A stretch of 53,124 nucleotides of DNA, taken from the IMG/VR virus record IMGVR_UViG_3300023091_000001, positions 1 to 53,124 of that record. One strand, written 5' to 3'. The translations under genes and the position numbers were made by a program. Below the pieces are notes generated by a model that was given only the letters and a program-made list of their open reading frames with translations, was not told where the DNA came from and ran no database searches. This DNA comes from a virus. The stretch's first letter is position 1; each line of letters begins with the position of its first letter. This document shows positions 1-53,124 of the stretch, in pieces.

Positions 1-144
1 TTGTAAAGGCCGTGGTTTTGCCTGTTCCACCATTAGCGACAGCTATTGTAGTACCGTTCCAGATACCAGTTGAAATAGTACCAACACTGGTAAGAGACGA
101 TGAAACTATGGTGGAGTTTAAAGTCGTACCTGACAGAGTTCCCG
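1..144. repeat. Terminal direct repeat, left copy (matches 52981-53124)
   Basis: The first 144 bases equal the last 144 bases except at position 18 (T here, G at 52998). The 126 bases from 19 to 144 are identical. The repeat lies inside a tail-fibre frame that stays open and in phase across the joint, because the 52,980-base offset is divisible by 3. This is the pattern expected of a circular or circularly permuted genome whose assembly was cut inside the fibre gene. An in-frame internal repeat of the fibre is the alternative. The mismatch changes Lys to Thr in a GGTG(K/T)T motif. Confidence 0.9.
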
Positions 145-2131
145 CAGGAGCCACAACCGCACTTGTGCCAGCTGCTGTGATTAATCCCTTAGCATTAACA
201 GTAAAGTTCGGTATAGCCGTGCTAGAACCGAAAGAGCCGGTGTTAGAGTTAACTGTAGTGAGAGTTGCTACTTGAGACTGGGACCCACTGGCTGGACCGG
301 CTGTCACGTCTCCGGTGAGCTGATTAATGGCGTTTACCGTTACAACACCTTGAGACCCATTAACACTCTGTACACCCACTGCTGGGGTAGTTAATTCCCA
401 CTGGGTGCCATTATACAGTACCAAGTCACCTACTTGAAAGTTGACCATTGAGGAGTTAGAAAGTCCGGGAATAGGTCCCGCGTAAGCTGTTGAGACCCAA
501 TACACATTACCTGCTGTCCCCGAACTATCAGATAAAGCCGGGGTGTTAGTGGAGGGATTCCAGACTCCTTGATATTCTAAAATGTTATTGGGAAGGTAGG
601 TTGCGGGGATTTTACTCGAGGCGTTTAATGGGCACACACCACTAGCTGCGCCAACTTCGGATTGTGTAACATAGGTTCCTGAAAGGTCTGGTACGTCTGT
701 GGTTGTTAAAGCTCTGAAAGTGGGCGTCGCTGCTGACCCGCTGCTTGGACCCGCAAAGACTGTATTGGCAATTTGAGTCTGGAAGGAGCCGGTTAAGGTA
801 CCATTGGTCGTAACCGGGCTGTTTGTCACTGAGAATACAGATGCAGGTAGGCTTAATCCAACAGATGTGACAAACGTGCCGGGAGCGGAGGTAATGGCTG
901 TCCAAGAGCTTCCGCGATACGCGTATAAGACGTTATCCGTCGCATCGTAGGTGAAAGGCAACGACCCAGTGTATATTGCTGATGGTGTTCCAGACGGAAC
1001 TCCGTTCATACTTTTAAGGTATAAAAATCCAGATATCGCTCCTGTGGGTAGTAGTATATCTTGGGCAGATCCTACAGGGCCAAGAATCGTATTCGCATAG
1101 CCGTCTACTGTAATAGCTGCATATTGCGAACCGTAGTTTATCCCGTTCACTCCGTTGGAATATATAATTACTTGACCGGAATTCGTTGGACCAGGGCTAT
1201 TCTGGCTACGACCAGGCGTAATTTGAACTAGACCCCCATTCCCACCCCCAGCGCTTAGATTGCGACCGGCCTGTATGGCGATTGTTCCCGCCTGACCCGA
1301 GCCATAGTTAACTGCACCAGTGATTGAGATCTGAGGAGCTAGGGTTGATATATTTGAATAACCCGGTGTCACAGTTACTGACCCAGCAGCTACCCCACTT
1401 GCGGGAATCCCTAAGAATGCGTTTGGGTAGGTGGTAAAATATAAGGATCGTCCAGAGAGTGCGGATAAATTCTCCGATGAAGACACATAATCAGTAGACG
1501 ATGTCAAGAACCCAAGAGTCATACCAGCTACAGTCAGTGTACCAGTATGGGTTCCTCCGCCCGCGCTAGTATTAGTGCCAATTGTTCCGCTTGTGTTAAC
1601 GCTCAACGTGTTAATGTCTGATAAATTTTGGTTGCCCCAATCAACGGCGGCGGAGGGAGAGTTAGTACCGTCAAGCCTCAAATAAACACCATTCAAAGCG
1701 GATGGTAGGGAATAATAGCCTAACACTGAAGAGCTGTTAGTTCCGTAATAGCTTGTTGCACCCGGTGTTGCAGTATCGTTAACTAAGCTAACATTCCCAG
1801 AGATATTCACCAAACTATCAATAAATGAAAGTGTGTTACTAGAACTTATCTGAATTGTGCTGGCCGTGGGAGTAGTAATTGAAATTCCTGTCCCTGCAGT
1901 TAGTGTTAATGCACCAGTTTCACCATTGAGACTGGACACTCCAGTAGGAGGACTCAATAGCACGTTCCATGTACTGGTAGCCGCGTCCCATACATAAATC
2001 ATATCAGTTGCTGTAACAACTCTGACATCACCATCAGAATTATTGGTAGTGGGGAGTTGGGCTAGTGTGTCTACGGGAGCCTTCCAGGTATAGAAGCCGT
2101 AAGCAGGCAGATCCCGATACTGGGTACTCAT
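1..2131 (-). CDS. Tail fibre protein, N-terminal part (continues at right end of window)
   Basis: A minus-strand frame starts with ATG at 2131 and is open for 710 codons to the window edge. It continues in phase at 52980-52136; if the window is circular the whole protein is 991 residues. The N-terminus (MSTQYRDLPAYGFYTW) is followed by Ser/Thr/Gly-rich beta-structured sequence with fibre-type phrases such as GVSSLNGETGALTL, LRLDGTNSP and VANGGTGKTT. This is typical of phage fibres that bind the host surface. The start overlaps the stop of the preceding small membrane-protein gene (TAATG), so translation is probably coupled. The shaft phrases are generic, so the exact fibre type is not known. 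Confidence 0.85.
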   Translation of the reverse strand, partial: MSTQYRDLPAYGFYTWKAPVDTLAQLPTTNNSDGDVRVVTATDMIYVWDAATSTWNVLLSPPTGVSSLNGETGALTLTAGTGISITTPTASTIQISSSNTLSFIDSLVNISGNVSLVNDTATPGATSYYGTNSSSVLGYYSLPSALNGVYLRLDGTNSPSAAVDWGNQNLSDINTLSVNTSGTIGTNTSAGGGTHTGTLTVAGMTLGFLTSSTDYVSSSENLSALSGRSLYFTTYPNAFLGIPASGVAAGSVTVTPGYSNISTLAPQISITGAVNYGSGQAGTIAIQAGRNLSAGGGNGGLVQITPGRSQNSPGPTNSGQVIIYSNGVNGINYGSQYAAITVDGYANTILGPVGSAQDILLPTGAISGFLYLKSMNGVPSGTPSAIYTGSLPFTYDATDNVLYAYRGSSWTAITSAPGTFVTSVGLSLPASVFSVTNSPVTTNGTLTGSFQTQIANTVFAGPSSGSAATPTFRALTTTDVPDLSGTYVTQSEVGAASGVCPLNASSKIPATYLPNNILEYQGVWNPSTNTPALSDSSGTAGNVYWVSTAYAGPIPGLSNSSMVNFQVGDLVLYNGTQWELTTPAVGVQSVNGSQGVVTVNAINQLTGDVTAGPASGSQSQVATLTTVNSNTGSFGSSTAIPNFTVNAKGLITAAGTSAVVAPAGTLSGTTLNSTIVSSSLTSVGTISTGIWNGTTIAVANGGTGKTTAFT

Positions 2132-2394
2132 TAAAATAGCCTCCAAATAACAATTGATACGAGAGCTGCCGATTCAATGATTAGCCCCGCTATAAGACCT
2201 TTAAATCGTAGTGTAGGCACTGCAACAGTGTGGCTTAAGCGCACCTCCTGAACATCCATTTGGCTGGCGATGTATTTAAGCTTTTTGTCGTGGGATTGGA
2301 ATTCGGCTGGTACTACAAAGCCCACCTTTTCTCCGCTATGACGGCAAATTTCCACATTGTGGGTCGCATTGGATATCTTAGACACGTACCACAT
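2131..2394 (-). CDS. Small protein with C-terminal membrane segment in the fibre operon
   Basis: An 87-residue protein. Its N-terminal two thirds are soluble and its last roughly 22 residues (GLIAGLIIESAALVSIVIW) form one hydrophobic segment. The ATG directly follows the stop of the upstream gene, and its own stop overlaps the ATG of the long fibre gene, so it lies in a tightly coupled tail operon. I do not recognise the family. It could be a fibre-associated or lysis-related (holin-like) membrane protein; the stronger holin candidate is at 50629-50862. Confidence 0.7.
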   Translation of the reverse strand: MWYVSKISNATHNVEICRHSGEKVGFVVPAEFQSHDKKLKYIASQMDVQEVRLSHTVAVPTLRFKGLIAGLIIESAALVSIVIWRLF

Positions 2395-2769
2395 TTAAAA
2401 CCCCTTGGTGTTAATCCTAGCGCTTACGGTAGCAGTACTAGCGCCGCTGGACAAGTCCGTGTAACCGATTCGAACCCAATTAAACATGGTTTGCTGGTGG
2501 TTCCATGTGCAAGTACCAGCTTCCGTTACACTGAACGGGGAATCAACCACAGTATCCCAATTCGTGGGCAGGGTCGGGCTATCGGGAGCTAATGTGGCTA
2601 GGGGAGTGTTGGAGTCTGTGGAAGCCTGAAGGAAGATTGTGCCGGTCGGAGTGCCAGTAATTTGAGCCTGGATGCTGAAGCCTAGGACTTGATTAAGTTG
2701 TATGGGCTGACTGAAAAAGCTGATATTCATGGGCTGGGCGCTCACGAATTGCATATTATTTACACGCAT
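2395..2769 (-). CDS. Small beta-rich tail-associated protein, paralogue of 4261-4593
   Basis: A 124-residue protein. It shares with the gene at 4261-4593 the central phrase QAxxTGTPxGTxxxxxSxD, preceded by a short hydrophobic polar-alternating stretch (PIQLNQVLGFSI here, SLITAITELDNISM there). Both sit next to fibre genes and look like small beta-sandwich virion proteins. The two copies flank the YadA-like repeat fibre at 2779-4257, which suggests local duplication. The function (collar, fibre cap or decoration) is unknown. Confidence 0.75.
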   Translation of the reverse strand: MRVNNMQFVSAQPMNISFFSQPIQLNQVLGFSIQAQITGTPTGTIFLQASTDSNTPLATLAPDSPTLPTNWDTVVDSPFSVTEAGTCTWNHQQTMFNWVRIGYTDLSSGASTATVSARINTKGF

Positions 2770-2778
2770 GAAAACCTC

Positions 2779-4257
2779 TTACCAGTAGGGGATTACGTGA
2801 GTTCCGCCATTAATTGTGCACTGGATATACCCCGTAGGATTTCCACTGTAACCCGCAGGCAGATTTGTTATAGTGCCAACACCCGATGCAGCAGCGGCGG
2901 TTGCAGTATTGATTGCATGTTGGGGAGTAGCGCTCGCAGACCCTAGTGTTACAACACCGTTTATTGTTAACTGCTGCCCAGATACTGTGCCAGGACCAGT
3001 GGCTAGAGTTCCCCACATTAAAGAGTAGGCTCTATCACCAGCTATACCAGACTGCACTACGTTATTAACATAAAATTGATTAGATCCTGTTTCGTTATAT
3101 CCAGCGGTATAACCTAAAGCTATGTTACCCGTTCCTACATTATTTAAGTATAATGCCCCATGTCCTATAGCTGTGTTGCCTGTACCGGTCGTATTAGCAT
3201 TCAAAGAGTAATTGCCAAAAGCAACATTTAAAACTCCTGTAGTGTTATTGGTTAAAGATACATAACCTACTGCAACGTTATAATTCCCATGGGTATTGGC
3301 AGCAAGAGCATTATCACCAAATGCCTGATTCCAACTGCCATCAATGTTATTCAACAATACATTGGTCCCAACTGCTGTGTTGTGAGAACCGGTAGTGAGA
3401 TTAGTTAGAGCTGCTGTACCAATGGCTATATTGGGACCTCCAGTAGTGGCTGTGTTTAACGCATTATTTCCAATAGCGATACTTGACGAACTCGTCGTAC
3501 TTGACTGTAAAGCACCTTGTCCTATAGCGACGTTACTACCGCCAGTTGTGTTGAAGTGAAGCGCCCAAGTACCTATTGCAATGTTGCTGGTTCCTGTGGT
3601 GTTGCTTAAAAGTGATTGATATCCAATCGCCTGGTTATCTGTACCCGTCGTTGTGGAGTATAGTGCTTGATAGTTTAATGCAGTATTAGCACCACCAGTT
3701 GTGTTTGAGTATAAGGTCTCATATCCAATAGCAACGTTAGGACTTGGAGCATTGGTATTGTAAAGTGCACCGTAACCTATAGCTGTATGACCTGGCCCAG
3801 TGGTATTTAAACCTAAAGCTAGAAAACCGATACCGATATTCGCATAGCCCGTTGTATTAGAAAGTAACGCCGAGCCTATCGCAACGTTGCTGTTACCGGT
3901 TGTATTGTTCCATAACGCTTCAAAACCTAAAGCAGTATTCTGAATACCAGTCGTATTGGCCTGCATCGCTTTAAAACCAACCGCAACGTTATAAGTACCA
4001 ATTGTATTGTATCTTAAAGCATTCGAACCTATGCCGACATTCTCAAAACCCGTACCATTCTGAAATAATGCACCAACACCGATACCAACATTATCACTAC
4101 CAGTAGATGTGAGAGCACCCGCCCCAGAGCCTATAAAGATATTGCTAGCTCCTGTGGTCACAGCGCTTAGTGAAGAACTGCCAATCGCAATATTATTAGT
4201 ACCGGGCGTATTTACCGGTATACCAGAGCCACTGGATGGATATCTAAGATAACCCAT
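2779..4257 (-). CDS. Fibre with YadA-like head repeats
   Basis: A 492-residue protein. From about residue 15 to 400 it consists of some fifteen imperfect repeats of about 24 residues of the type N(I/V/T)AIGxxALxxNTTG. This is the signature of the left-handed beta-roll head domain of trimeric autotransporter adhesins, which also occurs in phage fibres. The last roughly 90 residues are a non-repetitive C-terminal domain ending in CTINGGTHVIPYW. It starts MGYLRYPSSGSGIPV. It lies between two paralogous small proteins in the minus-strand tail operon and most likely forms a trimeric host-binding fibre. The repeats are visible directly; the trimeric fold is inferred from the family. Confidence 0.85.
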   Translation of the reverse strand: MGYLRYPSSGSGIPVNTPGTNNIAIGSSSLSAVTTGASNIFIGSGAGALTSTGSDNVGIGVGALFQNGTGFENVGIGSNALRYNTIGTYNVAVGFKAMQANTTGIQNTALGFEALWNNTTGNSNVAIGSALLSNTTGYANIGIGFLALGLNTTGPGHTAIGYGALYNTNAPSPNVAIGYETLYSNTTGGANTALNYQALYSTTTGTDNQAIGYQSLLSNTTGTSNIAIGTWALHFNTTGGSNVAIGQGALQSSTTSSSSIAIGNNALNTATTGGPNIAIGTAALTNLTTGSHNTAVGTNVLLNNIDGSWNQAFGDNALAANTHGNYNVAVGYVSLTNNTTGVLNVAFGNYSLNANTTGTGNTAIGHGALYLNNVGTGNIALGYTAGYNETGSNQFYVNNVVQSGIAGDRAYSLMWGTLATGPGTVSGQQLTINGVVTLGSASATPQHAINTATAAAASGVGTITNLPAGYSGNPTGYIQCTINGGTHVIPYW

Positions 4258-4260
4258 AAC

Positions 4261-4593
4261 TTACACCATCTTTCCACTGACCAGTACAGTTAGAGAACCT
4301 ACTGAACCTGTACTAGGAACAAAGTGAGATCGAATATACGGAAAGGATAGGAGATTCATGTCAAAAAGCTCAGACCCAGCTACGGAAATTGGAAGCGTGA
4401 TTATCGCATTCCACGTAGTTTCGTCCAGACTCCCCTCAATTGTTAGGGTTCCTGCTGGAGTGCCTGTAAAATTGGCTTGCATTGATATATTATCAAGCTC
4501 GGTTATAGCTGTAATTAACGAGATTTGTTCAACGGCCATGCTAGCAGCTGAAAGTGTAGGGTATGGAGGAAGAAAATTCTTGCGTCCGCTCAT
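4261..4593 (-). CDS. Small beta-rich tail-associated protein, paralogue of 2395-2769
   Basis: A 110-residue protein containing MQANFTGTPAGTLTIEGS, matching the core of the 124-residue protein at 2395-2769. The stop lies 3 bases before the ATG of the repeat fibre, so it is in the same transcript. No signal peptide or membrane segment is seen. Probably a small virion protein; function unknown. Confidence 0.75.
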   Translation of the reverse strand: MSGRKNFLPPYPTLSAASMAVEQISLITAITELDNISMQANFTGTPAGTLTIEGSLDETTWNAIITLPISVAGSELFDMNLLSFPYIRSHFVPSTGSVGSLTVLVSGKMV

Positions 4594-4663
4594 GGAGGCT
4601 CCTTATGGGCAAAAGGCTTGTAGACCTAAGCCTGAGCAGTTGTTGCTCTGTAAAAGGCCAAGA

Positions 4664-7456
4664 CTAACGGCGCTGTAGCTCGCGAGTCATGCTGGCCTGG
4701 CTAGGTGTCATGTCTAACATGTTGGTTTTACCAAGCTTTTTAGGAGTGCCTCTGCTAGGAGTATTAGCCTGCTGTAATTGCTGCGATGAGGAACGAGCAA
4801 ACACTGCCTGAGCCACGTTTATGGACGATGGGGATAAGGTAGAATCTAGGGGTTGCCCTAGTATTTGTGAGATTCCAGATCGCACACGGTACGGAATTTC
4901 TTCCTCTTTAGCCGTTCGTTTAGTGACTTGGTCCATAAGTTCACGTCCCATACGCGGAAGAGCGCTGGGATAGATGGCATTTACTGTATTTAAGTCCTGC
5001 TGTTGAAGTGTGCCCTGCTTTAAATGCTCTATAACTCGTGCTGGGTTATTGGCTATGTCCAACTGACGGTTGAATTGCTCTTGTGCAGCCTTACTAACTT
5101 CTCCACGGTCTAGTGGCCCGGATTTAACAACTTGCGGACGTATTGAGTTCAGATAGGTCGCAGCAGCTGTTAACGTTTTCGACAGTGACTGTTGAGAATC
5201 TGGGAGATAGTGAGCTAAAGTGGTATCCGAGTTATCCATAAGTTGCTGCGGATTTAGCTGCAAATCCTGAATCCGCTTATCTAACTTACCCCGCTCATTA
5301 TCAGACAGCTCTGGTATAACAGCCTTAGACCCCTTGTCGAAAACATTCTTTACGCTTTTGACCAACGCCCCATCGCCTTTAGAAGCTTGCTCAGCAAACA
5401 TAACCATTTTACGGAATGCTGCCGAATCCACAGCTGCGGGAGTGCCAAAAAACTTCAATAATCCGATTCTAACAGCATCGGGAACCTTAGTGCTTAGAAG
5501 ACGCATCGTCTCCCCTAAGGCGTACCCGGTGACCGGATTTTTACCCAACAACCATCCAAGGGCACCGGTGAGCTGAGCTGGCATGTGGCTTAGAACAGCC
5601 ATTAGCCCCTTACCGGCTTTAAAAGGGCTACCTTTGTAGTTTAATACCCCAGAAGCCTGACCAGCCCACCCCAGCTCTTGCTGTTGAGCGGGAGTTAATA
5701 TAAAGTTACGAACTTCCGGAGTTAAGGCAGCCATCTTTTTGGAGATTGTCCCGCTACTCACCACCTCACCCGGCTTCAACAATCTTGCTGGCGTGGAGGG
5801 TTTTAGAAGGAGATTGGTTATCATGCGCTCTTTAACAGCTTCGGCAGTTTGTGGAAACTCTCTCTGCAATAATTGTGTGAAATTAGCTCGATCGGTGGGG
5901 GCCATTCGTTGAGCAAACAATTCGGGTTGGTCCTCTGCCATTCGTGACACATTATCCAGAATAGTTTTAGGGCTATCCCCAGATACTTTGAGCTGCTGCT
6001 TAAGCATGCCCAGAGTGTCCATCAAGTTACCGTGCTCACCTTTAGCAGCATACCATGAATCCACTGCAGCTTGCCCTTCAGGAGAGTTCTGAAAGTGCTG
6101 TTCTACCCCCGTCTCGTAAGACTCATTATAGATTCGCGACATTTTGCTTTTCGCTGCCATTACGTCTTCAGGAGTTTTCCAATCCCAGGAAGCCAGATTC
6201 GATTTAGACTTCATCACATCGTCTAGGGTTTTTATATTATCTACATCCCGAATTGCTTGTTTGACTAACTTAGCTGCTGGAGTAGATGGGTTGATGGCGT
6301 AATCCTGGTCATACATCGTCTGCAATTTATCTTTAAGGAACACGTCTGGCTGGCTAACTTTTCCAGTCTCAGGGTCTTTCCACGGAGTCTCCGGTTTAAA
6401 CGGAGCATTTCCAATCTGCTCTTTAACTTGTTCATAAGCAGCGTCTCGTGCATCAATTTTATCTTGCATTTCTGACACTAAGGTGTCACCAATTTTCCCA
6501 CCGGCCTGTGCATTAGATGCTTCAGAAATATCTGCTACGTCCGCATCTGTTTTTCCCACCTGTTTTAAGGCATAACGAGAAATCTGCCCATTAGCATCCT
6601 CAGCAGCCTTAACCACTTTTGGCGCTTCCTTGTCCATCATTTGCTTGTATAGTCCTGACTCCAATGAGCCATCTGGGGCTAAACCGGATTGCGCTATTGG
6701 GTTCAATTCAGGACGTCCTATTGAAGCGGCTCCGCCTTCTGCGGCTGGAGCGGTTAAGCCTTCAAAGTCGGGATGATTGTATTTACGAGCAAGAGCTTCC
6801 AAAACGGAATTCGTAGACTCTGAGGCGGGGCTAGCTGTCCACAGGGCTTCAGTCCCTTGACCTAGATGACCAACCGCTGCTCCAAATAATCCGCTCAACC
6901 CAATATGCTGCGCGGCGCTAGAAACTGTTTGGTCAGGGTCGTTTGCAAACGCTTTGCTGACCTCGTCTGTAGCGCCAAGCAGCGCATTCTGAGCTGCCGC
7001 ACTAGCGGCTGCAGAACCAATCCCAACCTTACCTAGTCCGAGAGCTTCGGCGGCGGCCTCTCCTGCAATTCCTGCGCCTTCCAAAGCGCCAGCAATAGGC
7101 GCTCCCACATAACCGGATCCTAAAAGAGCTGCGGTGTCAGTGGTCATTTTTATAATGGGATTTAATTCTTCGGCTCGTTTTCTAATATCTTCGGCGGGTA
7201 CTCCGATTAGCCGTTCGAAACCGGTAGATAATCCGCCCGTAAGGGTGCTAGCAGCCGATTCAGCGGCTCCTTGCGCTTGCTGCAATGGGGTTCCATATTG
7301 GGCCGTTTGCTCCTCTTTCTGCAAACTCTGCAGTCCCATATCCAGCGGATCAGCTTGAGGCGTTGATGCAGCATCAGGTGTGGATTCAGGTTGAGGGGTG
7401 CCTTGTAAATTAAGAGGGTCAGAATTCTCTAGCAAAGCTTGGTCTAAAGCGTCCAT
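4664..7456 (-). CDS. Large internal virion / DNA-ejection protein
   Basis: A 930-residue protein, mostly helical and Gln/Ala/Ser-rich. It has an acidic, disordered N-terminus, a Gly/Ala-rich amphipathic or hydrophobic stretch at about residues 105-210 (AALLGSGYVGAPIAGALEGA and neighbours), and a long charged helical remainder. Its place at the end of a series of large proteins (593, 430 and 930 residues) downstream of the nozzle gene is where podoviruses encode ejection proteins that enter the cell envelope with the DNA. No lytic transglycosylase motif was recognised. The assignment rests on size, composition and position, not on a recognised family. Confidence 0.65.
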   Translation of the reverse strand: MDALDQALLENSDPLNLQGTPQPESTPDAASTPQADPLDMGLQSLQKEEQTAQYGTPLQQAQGAAESAASTLTGGLSTGFERLIGVPAEDIRKRAEELNPIIKMTTDTAALLGSGYVGAPIAGALEGAGIAGEAAAEALGLGKVGIGSAAASAAAQNALLGATDEVSKAFANDPDQTVSSAAQHIGLSGLFGAAVGHLGQGTEALWTASPASESTNSVLEALARKYNHPDFEGLTAPAAEGGAASIGRPELNPIAQSGLAPDGSLESGLYKQMMDKEAPKVVKAAEDANGQISRYALKQVGKTDADVADISEASNAQAGGKIGDTLVSEMQDKIDARDAAYEQVKEQIGNAPFKPETPWKDPETGKVSQPDVFLKDKLQTMYDQDYAINPSTPAAKLVKQAIRDVDNIKTLDDVMKSKSNLASWDWKTPEDVMAAKSKMSRIYNESYETGVEQHFQNSPEGQAAVDSWYAAKGEHGNLMDTLGMLKQQLKVSGDSPKTILDNVSRMAEDQPELFAQRMAPTDRANFTQLLQREFPQTAEAVKERMITNLLLKPSTPARLLKPGEVVSSGTISKKMAALTPEVRNFILTPAQQQELGWAGQASGVLNYKGSPFKAGKGLMAVLSHMPAQLTGALGWLLGKNPVTGYALGETMRLLSTKVPDAVRIGLLKFFGTPAAVDSAAFRKMVMFAEQASKGDGALVKSVKNVFDKGSKAVIPELSDNERGKLDKRIQDLQLNPQQLMDNSDTTLAHYLPDSQQSLSKTLTAAATYLNSIRPQVVKSGPLDRGEVSKAAQEQFNRQLDIANNPARVIEHLKQGTLQQQDLNTVNAIYPSALPRMGRELMDQVTKRTAKEEEIPYRVRSGISQILGQPLDSTLSPSSINVAQAVFARSSSQQLQQANTPSRGTPKKLGKTNMLDMTPSQASMTRELQRR

Positions 7457-9237
7457 TATTGAATTCCATATTTTCTCTTTAACATCTGTACAAACTGAGC
7501 TGCTCTGGGGTCGTTTGGATTAGCTTGGGCTTGTTTAAGAGCAGCTTGCTCTACTGGAGTAAGCTGAGGTTGTCCGGAAGATTGAGTGCTGGGAGAGGAC
7601 ATTCCTACGGCCTGAGCAGGCGCAGACATCTGCCCCGCCGTCCCCTTTGGTCGAATATCAATACCCAGCCCATTAAGCACCGAGCTTTTTCCTAAATCGT
7701 CGAACATATTCGTGAGGCCTTTTTGTGATTCGGCTAGAGTGGCTTTAGCTTTTCCCACATTAGGCATCAACGCATTCACTTGTTGCTGAGCTTCCTGCAT
7801 GTTAAATCGACCTTCAGCCAACTTGGCTAGCTGTCCTGCATAGGGTTGAATGGCTGCGGCTCGGTATTGAGGGCTTAATCCTCGTCCAGCAAAAGCGCGT
7901 TGAGACAGATCATTAAAAGACCCTTGCATTTGTTCTCTAAGAGCCTCTACCTTACCGACCCTAGACAACTCATCATTGACAGTCTTTACCTGGTCTCCCG
8001 GTATAAACCCCAATGCTGCATAGTTCCTAACAGCCATTGAGGCATTCTTAAAGCGTTGATCGGCAGATAACGGTTGTGCGGGCTGTGGTTGACCGGATTG
8101 TGTGCCAGTTTGAGCTGTCGGACCGAAGGTGCCCGTAGACTCATTATAACTTGGTAGATTACCCGTTACACTAGACTCTAGCAACTTAGCTTTCTGAACT
8201 TCAGGAGCCAAACGAATCGCCCAGTCAGCTTGAGCTTGCTGAGCTTTCGCTCCCGCCACTGTTCCAGCATATTTGGCAGCATCTTGCTGGAGCATCATAT
8301 TAACGTGGTCCATCTGAAATACTTTGGCCATTTGTGCAGCGGCTATTTGGTCTCCGTATTGTTGATTTAGGTGCGAGATTAAATTAGTCCGATTTGAAGC
8401 TTCGGCTTTCTGAGCGTCCAGATCTCGATCGATGCTGTGCTGAATCTGATCCATGACTATATTACTTTTTCCACCACCCGCTATTCCACCCAATAAAATT
8501 CCTAGGCCAGTTTTAATTTGATTGGGAGTGCTGCCGGTAAAGATGTCTTTAGGGGTAATATGCTGAGCAGCTGCATCGGCAATCATCTGAGAACGCTGCT
8601 GGTCCACCGTCGTGGTCCTAGTCAAGAATTGGTCTAAGTTATTAGCCTGTTCTTGAATCCCTTGATTTAAACTTTGAACATTTGCTTGTCCAATCGCTCC
8701 CTGGGCCGCAGCTTCACCCGCCAAGCCCTTACCAGCCAAATTGCCCGCTTGATTAATAGTGGCTCCCTGAGACTGAATACCGTAGGTGTCTCCGGGAACG
8801 CTTGGAAGAAAGTTTTGCTGACCAGATGGTATGGGGTTAGCCATTGTAGACTGGGCCGGTGCAGGCTGAGCGGCTTGAACGGTTTGGGGTTGCACTTGTG
8901 CTTGAGGCTGGGCAGGACCGGGGGTTATGTAAATATTGGTATTGTGGCTAGAAGAAGCCTGGGAGGCGTCTGGAGTGATTGGCTGCGTGGCATCCCCACT
9001 ATCTTGCGCTGACACTTGTTGGTCTTGTGGTTCCGCCCCTTCCCCTGAGTATCCTATTACGCGTCCACCCTTAGCCATTTTCTGCATTGGGATCGCGGCC
9101 AGCTGTTCGCGAAGTTTGGGCGTCAAAGACGATTTAGCAATTTTAAACTGATGCCCTTTTGGGTGGGCTAAAGTAGCGCTTTTGTCGTCTTCGGCTACTT
9201 TTTTAAATTCATGCCAGGGCATCTGGAAAGGTTTCAT
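7456..9237 (-). CDS. Probable internal virion protein with KMAKGG motif
   Basis: A 593-residue protein. The N-terminal 55 residues form a small basic domain (HEFKKVAEDDKSATLAHPKG) ending in QKMAKGGRVIGYSGEG. It is followed by about 100 residues of Pro/Gln-rich linker and then a helical, Gln/Ala-rich body. The stop overlaps the start of the 930-residue gene and the start abuts the 430-residue gene, so the three are translated as a set. Position and composition suggest an ejection protein. The AKGG motif recurs elsewhere in this genome. Confidence 0.65.
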   Translation of the reverse strand: MKPFQMPWHEFKKVAEDDKSATLAHPKGHQFKIAKSSLTPKLREQLAAIPMQKMAKGGRVIGYSGEGAEPQDQQVSAQDSGDATQPITPDASQASSSHNTNIYITPGPAQPQAQVQPQTVQAAQPAPAQSTMANPIPSGQQNFLPSVPGDTYGIQSQGATINQAGNLAGKGLAGEAAAQGAIGQANVQSLNQGIQEQANNLDQFLTRTTTVDQQRSQMIADAAAQHITPKDIFTGSTPNQIKTGLGILLGGIAGGGKSNIVMDQIQHSIDRDLDAQKAEASNRTNLISHLNQQYGDQIAAAQMAKVFQMDHVNMMLQQDAAKYAGTVAGAKAQQAQADWAIRLAPEVQKAKLLESSVTGNLPSYNESTGTFGPTAQTGTQSGQPQPAQPLSADQRFKNASMAVRNYAALGFIPGDQVKTVNDELSRVGKVEALREQMQGSFNDLSQRAFAGRGLSPQYRAAAIQPYAGQLAKLAEGRFNMQEAQQQVNALMPNVGKAKATLAESQKGLTNMFDDLGKSSVLNGLGIDIRPKGTAGQMSAPAQAVGMSSPSTQSSGQPQLTPVEQAALKQAQANPNDPRAAQFVQMLKRKYGIQ

Positions 9238-10529
9238 TATCGTAATCCTCTGCCTTTTTTGGCTTTAACTTTAGCCACAAAATTAGCAGCTTTTTGTGGC
9301 GCGTTTTGGTCTTGTGCTATTGTGCGAGGAATTATTATCTCGCCAGGGCTTAACTTTGCATCCACGGTGTCATTCTGAGTGCTATCACCAGCTATCTTAG
9401 CTGTGCCGGGGACCACCCGAGCTTGTCGAGCGAACTTCTCGCCAATTAGAGCCCCTTGTGAGAATTGCTGCATTACCGGCTGTGCGTTTTGACGGCCAAA
9501 CTTTAGAGCTTTTCCAAAACTAGATTGAGGTTCATTAGTATTCTGTTGTGGAACTCCCGTGGTGTTTCTAAACTGCTGGGAAAATTGGCTTAAAGTGTCT
9601 TGACTCTGAGGTAAATTGACAGGAATTGCTGAAGGATTCGTTGAAACCGCTCCGCCATCTGCAAGTAGTGCAGCCAAACCCATCAAGCTTCCCAATCCAC
9701 CGCCTGAAGATTGGTTAGAGGATTGAGGTGCCTGCCTAATGTCAATAGGGTCAGAAGCGGGTATGTTCAAGTCCCCATCCACCGATCCACCTGTAGCGAA
9801 ACCGCCTAGCGCTCCACTCACAGCGCTTCCTACCCCATTTCCCCCCAGGATAGACCCCACTCCGTTCATAATTCCACCAAAAATGCCACTACCCATCGAG
9901 TTTTGAGATTGCGCATTGGTGTTGGCTATCGAGGCGTTTGCAGCGTTGGCTTGGTTCTGCTGAGATACTACGGCTTGATTATACTGAGCGAGCTGCTGTT
10001 GCATTAATTGCTGCTGAGCTTGCTGAGCTGCTGTTTGCTGCTGAGCAGCTGTCTGCATTTGCCCAACCTGTCCTTGAGCTATACCGCCAGCCTGTCCAAT
10101 AGCATTAAGTGATTGTTGGGCTTGTATAGTGGAAGCCTGTCCAGCGGCTTGCTGCTGTGTAGCCGCGCCTTGTTGGGCTGCCTGACGAGCCATCAAACCA
10201 ATATTCGCACCAGCTCCTCGCTGACCGGCCATTAAAGCGGCCTGATTTGCGACGTTCTGCCCTGTAGACTGCGACAACATGGCCTGGGCTGGGTTGGGTC
10301 CTGTGCCTGCTGCAATTCCTTGTAGCTGATTGTAGACGTTCTGCTGGTTATTCAGCCCTTGACCACCCATTACTGCATTGGTAAAGGCCTGTTGCTGGCC
10401 CAACGCGCCTTGAGAAGCCTGTTGATTAGCGGCTAGCTGCTGAGGAGTCACATTTCCATTTAACTGCTGCTGCGTAGCCTGCCAGCCTGAGCCTTTCGAC
10501 CCACTGAATAAATTACCAAGAATACTCAT
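9237..10529 (-). CDS. Gln-rich internal virion protein
   Basis: A 430-residue protein starting MSILGNLFSGSKGSGWQ. Residues 15-210 are extraordinarily rich in Gln, Ala and Asn (for example AQQQTAAQQAQQQLMQQQ). They are followed by Gly-rich segments with GGFATGGSVDGD and LLADGGAVSTNPS, and by a C-terminal domain with DSTQNDTVDAKLSPGEIIIP and a basic tail (KVKAKKGRGLR). The SPGE(I/F)xxP phrase occurs in many tail and internal proteins of environmental podophages. Probably the smallest of three ejection proteins; the family assignment is by context. Confidence 0.65.
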   Translation of the reverse strand: MSILGNLFSGSKGSGWQATQQQLNGNVTPQQLAANQQASQGALGQQQAFTNAVMGGQGLNNQQNVYNQLQGIAAGTGPNPAQAMLSQSTGQNVANQAALMAGQRGAGANIGLMARQAAQQGAATQQQAAGQASTIQAQQSLNAIGQAGGIAQGQVGQMQTAAQQQTAAQQAQQQLMQQQLAQYNQAVVSQQNQANAANASIANTNAQSQNSMGSGIFGGIMNGVGSILGGNGVGSAVSGALGGFATGGSVDGDLNIPASDPIDIRQAPQSSNQSSGGGLGSLMGLAALLADGGAVSTNPSAIPVNLPQSQDTLSQFSQQFRNTTGVPQQNTNEPQSSFGKALKFGRQNAQPVMQQFSQGALIGEKFARQARVVPGTAKIAGDSTQNDTVDAKLSPGEIIIPRTIAQDQNAPQKAANFVAKVKAKKGRGLR

Positions 10530-10530
10530 G

Positions 10531-10923
10531 TTATCCTCGTAAGTCCTTTACTAAAAATGTCATTTCTGGCACTGACCAGCCTTGTTTAACAAAGTGTTTT
10601 ACCAAAGAATTATGGTCAGTCCACGCTAGTAGGATGTGCATTCCACAGTTTTTAGCGTAAGCTTCTAGAGCGGCGTGCAGCTCATCAATAGCCTTGGCCC
10701 GCAGTTTCAATCCAGACAGCGGATTGGTGATTAACCAGTCGATAATACCCACGTTTTGCTGCCCTTTAATCCCCATCATGGCAATTGGCTCTCCCTCATG
10801 GAAGGCGAGGAGGGCGTATTCGGGATAGGGCTCAACAGCATACCCACTTGATTTATGACCCACTACCCACTTATCCACCTCAGTGTAATCCGATAACTCT
10901 AGGCCAAATTTGCGGATTTCCAT
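10531..10923 (-). CDS. GNAT-fold acetyltransferase-like virion-module protein
   Basis: A 130-residue protein with the GNAT order: a strand with EYALLAFHEGEPIAMMGI, a strand with GIIDWLITNPLSGLK, a helix RAKAIDELHAALEAYAKN, and ILLAWTDHNSLVKHFVKQGW near the end (the acceptor-loop N..l...f.k.GF). In T7-like phages a small acetyltransferase-like protein sits between nozzle and ejection protein genes, as here. The stop lies 1 base before the ATG of the Gln-rich protein; the start overlaps the stop of the nozzle gene. The acetyl-CoA binding loop is poor, so it may be structural rather than enzymatic. Confidence 0.7.
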   Translation of the reverse strand: MEIRKFGLELSDYTEVDKWVVGHKSSGYAVEPYPEYALLAFHEGEPIAMMGIKGQQNVGIIDWLITNPLSGLKLRAKAIDELHAALEAYAKNCGMHILLAWTDHNSLVKHFVKQGWSVPEMTFLVKDLRG

Positions 10924-13900
10924 TAAGAAACTCCAACCGTTTCCTTGGCTGGCATTAAACGAACATCGCGTTTTACGCCGACCATGACGTTTAGACCACT
11001 TAGAGTAAGCCCCCCACCCGCCGGAACGCCTAAACTGGCATCGTAGCGCTCGCTAAGGGTGATCTGGAAGGACTCGCAGCGCTGTTGTTTTAAAAACACA
11101 CGCCATTGCTCTTTTTGAAGAGGGCCTCCGTAGGTCGTACCGGCACCGTATGGACTTTGGCTGACTCCAGTACCGTAGTAGGGTGAAAAGTTATCAGGCT
11201 GAATAGTGACGCTATGTAAGGGTGACGGGTTGTAGTCGTAAGAAATGTCTATATCCAAAAAGTGGGGCGATAGATATTGACCCAGGAGATAGAAGAAATA
11301 AGCTCGGGTATACCCCTGTAGACCCGCTAAATTTAGCCATGAGGTCGTGAAGCTCATCAAGACTGGACTATCGCCATCTAAAAATAGCCCAGGGGTTTCC
11401 TGGAACACTCGACCAAATGAATCTATGCAGGTGTGTAGGTTCTGGAAGAGAGTGGAGGATAGAGCGGGAACTCCATTGAACGTTCCCCACTGCTGCCAGT
11501 AGTAATCATAAACTAGGGTGACACCGTTATTCAGGGTAAAACGTACCTGATTAGTCCCCGGGATGTTGAGAGCGGTTTCTACAGTAGCTGAATTGTATTT
11601 CTCAATGGCTGCCCCAGTATACTGCGTACTAAGATCTCGACCTAATGTCCAGACGCCCTTATCAGACTGAAACATCAAGCCTGATGGCATAAATACAATA
11701 CTTTCTTGATTCGTACACCCTATTGTGGCAGTTACAAAAAGGGGTTGGCTGTATTGACTATTAGCTCCGGTGTTATCTGGGCCTACACCGTTAATGTAAT
11801 AAATCGCGTTCTTGAAAAAAATGATTAATTTGTCATCTAAAGGAGCTAAAGCTGTAATTGGACCAACGGAGCCCTGGGAGGCAATAGTTGGACTGATGTA
11901 CATGGTGAATAGGTCCGACATTTCAACCGGAGTATTCTCAATTACTTGTTTGCTGTACCAAAGTAGATTTGGATCTTCTGCGTCAACGAGCCAGAGCCTT
12001 GTGTCAAAATGGCTCATGATATTAGTGGCTGGCCCGTTAATATCTTCCACCACTCCGCCATTTGTGTATATTATAGCATTTCCAACTATGCCCCCACTTC
12101 CAGTATCGGGGGACACGTCTAAAAAGGATACCGAGTCTACAGCTGGATTATTCAGTAATGGAGTTATAGGACTGGTCACTTCATAGTATATTTGATTTGC
12201 GATAGACCATCGGTATATTTGTATTATAACTGGTGAGTCAGTCTTGTAGGTTAGCCTTAACGTTGGAACATTAACAGTTACACTGCCGTGTGCACTAGAA
12301 TCGCTTCCCAAAGTTATTGGGACTGGAATAGAAGGGGCACTACGAAATGTATTGCCTTGGTTGTCTGTCCAAGAATAAATCACTTGATAATAATACGATG
12401 GCTGCCCAGATACCCAACCCGAAGGATTAGCTATTAGGAATCCGCCAGTATCGTGCCAAGTACACTCAACACTATCAGGCCATAGGAAAAAGCCATTTTC
12501 CACAACTTGGTAACCGTCGTATAGTCCTAAGAATCCACCGGACAGGTTTAGGTTATTACCCATTTCCACTGTGTCAATATTTTGCGTGCTCAAGGTGAAC
12601 GAGGCTAGATTTATGCCAGTCTGCGAGTACACGGCCACACTCGTTGTTTGTTCCGGGTTGTCTAACGTAGCTAACGGCTCGACTAGGTCTTTGTACAAGT
12701 ACGCAACTTGAGCGGTATTTTCAGTAACGGTTACACTAGGAAGACCTGTAGTTAAATAACCACCGCCGTTTTCATAAGCCAGTTTCGCTACCACTACGGG
12801 AGCTATTTCTGTAGACACGCTGCCATTGATCAGAAAGTAAGACGGCTGATAGGGACTCTGAAATGCTGCTAAAAAGTATTCTACCCCATTTACAATAAAC
12901 GCTTTACTGGCTAAACCAACTCCACGAACAACTACTCCTATCACAGCTGTTGTCGCTGTTGTGGGAGATGTGATAGTAACAGACGCCGATTGAACATAAT
13001 TAGTGGGAATGGTAGCGTCATACCCATAGTTATTTAGCACTTCGTAAAATAACGTTTCAGCACCATTCTGTGCACACGAAGTTAAATTCGCTATGGGGAT
13101 ATTGTTTATCGTGAGCAGTGGAGCCACTACGACAGTTAGATTCTGATTAAGTATAGCTGTGTATCCAAGATGCCCGCTTGTAGTGTACCAGTTCACATAT
13201 ATTCTAGGATGAACTGGATCAGTCACATCAGCGCATACCGACATGAGAGTGGCTAGATATCCAGTAATGGGGACAGGGGCCGAAACTGTCAACGTAGGTA
13301 GTATAGATACAACATAAACCGAATTTCCTCCCGCAGTTGAACTGTATGCTACATATAATGTTGAAGATTGCGATGACGCGACATTAATGACAACACCATC
13401 CCACGAAAGATCGGGATTAGCATTATAAGCGCTTGATACTAATGTTCTAGGCGCTGTTACAACTGTAGGATTAACTGCACTCACAGTGATAAACTGTAAA
13501 TGGGAGGCAGAGCTTATCACTTCAGTGAACATTATAACAAATAATGAGCTCAATAAAAATACTCTAGGACTCCCGATAACGGCGCCCCCTGCGCCGATCC
13601 CAACAATGACAGTGGGAGTTACAATGTTTTGACCCGTTACAGAATCAATGATTGCGTATTTGTAGTCAGTAGACACACCCGTTGTCTCGGTATAAACTAT
13701 ACATGAAAGTCCACTCGGAGCTGTGACAGAGTCGCATTGAGTTTGATTTAGGCTATTACGAATTATGGGTATTGTCGAGACCCCTACTGGCTGGATAGAA
13801 CCTTTTGAGACCCATTGTGCTGTATCTGCCGAGTATGCCGCTATAGATTCTCCGATTGCGGTTAGGTCGTTGTTGAATGTGGTTACATACGGAAAATTGC

Positions 13901-14075
13901 TAGAGGGTAGAGCGGCTAAATTCTTATATCCATTTCTTTTAGTAAGACGGCCTCCAGTAGTAAAAACTGAATTACTTAAAGCAAGAAAATTACCGACTGG
14001 AACTTGCCAAGGGTCATCCTTCAGATTTAGCCCTTTTGAAAAGTTAATATTTACACTTTGACGTTGTAAGCTCAT
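10923..14075 (-). CDS. Tail nozzle protein (tail tubular protein B-like)
   Basis: A 1050-residue beta-rich protein. The N-terminus reads NINFSKGLNLKDDPWQVP and is followed by a phrase with VFTTGGRLTKRNGYK, the usual opening of podovirus nozzle or propeller proteins (nucleoid-free, all-beta). Later come segments such as LWYSKQVIENTPVEMSDLF and ITALAPLDDKLIIFFKNAIY, also typical of this family. It would form the distal tail tube through which DNA leaves. Length is at the upper end for the family. Downstream genes start by stop/start overlap; the upstream fibre-like paralogues overlap by 4 bases. Confidence 0.8.
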   Translation of the reverse strand: MSLQRQSVNINFSKGLNLKDDPWQVPVGNFLALSNSVFTTGGRLTKRNGYKNLAALPSSNFPYVTTFNNDLTAIGESIAAYSADTAQWVSKGSIQPVGVSTIPIIRNSLNQTQCDSVTAPSGLSCIVYTETTGVSTDYKYAIIDSVTGQNIVTPTVIVGIGAGGAVIGSPRVFLLSSLFVIMFTEVISSASHLQFITVSAVNPTVVTAPRTLVSSAYNANPDLSWDGVVINVASSQSSTLYVAYSSTAGGNSVYVVSILPTLTVSAPVPITGYLATLMSVCADVTDPVHPRIYVNWYTTSGHLGYTAILNQNLTVVVAPLLTINNIPIANLTSCAQNGAETLFYEVLNNYGYDATIPTNYVQSASVTITSPTTATTAVIGVVVRGVGLASKAFIVNGVEYFLAAFQSPYQPSYFLINGSVSTEIAPVVVAKLAYENGGGYLTTGLPSVTVTENTAQVAYLYKDLVEPLATLDNPEQTTSVAVYSQTGINLASFTLSTQNIDTVEMGNNLNLSGGFLGLYDGYQVVENGFFLWPDSVECTWHDTGGFLIANPSGWVSGQPSYYYQVIYSWTDNQGNTFRSAPSIPVPITLGSDSSAHGSVTVNVPTLRLTYKTDSPVIIQIYRWSIANQIYYEVTSPITPLLNNPAVDSVSFLDVSPDTGSGGIVGNAIIYTNGGVVEDINGPATNIMSHFDTRLWLVDAEDPNLLWYSKQVIENTPVEMSDLFTMYISPTIASQGSVGPITALAPLDDKLIIFFKNAIYYINGVGPDNTGANSQYSQPLFVTATIGCTNQESIVFMPSGLMFQSDKGVWTLGRDLSTQYTGAAIEKYNSATVETALNIPGTNQVRFTLNNGVTLVYDYYWQQWGTFNGVPALSSTLFQNLHTCIDSFGRVFQETPGLFLDGDSPVLMSFTTSWLNLAGLQGYTRAYFFYLLGQYLSPHFLDIDISYDYNPSPLHSVTIQPDNFSPYYGTGVSQSPYGAGTTYGGPLQKEQWRVFLKQQRCESFQITLSERYDASLGVPAGGGLTLSGLNVMVGVKRDVRLMPAKETVGVS

Positions 14076-15190
14076 GTAGGAATAGCTCCTATTGCCATGA
14101 ATGAAAAGGGTGCGTCAACGGGATATCCTTCGAACACTCCGGGGGAACTGTGCCAAGCTGAACCTTGTGTATAAATCGTGAATGTTGAAGCGCCTGTGAT
14201 GAGTACGCGAATGTAGTAAGTTACCGAAGCATCAGACGTGTCTATCATGGCCACTACCGTTGGAAGCCAGCTGGGAGACGCTGAATCACTAAGCTGGAAA
14301 TCGTATCTTCCGCTACCATTTACGTGACTGAAATACGCAACCCCGCCATTTATTACTAAATTCTCCCCATCACATCTGCCAAACTGTAATTCAGTACGAG
14401 TTCCAATAGAGGTCGTGCTGGCTACGGGAAAAGCCCCATTAATTATTGTAGTTGTGCCGGGGAGATTACTATTGGGACTCACCTGAGACCCGGTCAAAGT
14501 ACCGGGTACAATAGTTGCCGAAGTAATAGTACCAGGGGCAATATTAGATCCTAGTATTCCCCCTAGCGTTGAGTACGAACCAGTTATGTTCCCAACAGTA
14601 TCTAAAGTTAAGAAAGCTGAAGATCCAACTACTGGTGGCGGGAGATACAAATTATAGCCTGGCGCAAGAATTGGGTTTGGCGGGGTTAGGGTCAAGAGAT
14701 GGGTTCCAACAACTGCATTTCCTAAGATTAAAGACGCGCCTTCGATAGACGTTAACACAGAGGGAGACGACGTTACAACAAGCTGAGCACTAGAAAAACT
14801 GGCATTAGCTGTGCCACTAAAGACTCCAGTGGAGGTTACATTAAGACTGTGACTTGCGGTAATCCGTACAATTTGGTTTGAGCCATCACGGTAGTATAAA
14901 TCTATTCCTTCCACGTAGAGACAGCCTACATCCGCTGTTCCAGGAGTAAATGAACTGGGTTGTGGAGAAAACCGAGCAGTGCGAACCGTAGTTATATTAT
15001 TTTCATTCAACGGCCAATCAACATTTATCAGAAGTCCGGCTATTGGTACGGGTTCTCCCAACCCTGGCACGTGGTTATGGCGGTCAACTGTTAAAAAATT
15101 GGAGTTCAACTCGAAAGCCCAAATGGGTCCGATCTCCGTCCCTATTCTCGGGCTTGTCAAATTCATATGTGGAGTAGAAGTGCTAGCCAT
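14072..15190 (-). CDS. Fibre-like tail protein, tandem paralogue A
   Basis: A 372-residue protein colinear with the 366-residue protein at 15190-16290. Both have N-terminal PhMNLTxPxxGxExGPxWA, DxHNHxxGxGxxVPI, ARFSPQ.SSFTPG..DVGCLYV, and a C-terminal phrase ING.A.F..H...G.Y. The N-terminal HNH-like H..H segment (DRHNHVPGLGEPVPIAGL) is common in tail appendage proteins of environmental podophages. It lies between the nozzle and adaptor genes. Likely a trimeric appendage (tailspike or fibre) anchored by its conserved N-terminus; the receptor is unknown. Confidence 0.75.
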   Translation of the reverse strand: MASTSTPHMNLTSPRIGTEIGPIWAFELNSNFLTVDRHNHVPGLGEPVPIAGLLINVDWPLNENNITTVRTARFSPQPSSFTPGTADVGCLYVEGIDLYYRDGSNQIVRITASHSLNVTSTGVFSGTANASFSSAQLVVTSSPSVLTSIEGASLILGNAVVGTHLLTLTPPNPILAPGYNLYLPPPVVGSSAFLTLDTVGNITGSYSTLGGILGSNIAPGTITSATIVPGTLTGSQVSPNSNLPGTTTIINGAFPVASTTSIGTRTELQFGRCDGENLVINGGVAYFSHVNGSGRYDFQLSDSASPSWLPTVVAMIDTSDASVTYYIRVLITGASTFTIYTQGSAWHSSPGVFEGYPVDAPFSFMAIGAIPT

Positions 15191-16290
15191 TACGCTTGTG
15201 CCCCTATCGCTATGAATGAAAAACCCAGATTAGTTGGAGTTGCGGTATTGACCCCCACCGCTGCATAAGAAGTGTAAAATGTAATCTGATTGGTTCCTGA
15301 GACAATCGCTCTCACATTATACAAATTACCGTCAGCTGATGCATTAACCGTAGTTGTGACCGTTGGAGTCCACCCAGCAGCAAATGCATCCGCAAGGGTT
15401 ACAGTGTACACTCCAGTAGATGGATGAGTAAACGTAGAGACTCCGCCATTTATCACTAGACTATTTCCATCGCACCTACCAAACAATACCTCCGTACTCT
15501 TGCCTATGGAGGTTGTACCAACTACGGGAAAAGCCCCATTAATTGTTGTAGTGCTTCCCGGCAAATTGATATTGCTTTGAAACTGTGTTCCAGTAAGGGT
15601 TCCAGGGACAATGTTAGAAGCGGATATTGTGTTTGTGGCTATGTTTGTCCCGGTAATGCCTCCGGCAGTCGAAACTGTTCCAGATATATTGCCTGATGAA
15701 TCTAAAGTTAGAAAAAATGGAACTCCTGTCACGGGAAGAGGTAGTGTTAGTGTATATCCTGGTGCGGGAATCGGATTTGGGGGCGCGAGAGTTACATAAT
15801 TTGTGCCTGCAACGGGGTTTCCCATGATTACCGCAGCGACCTGCAGGTTGGCGGGAGTAGAAACGTTTGAGTTTACGACAAATACGCCCCCAGAAAAACT
15901 TGCTGTAGCGGTACCGCTAACGATTCCCGTGGAAGTCACGTCCAGACTGTGCGATGCAGTGATTGGGATTATCGAACCTCCACCGTCTACGTAGTACAGG
16001 TCAATCCCAGCGACATAAAGACACCCAACATCTGAAACTCCTGGAGTAAATGAAGAGAGCTGAGGTGAAAACCTAACTGTACGGGCGGTGGTAAGATTGT
16101 TGTCGTTGAGAGGTAAGTCGGAATTTAAAAGAAGCCCGGTAATGGGAACTAATGCACCCTGACCTACTGTGTGGTTATGGCTATCAATAGCTAAAAGATC
16201 GGCATTGATGTCCGTAGCCCACGCCGGGCCTTGCTCCACACCCACCGTGGGGATGGTCAGGTTCATATAAGGGGAGATCGTAAAAGCCAT
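15190..16290 (-). CDS. Fibre-like tail protein, tandem paralogue B
   Basis: A 366-residue paralogue of the next gene downstream; the stop of this gene overlaps the start of the other. Conserved features include DSHNHTVGQGALVPITGLLL, VRFSPQLSSFTPGVSDVGCL and FGRCDGNSLVINGGVSTF. The C-terminal 80 residues differ most between the two, as expected if that part meets the host. A tandem duplication followed by divergence is the simplest explanation. Confidence 0.75.
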   Translation of the reverse strand: MAFTISPYMNLTIPTVGVEQGPAWATDINADLLAIDSHNHTVGQGALVPITGLLLNSDLPLNDNNLTTARTVRFSPQLSSFTPGVSDVGCLYVAGIDLYYVDGGGSIIPITASHSLDVTSTGIVSGTATASFSGGVFVVNSNVSTPANLQVAAVIMGNPVAGTNYVTLAPPNPIPAPGYTLTLPLPVTGVPFFLTLDSSGNISGTVSTAGGITGTNIATNTISASNIVPGTLTGTQFQSNINLPGSTTTINGAFPVVGTTSIGKSTEVLFGRCDGNSLVINGGVSTFTHPSTGVYTVTLADAFAAGWTPTVTTTVNASADGNLYNVRAIVSGTNQITFYTSYAAVGVNTATPTNLGFSFIAIGAQA

Positions 16291-16592
16291 TAGAAAACTC
16301 CTAAGTTAATCGTCACGGCGGCTGAACTAGTAAGAGTTAGAGTAGTGCTATTCATCGGAGCTGAACGATAAATAGTTGCCATACCCTGAATATCTGTGAC
16401 AAACCAGCCTTGCATTTGCTGACCCAACTTGTGATTAATTACGTTTGGGCCTACTGCCAGTTGTATGTTGGGAATTATGTTAACCCCTAACATAGGCTGA
16501 GCTAGCGCAGGGTTGAGCATTGAACGCCAATGAGTTGATAGATTGTTTAAATCTGGGCAGGTTGCAGAATGAATGTCTGGCAATTGAGCCAT
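16290..16592 (-). CDS. Small tail-module protein
   Basis: A 100-residue protein with GVNIIPNIQLAVGPNVINHK and GWFVTDIQGMATIYRSAP, a short all-beta protein seen between adaptor and fibre genes in related phage genomes. It has no membrane segment. It lies one base from the adaptor stop and overlaps the next start. Possibly a small fibre-docking or tail-assembly protein; function unknown. Confidence 0.7.
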   Translation of the reverse strand: MAQLPDIHSATCPDLNNLSTHWRSMLNPALAQPMLGVNIIPNIQLAVGPNVINHKLGQQMQGWFVTDIQGMATIYRSAPMNSTTLTLTSSAAVTINLGVF

Positions 16593-17651
16593 TTAATACC
16601 CCGCATTTGGACCATCACCTTGTCCACCAGCACCGTAAGCCCCAAACTTCTCAGATTGTGAACGCACATCTGAGATTGTATCGGGTTGCGATGCGTCACG
16701 ATTCATCGCTGAGTCCTCGATACGCACGAGCAGAGCTGCTTTTTGCTGCATCAGTAAACTGCAATCGCATTCTTCTTTTTGCATTGCTTTGATAGCCGCG
16801 TCTACGATTACATATTCGCTCCAACCGCAGAAAAAATCTTGAGTATCCGTGTCAGCCAGCATTTCGACAAGCCTTGGGATATACCACACACGGATGTGCT
16901 GATTGGCGGCTGGCACGGGAATAAACCTAAGATTATTTCCCATGAGCCGATATTGCATGTTGTAGACGCCTAAAAATGTGCTCGTAATGTTGGGATAGAC
17001 GTAGCGGTTACGCGCGATGAAATCAAACTTTTTGATTGTCACGTAGGCTTGTCCGGGACCAGTACTTTGAGCGCTAAGACCGCAGTCTACTCCCAACAGT
17101 TTCTGAAAGGCTGGAAGAGGATTTCCATCTAGGTCTAGAAAAGCTGAGGTGCCGTCTGGTAGGCGGTAGTAATCCTTGCTACCGTTTGTTAAGAAAATCC
17201 AAGGGGGCGCCATGAAATAGTCTTCGTAGCAGGTTATGAGAAGATCGTACAATTCGTGACAGCTTTGGTTTATGTAGCTGTTCCATTCTGGGGTGGTTAT
17301 GAAGTTAGAGTTGACTAAATCTGCGCGTTGCTGAGAAGCTGTCCGGAGCTGGAGGAGAGACATCTTTCCGGTACCTGTGGGGATAGCGGTCTGAGGAGTG
17401 GAGTAAACGCTCACATTGGCACTAGCGTCTACTGAAGCCACGCTGTAGTAATATTGTGTATCGACTATGGCTGAAGTGTCTAGGTAGGATAAAGCTGTCG
17501 TGTTGAATGTGGAAAGGGCAATCGTGCTCATGGAGGGGCTAACATCGCGCTGAACGTTGTAAGAGACCGCTCCAGCCAGGTAATTCCAGGATACGAGCAC
17601 ATTTCCATTTGCTTGCTGGAGGAGAACGTTTGTCGGCGTCGCAGCCATCAC
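16593..17651 (-). CDS. Head-tail adaptor (tail tubular protein A-like) with N-terminal fibronectin type III domain
   Basis: A 352-residue protein with two parts. Residues 4-92 read as a fibronectin type III domain (NVLVSWNYLAGAVSYNVQRD and YYYSVASVDASANVSVYS). From about residue 97 the phrases LLQLRTASQQRADLVNSNFI, EWNSYINQSCHELYDLLI and RVWYIPRLVEML match the helical adaptor that sits below the portal in short-tailed phages. The usual protein begins near the LRTASQQRAD motif, so the FN3 domain is an added N-terminal module. It could project outward as a glycan- or cell-binding decoration at the neck. Confidence 0.8.
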   Translation of the reverse strand: MMAATPTNVLLQQANGNVLVSWNYLAGAVSYNVQRDVSPSMSTIALSTFNTTALSYLDTSAIVDTQYYYSVASVDASANVSVYSTPQTAIPTGTGKMSLLQLRTASQQRADLVNSNFITTPEWNSYINQSCHELYDLLITCYEDYFMAPPWIFLTNGSKDYYRLPDGTSAFLDLDGNPLPAFQKLLGVDCGLSAQSTGPGQAYVTIKKFDFIARNRYVYPNITSTFLGVYNMQYRLMGNNLRFIPVPAANQHIRVWYIPRLVEMLADTDTQDFFCGWSEYVIVDAAIKAMQKEECDCSLLMQQKAALLVRIEDSAMNRDASQPDTISDVRSQSEKFGAYGAGGQGDGPNAGY

Positions 17652-17716
17652 TCACCTCAATGGCGGGACGGGCGAGGCTTGGAGGAGGTGCCCCGCCCGT
17701 GTTAGGGGAAAATAAA

Positions 17717-18301
17717 TTATTCGCCTTTACCCTTTACTGAGCTATTGCGCAGCATGGCGTCAAAACCAACCGTGGAGCCGGAAGCAGGGTCAGTCTGTGA
17801 TCCGGCAGCATTCAAAAACTGGAACATGACATAGGGGGCAACAGCCTGTCCGATGGACGGGTTCGGGTCTCCTATCATTTCTGTGACAAAAATACCAGTG
17901 GTTCCAATACCGTAGCAAGAGCCTGTTCCCGCTGCAGTGGTTCCAGTTGCCACAAAAGACATGCCCTGAGCAGCGACCACACCTGCCGGAAGACCAATTG
18001 CGTTCCAATTAGTATTGCCGGGATTGGTGATGACGTAAGCAGTGCCAGTGACAACCGTGTTAGCGTACTTAATCACACCAGCAAGAGGCGCCACGAGTCC
18101 AACTGTGCCTTGCAGATAACGATTGTATTCATCTGTAAAATCAACGCGATATATTCCTGTAGCTAGGTGTTCTACGTTTTTAATACCAGAGCCTTTTACG
18201 TTACTCACGGCACCTGCGGAGCCGACCTGAAAGGAGCCTTGAATGTACGTGAGGGCTGGGTTGAGGGAGAATGTGAATTGATAGAATCGGCGATTAGCCA
18301 T
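17717..18301 (-). CDS. Putative head decoration/structural protein
   Basis: A 194-residue beta-rich protein starting MANRRFYQFTFSLNPALTYI. Residues 85-130 contain GTAYVITNPGNTNWNAIGLP followed by FVATGTTAAGTG, a motif repeated in many environmental phage virion proteins. It is the first gene after the capsid cluster and directly precedes the adaptor gene, a common place for decoration or minor head proteins. Its leader (18302-18420) is structured. Which of these roles it has is not shown by the sequence. Confidence 0.65.
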   Translation of the reverse strand: MANRRFYQFTFSLNPALTYIQGSFQVGSAGAVSNVKGSGIKNVEHLATGIYRVDFTDEYNRYLQGTVGLVAPLAGVIKYANTVVTGTAYVITNPGNTNWNAIGLPAGVVAAQGMSFVATGTTAAGTGSCYGIGTTGIFVTEMIGDPNPSIGQAVAPYVMFQFLNAAGSQTDPASGSTVGFDAMLRNSSVKGKGE

Positions 18302-18345
18302 GATTTACTCTCGATTGTTTATGAATGATTTCATTCACTTCGTTT

Positions 18346-18388
18346 AGCGGCTTAGTTTCCCGAGACTTTCCCGGGCTTAGTTTCCGCT
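18346..18388 (-). ncRNA. Structured leader hairpin with a duplicated internal loop
   Basis: On the minus strand this reads AGCGG, AAACTAAG, CCCG, a 9-base loop GGAAAGTCT, CGGG, AAACTAAG again, then CCGCT. The outer and inner stems pair perfectly, and both sides of the internal loop are the same 8-mer. It is in the 119-base gap between the free-standing endonuclease gene and the start of the head protein gene. Closer to the gene, TGAATGA/TCATTCA (around 18322-18337) forms a second short palindrome. It may be a translational control element or a processing site; there is no U-tract, so it is not an ordinary terminator. Confidence 0.45.
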
Positions 18389-18420
18389 TTCCACTTAAGG
18401 CAATCAAGAGTGCGGGGAAG

Positions 18421-19047
18421 CTATTTTTTTGTGTACTCTATAGCTTTGTCGCGTGTTTTAGGATTATCGAGAATTGCGATAGCTCGGTTGCAGCCATGGC
18501 AGAGTAGCCCACGAACCCGACCAGTTTTGTGATCGTGATCTACAAAGAGACCCCATTTACCTCTTGGGGGTCCTCCACAAATAGCGCATACTCCTTTTTG
18601 TTCATAAAGCATTTTAGAAAAATCGGCTGGTGTAAGCTTGTACTTTTGAAATCTCATCTTCTGGTAATTTTTGTGATTGTAAGACCTCATTTTTGCAATA
18701 TAGTGTTCACGATTTAACTCACGCCACTTACCCGTTGTTGCGTTTTTACAGTATTTGCACGTGTTCCTATGCCCGTCCGACATTCCGTAATCTCGATAAA
18801 AATTAATCATAGGTTGAGGATTGGATTGAGTACACCTAGGGTTAGTACAATTTTTTTCAGTTCTTTTTGCTTCAACAAAACCTTCATTAAACGCTTTGCG
18901 TAAGTTATCTCTTCTGTTTTTTTGCTGGGCTGCTTTACAGTATTTGCATTGACTCTGCAAACCGCTCTGGTTTCTTCTGTCAGATAAAAAATTAGTTTCT
19001 GATTGCGGATTTAGCTGATTGCAGTTCTTGTTACTACAGGTCTTCAT
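18421..19047 (-). CDS. Endonuclease VII-like homing endonuclease, free-standing
   Basis: A 208-residue protein. Two N-terminal zinc-binding repeats (C-x4-C ... C-x2-C at about residues 4-45 and 52-95, with QCKYCKAA and TCKYCKNA) are followed by a recombination endonuclease VII-type core: CAICGGPPRGKWGLFVDHDH, KTGRVRGLLCHGCN and AILDNP. The DHDH..G.VRGLLC..CN signature gives the His-Me nuclease site with its structural zinc. The start at 19047 has GGAGGT 7 bases upstream; a longer frame to 19095 has no such site. It lies just downstream of the intron-split capsid gene, behind its own promoter, and is related to the endonuclease inside intron 1. Confidence 0.85.
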   Translation of the reverse strand: MKTCSNKNCNQLNPQSETNFLSDRRNQSGLQSQCKYCKAAQQKNRRDNLRKAFNEGFVEAKRTEKNCTNPRCTQSNPQPMINFYRDYGMSDGHRNTCKYCKNATTGKWRELNREHYIAKMRSYNHKNYQKMRFQKYKLTPADFSKMLYEQKGVCAICGGPPRGKWGLFVDHDHKTGRVRGLLCHGCNRAIAILDNPKTRDKAIEYTKK

Positions 19048-19066
19048 ATCTAATACCTCCAGAATC

Positions 19067-19095
19067 AATATAACATAGTCTGCATCACAACACAA
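19067..19095 (-). promoter_or_regulatory. Sigma70-type promoter for the free-standing endonuclease and downstream head/tail genes
   Basis: Minus strand: -35 TTGTGT (19090-19095), 17-base spacer, -10 TATATT (19067-19072) with an extended TGn just before it. It lies between the terminator after the capsid gene and the ribosome-binding site of the endonuclease, so it could restart transcription of the genes that follow. Prediction by eye only. Confidence 0.6.
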
Positions 19096-19115
19096 CCCGG
19101 ATACTCACAATAACC

Positions 19116-19144
19116 AAAAAGGGCTTGATCTTTCGACCAAGCCC
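19116..19144 (-). terminator. Intrinsic terminator after the major capsid gene
   Basis: Minus strand: GGGCTTGGTC, GAAA tetraloop, GATCAAGCCC, then TTTTT. This is a 10-pair stem (one G.U) with a stable loop and a U-tract, 26 bases after the capsid stop codon. It should separate the very highly expressed capsid transcript from the genes downstream. Confidence 0.85.
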
Positions 19145-19169
19145 TCTAAGTTGCTTAACTTACTAAAGC

Positions 19170-21498
19170 TTATGCTGATAGTAAGCAGCGTCCGTTCCAA
19201 CCCGGAGCGTTGTTGCAAAGGTTTCCGTAGTACGTATTTGTTATCATTGAGTTTTTTATCTCAATTTCTTTGGCTTCGACTTTTGCCAAAGTCCAGCATA
19301 CATTTTCAATCTTTCGATTGTCATCCACTCTTGGAGATTTTTTATTCTGTGTAATCACAGTTTCAATCCCTACGCGTTACGCAGCCATCAACCAGTTACA
19401 GTCAATGGTTTGCTCGGTATTAGCATCACAGCTTTCACCGATTTTGGACGATTTTACATCGGCAACTACGGATTTGCGGAAACAGCCTTCCAAGGCTTGC
19501 AATCCATGAGTTACAGTCACAATGCTCGAATCCGATAACTCTATGATATTATTACCGATGCGGATTTCGAGCGCATCTGCCGTTCCCACGCGTAACCCTT
19601 CGAGACCTTCGAGTCCATACGTAAGCACGTGTGGCATTTTACCGAGGGATTTCAGCTTCCATGTGTCGAGCTGAAGCATGAACGCGTTCTTCGCGGGGCA
19701 GTTTCTGTCAGCGATGACAGTCATCTTCCCGGTCTGACCGCTGAGCTGTATCCCTTCGAAAGAGATATCAACTTCGTCATGTTTCACGTCAACATACTGG
19801 ATCTTCGCACCCAACGACTTCTCAAGGCTGGCATAAGAGACTGGGTTAATGAAAACATAGTCACTTGATGCACCCATGAGGTACATTTGGGCGTTCAGGT
19901 CGATCAGAGCTTCCTCGATGGGCCTATCATTCAGAACCTGATAGACACCAGAAAGCCTTTGGTCGGCTGAGCGGTTAACATTCCAGAACGAGTCAGTGCT
20001 TGCGACAGAGGTCGGAATCCACGCGGCCATTCCAGAAATCTTCAGGAAGGAGCCTGTGGTCGACGCACCAGCCGCTGGCAAATCACCGTCCACGCTGATG
20101 AAGCTGAGGGCGGCCCAGTTGCCTGACAATGAGCTGGAGACTGAGGTGCTGGAGATACCAGTCACGATGCCATTGATTCGGTCAATGCCCGTGATCTGAA
20201 CGGTGTCGGCTGAAGGAGCGCTGCCGTCGGTCGCAGACGCGACGAGCAACATTCCGACTTCCAACTTCGTGGTATCGGCGGCGTTTGTGATTGTGAAAAC
20301 TACAACGTTGGTTGCACCTGAGGTGGTCGGAGCAGCCGCGATTTGGGCGCGGGTTCCTGTGCCGTCACCAAACAGATCGGACGCGAGGTCGTTCGTGATA
20401 TTCCGAAAACCAGTGTCCATGTGGAGTTTGCATTCATCCACGAATGCGCCAGCGTTGTCCTTGGTGGCTTCGAGAAGTTCGTTCGTGATCGAAACAACTT
20501 CGTAGTTGCTGACACGATAAACCAGGAAGCTCGCCACGGCAGCGGCGGTCTGTTGTGATTGGGCGTTACTGAACGTTGCACTACGGCCCTGTGGGGCACC
20601 GTATACTAGGGGCACTGGGAAATACTTCAAATATCAGCTAGTTAGCTGACTTTGTTATCGCCGGGGCTCTTTATCCCAGGCTTCTTAAACTTCTTTAAGT
20701 ATGCGGCTAATTGTTCAATCATTTCGAGACTATCTTGCATATATCCTAATGCTGGATTACACCGATCACACAATAAAGCTCTCACGACTCCAGTCTGATG
20801 ATCGTGATCTACAGCAAATTTGCGTTTCATTTGGTCTTGCACGATTCCACATGATGCACAACATCCGTTTTGAGCATTAAACATGGTATTGTACTGCTCA
20901 ACACTAATCCCGTAATGCCGTTTTAAATCATGCTTAAAATACGTTTGTTTTCGACTTTCTGGATGCTTGGCATTCCAAGCGAGTCTAAATTCACGTTTAC
21001 AGGATTTACATTGGCTGTTGAACCCATCGGAATGTTGCTTATCTTTGTGAAAAGCGCTAGTCTCTTTTTCTATCTTACACTTGCTACATACTTTTAGTTT
21101 AAGTTCAGAGCACATTTTTTGACCTCCACCATCTACAAAGGTATCACATATCATCCGATACCGCAATACTTTTGTTTCGGTCTCAGTCAATCGGACACTC
21201 TTGGGAGCATTATATTCTGGCATTGCCAGGGTCAACTCCTGCTCGTTACGCTGATTATGTCTTTTTACTTCCATAATTTAGCTCGGTATTTGCATCTCAG
21301 CATTCACCGATTTTGTCCAATTTAACGTTGGCAAGTTTATCGTTCACCAACAAACCCTTGGGTTGATTCGTCCTTAGGGACTAGAGCCAAAAACGGATTC
21401 CGTTTAAAGATCAGGTCCTTCATGACGTAACTGGGATCGTCGTATAGTTCCTTCAGTGCCGCGATTTGGTTACTAACATTGGCATATACAGCAGCCAT
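19170..21498 (-). CDS. Major capsid protein, three exons split by two group I introns
   Basis: Exon 1 is 21498-21346 (51 codons, MAAVYANVSNQIAALKELYD to ESTQGFVG), exon 2 is 20627-19554 (358 codons, KYFPVPLVYGAPQGRSATF to LEIRIG), and exon 3 is 19232-19170 (20 codons plus stop, YYGNLCNNAPGWNGRCLLSA). Joined, they give a 429-residue protein with no phase change. The join FVG-KYFPVPLVYG and the ending APGWNGR are what HK97-type podovirus capsid proteins of this kind show. Exon 1 has GAGG 9 bases before its ATG. Read without splicing, exon 2 would need a TTG start with no ribosome-binding site and would end in 58 residues of intron sequence. The scaffold gene is upstream, a strong terminator downstream. 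Confidence 0.88.
19233..19553 (-). ncRNA. Group I-type intron 2 in the major capsid gene, no internal gene
   Basis: A 321-nt insert. The 5' exon end CATCGGT (19560-19554) pairs with GCCGATG (19463-19457) over 7 bases with U.G at the splice site (P1, with a loop of about 90 nt). CCGTAGT (19471-19465), one base upstream of that guide, pairs with ACTACGG in the 3' exon (19231-19225) as P10. The last intron base is G (19233). P4 is TCGGT/ACCGA (19441-19437 with 19418-19414); P5 is AGC/GCT (19433-19431 with 19424-19422). I did not draw P3, P7 and P8. The stretch reads through from exon 2, which makes the unspliced frame look like one gene. Confidence 0.82.
20628..21345 (-). ncRNA. Group I-type intron 1 in the major capsid gene, carrying a homing endonuclease
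   Basis: A 718-nt insert. The 5' exon end TGTTGGT (21352-21346) pairs with GCCAACG (21332-21326) as P1, with U.G at the splice site and a loop of about 13 nt. ACTT (21336-21333), next to the guide, pairs with AAGT at the start of the 3' exon (20627-20624) as P10. The last intron base is G (20628). P4 is TCGGT/ACCGA (21310-21306 with 21287-21283) and P5 is TGC/GCA (21302-21300 with 21293-21291). A terminal hairpin CAGCT-AACT-AGCTG stands just before the 3' site and overlaps the stop of the endonuclease gene. Core helices P3, P7 and P8 were not fully drawn. Confidence 0.85.
20642..21115 (-). CDS. Intron-encoded endonuclease VII-like homing endonuclease
   Basis: A 157-residue protein inside capsid intron 1. 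One N-terminal zinc repeat (VCSKCKIEKETSAFHKD, then QCKSCKRE) precedes the endonuclease VII core: CCASCGIVQDQ, FAVDHDHQTGVVRALLCDRC, and NPALGYMQDS. The start at 21115 is chosen because GGAGGT lies 6 bases upstream. A longer frame to 21274 would translate the conserved intron core and is not credible. Homing endonucleases of this type cut intronless alleles so that the intron is copied in. The gene at 18421-19047 is a relative with two zinc repeats. Confidence 0.85.
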   Translation of the reverse strand: MCSELKLKVCSKCKIEKETSAFHKDKQHSDGFNSQCKSCKREFRLAWNAKHPESRKQTYFKHDLKRHYGISVEQYNTMFNAQNGCCASCGIVQDQMKRKFAVDHDHQTGVVRALLCDRCNPALGYMQDSLEMIEQLAAYLKKFKKPGIKSPGDNKVS

Positions 21499-21559
21499 GT
21501 GATGTATCCTCGCACTGAGCTAGTCCTATATTCAGCACCATGCTAAATATCTGACATCG

Positions 21560-22630
21560 CTATGATTTTAACTGTCCATTGAATGCTGCAATTGCCCGTG
21601 CTCGTCGCTCTTCCATCGTCAATGGAGGTCTATGTGATGACTGCGCTATGCTGTGCGATAGAGTGCGACTTGGTTGCTGCTGGGGAGTAACTGGCTGATT
21701 CCCTGAGTCCGGCTGCGCCAGGGGAGCTAACTTCGACTTCACTTTGTCTAGTGAAGCCATCCGGATTGCTTCGTCGAGTAAGTACGTTTCGACTTCCTTG
21801 CAAGCATCCTCGGTTGTCAGCAAAACGCCATCACTGTCGAACGTTTGCTTTATTAACTCGACAACGCTTTCTTCTGCGCTCATCGCCTTTATGGTCGCGA
21901 AATCATTGTTTCTTTCGACCTGAACTTTAACGTCGTTCCTGACTTGATTAAGCGCGTTCTCGTAAGCTGTTTGCTGCGAGTTTTTCCACTCTTGCTGCGT
22001 CGACTCTTGGCTCTTTTGGATCTTGGCTATCTCAGACTTGAGTTCCGCAATCTGCTTCGCTTCTGGCGAGGGCGGATTGAGGAGTGATTCGGTCAGACGG
22101 TTGTAGTCAATCCCATGCTGTTGCAGAGTTCCCAAAGTGTCCTGTTGTAGTTGTCGAATGACTTCGGCTCTGGCTTCTTCACGAATCGTTTGCTCACGAG
22201 TTTGAAAGGCCTTTTCCCTAGCGTCGATATCGGCTTTCTCTTGCCGCATTTGCTTTTCCCTTCGGGCAAGGGCTGCAAATCTAGCTGAGTCAGCGGGAGG
22301 TTGAGGCTTGCTTGTTACCGGTGTCGCTGCTTTCGGTTCCTCACTAGGGGCGGAAACTTGTGGTACGGAACTCGGCTCCCCTGATTTCGCCGTAGATGCC
22401 CCTACAATCGACGCCGATGTTTCCTGAGTAGGTTGAGTAGGGCTGGACGCTCCGGATGCACTGGCGACCCCTTCTGACGCAATTGCTGGGGTACTGGGCG
22501 CTGGGGCCGTGGGCGGCGGTGTTGGGTGCGCGGTGTGTTTCTGTGTGTGGGCTTGGATGGTAGCGTTCGGAAGACCGCTGCGGCCAGGGGCCACTTCCGT
22601 GTGTGCGCTACGTGATGTAACGATTGGCAT
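21560..22630 (-). CDS. Capsid scaffolding protein
   Basis: A 356-residue protein. Residues 1-115 are Pro/Ser/Thr/Ala-rich and disordered. Residues 118-170 are a highly charged helical segment (LARREKQMRQEKADIDAREK). Further coiled-coil follows at about 200-250, and the C-terminus is basic (TMEERRARAIAAFNGQLKS), as expected for a scaffold binding the inner capsid surface. It sits directly upstream of the capsid gene, separated by 61 bases. Length, composition and position all fit a scaffolding protein of short-tailed phages. Confidence 0.8.
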   Translation of the reverse strand: MPIVTSRSAHTEVAPGRSGLPNATIQAHTQKHTAHPTPPPTAPAPSTPAIASEGVASASGASSPTQPTQETSASIVGASTAKSGEPSSVPQVSAPSEEPKAATPVTSKPQPPADSARFAALARREKQMRQEKADIDAREKAFQTREQTIREEARAEVIRQLQQDTLGTLQQHGIDYNRLTESLLNPPSPEAKQIAELKSEIAKIQKSQESTQQEWKNSQQTAYENALNQVRNDVKVQVERNNDFATIKAMSAEESVVELIKQTFDSDGVLLTTEDACKEVETYLLDEAIRMASLDKVKSKLAPLAQPDSGNQPVTPQQQPSRTLSHSIAQSSHRPPLTMEERRARAIAAFNGQLKS

Positions 22631-23008
22631 AAATAGCTCTCCTTAAGTTTTGTGTTGCTAGCTTGCCGCAATTCAGGTGCGACGCCTGGAATGCACAAAT
22701 TGTGAATTCATGAAAGGCAGTATGTGTGTGTATTTGCCTTATATGCGTTATGCGCCGCCGCAGGGCTCGGGGGGAGAGGAAATGAGAGTAGGGCGGCCAA
22801 CTCAACTAGTAATATATACTCAATATCGCGTAGTTAAGTAGTGAAGCCTTTATATACTACTTAGTAATATATACATACTCAATATCGCGTAGTACAGCTA
22901 TTAAGCTCGAAATCACTTGCAATCCACAACGAAATAAGTTAGTATTAATTCATGGTCGAACAAGAAAAGCCTAAATCGTTCGACCAGCGGAATTCTCGGA
23001 GGAGCACG
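22631..23008. other. Divergent intergenic region between the late (leftward) and recombinase (rightward) units
   Basis: About 320-380 bases without a convincing gene. It holds the leftward start region for the scaffold/capsid transcript, an AT-rich stretch with two direct repeats (22807-22834 and 22862-22893), and the upstream region of the zinc protein. Short frames here (for example 22608-22805 minus) have no coding character. Confidence 0.6.
22807..22893. repeat. Pair of direct repeats upstream of the serine recombinase
   Basis: TAGTAATATATA-CTCAATATCGCGTAGT at 22807-22834 recurs at 22862-22893 with a 4-base insertion (CATA) in the middle. The centres are about 57 bases apart. The spacing region itself contains TATATACTAC and similar half-sites. 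Repeats of this type next to a resolvase gene can be recombination (res-like) sites or operators. Each copy also holds TTGAGT on the minus strand, a possible -35 element for leftward transcription. Confidence 0.55.
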
Positions 23009-23239
23009 ATGTCCCGAAAATCGAATCAAAAACAGAACAAAGCGGGTTTCACAAAAACTTGCCGGACGTGTAGAGCTAAGTTGCCTCTTGAAAAATTTTT
23101 TTACTCGGAGCTTACGGGGGACTACCGTTGGGCGAACTGCGCCAAGTGCGCTGCAGCTAATATTGCTAACGAAAAGTACGGCTCCCTGGAAACGCAGGAG
23201 TTGTGGTTTCATAGATTGGACTGGTTACTACTTGGGTAG
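23009..23239 (+). CDS. Small zinc-binding protein upstream of the recombinase
   Basis: A 76-residue basic protein with CRTC...(about 30 residues)...CAKC, a four-cysteine treble-clef or zinc-ribbon layout (TCRTCRAKLPLEKFFYS and NCAKCAAANI). The layout resembles the N-terminal zinc repeat of the endonuclease VII-like genes of this genome. The start at 23009 is preferred because GGAGG lies 6 bases upstream; an upstream ATG at 22952 lacks a site. It ends 9 bases before the recombinase start, so the two are probably co-transcribed. Confidence 0.7.
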   Translation: MSRKSNQKQNKAGFTKTCRTCRAKLPLEKFFYSELTGDYRWANCAKCAAANIANEKYGSLETQELWFHRLDWLLLG

Positions 23240-23248
23240 GAGGTTTTT

Positions 23249-23857
23249 ATGCCAGGACACGCATTAGGTCGCGTAGCAATTTATCTGCGCTGCAGCACAA
23301 ACGAACAAACCACGGATTCCCAGCGGGTCGAGCTGCAGGAGTACGTTGCTCATCGCATGTACGCTACTTTGGAAATTTTTGATGACGCTGGCCACTCCGG
23401 GGCTTCAACCAATCGTCCGGAAATGAAACGGCTGATGAAACTGGCTCGTGAGCGGAAGATTGATACCGTGGTAGTATACAAACTCGACCGCTGGTTTCGC
23501 TCTCTGAGTGAGACCGTGTGGACCCTGAAAGAGTTGACCGAGTTGGGGATTTCGTTTATCGCTCTAAAAGACCAGATTGATTTAACCACTGCGGTCGGAA
23601 GGCTGACTGCAAATATGCTAGCGAGCTTTGCGGAGTTCGAGCGCGAGATTATTTCCGAACGAGTTCGAAGCGGGTTGAAGGCGGCTAAAGCTAAGGGCAA
23701 GCGCTTGGGGGCGAAACCCAAAGACGTGGACATGACGCAAGCTCGTGCTCTGATTGCGTCCGGTAAGTCTTACGGAGAGACTGCTAAGATTACGGGACTA
23801 CCGGCTAATTTTATCTATCGCCGACTAAATCCCAAGGCTCCAGAGACTGTGGAGTGA
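23249..23857 (+). CDS. Serine recombinase (resolvase/invertase family)
   Basis: A 202-residue protein with the full resolvase layout. The catalytic Ser16 lies in IYLRCSTNEQTTDSQR. DAGHSGASTNRPEMKRLM follows at about residues 46-63, VVVYKLDRWFRSLSET holds the active-site arginines, and a long E helix (LASFAEFEREIISERVRSGL) leads to a C-terminal helix-turn-helix (ALIASGKSYGETAKITGLP). AGGAGG stands 6 bases before the ATG. Length matches small resolvases and invertases rather than large serine integrases. Possible roles are resolution of genome multimers, inversion of a segment, or integration with help. Direct repeats 360-440 bases upstream are candidate sites. Confidence 0.88.
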   Translation: MPGHALGRVAIYLRCSTNEQTTDSQRVELQEYVAHRMYATLEIFDDAGHSGASTNRPEMKRLMKLARERKIDTVVVYKLDRWFRSLSETVWTLKELTELGISFIALKDQIDLTTAVGRLTANMLASFAEFEREIISERVRSGLKAAKAKGKRLGAKPKDVDMTQARALIASGKSYGETAKITGLPANFIYRRLNPKAPETVE

Positions 23858-23933
23858 ACTGATTCTAATTTTCATTCCTACGAAAATATAATTTGTTATT
23901 TTGTAAATACCTGATATCACTCTTCTATAAAAT

Positions 23934-23961
23934 TTGACATCTTAAAATTGACCTCTAAAAT
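23934..23961 (+). promoter_or_regulatory. Sigma70-type promoter, rightward
   Basis: TTGACA (23934-23939), 16-base spacer, TAAAAT (23956-23961). It is 77 bases after the recombinase stop and points into the repeat region and the small-gene block that starts at 24855. It is a good match to the host consensus and a candidate early promoter. By eye only. Confidence 0.55.
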
Positions 23962-24007
23962 TTCTAGGCTGGAGTTTGCAGTGATCGAGGTCTTTTGAGA
24001 TCACAAA

Positions 24008-24033
24008 CCCGGTCCTACCCCTCCCCCTCCCCC
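24008..24033 (-). other. Potential G-quadruplex tract
   Basis: On the minus strand: GGGGG, A, GGGGG, A, GGGG, then TAGGACC and GGG. Four guanine runs with loops of 1, 1 and 7 bases would satisfy the usual G4 rule. On the plus strand the same DNA continues with GGTGGGG, so a C-rich/G-rich hairpin is also possible. It is non-coding. Confidence 0.5.
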
Positions 24034-24260
24034 GGTGGGGCCTCTCCGCTTGTGTGTCCGCAAACATCCCGCTCTCTCGCGTGTGCAAATACCTTACACA
24101 ACCTGCGTTCATTCTATTAACCCCGTGCATTCGCAAGCCTGACACTTGTGCCTGGTACTTTCAATCTACATACTATGTTCTGCGGGATGCGGCCGTGTGT
24201 TACAATGCCCAAGGCTCAGCGTCAAACAGTTAGGGAATGTGAATGTATTGGCTGTAAAGT

Positions 24261-24276
24261 CACGTGGATTATAAGG
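24261..24276 (+). promoter_or_regulatory. Element shared with 27986-28001 (CACGTGGATTATAAGG)
   Basis: CACGTGGATTATAAGG here matches CACGTGGATTATAGGG on the minus strand at 28001-27986 in 15 of 16 positions. Both are in non-coding DNA of the rightward early block and face each other. A bound regulator or a shared promoter core (ATTATA read in the other direction is TATAAT) would explain it. The function is not known. Confidence 0.5.
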
Positions 24277-24370
24277 CATTGTACGTTAAATGAGGTTATA
24301 GCCTTACTTTAGGGCTAATTTAGATGTGATGTGTTCAATCAAGGCTTAAAGTGAAAGGTACGCATCAAAG

Positions 24371-24454
24371 TTGATGCATATTATGATGCATATTATGATG
24401 CGTATTATGATGCATATTATGATGTGTATTACTATGCGTATTATGATGCATATC
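24371..24454 (+). repeat. Seven 12-bp tandem repeats (ATGATGCATATT)
   Basis: Seven contiguous 12-base units, consensus ATGATGCATATT with one or two changes each (for example ATGATGCGTATT and ATGATGTGTATT). ATGCAT is a short palindrome inside every unit. Spacing of just over one helical turn means a binding protein would sit on one face of the DNA. They lie in non-coding DNA and are therefore candidate iterons of an origin or of a partition or packaging site. Confidence 0.8.
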
Positions 24455-24854
24455 AACCTTCATATTCCATGCATATCAGTACACCCTCTACATGCACATC
24501 ACTACACACATTTTCAGCTGGTTTATGCACACACACACACGCGCGCGCAACTGCACTACACTGCTATATAAGTATACCACAATTAAACTGCTGTACATGT
24601 ATACCATCCTCATACCAATAGCTCGCTGTACATCAAACGCTTCACACCCAATGCAATTGTGGCAATCAGCACAATGCTGCATACCAACTTGACATTGTAC
24701 ACTACTCGCACATCACGCACGACGCACGCACAAACTGCAATTGTGGTGTCTAAAACTTCACGCATTCACACAATTGGGTGTGCGTGGCGGATTGGCATGG
24801 CGGATGCAATACTTGTTTAATAGAACAGACGCACACGAACACGGGAGATTCATT

Positions 24855-25037
24855 ATGATTATAATTGCGTTAATATCGACAGTTTGCTTGATTCAGGCTA
24901 TACGGACGATGCATATCAGCCATCTTGCAGAGCGCGAACACAGACGCATCGACGCTGAATGCGCAAAAGCCCTTCGACTAGGGTTGTACAATCGCCGCAG
25001 TATTGCACATCATTACACGATAACCGATACGAAGTAA
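24855..25037 (+). CDS. Small single-span membrane protein
   Basis: A 60-residue protein. The N-terminal hydrophobic segment MIIIALISTVCLIQAI is followed by a charged, His/Arg-rich tail. GGGAGA stands 7 bases before the ATG at 24855. The frame extends upstream to 24741, but that part is repeat DNA. It is the first of a run of tiny genes (24855, 25048, 25153), each with its own ribosome-binding site. Function unknown. Confidence 0.6.
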   Translation: MIIIALISTVCLIQAIRTMHISHLAEREHRRIDAECAKALRLGLYNRRSIAHHYTITDTK

Positions 25038-25047
25038 GGAGTTTAAT

Positions 25048-25140
25048 ATGAGTGCATTTACAGTATTCTGTATCTTGGTCATACTCGGATGTTGGAAGAG
25101 CGACGTGCAAGATTCAATAGAGCGGTTAAACCGCAAGTAA
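25048..25140 (+). CDS. Tiny membrane-anchored peptide
   Basis: Thirty residues: MSAFTVFCILVILGCW, then a charged tail DVQDSIERLNRK. AAGGAG lies 8 bases before the ATG and the gene is 10 bases after the previous stop. VILGC looks like a short lipobox, but a 14-residue signal is unusually short. It is plausible as a real small early protein because of its ribosome-binding site and position. Confidence 0.5.
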   Translation: MSAFTVFCILVILGCWKSDVQDSIERLNRK

Positions 25141-25152
25141 GGGAGCCGACTG

Positions 25153-25242
25153 ATGATTATCTTGGCAACCGCATACAGCGCATTCTGGATTACATGGTTC
25201 TTATTTGATTGGGCTTGTGACTGGTATTGGCCCAAATATTAA
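25153..25242 (+). CDS. Tiny Trp-rich membrane peptide
   Basis: Twenty-nine residues, almost wholly hydrophobic and aromatic (MIILATAYSAFWITWFLFDW, ending in DWYWPKY). GGGAG stands 8 bases before the ATG, and the gene lies 12 bases after the previous stop and 15 before the next start. It could be a small membrane-active early peptide. Function unknown. Confidence 0.5.
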   Translation: MIILATAYSAFWITWFLFDWACDWYWPKY

Positions 25243-25257
25243 AGAAAGGAACATAAT

Positions 25258-25788
25258 ATGAAAAGAGTAACTTATAAACAAGCCTGTAAAGGACTAGAAC
25301 TTTGGGAGCGTGCGGATAACTACACTGGTCCTGACTTGGGAGAATACTTCACTGGTCCCGGTCGGTCACGTGATTCTCAGTCACTAGAAGAATCTAACTT
25401 TGCAAGTGCCCTTGAACGATTGGGTGGGGAACACGAAGGTGTTGAGGTGCATAGATTTGGGCATTGGGGTTGCGGCTGGATTGAACAAATACTAGTCCAC
25501 AAGTCTAACAAGAAAGCTGTGATAGAGTTATATAAGATTAAGAAAGATTTAGAGAACTATCCCGTGCTCAACGATTTAGACTACAGTGAACGTGAGGGTG
25601 ATGACCTAACTGAATATGTATCTAACTGCCACGGAGAATTAGATGCGAAACAACAGCGCGCGTTCATTGACGCTGTATACGACTTAGGGTGTGACTACAC
25701 TGACGCAGACGGCTCTATTTATATAAGAAAAGCCGATGTTGCGCGCGCATATGCACTTATCGGCTATAACCCAATTGAAAATAAGTAA
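25258..25788 (+). CDS. Conserved-looking early protein with HWGCGW motif
   Basis: A 176-residue soluble, acidic protein. Residues 65-80 read VHRFGHWGCGWIEQILVH, and later come EYVSNCHGELDAKQQRAFI and DAVYDLGCDYTDADGS. The GHWGCGW(I/V/F)E phrase is familiar to me from phage proteins of unknown function. AAAGGA lies 8 bases before the ATG. It stands at the head of the larger early genes, 9 bases before the next gene, consistent with a host-takeover role; that role is only inferred from position. Confidence 0.75.
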   Translation: MKRVTYKQACKGLELWERADNYTGPDLGEYFTGPGRSRDSQSLEESNFASALERLGGEHEGVEVHRFGHWGCGWIEQILVHKSNKKAVIELYKIKKDLENYPVLNDLDYSEREGDDLTEYVSNCHGELDAKQQRAFIDAVYDLGCDYTDADGSIYIRKADVARAYALIGYNPIENK

Positions 25789-25797
25789 GGAGATGAT

Positions 25798-26334
25798 ATG
25801 AATACACACAATAAACTTAAGTTACAGGCTTGGACCGATAATCTATCGAAACTGAAGAAGGAATTTATTACAGAGAGTTCGAAGCTCGAAACAGCCATAG
25901 CGGATATCTGGGGCGCAACATATAACAACTCTGCAAGTTTACATCAAGATATCCATAACCTCAACAAGTCGAACGAATATGGATGCGACGACATGGGCAT
26001 ATACAGCTGGGTACGCCTCGAAAAGTTTGAGTTGCCCACCGACCCAGCGGCTCTTAAGGCACTTGAGAATTATTTAAACGATTGTGGCTATGGTGTAGAT
26101 GTAGAGAACAAAGCTCTACTAGAGTACCAATGTCAGAACATCCAGATAAATGAGGACGGTGACGTATTCGATACCGACTCCGGCAAGTTTGTGATTCAAT
26201 CTAACGAATACGCGACTCGGAGAGAGCGCAATGCACTTATATTGGCGTATATGAAAATCCAGGGCGTCTGTTATCCAGTATTCCGCGTAGACAATTATGG
26301 CACCGTTAACCGTATCGACATAACCAAGAAATGA
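25798..26334 (+). CDS. Hypothetical early protein
   Basis: A 178-residue acidic protein, helical at the N-terminus (NKLKLQAWTDNLSKLKKEF) and mixed afterwards. GGAGATGAT precedes the ATG. There is no signal, membrane segment or recognised motif. It is co-directional with its neighbours at spacings of 9 and 8 bases. Not recognised. Confidence 0.7.
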   Translation: MNTHNKLKLQAWTDNLSKLKKEFITESSKLETAIADIWGATYNNSASLHQDIHNLNKSNEYGCDDMGIYSWVRLEKFELPTDPAALKALENYLNDCGYGVDVENKALLEYQCQNIQINEDGDVFDTDSGKFVIQSNEYATRRERNALILAYMKIQGVCYPVFRVDNYGTVNRIDITKK

Positions 26335-26342
26335 GGTGATTT

Positions 26343-26603
26343 ATGATACATAATGCATTCAAAGTATTCTACGTGCAAAAGGATGGTAGATTGACTCATA
26401 CTACGTGGTATGTGGAGACTGACGCAGAGGCTATAAATTGTGTACTGGAACATTTTCACCGCACAGAGCCTGTATTCCTTAAGGTTATCCCAGTTACAGT
26501 GTGTCAAGGTTGCCATAAAACAGTACTATCGGTCGATGCGTCGAAGATGCAATGTAAGAGCTGCAATCAGCTTGATATGGAACTTGAAGACATGATGGAG
26601 TAA
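26343..26603 (+). CDS. Small zinc-ribbon protein
   Basis: An 86-residue protein with VCQGCHKTVLSVDASKMQCKSC, i.e. C-x2-C ... C-x2-C in the last 35 residues, a zinc ribbon. The first 50 residues form a mixed domain (FKVFYVQKDGRLTHTTWYVE). GAGGTG stands 6 bases before the ATG. It may bind nucleic acid or a host protein; function unknown. Confidence 0.7.
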   Translation: MIHNAFKVFYVQKDGRLTHTTWYVETDAEAINCVLEHFHRTEPVFLKVIPVTVCQGCHKTVLSVDASKMQCKSCNQLDMELEDMME

Positions 26604-26650
26604 TGGATACAAAGGTGAATTAGGTTTTATTTATAAAGAATGGGTGATTT

Positions 26651-27346
26651 ATGAGAAATATATCTAAAGAAGAATTGGCTGTAATACTCAAAAATCATCG
26701 GGATTGGCTACGGGACAATTCTAAAGGAATTCGCGCCAACTTGAGCGGTGCCGACTTGAGCGGTGCCGACTTGAGACGTGCCGACTTGTGGGATGCCGAC
26801 TTGTGGGATGCCGACTTGAGACGTGTCAACTTGAGCTATGCCAACTTGCGCTGTGCCAACTTGCGCTGTGCCAACTTGAGCTGTGCCAACTTGAGCTGTG
26901 CCAACTTGAGTGGTGCCGACTTGAGCTATGCCAACTTTAGCGGTGCCGACTTGAGCTATGCTAACTTGAGTCGCTCCAACTTGAGCGGTGTCATTGGATT
27001 AGATAGGCGCAGCATAGTTCCAGAAGCTGGTCAATTCATTGCATATAAGAAAGTAGAGGATGATGACTGTAATAAGTATATATTGACACTATTGGTATCC
27101 AAACATTCACCTAGAATTGGCGGTCTTACTGAAAGAAAATGTAGGGTTCAGAGAGTTAAAGTGCTCAAGGCTGAGACTTTAGATGGCAAGACAACGTCAC
27201 TTACTAGATTTTACTCCTCACATACCCGTGATTTTCAATACCATGTGGGACAGTGGGTTAAGTCTAGTTTCAATCGGGACATTCGCGAAGTGTGCACGTC
27301 AGGCATTCATTGTTTTATAACGAAACAGGAAGCGATTGATTATTAA
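26651..27346 (+). CDS. Pentapeptide-repeat protein with a DUF5758-like C-terminal domain
   Basis: A 231-residue protein. Residues 22-115 hold about nineteen pentapeptide repeats of the A(D/N)LSX type (ANLSG, ADLSG, ADLRR, ANLRC), which fold as a right-handed quadrilateral beta-helix. Residues 116-231 form a separate domain (GQFIAYKKVEDDDCNKYILT, CRVQRVKVLKAETLDG, VCTSGIHCFITKQEA) that resembles the domain usually found behind such repeats in phages. A DNA-mimic role is known for some pentapeptide proteins (gyrase protection). Here it is only a possibility. The repeats are also visible as 15-bp DNA repeats. Confidence 0.8.
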   Translation: MRNISKEELAVILKNHRDWLRDNSKGIRANLSGADLSGADLRRADLWDADLWDADLRRVNLSYANLRCANLRCANLSCANLSCANLSGADLSYANFSGADLSYANLSRSNLSGVIGLDRRSIVPEAGQFIAYKKVEDDDCNKYILTLLVSKHSPRIGGLTERKCRVQRVKVLKAETLDGKTTSLTRFYSSHTRDFQYHVGQWVKSSFNRDIREVCTSGIHCFITKQEAIDY

Positions 27347-27361
27347 CGAAAGGAACATAAT

Positions 27362-27547
27362 ATGACAAATCTAGAATACCAGAAAGCTGTCAAGATGGTT
27401 GAAGGGTTAGAACAGATACGTGTCGCGGTAGAACGGGCTCATGGGGCAATTCAGTTTGACACTGATGCCTACAAGAATGTTCTAGAATACCTTGAAACTG
27501 AGCTTGAATACTTTGAAGAACAACTAGAAGAAAAGAGGACTGTATGA
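27362..27547 (+). CDS. Small coiled-coil protein
   Basis: Sixty-one residues, strongly helical and acidic (YLETELEYFEEQLEEKRTV at the C-terminus). AAAGGA stands before the ATG. The stop overlaps the next start (ATGA), which indicates translational coupling to the zinc-finger peptide that follows. Function unknown. Confidence 0.65.
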   Translation: MTNLEYQKAVKMVEGLEQIRVAVERAHGAIQFDTDAYKNVLEYLETELEYFEEQLEEKRTV

Positions 27548-27702
27548 AAGATGATGAACTCCGTATATGCGTTCACTGCCAAGAACCAATCCAAACTGTA
27601 TCGGCGGGCGACGAAATATGGGACTGGTGCGAGTCGTGCCAACTAGTCGAAGGTGGGACTATAACAGTCGATGCCGAACAGTGGGAAAGGGAGGAGATAT
27701 GA
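27544..27702 (+). CDS. Small zinc-finger peptide
   Basis: Fifty-two residues: CVHC at 9-12 and CESC at about 29-32 give a treble-clef or zinc-ribbon layout, followed by an acidic tail (EQWEREEI). It is linked to both neighbours by ATGA stop/start overlaps, so three genes are coupled in a chain. The double overlap and the cysteine spacing make it credible despite its length. Confidence 0.7.
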   Translation: MKDDELRICVHCQEPIQTVSAGDEIWDWCESCQLVEGGTITVDAEQWEREEI

Positions 27703-27929
27703 TATACATGTCCATATCATGCCATACAGGTTATGTCAAGTGGTACAATGAGAACAAGGGCTATGGCTTTCTGGAGTCAGAGGGTGAGGACATATTCTTT
27801 CACTACAGCGCGATAGACAAGCCAAATGTAACGCAATACCTTGGCGACATCGAGGGGAAGCCAGTTGCGTTCACACAAGTGGAAGGTCCAAAAGGGCCAC
27901 AAGCGTATACGGTAGAATTCATCGAGTAA
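27699..27929 (+). CDS. Cold-shock domain protein
   Basis: A 76-residue protein with the single cold-shock domain: GYVKWYNENKGYGFLES carries RNP1 (K-G-Y-G-F) and EDIFFHYSAI carries RNP2. The remainder, GKPVAFTQVEGPKGPQAYTV, fits the family, which binds single-stranded nucleic acid. The start at 27699 has GGGAGGAG just before it and overlaps the previous stop (ATGA). A longer frame to 27567 overlaps the zinc-finger gene and is rejected. In a phage it may act as an RNA chaperone or antiterminator. Confidence 0.88.
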   Translation: MIYMSISCHTGYVKWYNENKGYGFLESEGEDIFFHYSAIDKPNVTQYLGDIEGKPVAFTQVEGPKGPQAYTVEFIE

Positions 27930-27985
27930 CAAGCGCCAATGGCCCGAGAATGTACGCGCGTGTGTGAACCCTTAGGTTTATATGA

Positions 27986-28005
27986 CCCTATAATCCACGT
28001 GGATT
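27986..28005 (-). promoter_or_regulatory. Palindrome overlapping a TATAAT box, shared with 24261-24276
   Basis: AATCCACGTGGATT (27992-28005) is a perfect 14-base palindrome. It overlaps TATAAT at 27989-27994 on the plus strand. The flank reads CACGTGGATTATAGGG on the minus strand and matches 24261-24276. It stands 33 bases before the next gene, so it could be an operator-promoter for the second part of the early block. No good -35 is seen. Confidence 0.5.
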
Positions 28006-28038
28006 GCGGAGCCCTTGTAACGCGAAATGGAGGGTACC

Positions 28039-28242
28039 ATGTTTGAAGTCACAGAAATCTACCACGTATACGGCCAAGGGCGTAGATTCAGGATTAGATT
28101 CGTTAACGGCCTGCACGTTAACAGCATCTTTCAGGATGAAGTTGTAACGAAGATTTTCTTAGATAATGAAGTAGTCCTAGACGTCGTAGAGCCTGTGGCC
28201 TATGTCCTGGCATGCATAGAGAAAGATTGTAGAAGGGAGTAA
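28039..28242 (+). CDS. Small hypothetical protein
   Basis: Sixty-seven residues (MFEVTEIYHVYGQGRRFRIR...), mixed alpha/beta, soluble. The start at 28039 has GGAGGG about 6 bases upstream; the in-frame ATG at 28027 would place that site inside the gene. Not recognised. Confidence 0.6.
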   Translation: MFEVTEIYHVYGQGRRFRIRFVNGLHVNSIFQDEVVTKIFLDNEVVLDVVEPVAYVLACIEKDCRRE

Positions 28243-28246
28243 GGGT

Positions 28247-28423
28247 ATGCGTGAGATAAAATTAGATGAATTGACACGTGAATGCGACGCTCTAGAACAG
28301 CGCATTCGGGCTCTCGGCAAGCGGGTTGACGCTTTCGCGGTCAAGGTACGAAAATTTGAACAGGCTTGCAAACAATATAACCAATCCAAGAAAGGGATAA
28401 ATCATGTTTATAGAGATAACTGA
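28247..28423 (+). CDS. Small basic coiled-coil protein
   Basis: Fifty-eight residues, helical with heptad character (DELTRECDALEQRIRALGKR, then AFAVKVRKFEQACKQY). AAGGGAGTAAGG lies just before the ATG, 4 bases after the previous stop. The 3' end overlaps the next gene by 20 bases. Function unknown. Confidence 0.6.
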   Translation: MREIKLDELTRECDALEQRIRALGKRVDAFAVKVRKFEQACKQYNQSKKGINHVYRDN

Positions 28424-28619
28424 ATATAAGTCAAAAACAAGTCAGGGCAAAGTAATATTAAACGCTGATGCCATCGACGTTGTGTTCCCATTTAACTCTC
28501 GCGCACTGATATACTTCAAGGGCAACTACAAAGCTGCATTAGAAGTCGCTGAAACGTATGAGCAAGTTAGGTCTATGCTGGGTATAGGTATGGCGTGTCT
28601 ACCCCTAGATGTACCCTAG
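28404..28619 (+). CDS. Small hypothetical protein
   Basis: Seventy-one residues (MFIEITEYKSKTSQGKVILN, then YEQVRSMLG). GAAAGGGATAAATC precedes the ATG. The layout of strands followed by a helix recalls very small single-domain proteins of phage early regions. Not recognised. Confidence 0.6.
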   Translation: MFIEITEYKSKTSQGKVILNADAIDVVFPFNSRALIYFKGNYKAALEVAETYEQVRSMLGIGMACLPLDVP

Positions 28620-28766
28620 GCCAGGGGAATAAATAATTGGCCACTAATAGGGTATATTGTAAAACTACCCCTCCCTATTTGAATGGTGGGGGAAAAATTC
28701 CGGGGTTATGCCCCCTATTCAATTGGGAGGCCCCCTAGTCGGACTAGGATGGTCATAGGAGGTAAA
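28620..28766 (+). other. Short gap with several GC-rich inverted repeats
   Basis: About 150 bases without a gene, unusually rich in runs of C and G. GGGG-TTATG-CCCC (about 28702-28714) and CCTAGTC-G-GACTAGG (28734-28748) can form hairpins. No U-tract follows, so no clear intrinsic terminator. It may be an RNA-processing or attenuator region upstream of the next small genes. Confidence 0.4.
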
Positions 28767-28901
28767 ATGATATTATCACCTGCAGCACTTGCAGTGGTCA
28801 TGTGTCACTCGCTCCTTGTTGGATGGTGCGTTGGTCGGTACCAAGGATACATGAAGGCCAAATCTATTTATACCAGTAATAAGGAGGAGAGCTTCAGATG
28901 A
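28767..28901 (+). CDS. Small single-span membrane protein
   Basis: Forty-four residues: MILSPAALAVVMCHSLLVGW, then a basic tail. AGGAGG stands 4 bases before the ATG at 28767. A longer frame to 28683 runs through the GC-rich hairpin region and is rejected. It overlaps the next start by 4 bases (ATGA). Function unknown. Confidence 0.55.
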   Translation: MILSPAALAVVMCHSLLVGWCVGRYQGYMKAKSIYTSNKEESFR

Positions 28902-29041
28902 AATACACTAAAGAAGTAGAAGAGTTTCTTAAGCTACACAAGATACGTTTTAAGGATTTAACCAAAGCCGAGATCGACGAGGTTTTGATCAAAGAATGGG
29001 TCCGGTTTCTGGAGTTGAAAAAAGAGACTAAGGGGGTATAG
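28898..29041 (+). CDS. Small helical protein
   Basis: Forty-seven residues, charged and helical (MKYTKEVEEFLKLHKIRF, then LTKAEIDEVLIKEWVRFLE). GGAGGAG lies about 9 bases before the ATG. The start overlaps the previous stop and the stop is one base before the next ATG, so it is part of a coupled chain. Function unknown. Confidence 0.6.
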   Translation: MKYTKEVEEFLKLHKIRFKDLTKAEIDEVLIKEWVRFLELKKETKGV

Positions 29042-29042
29042 T

Positions 29043-29354
29043 ATGAAATACATCCCTATATTCATACTATTAAGTCTCCTGTTGTCAAGTGTTGTTAAGT
29101 GCGAGGAGAACTCTACCAATATTCCCGTAGATCTTGGTTTAGCAGCTGGGCTTTCGATAGGTTTGTACACCGTATGTCACACTACGTTTGGCACAAAGGA
29201 TAAATACGGATGTATAATTGGCAGTCTTATCGTCACAAATATATTGATGGTCTGTAACATGAACTCTCACGATACCACACGGGTGTTGGATACTAAATTA
29301 TGGACACAAGTCGTTGGGTCTACAATCGTCATCCCAATAGCGTTTTTACCTTAG
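29043..29354 (+). CDS. Exported/membrane protein with signal sequence
   Basis: A 103-residue protein. An N-terminal signal MKYIPIFILLSLLLSSVVKC is followed by a polar stretch and two further hydrophobic segments (about residues 29-48, VDLGLAAGLSIGLYTVC, and 58-72, IIGSLIVTNILMVC; the C-terminus STIVIPIAFLP is also hydrophobic). It resembles a small inner-membrane or periplasmic protein. It is the last gene of the rightward block and ends 22 bases before the convergent portal gene. A role in lysis or superinfection exclusion is possible; not recognised. Confidence 0.65.
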   Translation: MKYIPIFILLSLLLSSVVKCEENSTNIPVDLGLAAGLSIGLYTVCHTTFGTKDKYGCIIGSLIVTNILMVCNMNSHDTTRVLDTKLWTQVVGSTIVIPIAFLP

Positions 29355-29376
29355 AGGCGTTCTTATGAAAAACCCA

Positions 29377-31296
29377 TTAGCTCTGAGGTGCATTTGGCAA
29401 TATGGGCGACTGAGCTGGAGGTTGGGGTACTGCAGTCGGAGTCCCTGCAAGCGCACCCCCAGAAACTGGCATTGGCATCCCTGGAGGGGGTTGCATAGCA
29501 GTCTGTTTCAAATCCTGTATTTGAGTGTAGTAGTCTCGGAGCATTTGCGCTTTTTTCTCCTCTAGCTTCATGGGAACATACAGATTTATATACTGCACCA
29601 CAATTTGCTCGGCTAGCTGTAAGTTGGTGAAGGGGTCAGGCGGTGAGTACTTTCCATCTTCGATTATATCATCTAACGTTTGATATATTCTCTCTTCCGG
29701 GGCATTCGCCAATACTTCTACTTGAGCTAAATCGGCAAAGTCCAAAAGCCTTCGGGCTTCGGTTATGCTAATCATTCCGGCTTGGGTCATTTCCGTTATC
29801 TTGGCTAGGCGGCCACTTGGGTCTCTAGGAAGCGAATTGGCGTTGAATATCTGAATTACTGGGTCTTCGGCCAAATCCGCTTTGGCCAAATCAATCTGCA
29901 TGCTGCCGAGTTTTCCGGGATAAATGGTTGAGTATTTCCCTTCTCGTTTCGCTATATCCTTGGCCAAGTCTGTTATCAAGTACGCTAATTCAACGAAGAA
30001 CTTATCGTAATGCTGAGCTATGGTGGTTAACCGATCGGCAAATACGTCTTCATATGTTCGAATCGCCTCTCCAGAGTCCAAACCGGCTGGTTTCTGGGCG
30101 TTTGCCGCTAACTGAGATATACCACATTGTTTATAACAATAGTCAATAAGCCTCTCTAATTGCCCGTACAGCTCAACGGGAACGCATGGGGCTACCTCGT
30201 ACTGTGGTTTGGTGCCTCGGTACATCACCACGGCTCCTATGGCGTTGTTTAGGTGAGATTTAACGACCTTGGAGCCCTCTTCCACGAATACGCGGGGTAC
30301 GCCGACTAGGTTGATGCTCTGGGACATGGTAATGAGAAGCCTATTTATTTCAACCTGTGTGCCCATCAGCTGCTCGGCTAATCCCTGTGACCAGAATCCC
30401 AGCATTCGGCTGCTATAATGCAGAAAAACGAACGGAAAGTATGGCTTTTCCCAATCTTCATCAAGTATTACACCAGAGGAACACACAATTGAGTGTCGCC
30501 CATCTTTAGCACCTTTTTTACTGGGTAGATGCCAGGCTTCCACGACCATAACTTGGTCAGCTATGGATTTACCTGATTCATCTGAGTTGTCTGGGTAGGC
30601 TTGTTCGGCTAATCTCACTACCCCTTTAACTTCTGGGAAGGCCTCAGCCAATACGTCTCGATCCACGAGTTTCATATGGTACATCTGTCTGGGCTCGCCA
30701 TACATTCCGTCATTCATATCTACTAAAAGCTCGGTATTAAGAAGCCGCTCTACGCTAACAAGACCATCCTTTTCCAGCACTTTTACCACGCCGGTGCCGG
30801 TTATCGCTGCGTCTTTTAGGGCTGCTTCACCCTTCTCATACGCCTTGGTACGGTAGAACTCGCCGTCCATGAAAGCATTGAGCTTTTTCGCTAGGTTACG
30901 TTGTTTATAGTCTCCACCGTCCGTAAGAAATACTGCTCTAGGCTTCGACTGCGATATGCGGGCTACGAGGGTGTCTGAGCAGCTCTGGATGGCGTTAAAG
31001 GTTGGACGATCTATCGGTACTGTTCCGGAGAGGCCAACTTTGGTTAGGTTGGTTCCAACGACCCCCATAAGCGGAATACTTCCATACAATCGCGAGAATA
31101 CGGCGATTTGACGATAGCGGTGGTTCTGCGTGCGTTTCAAGTATTCGAACGAGCTGAGTAATTCGTTCTGAAGTTGTCGTTTTCCGGTCGATTTCCACCA
31201 ACTTGCAACTGTTGCGATGCGTCTAACGTCCTTATTAGTCGTATGCGCTTGTATTGTAGTGCGTTCCCCAGCTTCTTTTCGTCTTACTGTTGGCAT
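29377..31296 (-). CDS. Portal protein
   Basis: A 639-residue protein of the size and character of podovirus portals. An N-terminal helical region (QLQNELLSSFEYLKRTQNHR) is followed by the wing/stem with TGTGVVKVLEKDGLVSVERL, VEAWHLPSKKG, and LLITMSQSINLVGVPRVFVE, and by a long C-terminal helical crown with KITEMTQAGMISITEARRLL. The C-terminus is Pro/Met-rich (QPPPGMPMPVSGG). The portal is normally next to the terminase or scaffold gene; here it is alone between the early block and the membrane-protein cluster, preceded only by a 90-residue gene. Confidence 0.85.
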   Translation of the reverse strand: MPTVRRKEAGERTTIQAHTTNKDVRRIATVASWWKSTGKRQLQNELLSSFEYLKRTQNHRYRQIAVFSRLYGSIPLMGVVGTNLTKVGLSGTVPIDRPTFNAIQSCSDTLVARISQSKPRAVFLTDGGDYKQRNLAKKLNAFMDGEFYRTKAYEKGEAALKDAAITGTGVVKVLEKDGLVSVERLLNTELLVDMNDGMYGEPRQMYHMKLVDRDVLAEAFPEVKGVVRLAEQAYPDNSDESGKSIADQVMVVEAWHLPSKKGAKDGRHSIVCSSGVILDEDWEKPYFPFVFLHYSSRMLGFWSQGLAEQLMGTQVEINRLLITMSQSINLVGVPRVFVEEGSKVVKSHLNNAIGAVVMYRGTKPQYEVAPCVPVELYGQLERLIDYCYKQCGISQLAANAQKPAGLDSGEAIRTYEDVFADRLTTIAQHYDKFFVELAYLITDLAKDIAKREGKYSTIYPGKLGSMQIDLAKADLAEDPVIQIFNANSLPRDPSGRLAKITEMTQAGMISITEARRLLDFADLAQVEVLANAPEERIYQTLDDIIEDGKYSPPDPFTNLQLAEQIVVQYINLYVPMKLEEKKAQMLRDYYTQIQDLKQTAMQPPPGMPMPVSGGALAGTPTAVPQPPAQSPILPNAPQS

Positions 31297-31299
31297 ATA

Positions 31300-31572
31300 T
31301 TATTCCTGTTCATCCTTTTCTGGAGGTATCTGTGCCGAACTCCAGAACAAAACATCTTCTTCACTATAATTCAAAGGCCTGATTTCTCCGTCCTCCACTC
31401 CATTATCTTTCGACAATTGCTTGCGTTTATAATAGCTTAGTGGCGCTTCAGGAGCTGACTGCAACTCAATCTCTATTTCATCGAGTTTTAATCGTTTAAT
31501 GCCATGTTTTCGCATTAGCGCTGTCATTTTCTTAATTTTTGAACTTTGACTTTTTAAGGTATCGTCCATCAT
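31300..31572 (-). CDS. Small portal-associated protein
   Basis: A 90-residue charged protein (KIKKMTALMRKHGIKRLKL, ending in IPPEKDEQE). It ends 3 bases before the portal start and shares its transcript. A helical N-terminus and an acidic tail fit a small portal cofactor, but the family was not recognised. It diverges from the plus-strand pair at 31617. Confidence 0.65.
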   Translation of the reverse strand: MMDDTLKSQSSKIKKMTALMRKHGIKRLKLDEIEIELQSAPEAPLSYYKRKQLSKDNGVEDGEIRPLNYSEEDVLFWSSAQIPPEKDEQE

Positions 31573-31576
31573 ACAA

Positions 31577-31601
31577 AAGGCATATAACTTGCCTATGCCT
31601 T
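31577..31601. promoter_or_regulatory. Inverted repeat in the 44-bp divergent gap
   Basis: AAGGCATA (31577-31584) and TATGCCTT (31594-31601) are perfect 8-base arms around a 9-base centre. They occupy most of the gap between the leftward portal unit and the rightward two-gene insert, so they are well placed for an operator acting on both. No clear -10/-35 pair fits in the rest of the gap. Confidence 0.55.
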
Positions 31602-31616
31602 ATTTAGAGGTATCAT

Positions 31617-31865
31617 ATGCACGGTATATTACCGAGGTTCCCAATGCCTAATAAATCGGCAGAGGACGAAAAGTTCGATGCAGCTGAAAATGGACTAATA
31701 GTCGCTATGCACGAATTGAAGGAAGCTCTCGCAGAAGGCGACATCATGGCCGCAGCTCGCGCCTTTCACGCAGCCTTCCAGTGCTGCGAGTGCCAGCCCC
31801 ATGAAGAATACGATAAAGATGAAGAAGCCGATAAACCAGCTTATCAACCCCCACCCATCGAGTAA
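31617..31865 (+). CDS. Small acidic helical protein
   Basis: Eighty-two residues (start MHGILPRFPMPNKSAEDEKF). The middle is an amphipathic helix pair (AMHELKEALAEGDIMAAARA), and the C-terminus is acidic and Pro-rich. AGAGG lies 6 bases before this ATG. A second ATG at 31644 also has GAGG before it, so the true start is undecided. It is on the plus strand within a minus-strand region, paired with the next gene. Function unknown. Confidence 0.65.
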   Translation: MHGILPRFPMPNKSAEDEKFDAAENGLIVAMHELKEALAEGDIMAAARAFHAAFQCCECQPHEEYDKDEEADKPAYQPPPIE

Positions 31866-31868
31866 TTT

Positions 31869-32342
31869 ATGCCATTAAAATCGGGTTCTTCAAAAAAAGC
31901 GATGAGCCAAAACATTAAAACCGAAATGGCTGCCGGAAAGCCCCAGAAACAAGCTATCGCAATAGCTTACTCTGTGGCTAGGCACGGTAAACCACGTAAG
32001 ATGGCAGAAGGCGGAGAAGTAAACATGGACGCTAAATCCAAATCCAAGAAACTGTTAGACGATTATTTTCACCAACGGCTTCAGCAGGACATCCAGGCAT
32101 ACGCCGGACTTCCCAAAGATATAGACCATATGGATGAAATGGAACCGAAGATGGGTGAAGCTGATCCCGAGCATTTCGAAATGAGCCCTAATGACATGTC
32201 CGACGAACAGGACGAGCATAGAATGGCGAAAGGCGGAGAAGCTGAGCCAGAAGAGCCGATGGAGTCTAAGGAGAAGGTGCAGGCGCACAGGTCACGAATG
32301 AGAGGACTTGTAGAAGCGATTATGGCAAAGCGGAAAAAGTAA
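31869..32342 (+). CDS. Basic/acidic protein with MAEGG and MAKGG motifs
   Basis: A 157-residue protein. The first 40 residues (MPLKSGSSKKAMSQNIKTEM, then AAGKPQKQAIAIAYSVARHG) are a short conserved unit seen as small proteins in many environmental phage genomes. It is followed by KMAEGGEVNMD, an acidic Met-rich helix, HRMAKGGEAEP and a basic C-terminus. It may be a virion- or portal-associated protein; function unknown. Three bases separate it from the gene before. Confidence 0.75.
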   Translation: MPLKSGSSKKAMSQNIKTEMAAGKPQKQAIAIAYSVARHGKPRKMAEGGEVNMDAKSKSKKLLDDYFHQRLQQDIQAYAGLPKDIDHMDEMEPKMGEADPEHFEMSPNDMSDEQDEHRMAKGGEAEPEEPMESKEKVQAHRSRMRGLVEAIMAKRKK

Positions 32343-32349
32343 TAGGAAA

Positions 32350-32553
32350 TTACCCACCTAATTCACCACCCAGCTTATTTTTCCAACTCCCACAGTGGAT
32401 ACAGCGAGGCATCCAAACGGTCCGGTTACCAGCTTTGAGTGCTACATCCAACTTATAACAGTGCCTACAGCCCTTTTTAACCTCATCCTGAGCGTCTAAA
32501 TACCCCTGCTTATAGCCCTTGGCGTACTGCTGGGCTAAGAGTTTAGTATACAT
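32350..32553 (-). CDS. Small zinc-ribbon protein
   Basis: Sixty-seven residues with CRHC (about 29-32) and CIHC (about 51-54), plus a helical N-terminus (AQQYAKGYKQGYLDAQDEV). A zinc ribbon is likely. It overlaps the upstream gene by 11 bases. It is the last gene before the convergent plus-strand pair. Function unknown. Confidence 0.6.
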   Translation of the reverse strand: MYTKLLAQQYAKGYKQGYLDAQDEVKKGCRHCYKLDVALKAGNRTVWMPRCIHCGSWKNKLGGELGG

Positions 32554-32785
32554 CCCCGTTATCCTTTATTTTCTGATCTTCGTAAGCTCCTACCACACGT
32601 CGCTGAAACTCGGCTTTAGCGCTCTCCAGTGCTCCTACAATGTCATTAATAGCTTGGTATTTGGGGCCATGTGCTAGCCAATACTCTCTAACAAGCGTAG
32701 TTATCAAAAAATTCAGCTCGCCAGAATTCATGGGCTTTCCGCCATTAGTCAAGATGTGTCGTTTTAATTTTTCAATGTATGGCAT
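32543..32785 (-). CDS. Small helical protein
   Basis: Eighty residues (MPYIEKLKRHILTNGGKPMN...), with phrases GELNFLITTLVREYW and YQAINDIVGALESAKAEFQR. The layout resembles a family of small phage proteins of unknown function. GGAGG lies 7 bases before the ATG. In the same transcript as its neighbours. Confidence 0.65.
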   Translation of the reverse strand: MPYIEKLKRHILTNGGKPMNSGELNFLITTLVREYWLAHGPKYQAINDIVGALESAKAEFQRRVVGAYEDQKIKDNGDVY

Positions 32786-32805
32786 AAGGCACCTCCAAAG
32801 TTTTA

Positions 32806-33039
32806 TTATTTAGCGTTATCAATTAAATCGTTCCCATTCTCCAACATATAGGCCGCCATACATTCATCGCATAGCCAATGCTTTTCGTCCGGGGTCAGGG
32901 TCAGAAAGCGGACTTGATTACAGCTGTCGCAGGCTATATCTGGCTTCTTACTCAGTAATGGCTTTATAACGTGTTCCATAAGGAGCTCCGCTATTATAAC
33001 TCCAATAACAACTTCTAAAATTCCCAATAATACTGTCAT
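32806..33039 (-). CDS. Membrane-anchored zinc-ribbon protein
   Basis: Seventy-seven residues. One N-terminal membrane segment (VLLGILEVVIGVIIAELLM) is followed by a small domain with CDSC (about 37-40) and CDEC (about 57-60). The four cysteines point to a zinc ribbon on a membrane anchor. The start overlaps the stop of the upstream holin-like gene by 4 bases. Confidence 0.6.
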   Translation of the reverse strand: MTVLLGILEVVIGVIIAELLMEHVIKPLLSKKPDIACDSCNQVRFLTLTPDEKHWLCDECMAAYMLENGNDLIDNAK

Positions 33040-33347
33040 ATCTCAATGTCCTCCGAATCCTCCTCTGACTGAGAGCCTAACGAACCTGACTTTGAGCTAT
33101 TTACTATGACCTTTTTAATATCTTGCTGTATGGATGTCATGTTAGTGCTTAGGGAGCCCTTGACCCAGTATTTCTTTATGTTGTAATTTGCCAGAGCCAA
33201 TAAAAGGGTTCCTAGGTCCAACATGTTCGCCTGCTCCACATACGCAAGTTTAATAACCACTATAATAAGCGCTATATTGGTCAGGGACAACCGTTTGTCA
33301 TCGTCAATCAGTCGTAAAAAATTCAATAAACGAGTTATTTGGGTCAT
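33036..33347 (-). CDS. Holin-like or small membrane protein
   Basis: A 103-residue protein with two hydrophobic segments (SLTNIALIIVVIKLAYV and MLDLGTLLLALANYNI) and a long acidic Ser-rich tail (SGSLGSQSEEDSEDIEI). DDDKRLSLTNIA... followed by the second segment is a layout I have seen in small phage membrane proteins annotated as holin-like. It overlaps the next gene's start (ATGA-type) and starts at the stop of the previous one. Another holin candidate is at 50629-50862. Confidence 0.6.
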   Translation of the reverse strand: MTQITRLLNFLRLIDDDKRLSLTNIALIIVVIKLAYVEQANMLDLGTLLLALANYNIKKYWVKGSLSTNMTSIQQDIKKVIVNSSKSGSLGSQSEEDSEDIEI

Positions 33348-33553
33348 TAGTCTAAATCCTCCACAGTACTAGAATTAGCCCGGTCACTAAGACGTTTAAA
33401 CTCAGCTTCACAATTCTCTAACGCTTTGCATAATGATGATACATACAGGCATCCCATAAACATAAGAACCATAGCTAGAATCAGGCTTCCCTTCTCCCCG
33501 ATTACCACCCCAGCCACGAATATGCAGCTAACGCTTAGAAAATATCCTATCAC
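33347..33553 (-). CDS. Small two-span membrane protein
   Basis: Sixty-eight residues with hydrophobic segments at about 2-18 (IGYFLSVSCIFVAGVVIG) and 22-42 (GSLILAMVLMFMGCLYVSSL), then a charged tail. AGGAGG lies upstream of the ATG. It belongs to a run of small membrane proteins (32806-34688). Function unknown. Confidence 0.6.
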   Translation of the reverse strand: MIGYFLSVSCIFVAGVVIGEKGSLILAMVLMFMGCLYVSSLCKALENCEAEFKRLSDRANSSTVEDLD

Positions 33554-33598
33554 ATATCCTCCTTTTTAAAAACGCCCTATTAGCCCCATTGGGTGTAA

Positions 33599-33814
33599 CT
33601 ACTCAATAAAAACTAGCAATGTTCCCAAATCCCAGTCGTAATATTCTAGTTCGTACCTGTTGCTTACACGCAACAAATCCTTCCTAATCATACCCTGCCC
33701 AGTAATAAATCGCACAGCCAGATGATCCCGGTCTTTTCGAACTCGATCGATTAATGCTATCAACTCGCTAACTGCATATCTACTAGTTTTCCCATGCATG
33801 TCTAGTGTTATCAT
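33599..33814 (-). CDS. Small Smr/MutS-type-like protein
   Basis: Seventy-one residues: MITLDMHGKTSRYAVSELIA, then FITGQGMIRKDLLRV. LDMHG near the N-terminus with a later TGxG is the arrangement of the Smr domain (LDLHG ... HGxGxG), including the HGK-x-x and TGQG marks, but the length is shorter than a typical Smr domain of about 80-90 residues. Smr domains are nucleic-acid nucleases. This is a tentative reading. Confidence 0.55.
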   Translation of the reverse strand: MITLDMHGKTSRYAVSELIALIDRVRKDRDHLAVRFITGQGMIRKDLLRVSNRYELEYYDWDLGTLLVFIE

Positions 33815-33816
33815 AA

Positions 33817-34173
33817 TTAGCCCCGTAAAGCCCTCAGGACCGCATGCAATTTGGACTTAGTCGCTACCAAGTCACGGGCACACACACGTCCTTCTGATTC
33901 AGCTGTACTGCTCAACCGATCATCCATATTTCCACAGTCGGTGAACTTCGGGTTACTTAGTATATCACTCCTATTCGCGTACACGGCTCTGGCAACTTTT
34001 CGCTTTAACGCTGGAGTCGAATGCAACGCGGAGGACTTAGGAATCCAACCTCCTACGTACTCCATATTAAAGCGATACAACCAAAGCGCTTCATCTGTCG
34101 ATAATAACTGAATGTAATCTTGGTCGAGCTTCCATTTATTGCAAATAAAATTTTCCCAATTCCAGCGTTTCAT
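33817..34173 (-). CDS. Hypothetical protein
   Basis: A 118-residue basic, helical protein (RWNWENFICNKWKLDQDYIQ; LYRFNMEYVGGWIPK; ALKRKVARAVYANRSDILSN). No known motif was recognised. The C-terminus (SKLHAVLRALRG) is basic. One base separates its start from the spanin-like gene's stop. Confidence 0.6.
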   Translation of the reverse strand: MKRWNWENFICNKWKLDQDYIQLLSTDEALWLYRFNMEYVGGWIPKSSALHSTPALKRKVARAVYANRSDILSNPKFTDCGNMDDRLSSTAESEGRVCARDLVATKSKLHAVLRALRG

Positions 34174-34174
34174 A

Positions 34175-34456
34175 TCATTTTTTTAGTAGCGCTGTTCCCG
34201 CAACACCCACCGCTACTCCTCCCAATACGTACCAATACCAATCTACCTTCTGCTCCTCGGCTGTCAGTTGTTTGTAAGCCTCATCACGCTCTTTAGTCAA
34301 CACCATAATCTTAAGCTCCTGAGCCGCGTTTAACTCTTCTAGGCTTTTCACATACGTCTCACAGAGCCCTAATACATCGTCGCACGTAGCCGCGCGTACC
34401 GAGCTAGTTAAGATTGCTAAGACCAGAGCGCTTGTAATCATCAATTGCTTGAACAT
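34175..34456 (-). CDS. Secreted membrane protein, possible spanin component
   Basis: A 93-residue protein. A signal-like N-terminus (MFKQLMITSALVLAILTSSV with cleavage near RAATC) is followed by a periplasmic helical segment (YVKSLEELNAAQELKIMVLT) and a C-terminal membrane span (WYWYVLGGVAVGVAGTALL). GAGG lies 7 bases before the ATG at 34456; a longer frame to 34471 lacks one. The 5' end lies inside the 3' end of the gene at 34404-34688, an overlap reminiscent of Rz/Rz1 pairs. The C-terminal span is not typical of Rz1. Confidence 0.55.
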   Translation of the reverse strand: MFKQLMITSALVLAILTSSVRAATCDDVLGLCETYVKSLEELNAAQELKIMVLTKERDEAYKQLTAEEQKVDWYWYVLGGVAVGVAGTALLKK

Positions 34457-34688
34457 ACTTAAACCTCGCATTACTTACTTTTTTGGTTGCAGTCGCGATA
34501 GCCCGGTCCGCCTTATCTTCTTCGATTTCATGTGCTTGCCGCAACAAGTCAATCCGAGCTACGTGCAACTGGTCGTTCTTTATTTTCAGAGTTAGAACCA
34601 ACACAGCAATTCCAGCCGCACTCATAATTTGCATCCACTGGGCTATTGTCAGTTTCAGGTTCTTAATATAGGACCAAATAGCTAGCAT
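34404..34688 (-). CDS. Single-span membrane protein, possible Rz-like spanin
   Basis: A 94-residue protein. One N-terminal span (AQWMQIMSAAGIAVLVLTL) is followed by a charged, wholly helical periplasmic part (DLLRQAHEIEEDKADRAIAT), the layout of inner-membrane spanins. It overlaps the following secreted-protein gene by 53 bases in another frame. GGAG is seen before the ATG. Together the two genes may bridge the envelope at lysis. Endolysin is far away (50196-50651), which is unusual for spanins. Confidence 0.55.
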   Translation of the reverse strand: MLAIWSYIKNLKLTIAQWMQIMSAAGIAVLVLTLKIKNDQLHVARIDLLRQAHEIEEDKADRAIATATKKVSNARFKYVQAIDDYKRSGLSNLN

Positions 34689-34689
34689 G

Positions 34690-34935
34690 TTACACTCCTT
34701 TAATCACTCGCTTTGAGATTACCGTGCTCTTCAGAATTAGAAAAGCCTCATTATTTTGATGATCTCCCATGTTATCCCCAGTTATCCAGGTTACAACTGT
34801 GTAATATAGCTTAGTTTCCTTGTAGACCCAGCCGACAATACGGCAGATAAGAGGATGCTCCACTTGTTCGACAGTACCAGAACTGTGGTCATAGAATTGT
34901 AGTACAACGAGCGGATAATGCGTCTTATCATCCAT
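34690..34935 (-). CDS. Hypothetical protein
   Basis: Eighty-one residues, beta-rich (MDDKTHYPLVVLQFYDHSSG, then IVGWVYKETKLYYTVVTWIT). AGGAG lies 7 bases before the ATG at 34935; an upstream start at 34962 has none and would overlap the phosphoesterase. Not recognised. Confidence 0.6.
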   Translation of the reverse strand: MDDKTHYPLVVLQFYDHSSGTVEQVEHPLICRIVGWVYKETKLYYTVVTWITGDNMGDHQNNEAFLILKSTVISKRVIKGV

Positions 34936-34939
34936 AACA

Positions 34940-35728
34940 TTACTCCTTGTAAAGTTTACCATTCACTACACATTGATAGTCTACGATAGGAACTGGAACC
35001 AAGAAAACATTGCCTGTGCGAACATCCAAGTAACCCAAGCCAAAACCTAATGTACAGTCTCTTAGAACTTTAGCCCTATGCTCGTAGTCTATCATATTTA
35101 CATCACCAAGCCAACCAAAAGAACAAGATATGTGCGTTTCTCCGGAAGCATTGCCCTCGACCATGTAGGCCATACGGTGTGTATGAGCTGTAACTGTATT
35201 ATGCTGATAGATCTCAATGGAGCGGTAAATTGCAAACCGCCCAGTAGCTCCAACGTCGTGAGTCGAGAAGAGCTTGCCTGTCTTATGATCACTTTTGTAG
35301 GGTACAAACTGCCATCCACGTTGCTTAAGTTTGAGAATCTTTTCCAAGCGCACCATGTTGAATACCTGGGGAGCTTTATCTCGCATGTAGCGTTCCAAAC
35401 GATCCTCATGATTCCCGGCTATGTACACTTTGGTGGTAGCCCCCAGACTATCCAGCTGGTCCAAACCCACATTCCCAGAAGCCACTTCACTGTCTAACCT
35501 ACTCGCTCTATTAGGGTCTTTAGAAAAGGAGCTGACTGAATAGAAATCCAGGAAGTCCCCTAAAACCTCTATCTGGTCAACGCCGATGTCCTTTGCGACT
35601 TTTAGCATTAGCTGAAATGCCTTTTCGTCGTGGTAGGGTCGATGCACGTCTGGAACGTACAAGATCGTACGCAGCCTTGAGCAATTTTTCAAGCTCTTCG
35701 TCACTTGAAATAGATTTTTCTTCTTCAT
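34940..35728 (-). CDS. Calcineurin-like metallophosphoesterase
   Basis: A 262-residue protein with the five metal-binding blocks in order: YVPDVHRP (D27, H29), LGDFLDF (D58), GNHEDR (N106, H107), STHDVG (H157) and AHTHRM (H182, H184). This family hydrolyses phosphoesters of nucleotides, nucleic acids or proteins using two metals. Start 35728 is chosen because GAGGAGG lies 9 bases before it; a longer frame to 35797 has none. Its first 151 bases overlap the upstream gene in another frame. It sits among genes of nucleotide and DNA metabolism. The substrate is unknown. Confidence 0.88.
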   Translation of the reverse strand: MKKKNLFQVTKSLKNCSRLRTILYVPDVHRPYHDEKAFQLMLKVAKDIGVDQIEVLGDFLDFYSVSSFSKDPNRASRLDSEVASGNVGLDQLDSLGATTKVYIAGNHEDRLERYMRDKAPQVFNMVRLEKILKLKQRGWQFVPYKSDHKTGKLFSTHDVGATGRFAIYRSIEIYQHNTVTAHTHRMAYMVEGNASGETHISCSFGWLGDVNMIDYEHRAKVLRDCTLGFGLGYLDVRTGNVFLVPVPIVDYQCVVNGKLYKE

Positions 35729-35927
35729 AGGAAACAACCTCCTCATTCTCAATTGCAATCTGCTCAGCGAGCCTTTTGAACATCGAATCAAGCTCACTAT
35801 TTTTATCCCTTATATTTTCCAAAGAACCGTGTCGTCTAATTCGATGATAGTGGGCAAAACAATAGCCTCTGGAGTTCACATTCCTTTCACAACCAGGAGC
35901 CTGACATTTACTTTGTTTTCCAGTCAT
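35577..35927 (-). CDS. Small zinc-finger (HNH-like) protein
   Basis: A 116-residue protein. Residues 8-35 read CQAPGCERNVNSRGYCFAHY followed by HRIRRHGSLE, the C-x4-C ... C-x2-H motif common in small phage DNA-binding and HNH-related proteins. The remainder is acidic then basic (SRRASTLPRRKGISANAKSR). The 3' 151 bases overlap the phosphoesterase gene; both frames look real up to there. The upstream gene overlaps its start by 20 bases. Confidence 0.6.
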   Translation of the reverse strand: MTGKQSKCQAPGCERNVNSRGYCFAHYHRIRRHGSLENIRDKNSELDSMFKRLAEQIAIENEEVVSYEEEKSISSDEELEKLLKAAYDLVRSRRASTLPRRKGISANAKSRKGHRR

Positions 35928-36252
35928 AAGATATCACCATATTCTTACTGGTATAACCTGCATTATTTTTAACAATATTTCTAAAAGACACATCGTAACC
36001 AAGCAGCTTCAACTCTTCCGACGTCTCGTCAACAATCATATCGGAGACCATACTAACTTCGACAATCGCTTTATTGATTCCCCCAGTAATCGACTGATTT
36101 AGAAGCTGCAACACTCCTTTCCGGAATTGTTGAACTGCCTGATGTCGAGCATCCACCATCTTGGGAAAAGCCACTTCCACAGCAGCTGGAGCTATCATCT
36201 CTTCTGGGTTTTGCGTTTCTTGTTCAGCTAGTTCTTTTAGTTCGTCTGTCAT
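35908..36252 (-). CDS. Hypothetical acidic protein
   Basis: A 114-residue protein: an acidic N-terminus (MTDELKELAEQETQNPEEMI), a helical middle (VDARHQAVQQFRKGVLQLLN) and a C-terminus with strand character (NMVISYDWKTK). No known motif. AGGAGG lies before the ATG. Overlaps the next gene by 20 bases. Confidence 0.6.
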   Translation of the reverse strand: MTDELKELAEQETQNPEEMIAPAAVEVAFPKMVDARHQAVQQFRKGVLQLLNQSITGGINKAIVEVSMVSDMIVDETSEELKLLGYDVSFRNIVKNNAGYTSKNMVISYDWKTK

Positions 36253-36260
36253 GAATCCTC

Positions 36261-36617
36261 CTATTCAAATTTCATTTTCTTCATTGTTTTTGCATCGTAA
36301 ATTGCCAAATTCAATAATCTACCAAGAGCTAATTCAACCTTTGTCCCAGGTGACTTCTGCCAGTCAGGAAGCAGCGCTATTGCATCACATTCGCAAATAG
36401 CTGCTAAATCACGCTTCATTGCATCCCTGTAACTGCAACGCTCTTCCATTGGAGTATACTCATTAGTACCGTTAACGCGGTCAAGGTCAGCCGGGGAAAC
36501 AACTGCATATCCGGCTTTGCGCCACTTCTTAGCGGCCTTATCAAAGCTCGGGAAATTTAGGAGTGGAAGCCCGCTCATCGGGCCAGCGATATATACTTTC
36601 TCTCGATCCTGCTTCAT
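36261..36617 (-). CDS. DUF4406-type nucleoside 2-deoxyribosyltransferase-like protein
   Basis: A 118-residue protein with the family's marks: VYIAGPMSGLPLLNFPSFDK at the N-terminus, GYAVVSPADLDR, the helix YRDAMKRDLAAICECDAIAL, and LLPDWQKSPGTKVELALGRL (catalytic Glu expected in VELALG). The fold is that of nucleoside 2-deoxyribosyltransferases and related N-glycosidases. In phages it probably handles nucleotides. The start overlaps the stop of the next gene (36614), with a nucleotide-pool protein upstream. Confidence 0.8.
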   Translation of the reverse strand: MKQDREKVYIAGPMSGLPLLNFPSFDKAAKKWRKAGYAVVSPADLDRVNGTNEYTPMEERCSYRDAMKRDLAAICECDAIALLPDWQKSPGTKVELALGRLLNLAIYDAKTMKKMKFE

Positions 36618-37174
36618 TTATTTCCTCCCTTTTTATACAAGTCGTTCAATTCGGGATGCGTCTCTCGGTATTCAATCAAAAAAGCTGCATTACACGCTAT
36701 ATGGAATATATGGGGTAACCCAGATTCCTTATCAATTTCTTCTCCGTCCTGAATAAGAAGTTTGGCATGTCTCATTAAACTTTCTCCAGTTTCGCTCCAC
36801 GACATGCCCTTTCGCCAATTCTGGGCCGGGTACTTACCCCCACCCTCAGCTGAGCTTTTCCATAAAACTTTAGCTACCGCTCTCTCTAATGATGCAGGAA
36901 CCCACGATAGCTTGTCTTTATCTGTATTATATCGTATTCCCTTAGTCTCAGCAAGAGATTCTTTTCCATCTTCAACAATTAATAGTTTATTTTCCATCGA
37001 GGGAGTAGGTCCACTAAGAGCGCCATTATTACACATACCAGCTTGTTCATCTAGACAATCCGGACATTGCCAAGAACCGACGTAGGAGCCCTTCTCAGCG
37101 CTCTCCATAAAGAAATATTTATCATGCTTGGGACAACAATATCCGTAACTTACGCTACTCGATTTATCACTCAT
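36614..37174 (-). CDS. dATP/dGTP diphosphohydrolase N-terminal-domain-like (DUF5664) protein
   Basis: A 186-residue protein. Residues 80-180 match the DUF5664-like layout: GIRYNTDKDKLSWVPASLER, AVAKVLWKSSAEGGGKYPAQ, NWRKGMSWSETGESLMRHAK, SGLPHIFHIACNAAFLIEYR. The conserved H and E/D residues suggest a metal-dependent all-helical nucleotide hydrolase. The N-terminus holds a zinc-like cluster (YCCPKHDKYFF ... WQCPDCLDE). Start 37174 overlaps the upstream HNH stop (ATGA). Such enzymes adjust dNTP pools, sometimes for modified DNA; no PurZ-like gene was seen here. Confidence 0.7.
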   Translation of the reverse strand: MSDKSSSVSYGYCCPKHDKYFFMESAEKGSYVGSWQCPDCLDEQAGMCNNGALSGPTPSMENKLLIVEDGKESLAETKGIRYNTDKDKLSWVPASLERAVAKVLWKSSAEGGGKYPAQNWRKGMSWSETGESLMRHAKLLIQDGEEIDKESGLPHIFHIACNAAFLIEYRETHPELNDLYKKGGNK

Positions 37175-37515
37175 CTCATTCCACCCCAATCGAAACGCCG
37201 CGTCCTATTCTCCGCGTTCGTTTTCTCTTTGTGACACTTCTTACACAGTATTTGTAAATTTGACACATCGCAGAAAAGCTTATCTATAAATGTATTCCAA
37301 TCCACCCAGCCCGTAACCGCTACCACTGGCTGTTTGTGATCAACGTGTGTCTCCTTACGTGTGAACTGTTTCCCACAGCTTTCACAGGTAAACAAGTCTT
37401 TACCAACCTGCACGCGCTTCCTAGCCTCAGCCCTAGGCGGGAACCACTGCCACACCTTTCGGAGTTGCCGCTCAATATGGCCGTGCAAGTCAAAAGGTTT
37501 CTTAGTCACGATCAC
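37171..37515 (-). CDS. HNH endonuclease
   Basis: A 114-residue protein with a full HNH motif: CESCGKQFTRKETHVDHKQP (zinc ligands plus H-x-D-H), then NLQILCKKCHKEKTNAENRT (N, second C-x2-C and the final H). Free-standing HNH nucleases of this size occur near phage replication or terminase genes as homing or packaging helpers. It overlaps the primase stop by 14 bases and the next gene by 4 bases, so it is embedded in the operon rather than inserted in a gap. Confidence 0.85.
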   Translation of the reverse strand: MIVTKKPFDLHGHIERQLRKVWQWFPPRAEARKRVQVGKDLFTCESCGKQFTRKETHVDHKQPVVAVTGWVDWNTFIDKLFCDVSNLQILCKKCHKEKTNAENRTRRFDWGGMR

Positions 37516-38290
37516 GCTCCTCGTATGCCCAATGGATTAGCTTATTAAGCTCTTCTTCGCTTTTAGGTTCAGTAAACATTTTATTAATTTCTCTGAGCCA
37601 CCATAGTGCAATTTTAGGATCTTCTTTGCGCATTGAAAATTTAGTGGCCACACTCAATAATGCGTAGTGACGCTGGCCATTTGTGCACGGAACTGAGTTA
37701 TTCATGATCGTGTTATCGACAAACACAGACTCTGTACTAGGATTCATCAATGAACCCAACGATTGGACAGCCCGTTTCTTGTCAGGTCTCCCGTGTATAA
37801 TAGTCGTGCCCTCAACTGTTGCGACTATTTCTTTTGGCTTTCCTGTCTTCTCGTGCACCGTCCCGGGAAGCCTAAACATATGCAAATGTCCGTACAACTT
37901 CAAATCTGCTTCCGGGTAGCGCGCTTTAACCCAAGCCTTATCCTGTTCAGGTAAAAGCTGTGAAGGAGCGGCCTCTCGATTGATGCCAAAGTGAGCCCCT
38001 CTATTCCCCGTAGTGTACCTTGTAAATCCCAAACCACTTTCTCGGAGTCCGGCATCAATTTTAATCGCGGCCTCTTCCGTGTCTGCGTCAATCCACAGTT
38101 TATCCGACCAAACCACTCCCTTAAATCCAACATAATTCTGAGTCCTTTGTAAAGCCTCAGCGCTGGACTCGTCAATTGCGTACACGGACGAAAATCCCGT
38201 ACTGGGCAAATCCGACTGCTGTAACACCCTGAAGTCCGGGTTAGTCACTGAGCGCTTCCAAACATACCAACAAAAAAAGTTTGAATCCAT
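37502..38290 (-). CDS. AEP-superfamily primase (primase-polymerase-like)
   Basis: A 262-residue protein. Three blocks of the archaeo-eukaryotic primase fold are visible: WIDADTEE with the metal-binding D-x-D at 68-70, TTGNRGAHFGI at about 93-103 (the sGxxGxH block), and HMFRLPGTVHEKTGKPKE at about 137-154 (the R-pGT-H-ktG block). A C-terminal helical part (HYALLSVATKFSMRKEDPKI, then LNKLIHWAYEERDRD) resembles primase C-terminal helical modules. It likely makes primers for the family A polymerase encoded upstream in the same operon. I saw no helicase domain or zinc finger. Confidence 0.78.
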   Translation of the reverse strand: MDSNFFCWYVWKRSVTNPDFRVLQQSDLPSTGFSSVYAIDESSAEALQRTQNYVGFKGVVWSDKLWIDADTEEAAIKIDAGLRESGLGFTRYTTGNRGAHFGINREAAPSQLLPEQDKAWVKARYPEADLKLYGHLHMFRLPGTVHEKTGKPKEIVATVEGTTIIHGRPDKKRAVQSLGSLMNPSTESVFVDNTIMNNSVPCTNGQRHYALLSVATKFSMRKEDPKIALWWLREINKMFTEPKSEEELNKLIHWAYEERDRD

Positions 38291-38941
38291 TTACTGCCTC
38301 TGTATTTCATCAAGCTTGTTAATCACTCGCCAGATATACACAGCCGCGCCCTCAAAAGTGCTCTGATTTGTCTGAACCATAACTCCAATAACCAAACCGT
38401 TGGCGTCTACTAGAGGTCCCCCAGAATCCCCGGGATTCACGATGCCATGAACTACTATGAAGCCCATCCACTCAGCGCTTGGTGAGCCCACTATACAAGG
38501 AGTCATAGTTTGCAATTTGGTAACACCGTCGTACCTAATATTGGCACACAAAGAACTGCTATAAACAATATTGTTATAGTTGTGCATGGACACGGCTCGA
38601 TTTTCAGGGTCTTTAAGAATTGCGAAATCATTTACGCCCCCTTCGCCAAATCCGATAAGAGTCGTAATTACGGTCAGCCCTGAATTCAGTTCGACTGTAA
38701 TCGGAGTCCCAATTTTAGCTTTATCAGGCATACAATGCCGAGCTGTTACAATTATCCCAGTGCGAATATAAAATCCTGTACAGCGACCATTAGGTATTTT
38801 AACAAGTGTAACGGCTTTATTGTTTATTATCATTTCGGGTCTTGGAAGAATCTCCGGTTTTTTTGTGGGAGTGAAAGCTATTGCAACGATGGTCACACAC
38901 ATTAATAGGATACCTACTAGCACTCCCATTATAAACTTCAT
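38291..38941 (-). CDS. Trypsin-like serine protease with membrane anchor
   Basis: A 216-residue protein. An N-terminal span (FIMGVLVGILLMCVTIVAIA) is followed by a chymotrypsin-fold domain with all three catalytic blocks: VTARHCM (His), VNDFAILKD (Asp) and NPGDSGGPLVD (Ser). Start 38941 has AGGAG 4 bases upstream; a longer frame to 38992 has none. The domain should face the periplasm. Capsid proteases of phages are of other families, so this is not a usual maturation protease. It lies between the primase and tiny membrane-protein genes of the replication operon. Confidence 0.85.
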   Translation of the reverse strand: MKFIMGVLVGILLMCVTIVAIAFTPTKKPEILPRPEMIINNKAVTLVKIPNGRCTGFYIRTGIIVTARHCMPDKAKIGTPITVELNSGLTVITTLIGFGEGGVNDFAILKDPENRAVSMHNYNNIVYSSSLCANIRYDGVTKLQTMTPCIVGSPSAEWMGFIVVHGIVNPGDSGGPLVDANGLVIGVMVQTNQSTFEGAAVYIWRVINKLDEIQRQ

Positions 38942-38949
38942 GACACTCC

Positions 38950-39123
38950 TTACAGCGCGAGTAAAAGCCCTAATGCTAATAAAGCCAACCACATTTCCCG
39001 TTCACTGGGGCTCAAACTCACGCCCATACTATAACCAAAACTACAAATTTGATTCGTTACTTTAAAGCCATAAACCACAATATCTCGAATCTCAAGAAGC
39101 CTATTTTCAATTGCGTTTCTCAC
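38950..39123 (-). CDS. Small membrane protein with GTG start
   Basis: Fifty-seven residues starting at GTG 39123, which overlaps the previous stop (GTGA). There is a soluble part (RNAIENRLLEIRDIVVYGFK) and a C-terminal hydrophobic segment (MWLALLALGLLLAL). GGAGAAGAA lies before the start. The gene ends 8 bases before the protease ATG. It fills an otherwise empty gap in a tightly packed operon, which supports it. Function unknown. Confidence 0.55.
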   Translation of the reverse strand: MRNAIENRLLEIRDIVVYGFKVTNQICSFGYSMGVSLSPSEREMWLALLALGLLLAL

Positions 39124-39392
39124 TTCTTCTCCTGCCCACCAGTAGCTCCGGCGATAAAATTAATCGCGCGTTCTTGACAGATTGGATCAAGCTTCTGTTC
39201 GTCAGCCTTCATGTGCAGGCTCTGAGCTAAATCAATAGCGGTTTGCATGCACGCAGCGTAGTAAACCATTCCGGCTATACGAATCACATCGTCCTTCATA
39301 CGAGCCTCTCGCTGCGCGTAAACGTGGTGCTGAAACCAGAACGACGAACCCACTAAACCTACTACCAAGATGCCAAGTAACCACTTTTTCAT
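39120..39392 (-). CDS. Small exported protein
   Basis: Ninety residues. A signal-like N-terminus MKKWLLGILVVGLVGSSFWF is followed by a helical periplasmic part with two cysteines (YYAACMQTAIDLAQSL and LDPICQERAINF), probably a disulfide. It overlaps the polymerase stop by 4 bases. It precedes the tiny membrane protein and the protease, so a three-gene envelope set lies between polymerase and primase. Function unknown. Confidence 0.65.
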   Translation of the reverse strand: MKKWLLGILVVGLVGSSFWFQHHVYAQREARMKDDVIRIAGMVYYAACMQTAIDLAQSLHMKADEQKLDPICQERAINFIAGATGGQEKK

Positions 39393-41386
39393 TCTTCATC
39401 TCCTTTTAATCCGTGCAACGTTCTGTACTTTTTTGTTTCAACTTTGAGCGTTACCGGTAATTTTAGTCTATCATTAAGTTCCGCTAAACTCAAGTCAAAA
39501 ATTCGTCTAGCTTCATCATAATACTCTTCCTTTACCGCCCATCCTGTAGCATCATGCAAATCAACAAGTACTGGAAACATTCCAATATGTTGCATCGCTC
39601 GTCGGCGCTCATCAATCCCCATAACCCATGCCGTCAAACAATCATGCCCACCCGATTGGATAAACCGGTTCATCGTATCCTTCTCGTACCTTTTTGGAAC
39701 CCGTATAATCCGACCTAAGATGTTTCTTAAATAGCCTTGTTTATTGTGCAAAGCCTTGAGTTTGCTGTTAAACTTCGCAACCAAGTCAAATTTCTCCCAA
39801 TATTTATTCACCAAATAGGCTGCGTCATCTAGCGATATCTCATGTCCGACTTTATTCAGATTTCTGTGTATTGTAAAGGCCGTTCCCGTGTAGCCCACAG
39901 CCAAATGAACAATCTTGCACATGGCCCGTATATCCTTAAACTTCTTCTTAATTTCAGCCGAACAGGGCTTCATAGGGTCGTAGAATAGTTTTAAGGCCTC
40001 GTTCTCCGGGAACACAGACAGCGCCAAATCCAAATAAACGTCTCCTAAACCGTCCCTGTGTACCTTGAGTAGCGTAGGGTCCTCCGAGTATGCCGCGATT
40101 AAGCAAGGCTCAATGGCGGCCAAATCAGCATGTATCCCAACGTATCCCTCAGGGAGCTGAAAAGCCTTCATCACACTTTCTTCTGAGAATGGCATGTTAA
40201 GGCAGTACGGTTTGAATCCGCCAAGGCGATCGGATACTGTGGCTGAAGTATTATACGGAAAATGGATAGTATACGTTCCATCAGTGTGAGCCCGCAAAGA
40301 CTCAAGGTACCCTTCAGTAAACTGCAAGATTTTTCGGTCTTCTGACAAAGTAACAAAAGCTCGCGCGGCTGGATGGTTAAGGCTTGCGATAGTATCTCTG
40401 TCCGACTTTGGTTTGCCAGTTGGAGTAGTTCCTTTAACTGGCAGTCCAAGCATTCCGTACAGCAATTGACTACGCTGGTCCCCTGAGTTCGGATTGAACT
40501 TTCGCCATTTTTCCTTATCTTGCCTATGAGCGTTTGCGAATTTTTCTGTTTTATACGCAAGAGCCTTCTCCTCTGCCCAGCATTCCTCTAGGGCTTCAAT
40601 TTCTTTAGGACACGTCTTCCGGATTTCCTTTTCTGAGTTTTCGCATTTGACCGTGAGCGTTTCCTTGGCATCGAGCAGAGCGGAAACATCAACTCGCATC
40701 CCGGTCCGAGTGGCTTCGGTAAGGATTTGGTGATAATCTTGTCGCCACTGAAGAAAAGTCCAGTAATCGTTTTTTTCAAAAAACGGCACAAGTCGTTCAT
40801 ACAACTGCAGAGTGCTGACAACATCCAAACAAGCATAATAAGCGAGAGTGTCACTACTAGCAAGGTAATGATCCCCATTAGAAAGTTTTCCACCACGCTC
40901 CTCCACTTCTTTTTCAAGAGCTGCTGCATTTGTTTCAGCCCATCCCAGCAGTTCAGTTTGAGCCATTTTTAAGCCAAAGCCATGTTTCGCATCTGTATCA
41001 TCCGATAGGTGCCACATCTTTCGCGTATCCGCATGCCACTTCGTGCTGAGTCCAAACTTTGCGTCAATCCACATTCTATCGTACTCAACCTGATGCCCAA
41101 TCAGCTCCCTCCCTTGCAAGAAGGAGGTTACCCCGCCGAGCATACCGGTCGCATCGGCGGGGGTGAGATTTTGGGTGAGTAAATCATATTCGTAAAAGGG
41201 AACGTACAAAGATGTTATAACGTTGGGGGAGTTGGCACGTCTAAAAGCCAGGGCTATGCCGAGTAGAATCCCAGCTACATCCAACTCCCCCTTTGTCTCG
41301 ACGTCGGCTACTACCCGGGTCGGTGCATTCTCGGTTATCTCTTGGAACCGAGAGAGAGAGGTGACTATTTCAGTCGTGTAGTCCAT
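39389..41386 (-). CDS. Family A DNA polymerase with 3'-5' exonuclease domain
   Basis: A 665-residue protein. The exonuclease has VVADVETKG (D28, E30), IGHQVEYDRMWIDA and YYACLDVVSTLQLYERL (Y-x3-D). The polymerase has motif A IHADLAAIEPCLIAAYSED (about residue 425), motif B DIRAMCKIVHLAVGYTGTAF (about 490) and motif C VLVDLHDATGWA (about 610). The catalytic aspartates of motifs A and C are present, but the usual DYSQIELR is DLAAIEPC and HDE is HDA, so the active-site surroundings are divergent. No 5'-3' exonuclease domain. It would replicate the phage genome with the AEP-type primase downstream. Confidence 0.9.
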   Translation of the reverse strand: MDYTTEIVTSLSRFQEITENAPTRVVADVETKGELDVAGILLGIALAFRRANSPNVITSLYVPFYEYDLLTQNLTPADATGMLGGVTSFLQGRELIGHQVEYDRMWIDAKFGLSTKWHADTRKMWHLSDDTDAKHGFGLKMAQTELLGWAETNAAALEKEVEERGGKLSNGDHYLASSDTLAYYACLDVVSTLQLYERLVPFFEKNDYWTFLQWRQDYHQILTEATRTGMRVDVSALLDAKETLTVKCENSEKEIRKTCPKEIEALEECWAEEKALAYKTEKFANAHRQDKEKWRKFNPNSGDQRSQLLYGMLGLPVKGTTPTGKPKSDRDTIASLNHPAARAFVTLSEDRKILQFTEGYLESLRAHTDGTYTIHFPYNTSATVSDRLGGFKPYCLNMPFSEESVMKAFQLPEGYVGIHADLAAIEPCLIAAYSEDPTLLKVHRDGLGDVYLDLALSVFPENEALKLFYDPMKPCSAEIKKKFKDIRAMCKIVHLAVGYTGTAFTIHRNLNKVGHEISLDDAAYLVNKYWEKFDLVAKFNSKLKALHNKQGYLRNILGRIIRVPKRYEKDTMNRFIQSGGHDCLTAWVMGIDERRRAMQHIGMFPVLVDLHDATGWAVKEEYYDEARRIFDLSLAELNDRLKLPVTLKVETKKYRTLHGLKGDEE

Positions 41387-41390
41387 TTAT

Positions 41391-41855
41391 TTACTTTTGC
41401 TCTCCTCTTGGGAACACTTTCTGCACGCGGGGAAAACTTTTGCCTTTGTGAAGGCCGTCCTTGATCTCCTCATTATCAACTGTTATGATAACTTTCGCAT
41501 CCAGCATTAACTTAAAATCAGCCAGCTCAGTCTCTTTAGACGGATATCGGAAGTTTGTGATCTGCTCTGCAGTCAACCCCGCGTTCATCATGCGACGCTT
41601 CAACTTGGAAGGGCCCCAGGGCATAGCAGCACCAGCCTTAGTGGTCATGCAGATGAACTCCTTGATCGTAGAACTGCTGTTGTCAACTGCATAAGTGAGA
41701 GTCACTCCAAAAGCGCCATTTTTTGTATTGGCTGCTCTGATATCAGTGATCGTTGCGTCGTGTTCACCAGGTTCTAGCTTCTTACCTTGACCTTCCAGAT
41801 CGTCCAGACTTGCTTTAGTCACTGAAGCCCAATCGAAATTAAAGTTACCTGCCAT
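41391..41855 (-). CDS. Putative ssDNA-binding protein (DUF669-like)
   Basis: A 154-residue protein: FNFDWASVTKASLDDLEGQG at the start, an OB-like strand region (PGEHDATITDIRAANTKNGA; FGVTLTYAVDN), helix LKRRMMNAGLTAEQIT, strand VIITVDNEEI, and an ending typical of replication accessory proteins (FPRVQKVFPRGEQK). Proteins of this sort lie between a YqaJ exonuclease and a polymerase in phage operons and are thought to bind single-stranded DNA. Assignment by pattern and position. Confidence 0.65.
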   Translation of the reverse strand: MAGNFNFDWASVTKASLDDLEGQGKKLEPGEHDATITDIRAANTKNGAFGVTLTYAVDNSSSTIKEFICMTTKAGAAMPWGPSKLKRRMMNAGLTAEQITNFRYPSKETELADFKLMLDAKVIITVDNEEIKDGLHKGKSFPRVQKVFPRGEQK

Positions 41856-41856
41856 T

Positions 41857-42576
41857 TTATTCTCCTTTTTTAGTTATTCCATATTTTTGATTAAATAAGT
41901 TCCCTGCAATAATAGTAAGAGCGCTTACGGAGCCAGTGAGTTTTCTAACTTGGCTCTCAGTAGCTTTTACGATCTTTACAAGCTCTTCAGGGTCAATCTC
42001 CGGGGGAGTGCGACTTTCTATCAACTCCCAAAATTTCAAAAGCTCAGTCAGCAACTTCTTCTGGTACTCCTCATCCGAAGGAACGGAAACTATAACTCCG
42101 CTGGACCCATCGAACGAATAATAATCCAAGCTCTTAGCGCCTGTAACCAAGTATTGATGTTGCAACTGGGCATGATACTTACTAGGTGTTTTTCCCTTCT
42201 TTGCTTGAGCGTGATCCGCCTTACTTGGGCATTTGATTTCAAGAATTTTAGACTCATCTTCATTAAACCCATCCAACGAAGCCCTGATAAACTCATGTTC
42301 GTCGTGAATTCCAGTGATGGGTGTCATCAGAATTCCGGTCTGCTTCATGTAAGCGGCTCGTGCGATTGGTTCCAAATCATGACCTCGCCTCATCGCCACT
42401 GCTGAATAAATCTCTGGCTCAGGAGCCTGTAACAAATCGGTCTTCATCGCCCAAAGCATGAAGCGACTTGTCCATGGACTGTCATTCATAACGATTGGAG
42501 CATCACTGGCCCCTAGCCCCTTCTTTCTCCACGCAAACCAATCTTTACTATTCTGCGTTAAATCTACAGTTTTCAT
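41857..42576 (-). CDS. YqaJ-type recombination exonuclease
   Basis: A 239-residue protein with the PD-(D/E)XK features of the YqaJ/lambda-exonuclease family: WFAWRKKGLGASDAPIVM, RRGHDLEPIARAAYMK, RASLDGFNED (catalytic D), ILEIKCPS (E-x-K) and YHAQLQHQYLVTG. It would resect duplex ends for recombination or replication. It is the first enzyme gene of the replication operon, directly before the possible ssDNA-binding protein, a usual pairing. Confidence 0.9.
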   Translation of the reverse strand: MKTVDLTQNSKDWFAWRKKGLGASDAPIVMNDSPWTSRFMLWAMKTDLLQAPEPEIYSAVAMRRGHDLEPIARAAYMKQTGILMTPITGIHDEHEFIRASLDGFNEDESKILEIKCPSKADHAQAKKGKTPSKYHAQLQHQYLVTGAKSLDYYSFDGSSGVIVSVPSDEEYQKKLLTELLKFWELIESRTPPEIDPEELVKIVKATESQVRKLTGSVSALTIIAGNLFNQKYGITKKGE

Positions 42577-42803
42577 TTCCCCACCGCCATAATTTCTTCG
42601 AGCTTTGTAGGGTTACTAGCACGTAAAATCCAAGCAACAGTATCAATAGCTTCATTTAAGTCTTCCATAGTGAGCTGGTACACAGTGTCTACGTGATAGC
42701 AACCTAACAATATACGTTTAGTCTCCTCATTCGTAAACTTGGCGGCATAAAATAATTGACTTAACAATTCAGGCGAATTATTTCTTTTCTTTGCTTTTTT
42801 CAT
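42573..42803 (-). CDS. Small helical protein
   Basis: Seventy-six residues (MKKAKKRNNSPELLSQLFYA...). The start at 42803 overlaps the stop of the preceding 39-residue gene (ATGA). A longer GTG-start frame to 42839 would run through that gene. It overlaps the exonuclease start by 4 bases. No known motif; helical. Confidence 0.6.
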   Translation of the reverse strand: MKKAKKRNNSPELLSQLFYAAKFTNEETKRILLGCYHVDTVYQLTMEDLNEAIDTVAWILRASNPTKLEEIMAVGK

Positions 42804-42919
42804 ACACCCACCAATTTCATACAGGCTACCACCGTACACCCAATTATCACTCCAAGCAGGTAGCTTCTAATAAAGATACTGACCACATATTTGAGCTTTT
42901 TCTTGAGCGTAACACTCAT
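42800..42919 (-). CDS. Small single-span membrane protein
   Basis: Thirty-nine residues: basic N-terminus (MSVTLKKKLKYVVS), then the span IFIRSYLLGVIIGCTVVACM. GAGGTG stands 4 bases before the ATG, and its stop overlaps the next start (ATGA). The gene sits between the collagen-like lipoprotein and the replication genes. Function unknown. Confidence 0.6.
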   Translation of the reverse strand: MSVTLKKKLKYVVSIFIRSYLLGVIIGCTVVACMKLVGV

Positions 42920-42926
42920 ATGCACC

Positions 42927-43610
42927 TCACTCACTAATTTGACAATTCGCTAGCACAGTAAAATCGCATGAAGAGTTTATCGCATTGCTGGCATATACCC
43001 CAGGAGGAATCAGGGCTAAAAACCCGTCATTCGCTGAGTAAACAGCATATAGATTCCCCCCAACACAAATTCCATATTCCGGGAATGTCGTGGGATATGT
43101 GGGGGTCACGTTCGGACAAAACTGCACGGTTGTGACTGGAGTAGCGTCCTTACCATCAGTCCCGGGTGTTCCCTGAGGACCAACAGCCCCATCTTGACCG
43201 TTAGTGCCATTAGCTCCATCCACCCCAGCAATGCCTTGAGGACCTTGCGGACCTACTGCTCCATCCTGTCCATTAGCGCCTGTAGCGCCTGTAGCGCCTG
43301 TAGCGCCTGTAGCGCCTGTAGCGCCTGTAGCGCCTGTAGCGCCTGTAGCGCCTGTAGCGCCCTGCGGACCCTGCGGTCCTTGGGGACCCATAGGCCCAGC
43401 AGCTCCCGTCAATCCTTGAGCCCCTGTAGCCCCTGTAGCGCCGTTTGGCACTATTACTGGGTCATTACCCAAGCAGCTAACCTGAATCCCAGAAGCTACC
43501 ACAGTGGTGGTACATTCTGGGGGATTAGTAACAAAAGCCGTAGTCCCACTTTGTCCGCATCCTACGATAAAAATACCCAAAAACATCAGACCCATAAAAT
43601 TGTACACCAT
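42927..43610 (-). CDS. Collagen-like lipoprotein
   Basis: A 227-residue protein. A signal peptide with a lipobox ([12 protein letters not shown]) precedes a short domain and then a Gly-X-Y run from about residue 58 to 150 ([20 protein letters not shown], (GAT) repeats, [32 protein letters not shown]). The C-terminal roughly 75 residues are globular with two cysteines near the end. Start 43610 has GGGAGG 4 bases upstream; a start at 43622 would place that site inside the gene. The lipid anchor suggests display on the envelope rather than on the virion. Phage collagen-like proteins are usually fibres, so a lipidated one is odd. Confidence 0.85.
43276..43356 (-). repeat. Nine perfect 9-bp repeats in the collagen-like gene
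   Basis: Nine identical units of GCGCCTGTA (plus-strand reading) in tandem, encoding nine Gly-Ala-Thr triplets on the minus strand. The unit is a multiple of 3, so slippage changes the length of the collagen domain without shifting the frame. Perfect identity over 81 bases points to recent or frequent expansion. Confidence 0.9.
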
Positions 43611-43645
43611 ATTTCCTCCCATTTATAAACTGTACCACATCTTAA

Positions 43646-44002
43646 TTATTTTTGCAAGCCCCAAGTTGCTCTTCTTTTATCATTCCACTTTTTCCAGGAA
43701 CAGTCGGACGAATGCGAGCTGATGTCTGGCCCCTGACACTTGCACGTGGGCTCTGCTTCTTCGTAGCTTCCCGGAACCAACTCAATCTGATAGGGAGCTG
43801 TTTCCAAAAACCCAACATGCCAAGATGCCATTAGCATAAGAGATTTGGGAAGCCTTAGCTCAGTGCCAATAAAACGAGAATCGGAGAATCCGCTGTCCAC
43901 TTGAATTGCCGCTTTAAGTGCAGAGTCCGTGACAATCCATAAATCGAAATCATCATAAATGATGTCCCCTATGCTCAATTTGTCATACTCTAGCTGTGTC
44001 AT
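43646..44002 (-). CDS. Hypothetical protein with C-terminal cysteine cluster
   Basis: A 118-residue protein. The N-terminus is beta-rich (LSIGDIIYDDFDLWIVTD), and near the C-terminus lie three cysteines plus His (CKCQGPDISSHSSDCSW). It overlaps the stop of the next gene by 4 bases. Not recognised. Confidence 0.6.
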   Translation of the reverse strand: MTQLEYDKLSIGDIIYDDFDLWIVTDSALKAAIQVDSGFSDSRFIGTELRLPKSLMLMASWHVGFLETAPYQIELVPGSYEEAEPTCKCQGPDISSHSSDCSWKKWNDKRRATWGLQK

Positions 44003-44187
44003 CTGTCTTGTCCTTTGGTTAATCCACGCCCTTTGTAATAAGCCGTGAAAATTATATCCTCTACTAAATTTATGATCTCTTCCGTAATTTCGAGCTTTTT
44101 ACGGGGACGATCAACGGCTTCGTCTATCAGATCACATAGCTCTTTTTCCCAATCCCATACTCCGGCTCTTTTATCAGGGACTCTCAT
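43999..44187 (-). CDS. Small hypothetical protein
   Basis: Sixty-two residues (MRVPDKRAGVWDWEKELCDL...), helical and charged. AGGTTACT lies before the ATG. In a run of small co-directional genes with overlaps or very short gaps. Not recognised. Confidence 0.55.
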   Translation of the reverse strand: MRVPDKRAGVWDWEKELCDLIDEAVDRPRKKLEITEEIINLVEDIIFTAYYKGRGLTKGQDR

Positions 44188-44194
44188 AGTAACC

Positions 44195-44401
44195 TCATTC
44201 AGTTGGTTTTAACCACCACCGTATCCAAGGACTCTGTTTAGCCTTGATAATCTCTTCCTCACGTGTATTTCGTAACAAGACCCAATCTTCAAAAGGGACG
44301 AGCACTCGCTTCTGCTCTGCACACAGGCAACGTAAACAGCCAACACGGTGAATTCTATGTTTACGCCCGTCCCCGTGGCATCTGTGGCACCACTGAGTCA
44401 T
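44195..44401 (-). CDS. Small zinc-finger protein
   Basis: Sixty-eight residues. CHRCHGDGRK...GCLRCLC gives C-x2-C ... C-x2-C within the first 30 residues, a DnaJ-like or zinc-ribbon spacing, followed by a helical basic part. Start overlaps the previous stop. Possibly a small DNA-binding regulator. Confidence 0.6.
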   Translation of the reverse strand: MTQWCHRCHGDGRKHRIHRVGCLRCLCAEQKRVLVPFEDWVLLRNTREEEIIKAKQSPWIRWWLKPTE

Positions 44402-44613
44402 TAGTCCTCCACTTTCCGTATCTGGTTAATTTCAGAAAGCTGCTGTAACGCTTTTTGAGCCTCCACCTCCAGTAACAGCTCAACTTCGTAGTCATTAAAA
44501 TGGACTCTACCCATAACTCTGATAATTCTCAAGTTCCCAGCTTTAGCATTAGCGAATAACCATTCTGTTTGAGTCCCGTAGGAGGATTCTATTTTGTCTA
44601 TTGTAAGCCACAT
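44401..44613 (-). CDS. Small HTH-like (excisionase-type) protein
   Basis: Seventy residues. YGTQTEWLFANAKAGNLRII followed by RVMGRVHFNDYEVELLLE has the order helix, turn, recognition helix and R-x-x-G-R-x-x-F-x-x-x-E-V-E-x-L-L that marks small MerR/excisionase-type DNA-binding proteins. It is near the promoter end of the leftward operon, where a regulator would be expected. Moderate confidence on function. Confidence 0.55.
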   Translation of the reverse strand: MWLTIDKIESSYGTQTEWLFANAKAGNLRIIRVMGRVHFNDYEVELLLEVEAQKALQQLSEINQIRKVED

Positions 44614-44620
44614 ACCAGCT

Positions 44621-44800
44621 TTACTTGCAGTATTTGTGCCAGCTTCTCTTCATCTGAAATTGGGTGAAATAGAGTAAATTACTTGTTGAACTTTGATTCA
44701 TAGAATGCTCAAATAGAGTGAATTTTGGGTGTTTAACTAACTGTTTAGGCAACTTAGGAGTTTCGATTATCTTTTTTACAGTCGTACGATTCCTAGACAT
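44621..44800 (-). CDS. Short ORF, possibly a frameshifted remnant
   Basis: Fifty-nine residues (MSRNRTTVKKIIETPKLPKQ...). The last 20 codons overlap another frame that reads more like protein (TLFHPISDEEKLAQILQVKL) but has a stop just upstream and no start. The DNA holds an imperfect direct repeat, TTCACTCTATTT and TTTACTCTATTT, about 44 bases apart, so a small duplication may have shifted the frame. No strong ribosome-binding site. Low certainty. Confidence 0.35.
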   Translation of the reverse strand: MSRNRTTVKKIIETPKLPKQLVKHPKFTLFEHSMNQSSTSNLLYFTQFQMKRSWHKYCK

Positions 44801-44816
44801 AAAAAGCCTTTACTTA

Positions 44817-45017
44817 TCAGTGTTTTAGACGACAGCTAAAAATCGGATCTATCTTATGGGTTCTAGTTCGAACGTCACTTTCCAGCCGTTCGCGAGCAGC
44901 TTCATAATAGGACATAGCCTCTTGATATTTCCAACGGGTGATAAGCCATTGGTAAGTCATGAAGCCCACTATTAGTGGTAGCGCGATCATGTAAATTGCA
45001 ATTAGTCGATTCCACAT
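44817..45017 (-). CDS. Small membrane protein, first gene of the leftward operon
   Basis: Sixty-six residues: one N-terminal span (IAIYMIALPLIVGFMTYQWL), then a charged helix (YQEAMSYYEAARERLESDVR). The start at 45017 has GGAGG 4 bases upstream; the frame to 45044 has none. It is the gene nearest the divergent promoter region at 45.2 kb. Function unknown. Confidence 0.6.
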   Translation of the reverse strand: MWNRLIAIYMIALPLIVGFMTYQWLITRWKYQEAMSYYEAARERLESDVRTRTHKIDPIFSCRLKH

Positions 45018-45218
45018 ACAGCCTCCAGTCGAAGCCCTTACCATGCAACAAGTGCGCCAGCGCTCTTTACGTTATTTTTAACAAGTCTAGTGGCGCTATC
45101 TGGTTTTGGGCTTATAGGTAGTGTTCCACTGTTACAACCTTCCTTTTTTTTCGCGTATACTAAAAACATGGTGATATTTTGGGATTAAAAAAAGTAAACC
45201 ATGGCAATAATTAAAGAA

Positions 45219-45224
45219 ATTATA
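45219..45224 (-). promoter_or_regulatory. Leftward -10 box TATAAT beside operator 1
   Basis: Minus strand TATAAT (consensus). The 17 bases upstream, where the spacer would lie, are almost exactly the palindrome at 45226-45242, so a protein bound there would block polymerase. The -35 position is a weak T-rich hexamer. It would drive the leftward operon starting with the gene at 44817-45017. Confidence 0.5.
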
Positions 45225-45225
45225 C

Positions 45226-45242
45226 TGTCAACTTTTTTGACA
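45226..45242. promoter_or_regulatory. Operator-like palindrome 1 (TGTCAACTTTTTTGACA)
   Basis: Six-base arms TGTCAA and TTGACA around CTTTT. Identical to 45298-45314. Each arm also reads as the -35 consensus TTGACA. The site lies 2 bases from the leftward -10. Confidence 0.7.
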
Positions 45243-45297
45243 CAAAAACATGGGGTAAGTACTTGATTCCTGGTAAAAGAGAGATAAATTAAGTAAG

Positions 45298-45314
45298 TGT
45301 CAACTTTTTTGACA
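45298..45314. promoter_or_regulatory. Operator-like palindrome 2 (TGTCAACTTTTTTGACA)
   Basis: A second perfect copy, 72 bases from the first (close to seven helical turns), 72 bases before the rightward gene at 45386. Two such copies suggest cooperative binding of a repressor that controls both arms. Confidence 0.7.
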
Positions 45315-45385
45315 ATTTAGTAATGATTATAACAACTAATCAAATAGTTAAGCCAAAATGACCATGTTTATTAATAGGAGGATAG

Positions 45386-45745
45386 ATGAAATCAAAGATT
45401 GCTAACATTGTTACTTTTATAAAATATTTTTTACTCAGGTTGAAGGCATTCCTGCCAACTGAGTTACCTCGTACCCCCGCAGCTTTTGAGGCGCTCATGA
45501 ACAGCGTTAAGGCTCACGGGTTGCCTGGCGATTCCGTTAACTGCAGGTTTGCGGTGTCTACGGGTATAATGCATTTACCTGCGCAGTGCGTCAAGAAGCC
45601 AGTGCGATACTTCGTAAAGTCAATCATGAAGCTTCAAGCCAACGAGGTCGCCTACGACGTCCTGGAAGCGGCTAGGAAGGCACAGCAATCACCAGTAGCC
45701 ACTCCTGTAGCGGCGGTGCCAAATGCCTCGACCCAAATCTCTTAA
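45386..45745 (+). CDS. Small basic protein, first gene of the packaging arm
   Basis: A 119-residue protein: hydrophobic or amphipathic N-terminus (NIVTFIKYFLLRLKAFLPTE), a basic middle (LPAQCVKKPVRYFVKSIMKL) and an Ala/Pro/Val-rich tail (SPVATPVAAVPNASTQIS). AGGAGG stands 5 bases before the ATG. It overlaps the next gene by 23 bases. It may be a DNA-binding or small terminase-related protein; not recognised. Confidence 0.65.
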   Translation: MKSKIANIVTFIKYFLLRLKAFLPTELPRTPAAFEALMNSVKAHGLPGDSVNCRFAVSTGIMHLPAQCVKKPVRYFVKSIMKLQANEVAYDVLEAARKAQQSPVATPVAAVPNASTQIS

Positions 45746-46523
45746 ATATGAAAACCCGGAATTTAAAAAACTCAAACAACAGTGGTACGGGAAACTCGCC
45801 AAGTCCGGTTTTAAAGACATTGAACTGCCTGGGGATTGCGCCATGCTGCAGCATTATGATAGCACAAGGTTCTACCGAGTGGAATCGGACGTGTTCGGGG
45901 CACAGCAGGCATACTACGAAAGAGCAGGTCAGTTCCTTTTTGAGAATTCTTTTTTATGTGCTAAACAGCGGTATATCTGGAAAGAGCACTCAGAGGGTAG
46001 AGAGAATACAGAAATCGCTAAAAAACATCATATCGGACTCGGGTTCGTAGCGAAAGAGATCCGTAAAGTGAGGGCTAAGATGTTGGATAAGTTAGATACA
46101 GTTATTAGTCTAAGAGAGGGAACACCGGAAGATCGCACATTCGTATATGCGACTATGTTGCGAGGGGTTTATTATGGCTGTCCCCAAATGAGCCTTATAC
46201 CTAAAGCGGAGTTCATGTCAAACTATCACCAAATAGTTACGAATTTGTTAGAGTCGCCCACCGCTGTGCTAAAAATAGCCTGTTTGCCGGATGACCCTGA
46301 GTGTATAATTGGTTACGCGCTTGGCGACCAACGGGGAATACTGCACTTTATTTTTGTTAAAACTGCGTGGAGAAAACTTGGAGTAGCTAAAGCATTGCTA
46401 AAGTCCTTAGGCCCGGTAAAATGGGTTACTATTTTAACTAGAGTGGGAGAGCGTCTTATTAAACAATGCAGAGGACTTCATTTTAATCCCTTCGCTGTAT
46501 TAGGAGGAAACGATAATGGATAG
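45723..46523 (+). CDS. HTH plus GNAT-like protein upstream of the terminase
   Basis: A 266-residue protein. Residues 80-115 (CAKQRYIWKEHSEGRENTEI, then AKKHHIGLGFVAKEIRKVRA) form a sigma-like helix-turn-helix. The C-terminal half has GNAT character: MLRGVYYGCPQMSLIPKAEF, CIIGYALGDQRGILHFIFVK and TAWRKLGVAKALLKSLGP (the acetyl-CoA loop position, R-x-x-G-x-A). An HTH protein just upstream of terL would be a natural small-terminase-type DNA binder. Fusion to an acetyltransferase-like domain is unusual but is seen in phages. Whether it acetylates anything is unknown. Confidence 0.65.
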   Translation: MPRPKSLKYENPEFKKLKQQWYGKLAKSGFKDIELPGDCAMLQHYDSTRFYRVESDVFGAQQAYYERAGQFLFENSFLCAKQRYIWKEHSEGRENTEIAKKHHIGLGFVAKEIRKVRAKMLDKLDTVISLREGTPEDRTFVYATMLRGVYYGCPQMSLIPKAEFMSNYHQIVTNLLESPTAVLKIACLPDDPECIIGYALGDQRGILHFIFVKTAWRKLGVAKALLKSLGPVKWVTILTRVGERLIKQCRGLHFNPFAVLGGNDNG

Positions 46524-46740
46524 TGAAAAAAAACCAACACTCGCAGAGCTGCAACAGGAGTTCACTTCTCTGTGTGGCCTGTTAGGGCAGCTGCACTACC
46601 ACAACGAGTGTAATTTCGACCAAATGGAAAAAATTGAAGCTAGGCTTAAGGTTCTAGATGCCGAAGCCGGGAAACTAATTAAAAAGGAGAAAGAAGCCGA
46701 TGTTAAAATACAACAACCCAGTGAAGTCAGTATTGCTTAG
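46516..46740 (+). CDS. Small coiled-coil protein
   Basis: Seventy-four residues, acidic and helical with heptads (LAELQQEFTSLCGLLGQLHY, then QMEKIEARLKVLDAEAGKLI). AGGAGG before the ATG. It overlaps both neighbours. Possible scaffold-like or packaging accessory; unknown. Confidence 0.6.
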   Translation: MDSEKKPTLAELQQEFTSLCGLLGQLHYHNECNFDQMEKIEARLKVLDAEAGKLIKKEKEADVKIQQPSEVSIA

Positions 46741-46927
46741 GGAGCCGATTTCTCTTTTGGGTAAGTTCGATTTGCAGCGTCTTGTTTCTACGGATCGATT
46801 TCCTGGGATGAAGCTTATTTACACACAGCATGGTATTGAGCTGCTCTACAAGGGATCCAATGCGATTATTCCGTTTAACAATATCCAGGTTTTCGAGCTG
46901 TACCCAGATGCAGCGGGCACAGACTAG
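46700..46927 (+). CDS. Small hypothetical protein
   Basis: Seventy-five residues (MLKYNNPVKSVLLREPISLL...), beta-rich in the second half (MKLIYTQHGIELLYKGSNAI). GGAGA lies about 12 bases before the ATG inside the previous gene, which it overlaps by 41 bases. Not recognised. Confidence 0.55.
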   Translation: MLKYNNPVKSVLLREPISLLGKFDLQRLVSTDRFPGMKLIYTQHGIELLYKGSNAIIPFNNIQVFELYPDAAGTD

Positions 46928-46981
46928 GTGATATCCGAATATGCTAAGGTGAAGTAATTCTATTGTCGAGAATGTGTATCT

Positions 46982-47389
46982 ATGGAGCGAGATCCAAAAA
47001 AGACAATTCAGATTTTTGACAATCCGCCTGATGCCAAGAATCGTAAAATTATTGTTCGGGAGCCGAAGGTAGAAGAGCCTCTGTACACCACTGTCGAAGA
47101 CACTAATCTGGATGACCTGTCGTCTCAAGCAATCGAAGTTATGCGTCGGGAGATTGATTACCTCCTACAAATCTCTGCCTCTAAAAAGCTAGAAGTTAGT
47201 GAAAGTCGCGATCTAGTCGCATACCTCCGGCTCCTGAAAGAAATTAGTCACCAAGATGACCAGGCGTTGGCTAAGCTGTCGGATGAGGAATTGGAGAAGT
47301 TCCTAAGGAGGAAGAAACGTGTTGCAAGGGCGTCAAGCGCAGCAAGAGTTATTACAAAGGAAGCGGAAAAAACAAGCGGCGGAGAGTGA
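46982..47389 (+). CDS. Candidate terminase small subunit or packaging accessory
   Basis: A 135-residue charged, helical protein (DDLSSQAIEVMRREIDYLLQ, then DLVAYLRLLKEISHQDDQAL) with a basic C-terminus (KFLRRKKRVARASSAARV). It lies directly before terL, overlapping it by 71 bases. Position and character fit a small terminase subunit, but no HTH was recognised, and the HTH-GNAT protein upstream is an alternative candidate. Confidence 0.55.
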   Translation: MERDPKKTIQIFDNPPDAKNRKIIVREPKVEEPLYTTVEDTNLDDLSSQAIEVMRREIDYLLQISASKKLEVSESRDLVAYLRLLKEISHQDDQALAKLSDEELEKFLRRKKRVARASSAARVITKEAEKTSGGE

Positions 47390-48773
47390 GAAGCCGGTAT
47401 TTGATATCGCTCAATACTTGTTTGCCGAACAACTAGCTTTCGTTAATGATCCACATCCATTTTCTACCGCTCTATGTTCACGTCGTGCGGGAAAGACTGT
47501 AGCCTGCGCGTCTGATTTGATAGACACCTGCCTTAAGAATCCGGACACTGTGTCAGCCTATATAACCCTATCCCGCAAGAACACAAAGCGTATCGTTTGG
47601 CCAATACTAAAACAAATAAACAGAGACTTTGGATTAGGTGGTAAATTCAATAACACTGATTTGACTATAACGTTTCCTAATGATTCTCAGATTCAACTGT
47701 CTGGTGCTAAAGATTCTGAGGAAACTGAGAAGCTCAGAGGGCTCCCCTTTAAAAAAGTGTATATTGATGAAAGTCAATCATTCCGGGCACATATACGAGA
47801 ACTTATTGACGACATTCTAGCCCCAGCGCTAATGGATTACAACGGAGTACTTAGACTAATCGGGACGCCTGGGCCGGTTCCTACTGGCTTCTTTTTTGAG
47901 TCGTGTCGTTCAAAAGAATTTACACACCACGAGTGGTCTTTTTTTAACAATCCTTTTATAGCCCAGAAATCGGGCAAGACTCATCAGCAGCTTCTAGATC
48001 GCGAGCTTAAGCGTAGAGGAGTCACCATAAATCATCCCTCTATACAAAGAGAGTGGTGCGGAAAATGGGTCCTGGACTCTGATGCGCTTCTTTTACACTG
48101 GTCAGAAACTAAAAATGACTACACCACGATGCCTCCCGGAGCGTACACCTACACTATGGGAGTTGACATTGGATTTGAAGACTCAGATGCTCTGTGTGTG
48201 CTGGCCGCATCAGACGCCACACATTGTGTTTACTTGGTTGAAGAGGTTATAGTAGCTAAAGCCGATATCACATCGTTGATGCAGAATATTCAGTACCTGC
48301 GAAATCGCTATAATGTTTCTAAGATAGTAATGGATACCGGCGGATTGGGAAGGAAAATATCGGAAGAGCTAACACGCCGTCACCACATTCCCTTGATTAG
48401 TGCTGAGAAAACGCGCAAGATGGAAAACATGGCTCTGCTGGATGATGCTCTAAGGACTGGTCACTTCAAAGCGAGAGTGAATAGCCGATTTGCGGAAGAG
48501 TCAATGCTTGTAGAGATAGACCGCGAGAAGTCGACAAGTGAGCGCATAGTGGTTAGTGATAGGTTCCACTCGGATATATTAGACTCGGCTTTATATGCGT
48601 TCAGGGAGACCATGGCTTGGGCGAATAGCCAGGAGCCCGATAAGCCGAAGTGGGGCACGAAAGAGTGGTTTGCAGCTCAAGTTGATGAAATGGAGCGACA
48701 GGAAATCGAGCGATTGGAGAGTGCCGAGGGCGCTTCTGGGCGTGGAGAGGGAAATAGTGGTGGTTGGTGGTAA
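47319..48773 (+). CDS. terL: Terminase large subunit
   Basis: A 484-residue protein with all terminase motifs: Walker A CSRRAGKT (53-60), Walker B KKVYIDES (D150, E151), coupling motif LRLIGTPGP (about 178-186), and the RNase H-like nuclease with MGVDIGFEDSD (D283), KIVMDTGG (D339) and FHSDILDSALYA (D419). It begins with GTG at 47319, with AGGAGG about 8 bases upstream. The ATPase pumps DNA into the prohead through the portal and the nuclease cuts the concatemer. It is encoded on the opposite arm from the portal and capsid genes. Confidence 0.93.
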   Translation: MLQGRQAQQELLQRKRKKQAAESEKPVFDIAQYLFAEQLAFVNDPHPFSTALCSRRAGKTVACASDLIDTCLKNPDTVSAYITLSRKNTKRIVWPILKQINRDFGLGGKFNNTDLTITFPNDSQIQLSGAKDSEETEKLRGLPFKKVYIDESQSFRAHIRELIDDILAPALMDYNGVLRLIGTPGPVPTGFFFESCRSKEFTHHEWSFFNNPFIAQKSGKTHQQLLDRELKRRGVTINHPSIQREWCGKWVLDSDALLLHWSETKNDYTTMPPGAYTYTMGVDIGFEDSDALCVLAASDATHCVYLVEEVIVAKADITSLMQNIQYLRNRYNVSKIVMDTGGLGRKISEELTRRHHIPLISAEKTRKMENMALLDDALRTGHFKARVNSRFAEESMLVEIDREKSTSERIVVSDRFHSDILDSALYAFRETMAWANSQEPDKPKWGTKEWFAAQVDEMERQEIERLESAEGASGRGEGNSGGWW

Positions 48774-48968
48774 CGCTACTGAGTAATTTCTGTAAGAGTC
48801 TGTTAGAACGCAAGTTAGCTAAGAATGGTCTTTCAAGGCTTACAGATATTACTCGGAAATCATAAAGCTGCGGCAGTACGGGAAGCTGTGATGGACCCCC
48901 GCTGGTGCGGGGATAGTCGGCACTGGAGACGTACAGAACCTATAGTGACTCTCGTGTAGGAGACTAGG
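48774..48968 (+). other. Structured region after terL
   Basis: About 195 bases with strong pairing potential: CTGTAAG (48790-48796) with CTTACAG (48838-48844), and the perfect hairpin CCCCGC-TGGT-GCGGGG (48897-48912), neither followed by a U-tract. A 44-codon frame also runs through it. It could be a packaging signal, a regulatory RNA or simply a small gene. I cannot decide between these. Confidence 0.4.
48825..48959 (+). CDS. Possible small protein after terL
   Basis: Forty-four residues: MVFQGLQILLGNHKAAAVRE, then AVMDPRWCGDSRHWRRTEPI. The phrase A-M-x-DPRW-x-GD resembles a short motif of small phage capsid- or packaging-associated proteins (A-M-x-DPRYW-x-D). There is no good ribosome-binding site before the ATG, so it may start elsewhere. 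It ends 9 bases before the next gene. Confidence 0.4.
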   Translation: MVFQGLQILLGNHKAAAVREAVMDPRWCGDSRHWRRTEPIVTLV

Positions 48969-49223
48969 ATGACACGCTACGGTCGTAAAGATAATCGCAG
49001 GCAGGGCAGCCTGGTGTCACGAGAGCGGGTGGAGTCGCGACCGCCTCGCAGTTTTATGAATAAACTACATTGGCTGACATGCTGGTGGTCACCGTGGTCT
49101 GAGCCTTTTCAATCACGGTGTAAAATTCTGTGGTATCGTAAGAGACGTTGTAGAGTGTGCCAAAAACAGCAGATACAGATTGACTATGAAACTCTTAAGG
49201 AAATGCGTAAGATGGCTGACTAA
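48969..49223 (+). CDS. Small basic Cys/Trp-rich protein
   Basis: Eighty-four residues, very basic (RKDNRRQGSLVSRERVESRP), with a Trp/Cys-rich middle (HWLTCWWSPWSEPF) and a possible zinc pair (CKILW ... CRVCQK). AGGAG lies about 8 bases before the ATG. It overlaps the next gene by 38 bases. Possibly DNA-binding; not recognised. Confidence 0.55.
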   Translation: MTRYGRKDNRRQGSLVSRERVESRPPRSFMNKLHWLTCWWSPWSEPFQSRCKILWYRKRRCRVCQKQQIQIDYETLKEMRKMAD

Positions 49224-49635
49224 GGTGAGTCAGTACGCCAGACTCCTATGGGATGATGAGGATTGGGATTATCACTTTGTATTAAAACTGCTTCAATACA
49301 AGCTAAGCCGAACTAGAAAATGCATTGTGAAGAATCGACTTATTACGGATGCCCATCGGGTGGGAAGAGAGATTTGGATAGCCGAGAAGCTTATTCAGCG
49401 TATTCTAGACAATGAGTATACGGATTACGATGAAGAGCTAATAACCCGTACATTCGGTGAGCTTGTTCTAAAAGACGGGCACTTAACGTGTGCAAAGATC
49501 ACGGACACCCTGATGGAAGCTGAATATCATGAAGCACTGCGGCATATGGTTGCACACGAGGAGTATTTATTAAAACAAGATTATGCCTATTTACTCAAAC
49601 ATATTCAACGACATATAAGAGGATGGTGGGACTGA
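49186..49635 (+). CDS. Conserved phage protein of unknown function
   Basis: A 149-residue charged helical protein with DDEDWDYHFVLKLLQYKLSR near residue 25, then RVGREIWIAEKLIQRILDNE. The WDYHF(V/L)LKLL.(Y/H)KL phrase occurs in small proteins of many tailed phages, often near structural genes, with no known role. The start at 49186 is the first ATG; the upstream TTG at 49180 is the alternative and neither has a strong ribosome-binding site. It is coupled to the genes around it by overlap. Confidence 0.7.
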   Translation: MKLLRKCVRWLTKVSQYARLLWDDEDWDYHFVLKLLQYKLSRTRKCIVKNRLITDAHRVGREIWIAEKLIQRILDNEYTDYDEELITRTFGELVLKDGHLTCAKITDTLMEAEYHEALRHMVAHEEYLLKQDYAYLLKHIQRHIRGWWD

Positions 49636-49637
49636 AC

Positions 49638-49838
49638 ATGAGAGATTACGTAACTAGAGTGTTCATAGACTTAAAACGACAGATTATTTGGGTGTATACT
49701 GATAACTCAGTTAGAGATAACCGATATAAAGACATCGATGATTTGTTCAACAGACTGACCGCAATAACGGAGAGCAACGCCAAATTCACGATTAAGGAAT
49801 CTCCGGCTGAAATAAAATCTAGTCTACGAAATCGATAG
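49638..49838 (+). CDS. Small hypothetical protein, last gene of the packaging arm
   Basis: Sixty-six residues (MRDYVTRVFIDLKRQIIWVY...), mixed alpha/beta. GTGGGA lies about 6 bases before this ATG; the in-frame ATG at 49623 has no proper spacing. It starts 2 bases after the previous stop and converges with the minus-strand late region. Not recognised. Confidence 0.55.
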   Translation: MRDYVTRVFIDLKRQIIWVYTDNSVRDNRYKDIDDLFNRLTAITESNAKFTIKESPAEIKSSLRNR

Positions 49839-49859
49839 TGCTGACCGCAACGGCTAGCA
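49839..49859. terminator. Hairpin at the convergent junction
   Basis: TGCTG-A-CCG-CAA-CGG-C-TAGCA forms a stem with one A/C mismatch (and a G.U) that spans the ends of the two convergent genes. There is no U-tract on either side, so it would at best be a weak or Rho-assisted bidirectional terminator. Confidence 0.4.
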
Positions 49860-50147
49860 GTCGAACCATAGGTCAATATCTCCTTCTGCGTTCTTTCGTC
49901 CACTAACTACCGTTAGGCACGTTCTGTTATCCGTGTATGCGCTGATGGTCTTAATCTCAGATAGTATTTCCTCCAACCCAGACGCTGTATCCAAGCGCTC
50001 ATCCTCACATATTTCTGTGTCTCTTTCCACCTTATTCAGCAAGGATTCCAAGTGTTTAATCAAATCATTGGACTCGTGCATACATCGCTCTTGGATTCGT
50101 ATTATCTTCAGGTCTTTGATTATATTGGTCTTTTTGTCATGCATCAT
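49854..50147 (-). CDS. Hypothetical acidic protein in the lysis region
   Basis: A 97-residue acidic helical protein (IQERCMHESNDLIKHLESLL, then GLEEILSEIKTISAYTDNRT) ending in NAEGDIDLWFDC. GAGG lies before the tandem ATGs at 50147. It follows the endolysin gene and is the last of the leftward late unit. Function unknown. Confidence 0.6.
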   Translation of the reverse strand: MMHDKKTNIIKDLKIIRIQERCMHESNDLIKHLESLLNKVERDTEICEDERLDTASGLEEILSEIKTISAYTDNRTCLTVVSGRKNAEGDIDLWFDC

Positions 50148-50195
50148 AAAACCTCGTATAATGCCCAAGGACGCACGCCGAGGGCTTGGTCTATG

Positions 50196-50651
50196 TCACT
50201 CTACCAGTTTGAGCTTCCCCGCTCGCTGTAGGGCCTTCCAGTCGTGATCTTCGATATGCGGAAGCTCGAAGTACTTGGCGTGAGGCATACCGTACCACTC
50301 CAGCGTCAGCTCTTTACCCGGGTCCGCGTTGTAGTTGATGACGGCCACGCCAACAATATCTCTAAACCAATAACGGTCAAAGTCAGCTCCAAGCTGGGTA
50401 AGCTTAAATAAGTCAATAGCCGCATTGAAGTTGTGAGCAGACTGGCCATAATGAGCATTAGATTTACCTAAGTCGCAGAAGCGCTCCTGGTCCTCTTTAC
50501 CGCGTCCAGCCCAGGATATATGCGCTTCAGGATGCATTTTTTGGAGCTGGGTGAACCAAGCGCGTAGGCCTGGATGGAAGTCTGGATAGCGGTCGAAGAT
50601 TTGAGCACATTTTTCGCAACAGCCTGTATTAATGTGATGTATTAGTGCCAT
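50196..50651 (-). CDS. Endolysin, M15-type L,D/D,D-peptidase
   Basis: A 151-residue protein with the M15 zinc-peptidase pattern: SAHNFNAAIDL (H73 and D80 in S-x-H-x6-D), and ELPHIEDHDW with H132 in the pHxE block. A basic helical N-terminus (HPGLRAWFTQLQKMHPEAHI) is usual. It cuts peptide cross-links of peptidoglycan at the end of infection. It has no signal peptide, so it needs a holin, which is encoded just upstream with a 23-base overlap. Confidence 0.85.
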   Translation of the reverse strand: MALIHHINTGCCEKCAQIFDRYPDFHPGLRAWFTQLQKMHPEAHISWAGRGKEDQERFCDLGKSNAHYGQSAHNFNAAIDLFKLTQLGADFDRYWFRDIVGVAVINYNADPGKELTLEWYGMPHAKYFELPHIEDHDWKALQRAGKLKLVE

Positions 50652-50862
50652 ACTTGCTCAACAGATAAATAATTAGAGAGCCAACGCCAACACTGCTCAG
50701 AAAGTACATTACTCCCTCAAGCATGTACACGCGGCGTTGGATCGGTAGAACCATAACTTCTAGCAGTTCGGTGCGTCGTATATGGTCTTTAAGCACCTCT
50801 TCTTGTCGGGCCAAGATCTCTTTTATTTCGCTTATATCTTTTTGGATCGACGGGACTGTCAT
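50629..50862 (-). CDS. Holin-like protein with one C-terminal span
   Basis: Seventy-seven residues. A charged coiled-coil part (MTVPSIQKDISEIKEILARQ ... DHIRRTELLEVMVLPIQRRV) precedes one membrane span (YFLSSVGVGSLIIYLLSKYG). Small proteins of this layout (coiled coil then span, as in haemolysin XhlA) act as holins or accessory lysis proteins. It directly precedes and overlaps the endolysin gene, which supports a lysis role. Confidence 0.7.
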   Translation of the reverse strand: MTVPSIQKDISEIKEILARQEEVLKDHIRRTELLEVMVLPIQRRVYMLEGVMYFLSSVGVGSLIIYLLSKYGTNTSH

Positions 50863-50865
50863 GAG

Positions 50866-52134
50866 TTACTCCACTAGAATTTGTCCGATTAAAGAAGTAC
50901 CGGTATCAGCGTACACCAACGTGTTGTTACTAGAATTCCACGCTAAAGTGATTGGTGAACCCATCGCCATAACTGTGCCTATAATGTAGTTAGTAGGAGG
51001 AGTGGTGCCATTTCCAATGTTTGTGATTCCAACTATATCGTATATGTAGTTGGGCTTCATTGGAATCTTGTAACACGTGGCAGTGTGTGCGGAGATTACT
51101 TTTATTTTAGACGAAGTTAGATCTGCAAGGCAAATATTACCACGCCCATCTTGGACAATACTTTGAATATGTTTAAATGTAGCGTTAACTGCAAGACCAC
51201 CACTACCAGTATCGTTATAAGTTCCAGTCCCCGCAATTTTATACATTTTCCTCGCAGTCATGGACACTCCCCACTGAGTCGCAGTTACGGCAGACAACAC
51301 ACTAACGTAGTCGTTGGTTAAGTCACTCAAATAAATATTATTTTGTGTATCCACCCAAATGGCTGAGATACTCCCTAATATATTCCCTAATGGGGACGCA
51401 CCGTTAGAGAAAGACCCAGCAGTACCCGAGCTGCTTCCTATAATAGTGTAACCGTTATTCGCAGTCATCGAAACGCCATAATAGGTGCCTGTTGTTTGGC
51501 ACCCACAAACTACACGATAGTTGCCCAAGTCGACAAAAAGTAAGTTACCAGCAGTATCAATCGCACACCCCGACAATGAATTCGTATTAAAGTTAGCAAG
51601 TGATACCCCATCAACAGAGCGTCCAGAAGATCCGGTAACGTTTACGCACCCGTAAATATAGTTTGCTGTAGTTGGAATATTAACCCCCAGTGACGTGACT
51701 CCTATTAGATAATTTCCAGTAGTTCTAGAAATTGCGCGTATAGTATTAGCCCCAGAATCTGTAAAATACAGATTGGAGCCGGTATCCCCGACAAACGCCA
51801 GAGGCGCGTATATTTTAGCGTTTGTCGCCAATCCATTATTACCAGAATTACCAGCCTGAGACAGTGTACCTGCAATAGTGTACGCACTACCACCTGTCAT
51901 GGAGATGCCCCAGTACGTCCCAGTTACTTTGGGGATCATTTGAATAATGCTATATCCTGAATTGGATATGTAAAGGTTACCTACGGAATCACACAGGAGC
52001 GCGCGAGGGGAGCTCACTGATACAGATAACGCAGCTGTCCCATTAGCTGTTGACCCTCCTGACTGAGTTCCTACAATTCTACTAACGTAGTCGCCTTGTC
52101 TCATTGCTAGTGGAGTTGTGCTAATTAAACCCAT
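50866..52134 (-). CDS. NHL-type beta-propeller protein in the fibre module
   Basis: A 422-residue protein with about six repeats of 60-70 residues that carry the NHL signature D-x-x-GN(L/I)Y(I/L)(S/T/A)D: CDSVGNLYISNSGYSIIQMI, GDTGSNLYFTDSGANTIRAI, IDTAGNLLFVDLGNYRVVCG, VDTQNNIYLSDLTNDYVSVL, QDGRGNICLADLTSSKIKVI. Start 52134 is one base after the fibre stop; a TTG start at 52158 is less likely. It probably folds as a propeller and may cap or bind the fibre encoded just upstream, perhaps recognising carbohydrate. In phages NHL propellers are uncommon enough to note. Confidence 0.8.
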   Translation of the reverse strand: MGLISTTPLAMRQGDYVSRIVGTQSGGSTANGTAALSVSVSSPRALLCDSVGNLYISNSGYSIIQMIPKVTGTYWGISMTGGSAYTIAGTLSQAGNSGNNGLATNAKIYAPLAFVGDTGSNLYFTDSGANTIRAISRTTGNYLIGVTSLGVNIPTTANYIYGCVNVTGSSGRSVDGVSLANFNTNSLSGCAIDTAGNLLFVDLGNYRVVCGCQTTGTYYGVSMTANNGYTIIGSSSGTAGSFSNGASPLGNILGSISAIWVDTQNNIYLSDLTNDYVSVLSAVTATQWGVSMTARKMYKIAGTGTYNDTGSGGLAVNATFKHIQSIVQDGRGNICLADLTSSKIKVISAHTATCYKIPMKPNYIYDIVGITNIGNGTTPPTNYIIGTVMAMGSPITLAWNSSNNTLVYADTGTSLIGQILVE

Positions 52135-52135
52135 A

Positions 52136-53124
52136 TTACGCCAAATAGTTTCCGACAAAACTTACAAAAAATGAACTGCTTGTAGAAGCGTAAATGTTCA
52201 CTAAGAGTACCCCAGTTGTAGCTGGAATTGCTGCTGGGGCTACTGATGATGAATTCATCCATGTGGTTGTACCACTGCCCGTTGTCGTTATTGTGTAAGC
52301 TGAACCGCTTGTGTTTACGCAACGTAAAACATATGAGCCGCCTGCTACTGCGTTGCTCAAAGTTACTGTGCAGTTTCCAGTCATACTTATTAGTTGAGAG
52401 GAGCCTTTTGATAAATCTACTGTTATAGTGGTAGAACTATTTCCCGCATTATACTCGGAGGGGCTCATTACGTAAGTACTATATTTAACAGCACCTGCGA
52501 AAGTCGTAGATTGGTCACTATTCACAGTTAAGCCTACCACAGGTGTAATAGAGCCTACTGGAGTAGTCATTATCTTCAAGTTACCAGCCATGCTGGAGGA
52601 GCTGGGAGATGGGTCAGTTACATCTGACTCTAACTGGGCCGCTTGGCGGTAGGTCGAACCATCGTATGCCCAGAATCCTTTAGCGTGTATCATGTCGCCA
52701 GTTTGAACTAGAGTTGGTGAAGCTTCGGTACCCCTAGACCTTAAAAATGAAGACAAGGAGCCGGATGTGGCTGTGTTCGAATTCCGTCCTACTGTAAATT
52801 CCATCAAATTTGTAGCGTCTTGATTATGAATTTTTAGGCGGGAATTATAATTTACGCTATTTAAGGACGTACCAACCGAAGCACTACCCACAGATAATCC
52901 CGCGTTGGCGGCGTCATAGAATAGATTAGCATTATCTTGGGTATAGACTCCACCTCCATCAGCGAATACAATGCTACCAGTTGTAAAGGCCGTGGTTGTG
53001 CCTGTTCCACCATTAGCGACAGCTATTGTAGTACCGTTCCAGATACCAGTTGAAATAGTACCAACACTGGTAAGAGACGATGAAACTATGGTGGAGTTTA
53101 AAGTCGTACCTGACAGAGTTCCCG
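52136..53124 (-). CDS. Tail fibre protein, C-terminal part (continues at left end of window)
   Basis: Continuation of the frame that begins at 2131; the phase is the same (the first base of codons is position 1 modulo 3 on both sides). The junction region reads FTTGSIVFADGGGVYTQDNA, then GLSVGSASVGTSLN, and the C-terminal domain reads VTLSNAVAGGSYVLRCVNTS and ends SFFVSFVGNYLA. A GTG at 52891 gives an apparent internal start, but the frame is open upstream without interruption. The C-terminal domain is the likely receptor-binding tip. Confidence 0.85.
   Translation of the reverse strand, partial: GTLSGTTLNSTIVSSSLTSVGTISTGIWNGTTIAVANGGTGTTTAFTTGSIVFADGGGVYTQDNANLFYDAANAGLSVGSASVGTSLNSVNYNSRLKIHNQDATNLMEFTVGRNSNTATSGSLSSFLRSRGTEASPTLVQTGDMIHAKGFWAYDGSTYRQAAQLESDVTDPSPSSSSMAGNLKIMTTPVGSITPVVGLTVNSDQSTTFAGAVKYSTYVMSPSEYNAGNSSTTITVDLSKGSSQLISMTGNCTVTLSNAVAGGSYVLRCVNTSGSAYTITTTGSGTTTWMNSSSVAPAAIPATTGVLLVNIYASTSSSFFVSFVGNYLA
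52981..53124. repeat. Terminal direct repeat, right copy (matches 1-144)
   Basis: The last 144 bases repeat the first 144 with one difference (G at 52998, T at 18). Removing one copy leaves about 52,980 bp. See the left copy for interpretation. Confidence 0.9.

Follow-up and report, generated by a model that had tools for sequence, protein, structure and literature searches.

How does a phage produce an intact major capsid protein when the first 51 codons of the gene are separated from the main reading frame by 718 nt that contain a nuclease gene? The question is raised by a linear IMG/VR virus record of 53,124 nt, analyzed here over its whole length and referred to as the window, in which the capsid gene lies on the minus strand. 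An original prediction, made without database searches, had proposed that the gene is split by a group I-type intron carrying an endonuclease VII-like gene. The capsid gene matches the Pfam family SU10_MCP at 29.7 bits (cut-off 24.1), and judged by this score and by the fitting product length of 429 aa, it is the gene of an SU10-type major capsid protein. No relatives were detected among cultured phages using tblastn with the capsid protein, and no capsid relative was confirmed in the bacterial genome contigs that were scanned.

A search of viral contigs with the main capsid frame identified 48 related loci, and in most of them the junction ...GF(A/V)G|KY(F/I)PVP... is continuous in one frame, so the 718 nt at 21345-20628 are extra sequence. 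The predicted coordinates of the split proved exact: relatives run straight across, the insert is missing from the intronless ones, and none of the relatives found translates it. The optional nature of such inserts is observed directly, the insertion point of intron 1 (site 50/51) being empty in about 90 relatives and occupied in others, including four (L023, L071, L268, and L284) with full introns of the same family at this site. The original prediction was right about this intron but missed a second one at 19233-19553, and the gene is interrupted twice. Intronless relatives are continuous over both junctions and end in ...EIRIGYYGNLICNAPGWNCVV(S/Q)LS or close variants; the window frame continues after EIRIG with unrelated sequence up to a stop, and YYGNLCNNAPGWNGRCLLSA* follows 321 nt later. 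On this alignment, the apparent C-terminus of the open reading frame (ORF) at 19377-20630 is read-through into intron 2, and the real C-terminus is encoded by exon 3. Mechanical gene calling errs at both ends of the capsid gene, losing 51 N-terminal residues and adding a false C-terminus. The spliced product of the three exons (Table 1) has 51 + 358 + 20 = 429 residues, and close relatives have 427-430. Exon/intron borders were obtained from a purpose-written spliced protein-to-DNA alignment, with the last base of each border set by the U...G rule. That alignment also suggested a third interruption, at codon 423, which was dismissed, as the C-terminus and stop of exon 3 are normal.

Table 1. 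Features of the interrupted capsid gene and its surroundings, in window coordinates
Feature	Position	Strand	Details
Capsid exon 1	21346..21498	-	51 codons, MAAVYANVSNQ...TQGFVG, GGT at end; aligns with N-terminus of uninterrupted SU10-type capsid proteins
Intron 1, group I, with homing endonuclease gene	20628..21345	-	718 nt; borders, P1, P10, held-out covariance model E=4.7e-29
Intron 1 P10 guide ACTT	21333..21336	-	Pairs with 3' exon AAGT (20627-20624), 4 bp
Intron 1 internal guide sequence GCCAACG	21326..21332	-	P1 with exon GTTGGT (21351-21346), 7 bp, U.G at cut
Intron 1 catalytic core	21101..21322	-	Covariance model and helix pairing; P8 enlarged
Intron 1 P3	21320-21314 / 21197-21191	-	TTGGACA/TGTCCGA, 7 of 7 pair, outside covariance model
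Intron 1 P4	21310-21306 / 21287-21283	-	
Intron 1 P7	21244-21240 / 21112-21108	-	GAGCA/TGCTC
Likely ribosome-binding site GGAGG of intron 1 nuclease	21123..21127	-	7 nt before ATG 21115; overlaps P8 3' strand; inference
Homing endonuclease gene in intron 1, Endo VII / DHHRN type	20642..21115	-	157 aa, motif VDHDHQTGVVRALLCDRCN
Capsid exon 2	19554..20627	-	358 codons, KYFPVP...EIRIG, first codon AAG at 20627
Intron 2, same group I family, no endonuclease gene	19233..19553	-	321 nt; P1, covariance core 19289-19453 (E=8.1e-31), fold z=-4.8
Intron 2 internal guide sequence GCCGATG	19457..19463	-	P1 with CGCATCGGT, 8 bp
Capsid exon 3	19170..19232	-	20 codons and stop, YYGNLCNNAPGWNGRCLLSA; matches conserved C-terminus GYYGNLICNAPGWN of relatives
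Terminator-like hairpin and T run, 3' of capsid gene	19116..19144	-	Sequence GGGCTTGGTCGAAAGATCAAGCCCTTTTT
Free-standing Endo VII-like gene	18421..19047	-	208 aa, PF02945 E=2e-18; after capsid terminator, before next conserved gene

The splice-site pairings that had been written down for intron 1 are all present in that form: P1 (TGTTGGT/GCCAACG) with a U.G pair at the cut, P10 (ACTT/AAGT), and the terminal G. A U ends the 5' exon, the G at 20628 is the last intron base, and the 3' end of the intron reads CAGCTAACTAGCTGATATTTG. Intron 2 is likewise preceded by a U and has the G at 19233 as its last base. Its P10, read from the sequence, pairs GTAGT just before the guide with ACTAC of the 3' exon, giving 5 bp after one mismatch, and its P3, outside the covariance model, has 7 of 7 pairs. 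Intron 2 folds far better than its shuffles (z=-4.8); the 90 nt between its guide and its own 5' splice site form a long loop, which we count against it.

Recognition of P4/P5 in the insert was borne out by the P4/J4/5/P5 motif ATCGGTGAA-N6-16-AATACCGAG: each intron has one copy and the window no others, where none would be expected by chance. Across viral contigs, the motif was found in at least 120 stretches. A core alignment of P3, P4, P5, P6, P6a, P7, P7.1, and P8 was assembled from 32 cores of other contigs, with the window excluded. Pairing is seen in 94.4% of its cells and drops to about 40% when the partner is slid by one base; 30 of 41 pairs are changed on both sides, and doubly changed cells number 323 versus 88 in shuffles. 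The sequences were picked by the P4/P5 motif and P3/P7 pairing, and this choice accounts for part of the covariation of P3, P4, and P7; no such selection applies to P5, P6, P7.1, and P8, and P7.1 has double changes in five of its six pairs. The covariance model built from these outside cores gives two matches in the window and no others, at 19453-19289 (E=8e-31) and at 21322-21101 (E=5e-29), and with P1, P10, P3-P8, and P7.1 all located, the proposal of a group I-type intron holds. The P7 of intron 1 (GAGCA/UGCUC) is a compensated variant absent from the training set of the model.

Phage introns of the T4 td type belong to group IA. The feature of that subgroup, extra P7.1 (and P7.2) stems between the P7 5' and P3 3' strands, is met in the window, where the P7.2 hairpins were read from the sequence as CTGGC/GCCAG in intron 1 and CTGTG/CACAG in intron 2. 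The general group I features, U.G in P1, terminal G, P10, the P3/P7 pseudoknot, P4-P6, and P8, are observed in both introns. The order P1-P10-P3-P4-P5-P6-P7-P7.1-P8, the extra P7.1, and a nuclease gene in a peripheral loop are shared with group IA phage introns (T4 td type; Bacillus phage introns, PMC11878797), but the cores of the window's family mostly have a GCGUA/UACGC-like P7 and are not recognized by the Rfam model RF00028. When RF00028 was run on the window, no match was obtained at the gathering score or at E<=10. The covariance search that was to decide on a P3/P7/P8 core therefore came out divided, Rfam itself finding nothing but the purpose-built model finding the core with P3, P7, and P8 present. 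As a control, 18 loci were scanned, L018, L023, L027, L032, and L050 among them, and 14 of the 18 share the P4-P5 motif. RF00028 was reported in one at the gathering score; since the other 17 were also without a match, its silence on the window is uninformative. The mismatch is a detection limit of RF00028 and not a defining feature of group I introns. As this model is blind to nearly all introns of the window's family, phage introns are under-counted, and group I introns of this type are invisible to routine annotation. The architecture identifies both inserts as group I introns, and it is from this architecture, with no RNA evidence, that self-splicing is inferred.

The endonuclease VII-like gene expected in the insert was identified by a match of the intron 1 frame to Endonuclease_7 (PF02945, E=1e-23), the closest solved structures being Hpy99I and T4 Endo VII. 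It has the D-H-H-R-N residues by which the DHHRN homing family is defined, together with Cys pairs (CC..C...VDHDHQTGVVRALLCDRCN), and its gene lies in an insert whose site is occupied in some relatives and empty in others; DNA cleavage and homing are inferred. Because most homologs align from residue 53 or later of the mechanical ORF (start 21274) and GGAGG lies 7 nt before an ATG, translation of the nuclease very likely begins at 21115, giving 157 aa, rather than at 21274, as far as can be predicted from these signals. Within 21127-21108, the ribosome site then falls in the P8 3' strand, the ATG in J8/7, and codons 2 and 3 form the P7 3' strand. This overlap suggests that ribozyme folding and splicing may be mutually exclusive with nuclease translation, the inferred competition being with the folding of P7 and P8. 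Endo VII-type nucleases are carried by many introns of the capsid relatives. Homologs of the free-standing nuclease are found just downstream of the capsid gene in relatives both with and without introns, which marks it as an optional element. Both collaborative homing and homing nucleases of Endo VII type carried by introns have been described, and F-CphI, which mobilizes the psbA intron of S-PM2, is a precedent for a free-standing nuclease in this role (PMC6083498). By analogy, the free-standing nuclease of the window may mobilize the nuclease-less intron 2.

Other genes of the window include a serine recombinase (23249-23857; Resolvase PF00239, E=5e-43) on the strand opposite the structural genes, with a small zinc-ribbon-like gene beside it (22952-23239). 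The regions 2779-4257 and 42927-43622 encode a 492-aa AIGxxAL-type repeat protein and a collagen-like GATGATGAT protein, and these two are possible fiber or surface proteins.

We assign a probability of about 0.95 to the reading in which one precursor with three exons and two self-splicing group I introns gives the 429-residue capsid protein and the intron 1 nuclease homes, with splicing, DNA cleavage, and homing all inferred. The capsid gene would be transcribed as a single precursor containing the three exons and the two related introns; P1 and P10 would bring the exon ends together, and P3-P8 would make up the ribozyme, whose guanosine site lies in P7. Attack of free guanosine after the U of the exon would release that exon, which would then attack after the terminal G of the intron, joining the exons into the message for the 429-residue protein. 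The Endo VII/DHHRN nuclease of intron 1 would cut intronless capsid genes of co-infecting relatives, and repair would copy the intron in; intron 2, lacking a nuclease, may be mobilized by the free-standing nuclease downstream.

Expression data are lacking for this metagenomic contig and mobile elements do decay, so the inserts could be inactive relics in a capsid pseudogene, or the split could be an assembly artifact. Either version is difficult to reconcile with three open and conserved exons, exact boundaries, the intactness of every core helix, compensated changes in P7 and P3, a spliced protein of normal length, and independent contigs that carry same-family introns at the same site, and we consider both very unlikely. 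Still less can be said for removal of the inserts at a level other than RNA. Ribosomes are known to skip an untranslated stretch in T4 gene 60, but P1, P10, the terminal G, and a full ribozyme core would have no role in such bypassing, and in-frame stops in both inserts rule out an intein, leaving this explanation scarcely credible. The group I model of Rfam stays below threshold on the window, which would be compatible with introns of another class such as group II; however, P1 with U.G, P10, the P3/P7 pseudoknot, P4-P6, and the terminal G are all present and covarying, and Rfam reports no group II family on the window either, so that we give this possibility almost no weight. Self-splicing of two group I introns remains the preferred reading.

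The window is one instance of a wider pattern. A capsid survey covered 124 distinct SU10-type loci, 83 of which are uninterrupted in a single alignment, and full introns of about 200-870 nt were found at about 20 positions in the capsid gene of relatives. To judge from these alignments, the SU10-type capsid gene is an intron hotspot, and the interruption pattern is typical of the capsid family. The L032 capsid gene contains three small group I introns of another type (4728-4951, 5735-5943, and 6268-6473; ACGACTAAGTGAGA...GATAGTCTGAAC), the second and third of which are nearly identical.

Capsid genes of relatives also contain 28 distinct inserts of 30-59 nt, here called minis, that have P1, P10, and a terminal G; at this length they are too short for a ribozyme core and have none. 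Examples are L023 4252-4285, L184 3060-3107, L275 (codon 50), L059 (codons 45 and 413), L313 (codons 29 and 45), and L254, in which a mini of 57 nt at codon 45 accompanies a full intron at codon 54. A T precedes each mini and a G ends it, but this T...G rule was used to fix the boundaries and is not independent evidence. For 24 of the 28, the combined P1 and P10 score was unmatched in 2000 shuffles of the insert; one of the remainder has p=0.001 and three have p of about 0.01-0.04. In the three minis at codon 30, P1 forms only with a one-base bulge, for which the score makes no provision, and the one at codon 45 of L257 is the remaining weak case. Removal of a mini restores the frame. Read-through is ruled out by an in-frame stop in 27 of the 28 and by lengths spread evenly over the three phases (9/9/10 modulo 3); these lengths also rule out ribosome bypassing, together with take-off and landing codons that agree in none of the 28. 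Two apparent minis in L092 (codons 137 and 143) were rejected as alignment artifacts (shuffle p 0.52 and 0.06).

The distribution of minis follows that of full introns: they occur in 18 of 23 loci with a full intron versus 0 of 91 without (Fisher p=8e-17), a count restricted to loci from the protein search, and one in which related contigs lack full independence. A full intron always follows the mini on its 3' side within the same gene, at a distance of 7-37 codons apart from one case at 100. Minis also occupy positions at which other phages have full introns, codons 28-29 and 33-35 among them. The L275 mini sits exactly at the intron 1 site of the window, and the L059 mini at codon 413 lies at most one or two bases from the intron 2 site; the window capsid gene itself has full introns only and no mini. 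Several minis end in a hairpin followed by GATATTTG (L100 and L276) or a close variant, resembling the 3' end of intron 1. A tether, in which the tail of a mini would be complementary to the core of the nearest full intron, was rejected as a general feature (partner mean 15.6 versus non-partner 15.7); single cases in L248, L100, and L254 show 7-9 bp at about the P6 position. The simplest interpretation, inferred without RNA data, treats minis as introns whose own core has been lost and whose splicing is performed by that of a neighboring intron. That they are natural core-less group I introns, excised by a full intron's ribozyme core acting on the shared transcript, seems to us moderately probable.

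A 6-nt insert was observed in L018 (4707-4790; IMGVR_UViG_3300007363_000053), where TAACTG, which contains a stop, stands between GCTGGT and KYIPV. The full intron that follows has two guides, GCCGG for its own site and GTATTTGCCAGC fitting removal of TAACTG; the arrangement is known from this single contig only.

The closest known capsid intron is that of mycobacteriophage LittleE, a mobile group I-type intron with a homing endonuclease frame in a phage major capsid gene, for which RT-PCR and N-terminal sequencing demonstrated splicing (Pope et al. 2013, PMC3706429). In LittleE, a single intron interrupts a Siphoviridae capsid gene, and the nuclease frame is LAGLIDADG-like and on the opposite strand (PMC3706429), whereas the window has two introns in another capsid family and an Endo VII-type nuclease on the sense strand. 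The DHHRN homing nucleases (PMC6083498) resemble the window enzyme in their Endo VII catalytic motif and in being intron-encoded or free-standing beside an intron; here the target is the capsid gene and DNA cleavage is only inferred. The window introns thus add a case to documented types, the capsid intron of LittleE and the intron-borne DHHRN nucleases (PMC6083498). For the minis, the closest analog is the group I spliceozyme, an engineered Tetrahymena ribozyme that removes a separate core-less intron of 64-100 nt from pre-mRNA and works in E. coli (PMC4094466). The spliceozyme finds the splice sites by its own guide and a P9.2 helix in trans (PMC4094466), whereas each natural mini carries its own guide sequence and no tether was found. 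No natural core-less introns served by a ribozyme were found in the literature, our coverage of which mostly excluded subscription papers; if a neighboring intron does splice them, such minis would be something new in biology.

On the preferred reading, the most abundant protein of this phage depends on two ribozyme reactions. Splicing of minis by neighboring cores, if it occurs, could also account for the way in which a homing element shields a target site remote from the point where it is itself inserted; we offer this as a hypothesis. If minis are spliced by neighboring cores, they would form a natural system in which core-less introns rely on one common ribozyme, and they would provide guide-programmed splicing substrates. 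They would then represent introns that outsource catalysis, as has been suggested for the path by which spliceosomal introns arose, although here within group I, and this route to spliceosome-like splicing would be directly testable with 40-nt substrates.

What the first reader, a model, noticed from the sequence alone, without database searches (positions are those of the whole stretch)
19414..21310. The two capsid introns share a core with compensatory changes
A 34-base core (minus strand 21314-21281 in intron 1; 19445-19412 in intron 2) is identical except at three positions. Two of the three are the partners of one P5 base pair (TGC/GCA in intron 1, AGC/GCT in intron 2). This is covariation inside one genome, direct evidence that P4-P5 is a selected RNA structure. 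The introns are related copies that changed their guide sequences to suit different targets.
Basis: seen in the sequence. Interest (0 to 1): 0.85.

Follow-up and report, generated by a model that had tools for sequence, protein, structure and literature searches.

The report
Two group I introns in capsid gene
A phage's major capsid gene is cut by two self-splicing group I introns of one widespread family; they are real but of a known kind, and relatives of this gene also carry tiny core-less intron-like inserts that look new.

Summary
A 34-nt core occurs twice on the minus strand (21314-21281, 19445-19412), identical at 31 positions. Both cores lie in group I introns of the major capsid gene: intron 1, 21345-20628, 718 nt, with an Endonuclease_7 HNH gene; intron 2, 19553-19233, 321 nt, gene-free. 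Intron-less capsid homologues fix both splice sites exactly, and P1 and P10 fit at both.

A covariance model built without the window finds only these two places (144 and 136 bits). On 27 family members 96.8% of cells pair. Between the two introns alone, 17 pairs change on both sides and stay paired. The quoted P5 pair is one of these and the family's least consistent P5 pair (8 of 27 unpaired).

"Related copies" is not shown. They are 63% identical, no closer than typical unrelated members. No relic of endonuclease loss is visible in intron 2. Each guide sequence fits its own exon.

The window finding is a new member of a known kind. By-catch of higher interest: 13 inserts of 33-57 nt in related capsid genes. 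They keep group I guides and splice sites but no catalytic core, and each gene also holds a full intron. Removal in trans is inferred, not shown.

The parts
21346..21498 (-). Major capsid protein exon 1 (51 aa, ends ...GFVG)
   Evidence: Spliced translation is 429 aa, collinear with intron-less homologues; exon 2 part hits Pfam SU10_MCP
20628..21345 (-). Group I intron 1 (718 nt), 5' splice site GGU|GAACG, 3' splice site UUUG|AAGUAU
   Evidence: Homologues read GFAG|KYIPVPL without a break; P1/P10 fit (p 0.016)
21327..21332 (-). Intron 1 guide GCCAAC, pairs exon GUUGGU 21351-21346 with U.G at the splice site; ACUU 21336-21333 pairs exon 2 AAGU (P10)
   Evidence: changed sequence but same pairing in the same-site intron of L020 (GCAGGU/GCCUGC)
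21102..21325 (-). Intron 1 catalytic core P3-P7
   Evidence: Covariance model R1 built without the window: 135.8 bits, E 9e-32; helices
21281..21314 (-). 34-nt P3/P4 junction, P4, P5, start of P6 (the reported core, intron 1)
20642..21115 (-). HNH endonuclease gene of intron 1 (157 aa). Start codon in J8/7, codons 2-3 are the P7 3' strand (UGCUC 21112-21108); its first and last codons supply the P9 strands CUUAAAC (21103-21097) and GUUUAAG (20690-20684)
   Evidence: Pfam Endonuclease_7 E 1e-23; same start geometry (ATG at -14 or within a few nt of it) in L033, L043, L057, L107, L126, L150 and L020
21123..21127 (-). GGAGG ribosome-binding site of the HNH gene, abutting/overlapping by one base the P8 3' strand (21123-21119)
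   Evidence: Sequence, helix coordinates; function inferred
19554..20627 (-). Major capsid protein exon 2 (358 aa)
19233..19553 (-). Group I intron 2 (321 nt, no gene), 5' splice site GGU|AAUAAU, 3' splice site UACG|UACUAC; long P1 extension
   Evidence: Homologues read EIRIG|YYGNL without a break; P1 8 bp and P10 up to 8 bp, p 5e-5
19458..19463 (-). Intron 2 guide GCCGAU, pairs exon AUCGGU 19559-19554; GUAGU 19469-19465 pairs exon 3 ACUAC (P10)
19290..19456 (-). Intron 2 catalytic core P3-P7
   Evidence: R1: 144.3 bits, E 7e-34
19412..19445 (-). 34-nt core, intron 2
19246..19291 (-). Intron 2 P9 (CUUUGGC/GCCAAAG) and following hairpin (AUUGAG/CUCAAU); no HNH relic
19170..19232 (-). Major capsid protein exon 3 (YYGNLCNNAPGWNGRCLLSA and stop)
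19116..19144 (-). Terminator-like hairpin GGGCUUGGUC GAAA GAUCAAGCCC + U run after the capsid gene
   Evidence: Sequence
18421..19047 (-). Free-standing Endonuclease_7 HNH gene downstream of the capsid gene
   Evidence: Pfam E 2.4e-18; homologue at the same place in intron-less L017, 48% identical

Best explanation
The major capsid gene on the minus strand is split into three exons by two self-splicing group I introns (group IA-like, with P7.1/P7.2) of one very widespread phage intron family. Each intron folds its own P3-P9 core. A guide sequence pairs with the end of the upstream exon (P1, with U.G at the cut). Guanosine bound at P7 attacks, and the exons are joined with help of P10, restoring the 429-aa capsid protein. 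Intron 1 also carries an HNH endonuclease gene in P9 that presumably drives its homing. The gene's start is placed so that its ribosome-binding site, start codon and second and third codons lie in and next to P8 and P7, so the folded ribozyme should hide the start. Intron 2 is a gene-free member at another site. The two share the core because the whole family does. They most likely arrived separately; neither is shown to be a copy of the other. Shown: splice junctions by homology, structure by covariation, guide pairing. Inferred: actual splicing, homing, hiding of the start site.
For: Intron-less homologues define both junctions exactly and the spliced protein is collinear with them. Model R1, built without the window, finds exactly these two places in 53 kb. 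Structure with the P3/P7 pseudoknot: 96.8% of cells paired vs 70.7% shuffled and 32-44% when slid; covariation 0.642 vs 0.173; 33 of 44 pairs with two-sided changes. Between intron 1 and 2 alone: 17 two-sided compensatory pairs, 2 broken. P7 covaries across the family (GCGUA/UACGC, GAGUA/UACUC, GCGCA/UGCGC, GAGCA/UGCUC). P1/P10 fit. Endonuclease_7 in intron 1. An intron with an HNH gene at the same capsid site in L020, with a compensating guide.
Against: No Rfam model matched, even at E 10; the family lies outside what Rfam's group I model detects here. Splicing itself was not observed. Intron 1's P1/P10 alone is only modestly significant (p 0.016). The family tree is too weakly resolved to exclude that the two are sisters.
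Confidence: 0.95

Rival explanations
1. Intron 2 is a copy of intron 1 (or the reverse) that moved within the gene, lost or gained the HNH gene and re-tuned its guide.
For: Same family, same gene, 31/34 identical core; a sister relation is not rejected (p-AU 0.29).
Against: 63% identity over the core, rank 43 and 56 of 87; each is closer to introns of other phages; intron 2's 34-mer is 33/34 identical to three foreign introns. No HNH relic in intron 2. Intron 1 shares its site with an intron plus HNH in L020, pointing to site-specific homing between phages.
Confidence: 0.1
2. The shared stretch is a conserved protein-coding segment or a repeat, not RNA structure.
For: An ORF can be read through each (19377-20630 and 20642-21274).
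Against: Those reading frames leave the capsid or HNH homology; 44 pairs covary including the P3/P7 pseudoknot; intron-less homologues lack the stretches.
Confidence: 0.01
3. The free-standing HNH gene downstream of the capsid gene (18421-19047) mobilises intron 2, as in collaborative homing.
For: It lies about 190 bases from intron 2 and is related to the intron 1 enzyme (32% identity).
Against: The same kind of gene stands at the same place next to intron-less capsid genes (L017 48% identical; also L186, L191, L193, L198), so it does not depend on intron 2.
Confidence: 0.15

Closest known systems
Group IA introns of phages (Twort, SPO1, T4 types; reviewed in PMC3984707; Bastillevirinae survey PMC11878797)
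   Same: P3-P8 core with P7 and P3 crossing, P7.1/P7.2 between P7 and P3, P1 with U.G, P10, terminal G, HNH gene in a loop overlapping the core
   Different: Not recognised by Rfam here; P7 is usually GCGUA/UACGC; HNH start placed at the P7 3' strand
crAss-like phage introns, e.g. uncultured phage cr6_1 (L147, 162 bits) and the multi-intron MCP genes of PMC7886860
   Same: cr6_1 carries a direct relative of this intron; Delta-group crAss-like phages have introns in MCP and a Zeta-group MCP is split into five fragments
   Different: Capsid protein and phage group differ; introns there were identified mainly by their nuclease genes
Capsid-gene intron of mycobacteriophage LittleE (PMC3706429), also lactococcal phage Tuc2009 cited there
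   Same: Likely group I intron with a putative homing endonuclease in the major capsid gene; splicing was shown experimentally for LittleE
   Different: One intron, unrelated capsid family
Engineered group I spliceozymes (PMC4094466)
   Same: A group I core removes another intron in trans by pairing at two splice sites: the mechanism proposed for the mini-introns of related phages
   Different: Artificial; no natural example was found in the papers searched

Membership tests
Group I intron | P3, P4, P5, P6, P7, P8 helices with the P3/P7 pseudoknot | tested here: met
   96.8% cells paired, 33 of 44 pairs with two-sided change; R1 hits
Group I intron | P1 guide pairing with U.G at the 5' splice site, intron ending in G, P10 | tested here: met
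   GUUGGU/GCCAAC and AUCGGU/GCCGAU; ends UUUG and UACG; P10 present
Group I intron | Self-splicing chemistry | not testable with these tools
   Needs in vitro transcription or RT-PCR
Group I intron, subgroup IA | Extra stem(s) P7.1/P7.2 between P7 and P3 | tested here: met
   P7.1 97.0% and P7.2 90.6% of cells paired with two-sided changes
Subgroup IA2 proper | Placement among classified IA1/IA2/IA3 introns | not tested
   No reference set of classified introns was aligned
HNH homing endonuclease (Endonuclease_7 type) | Conserved catalytic domain | tested here: met
   PF02945, E 1e-23 and 2.4e-18
HNH homing endonuclease (Endonuclease_7 type) | Cuts the intron-less site | not testable with these tools
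   Needs an enzyme assay; same-site intron plus HNH in L020 is indirect support
SU10-like major capsid protein | Pfam SU10_MCP match and collinear homologues | tested here: met
   E 6e-7; 45-63% identical homologues over 400+ aa

The most novel reading that the evidence does not exclude
Introns of this family act not only on themselves but also on core-less 'mini-introns'. In related phages the same capsid gene carries 33-57 nt inserts that keep the group I 5' splice site, guide (P1), P10 and terminal G but have no catalytic core, and that break the reading frame unless removed. They would be excised by the core of a neighbouring full intron: a natural group I spliceozyme, analogous to degenerate group II introns depending on trans-acting machinery. 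One such mini-intron (L033) sits within one nucleotide of the site of intron 2. None was found in the window itself.
Probability: 0.4. Interest if true: 0.9.

Novelty: new member of a known kind. Interest (0 to 1): 0.42.

Why it matters
It gives a worked, covariation-proven model of a common phage intron family that Rfam did not detect here, with exact capsid splice sites. It also shows that this capsid gene is a hot spot for group I introns. Through its relatives it exposes core-less mini-introns. If confirmed, these would to my knowledge be the first natural case of one group I ribozyme removing another element's intron, which bears on how dependent introns and a trans-acting splicing machinery could arise.

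Tried and rejected
Rfam at gathering and E 10: nothing but a chance CRISPR-DR9 fragment. Exon 2 against named phages by tblastn: no match. GTDB genome scan for the capsid protein: no relative. Search for 'relatives' of the record: not available for virus records. First P7 guess (UCCCA/UGGGA next to P7.1) was dropped when the family alignment showed GAGCA/UGCUC and GCGUA/UAUGC. Loose scan for mini-introns over all loci: 48 hits in 1.75 Mb, little above the codon-shuffled null (11 in 515 kb), so only homology-supported cases are claimed; strict scan of the window: none. Pattern search at the TDD site was mostly chance matches, one new true case, L273. Translational bypassing for the minis: no case has matching take-off and landing codons. 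Papers on natural trans-acting or core-less group I introns: none found in four searches.

Full report
Observation. The two 34-nt stretches are present as described, differ at three positions, and are the only matches in the window within three mismatches. They lie in the major capsid gene (SU10_MCP), read on the minus strand.

Exons and introns. Twelve capsid relatives were fetched and then 80 more; most are uninterrupted. They read ...SGFAGKYIPVPL... and ...EIRIGYYGNL... where the window is broken. Removing 21345-20628 and 19553-19233 gives a 429-aa protein collinear with them. Both introns start after U and end in G. Intron 1: exon GUUGGU pairs with guide GCCAAC; exon 2 AAGU pairs with ACUU next to the guide. 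Intron 2: AUCGGU pairs with GCCGAU; exon 3 ACUAC pairs with GUAGU. Shuffling the introns gives p 0.016 and 5e-5 for these joint pairings.

Structure. Twenty-five of these plus the two window introns were aligned. A hand-drawn structure with P3, P4, P5, P6, P6a, P7, P7.1, P7.2 and P8, P3 and P7 crossing, pairs in 96.8% of cells. The shuffled mean is 70.7% and slid versions give 32-44%; the covariation score is 0.642 against 0.173. A model built from the 25 foreign sequences scores the window introns 144 and 136 bits and nothing else in the window. Comparing only intron 1 and intron 2, 17 pairs differ on both sides and still pair: P3 2, P5 1, P6a 4, P7 2, P7.1 2, P7.2 2, P8 4. Two P6a pairs are broken in intron 1.

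The quoted P5 pair. It is one of the 17. In the family it is U-A, A-U, G-U, C-G or U-G in 19 of 27 members and unpaired in 8, the weakest of the three P5 pairs; the middle pair covaries in four types with none broken. The conclusion that P4-P5 is a selected structure is right; the single pair chosen was a thin basis.

Are they copies? Over the core the two introns are 63% identical; 42 other family members are closer to intron 1 and 55 are closer to intron 2. In the 34-mer, 31 of 300 foreign pairs are as similar or more. The tree is weakly resolved and a sister relation is not rejected (p-AU 0.29). L020, a capsid relative, has an HNH-bearing intron at exactly the site of intron 1 with a different but compensating guide (GCAGGU/GCCUGC). 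That favours homing into a fixed site between phages over duplication within this gene. Intron 2 shows no trace of an endonuclease gene. L045 does show such a loss: the HNH C-terminal fragment remains after P9.

The HNH gene of intron 1. It lies in P9. Its ATG is in J8/7, its second and third codons are the P7 3' strand, its GGAGG touches P8, and its first and last codons form the P9 helix CUUAAAC/GUUUAAG. Seven other introns (L020, L033, L043, L057, L107, L126, L150) begin their HNH gene at or within a few bases of the same point, and all but L126 end it with a P9 strand of the same kind. Overlap of endonuclease genes with the core is known for group I introns (PMC3984707); the inference here is that folding for splicing hides the start of translation.

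The free-standing HNH gene at 18421-19047 is a relative of the intron enzyme (32%). Its homologues stand at the same place next to intron-less capsid genes, so it need not serve intron 2.

Known or new. Group I introns in phage capsid genes, and several in one capsid gene, are known (PMC3706429, PMC7886860). A direct relative of this family is in crAss-like phage cr6_1. The finding is a new member of a known kind.

By-catch: core-less mini-introns. Aligning interrupted capsid genes showed 33-57 nt inserts in addition to full introns. Site DLV|YKK: L020, L206, and L150 with weak P1. Site NP|WLAM: L045, L058. Site TDD|KEYMKD: L057, L126, L212, L215, L273. Site SP|DGFAG: L033, L231. Site RIA|YYGNL: L033, one nucleotide from the site of intron 2. 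Each follows a U, ends in pyrimidine-G, holds a guide pairing with the upstream exon, and immediately 5' of it a P10 strand pairing with the downstream exon. Removal restores the capsid frame. Most lengths are not multiples of three and stops are present. P1+P10 is better than in nearly all shuffles for 11 of 13 (p from 5e-5 to 0.002); L150 (bulge needed) and L033 at SP (one P1 mismatch) fail the strict test. P-values are not corrected for my choice among a few frame-compatible boundaries. P10 compensates at the TDD site (UCUUU/AAAGA, UCCUU/AAGGA). A full intron starts at exactly the DLV site in L212, with a similar 5' end and a compensating guide. In the capsid-selected set, 73 uninterrupted genes have no internal stop, and minis occur in 5 of 7 genes with full introns (Fisher p 9e-7, not corrected for relatedness; genes with neither are uninterrupted by definition, so the telling fact is that none has a mini alone). 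Ribosome bypassing does not fit, as take-off and landing codons never match. The simplest reading is deletion of the core with splicing taken over by a neighbouring full intron, as engineered spliceozymes do (PMC4094466). This is inference; splicing was not observed, and the strict scan found none in the window.

Noticed in passing
L020 4241-4273; L206 2966-2999; L045, L058, L057, L126, L212, L215, L273, L033 (two, second near 10572-10617), L231, L150, all in major capsid genes: Core-less 33-57 nt group I-like mini-introns (U|...G|, guide with U.G, P10) that must be removed for the capsid frame to be open; every gene also has a full group I intron. Possible natural trans-splicing by a neighbouring core.
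   Followed up: partly
L212 (DLV| site) vs L020/L206; L057/L215 (NP site) vs L045/L058; window intron 2 vs L033 (RIG|YYG): The same or a one-nucleotide-shifted capsid site holds a full intron in one phage and a mini-intron in another, suggesting minis are core-deleted introns.
   Followed up: partly
L045 from 12119: Intron with only the C-terminal fragment of the HNH gene left after P9: a caught case of endonuclease-gene loss.
   Followed up: partly
L057 207-422 (-) and L058 about 695-895 (-): A second, smaller group I-like intron type (about 200-216 nt, AACGACUA.../GAUAGUCUGAAC) in the same capsid genes, not found by model R1.
   Followed up: no
L007, L014, L049, L056, L080, L087, L102: Single contigs carry three or more introns of this family.
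   Followed up: no
L148 (Streptococcus phage P4761, 1485-1521, between two TerL fragments): The 3' end motif of intron 1 (GATAAAGAGCC..GATAACA) is 92% identical to the end of an insertion splitting the terminase gene in many S. thermophilus phages.
   Followed up: partly
window 23249-23857 (+): Serine recombinase/resolvase-like protein (202 aa) next to the structural genes.
   Followed up: no
window about 24371-24450 (+): Short ATGATGCAT/ATTATGATG-type repeat tract in a gene-poor stretch.
   Followed up: no
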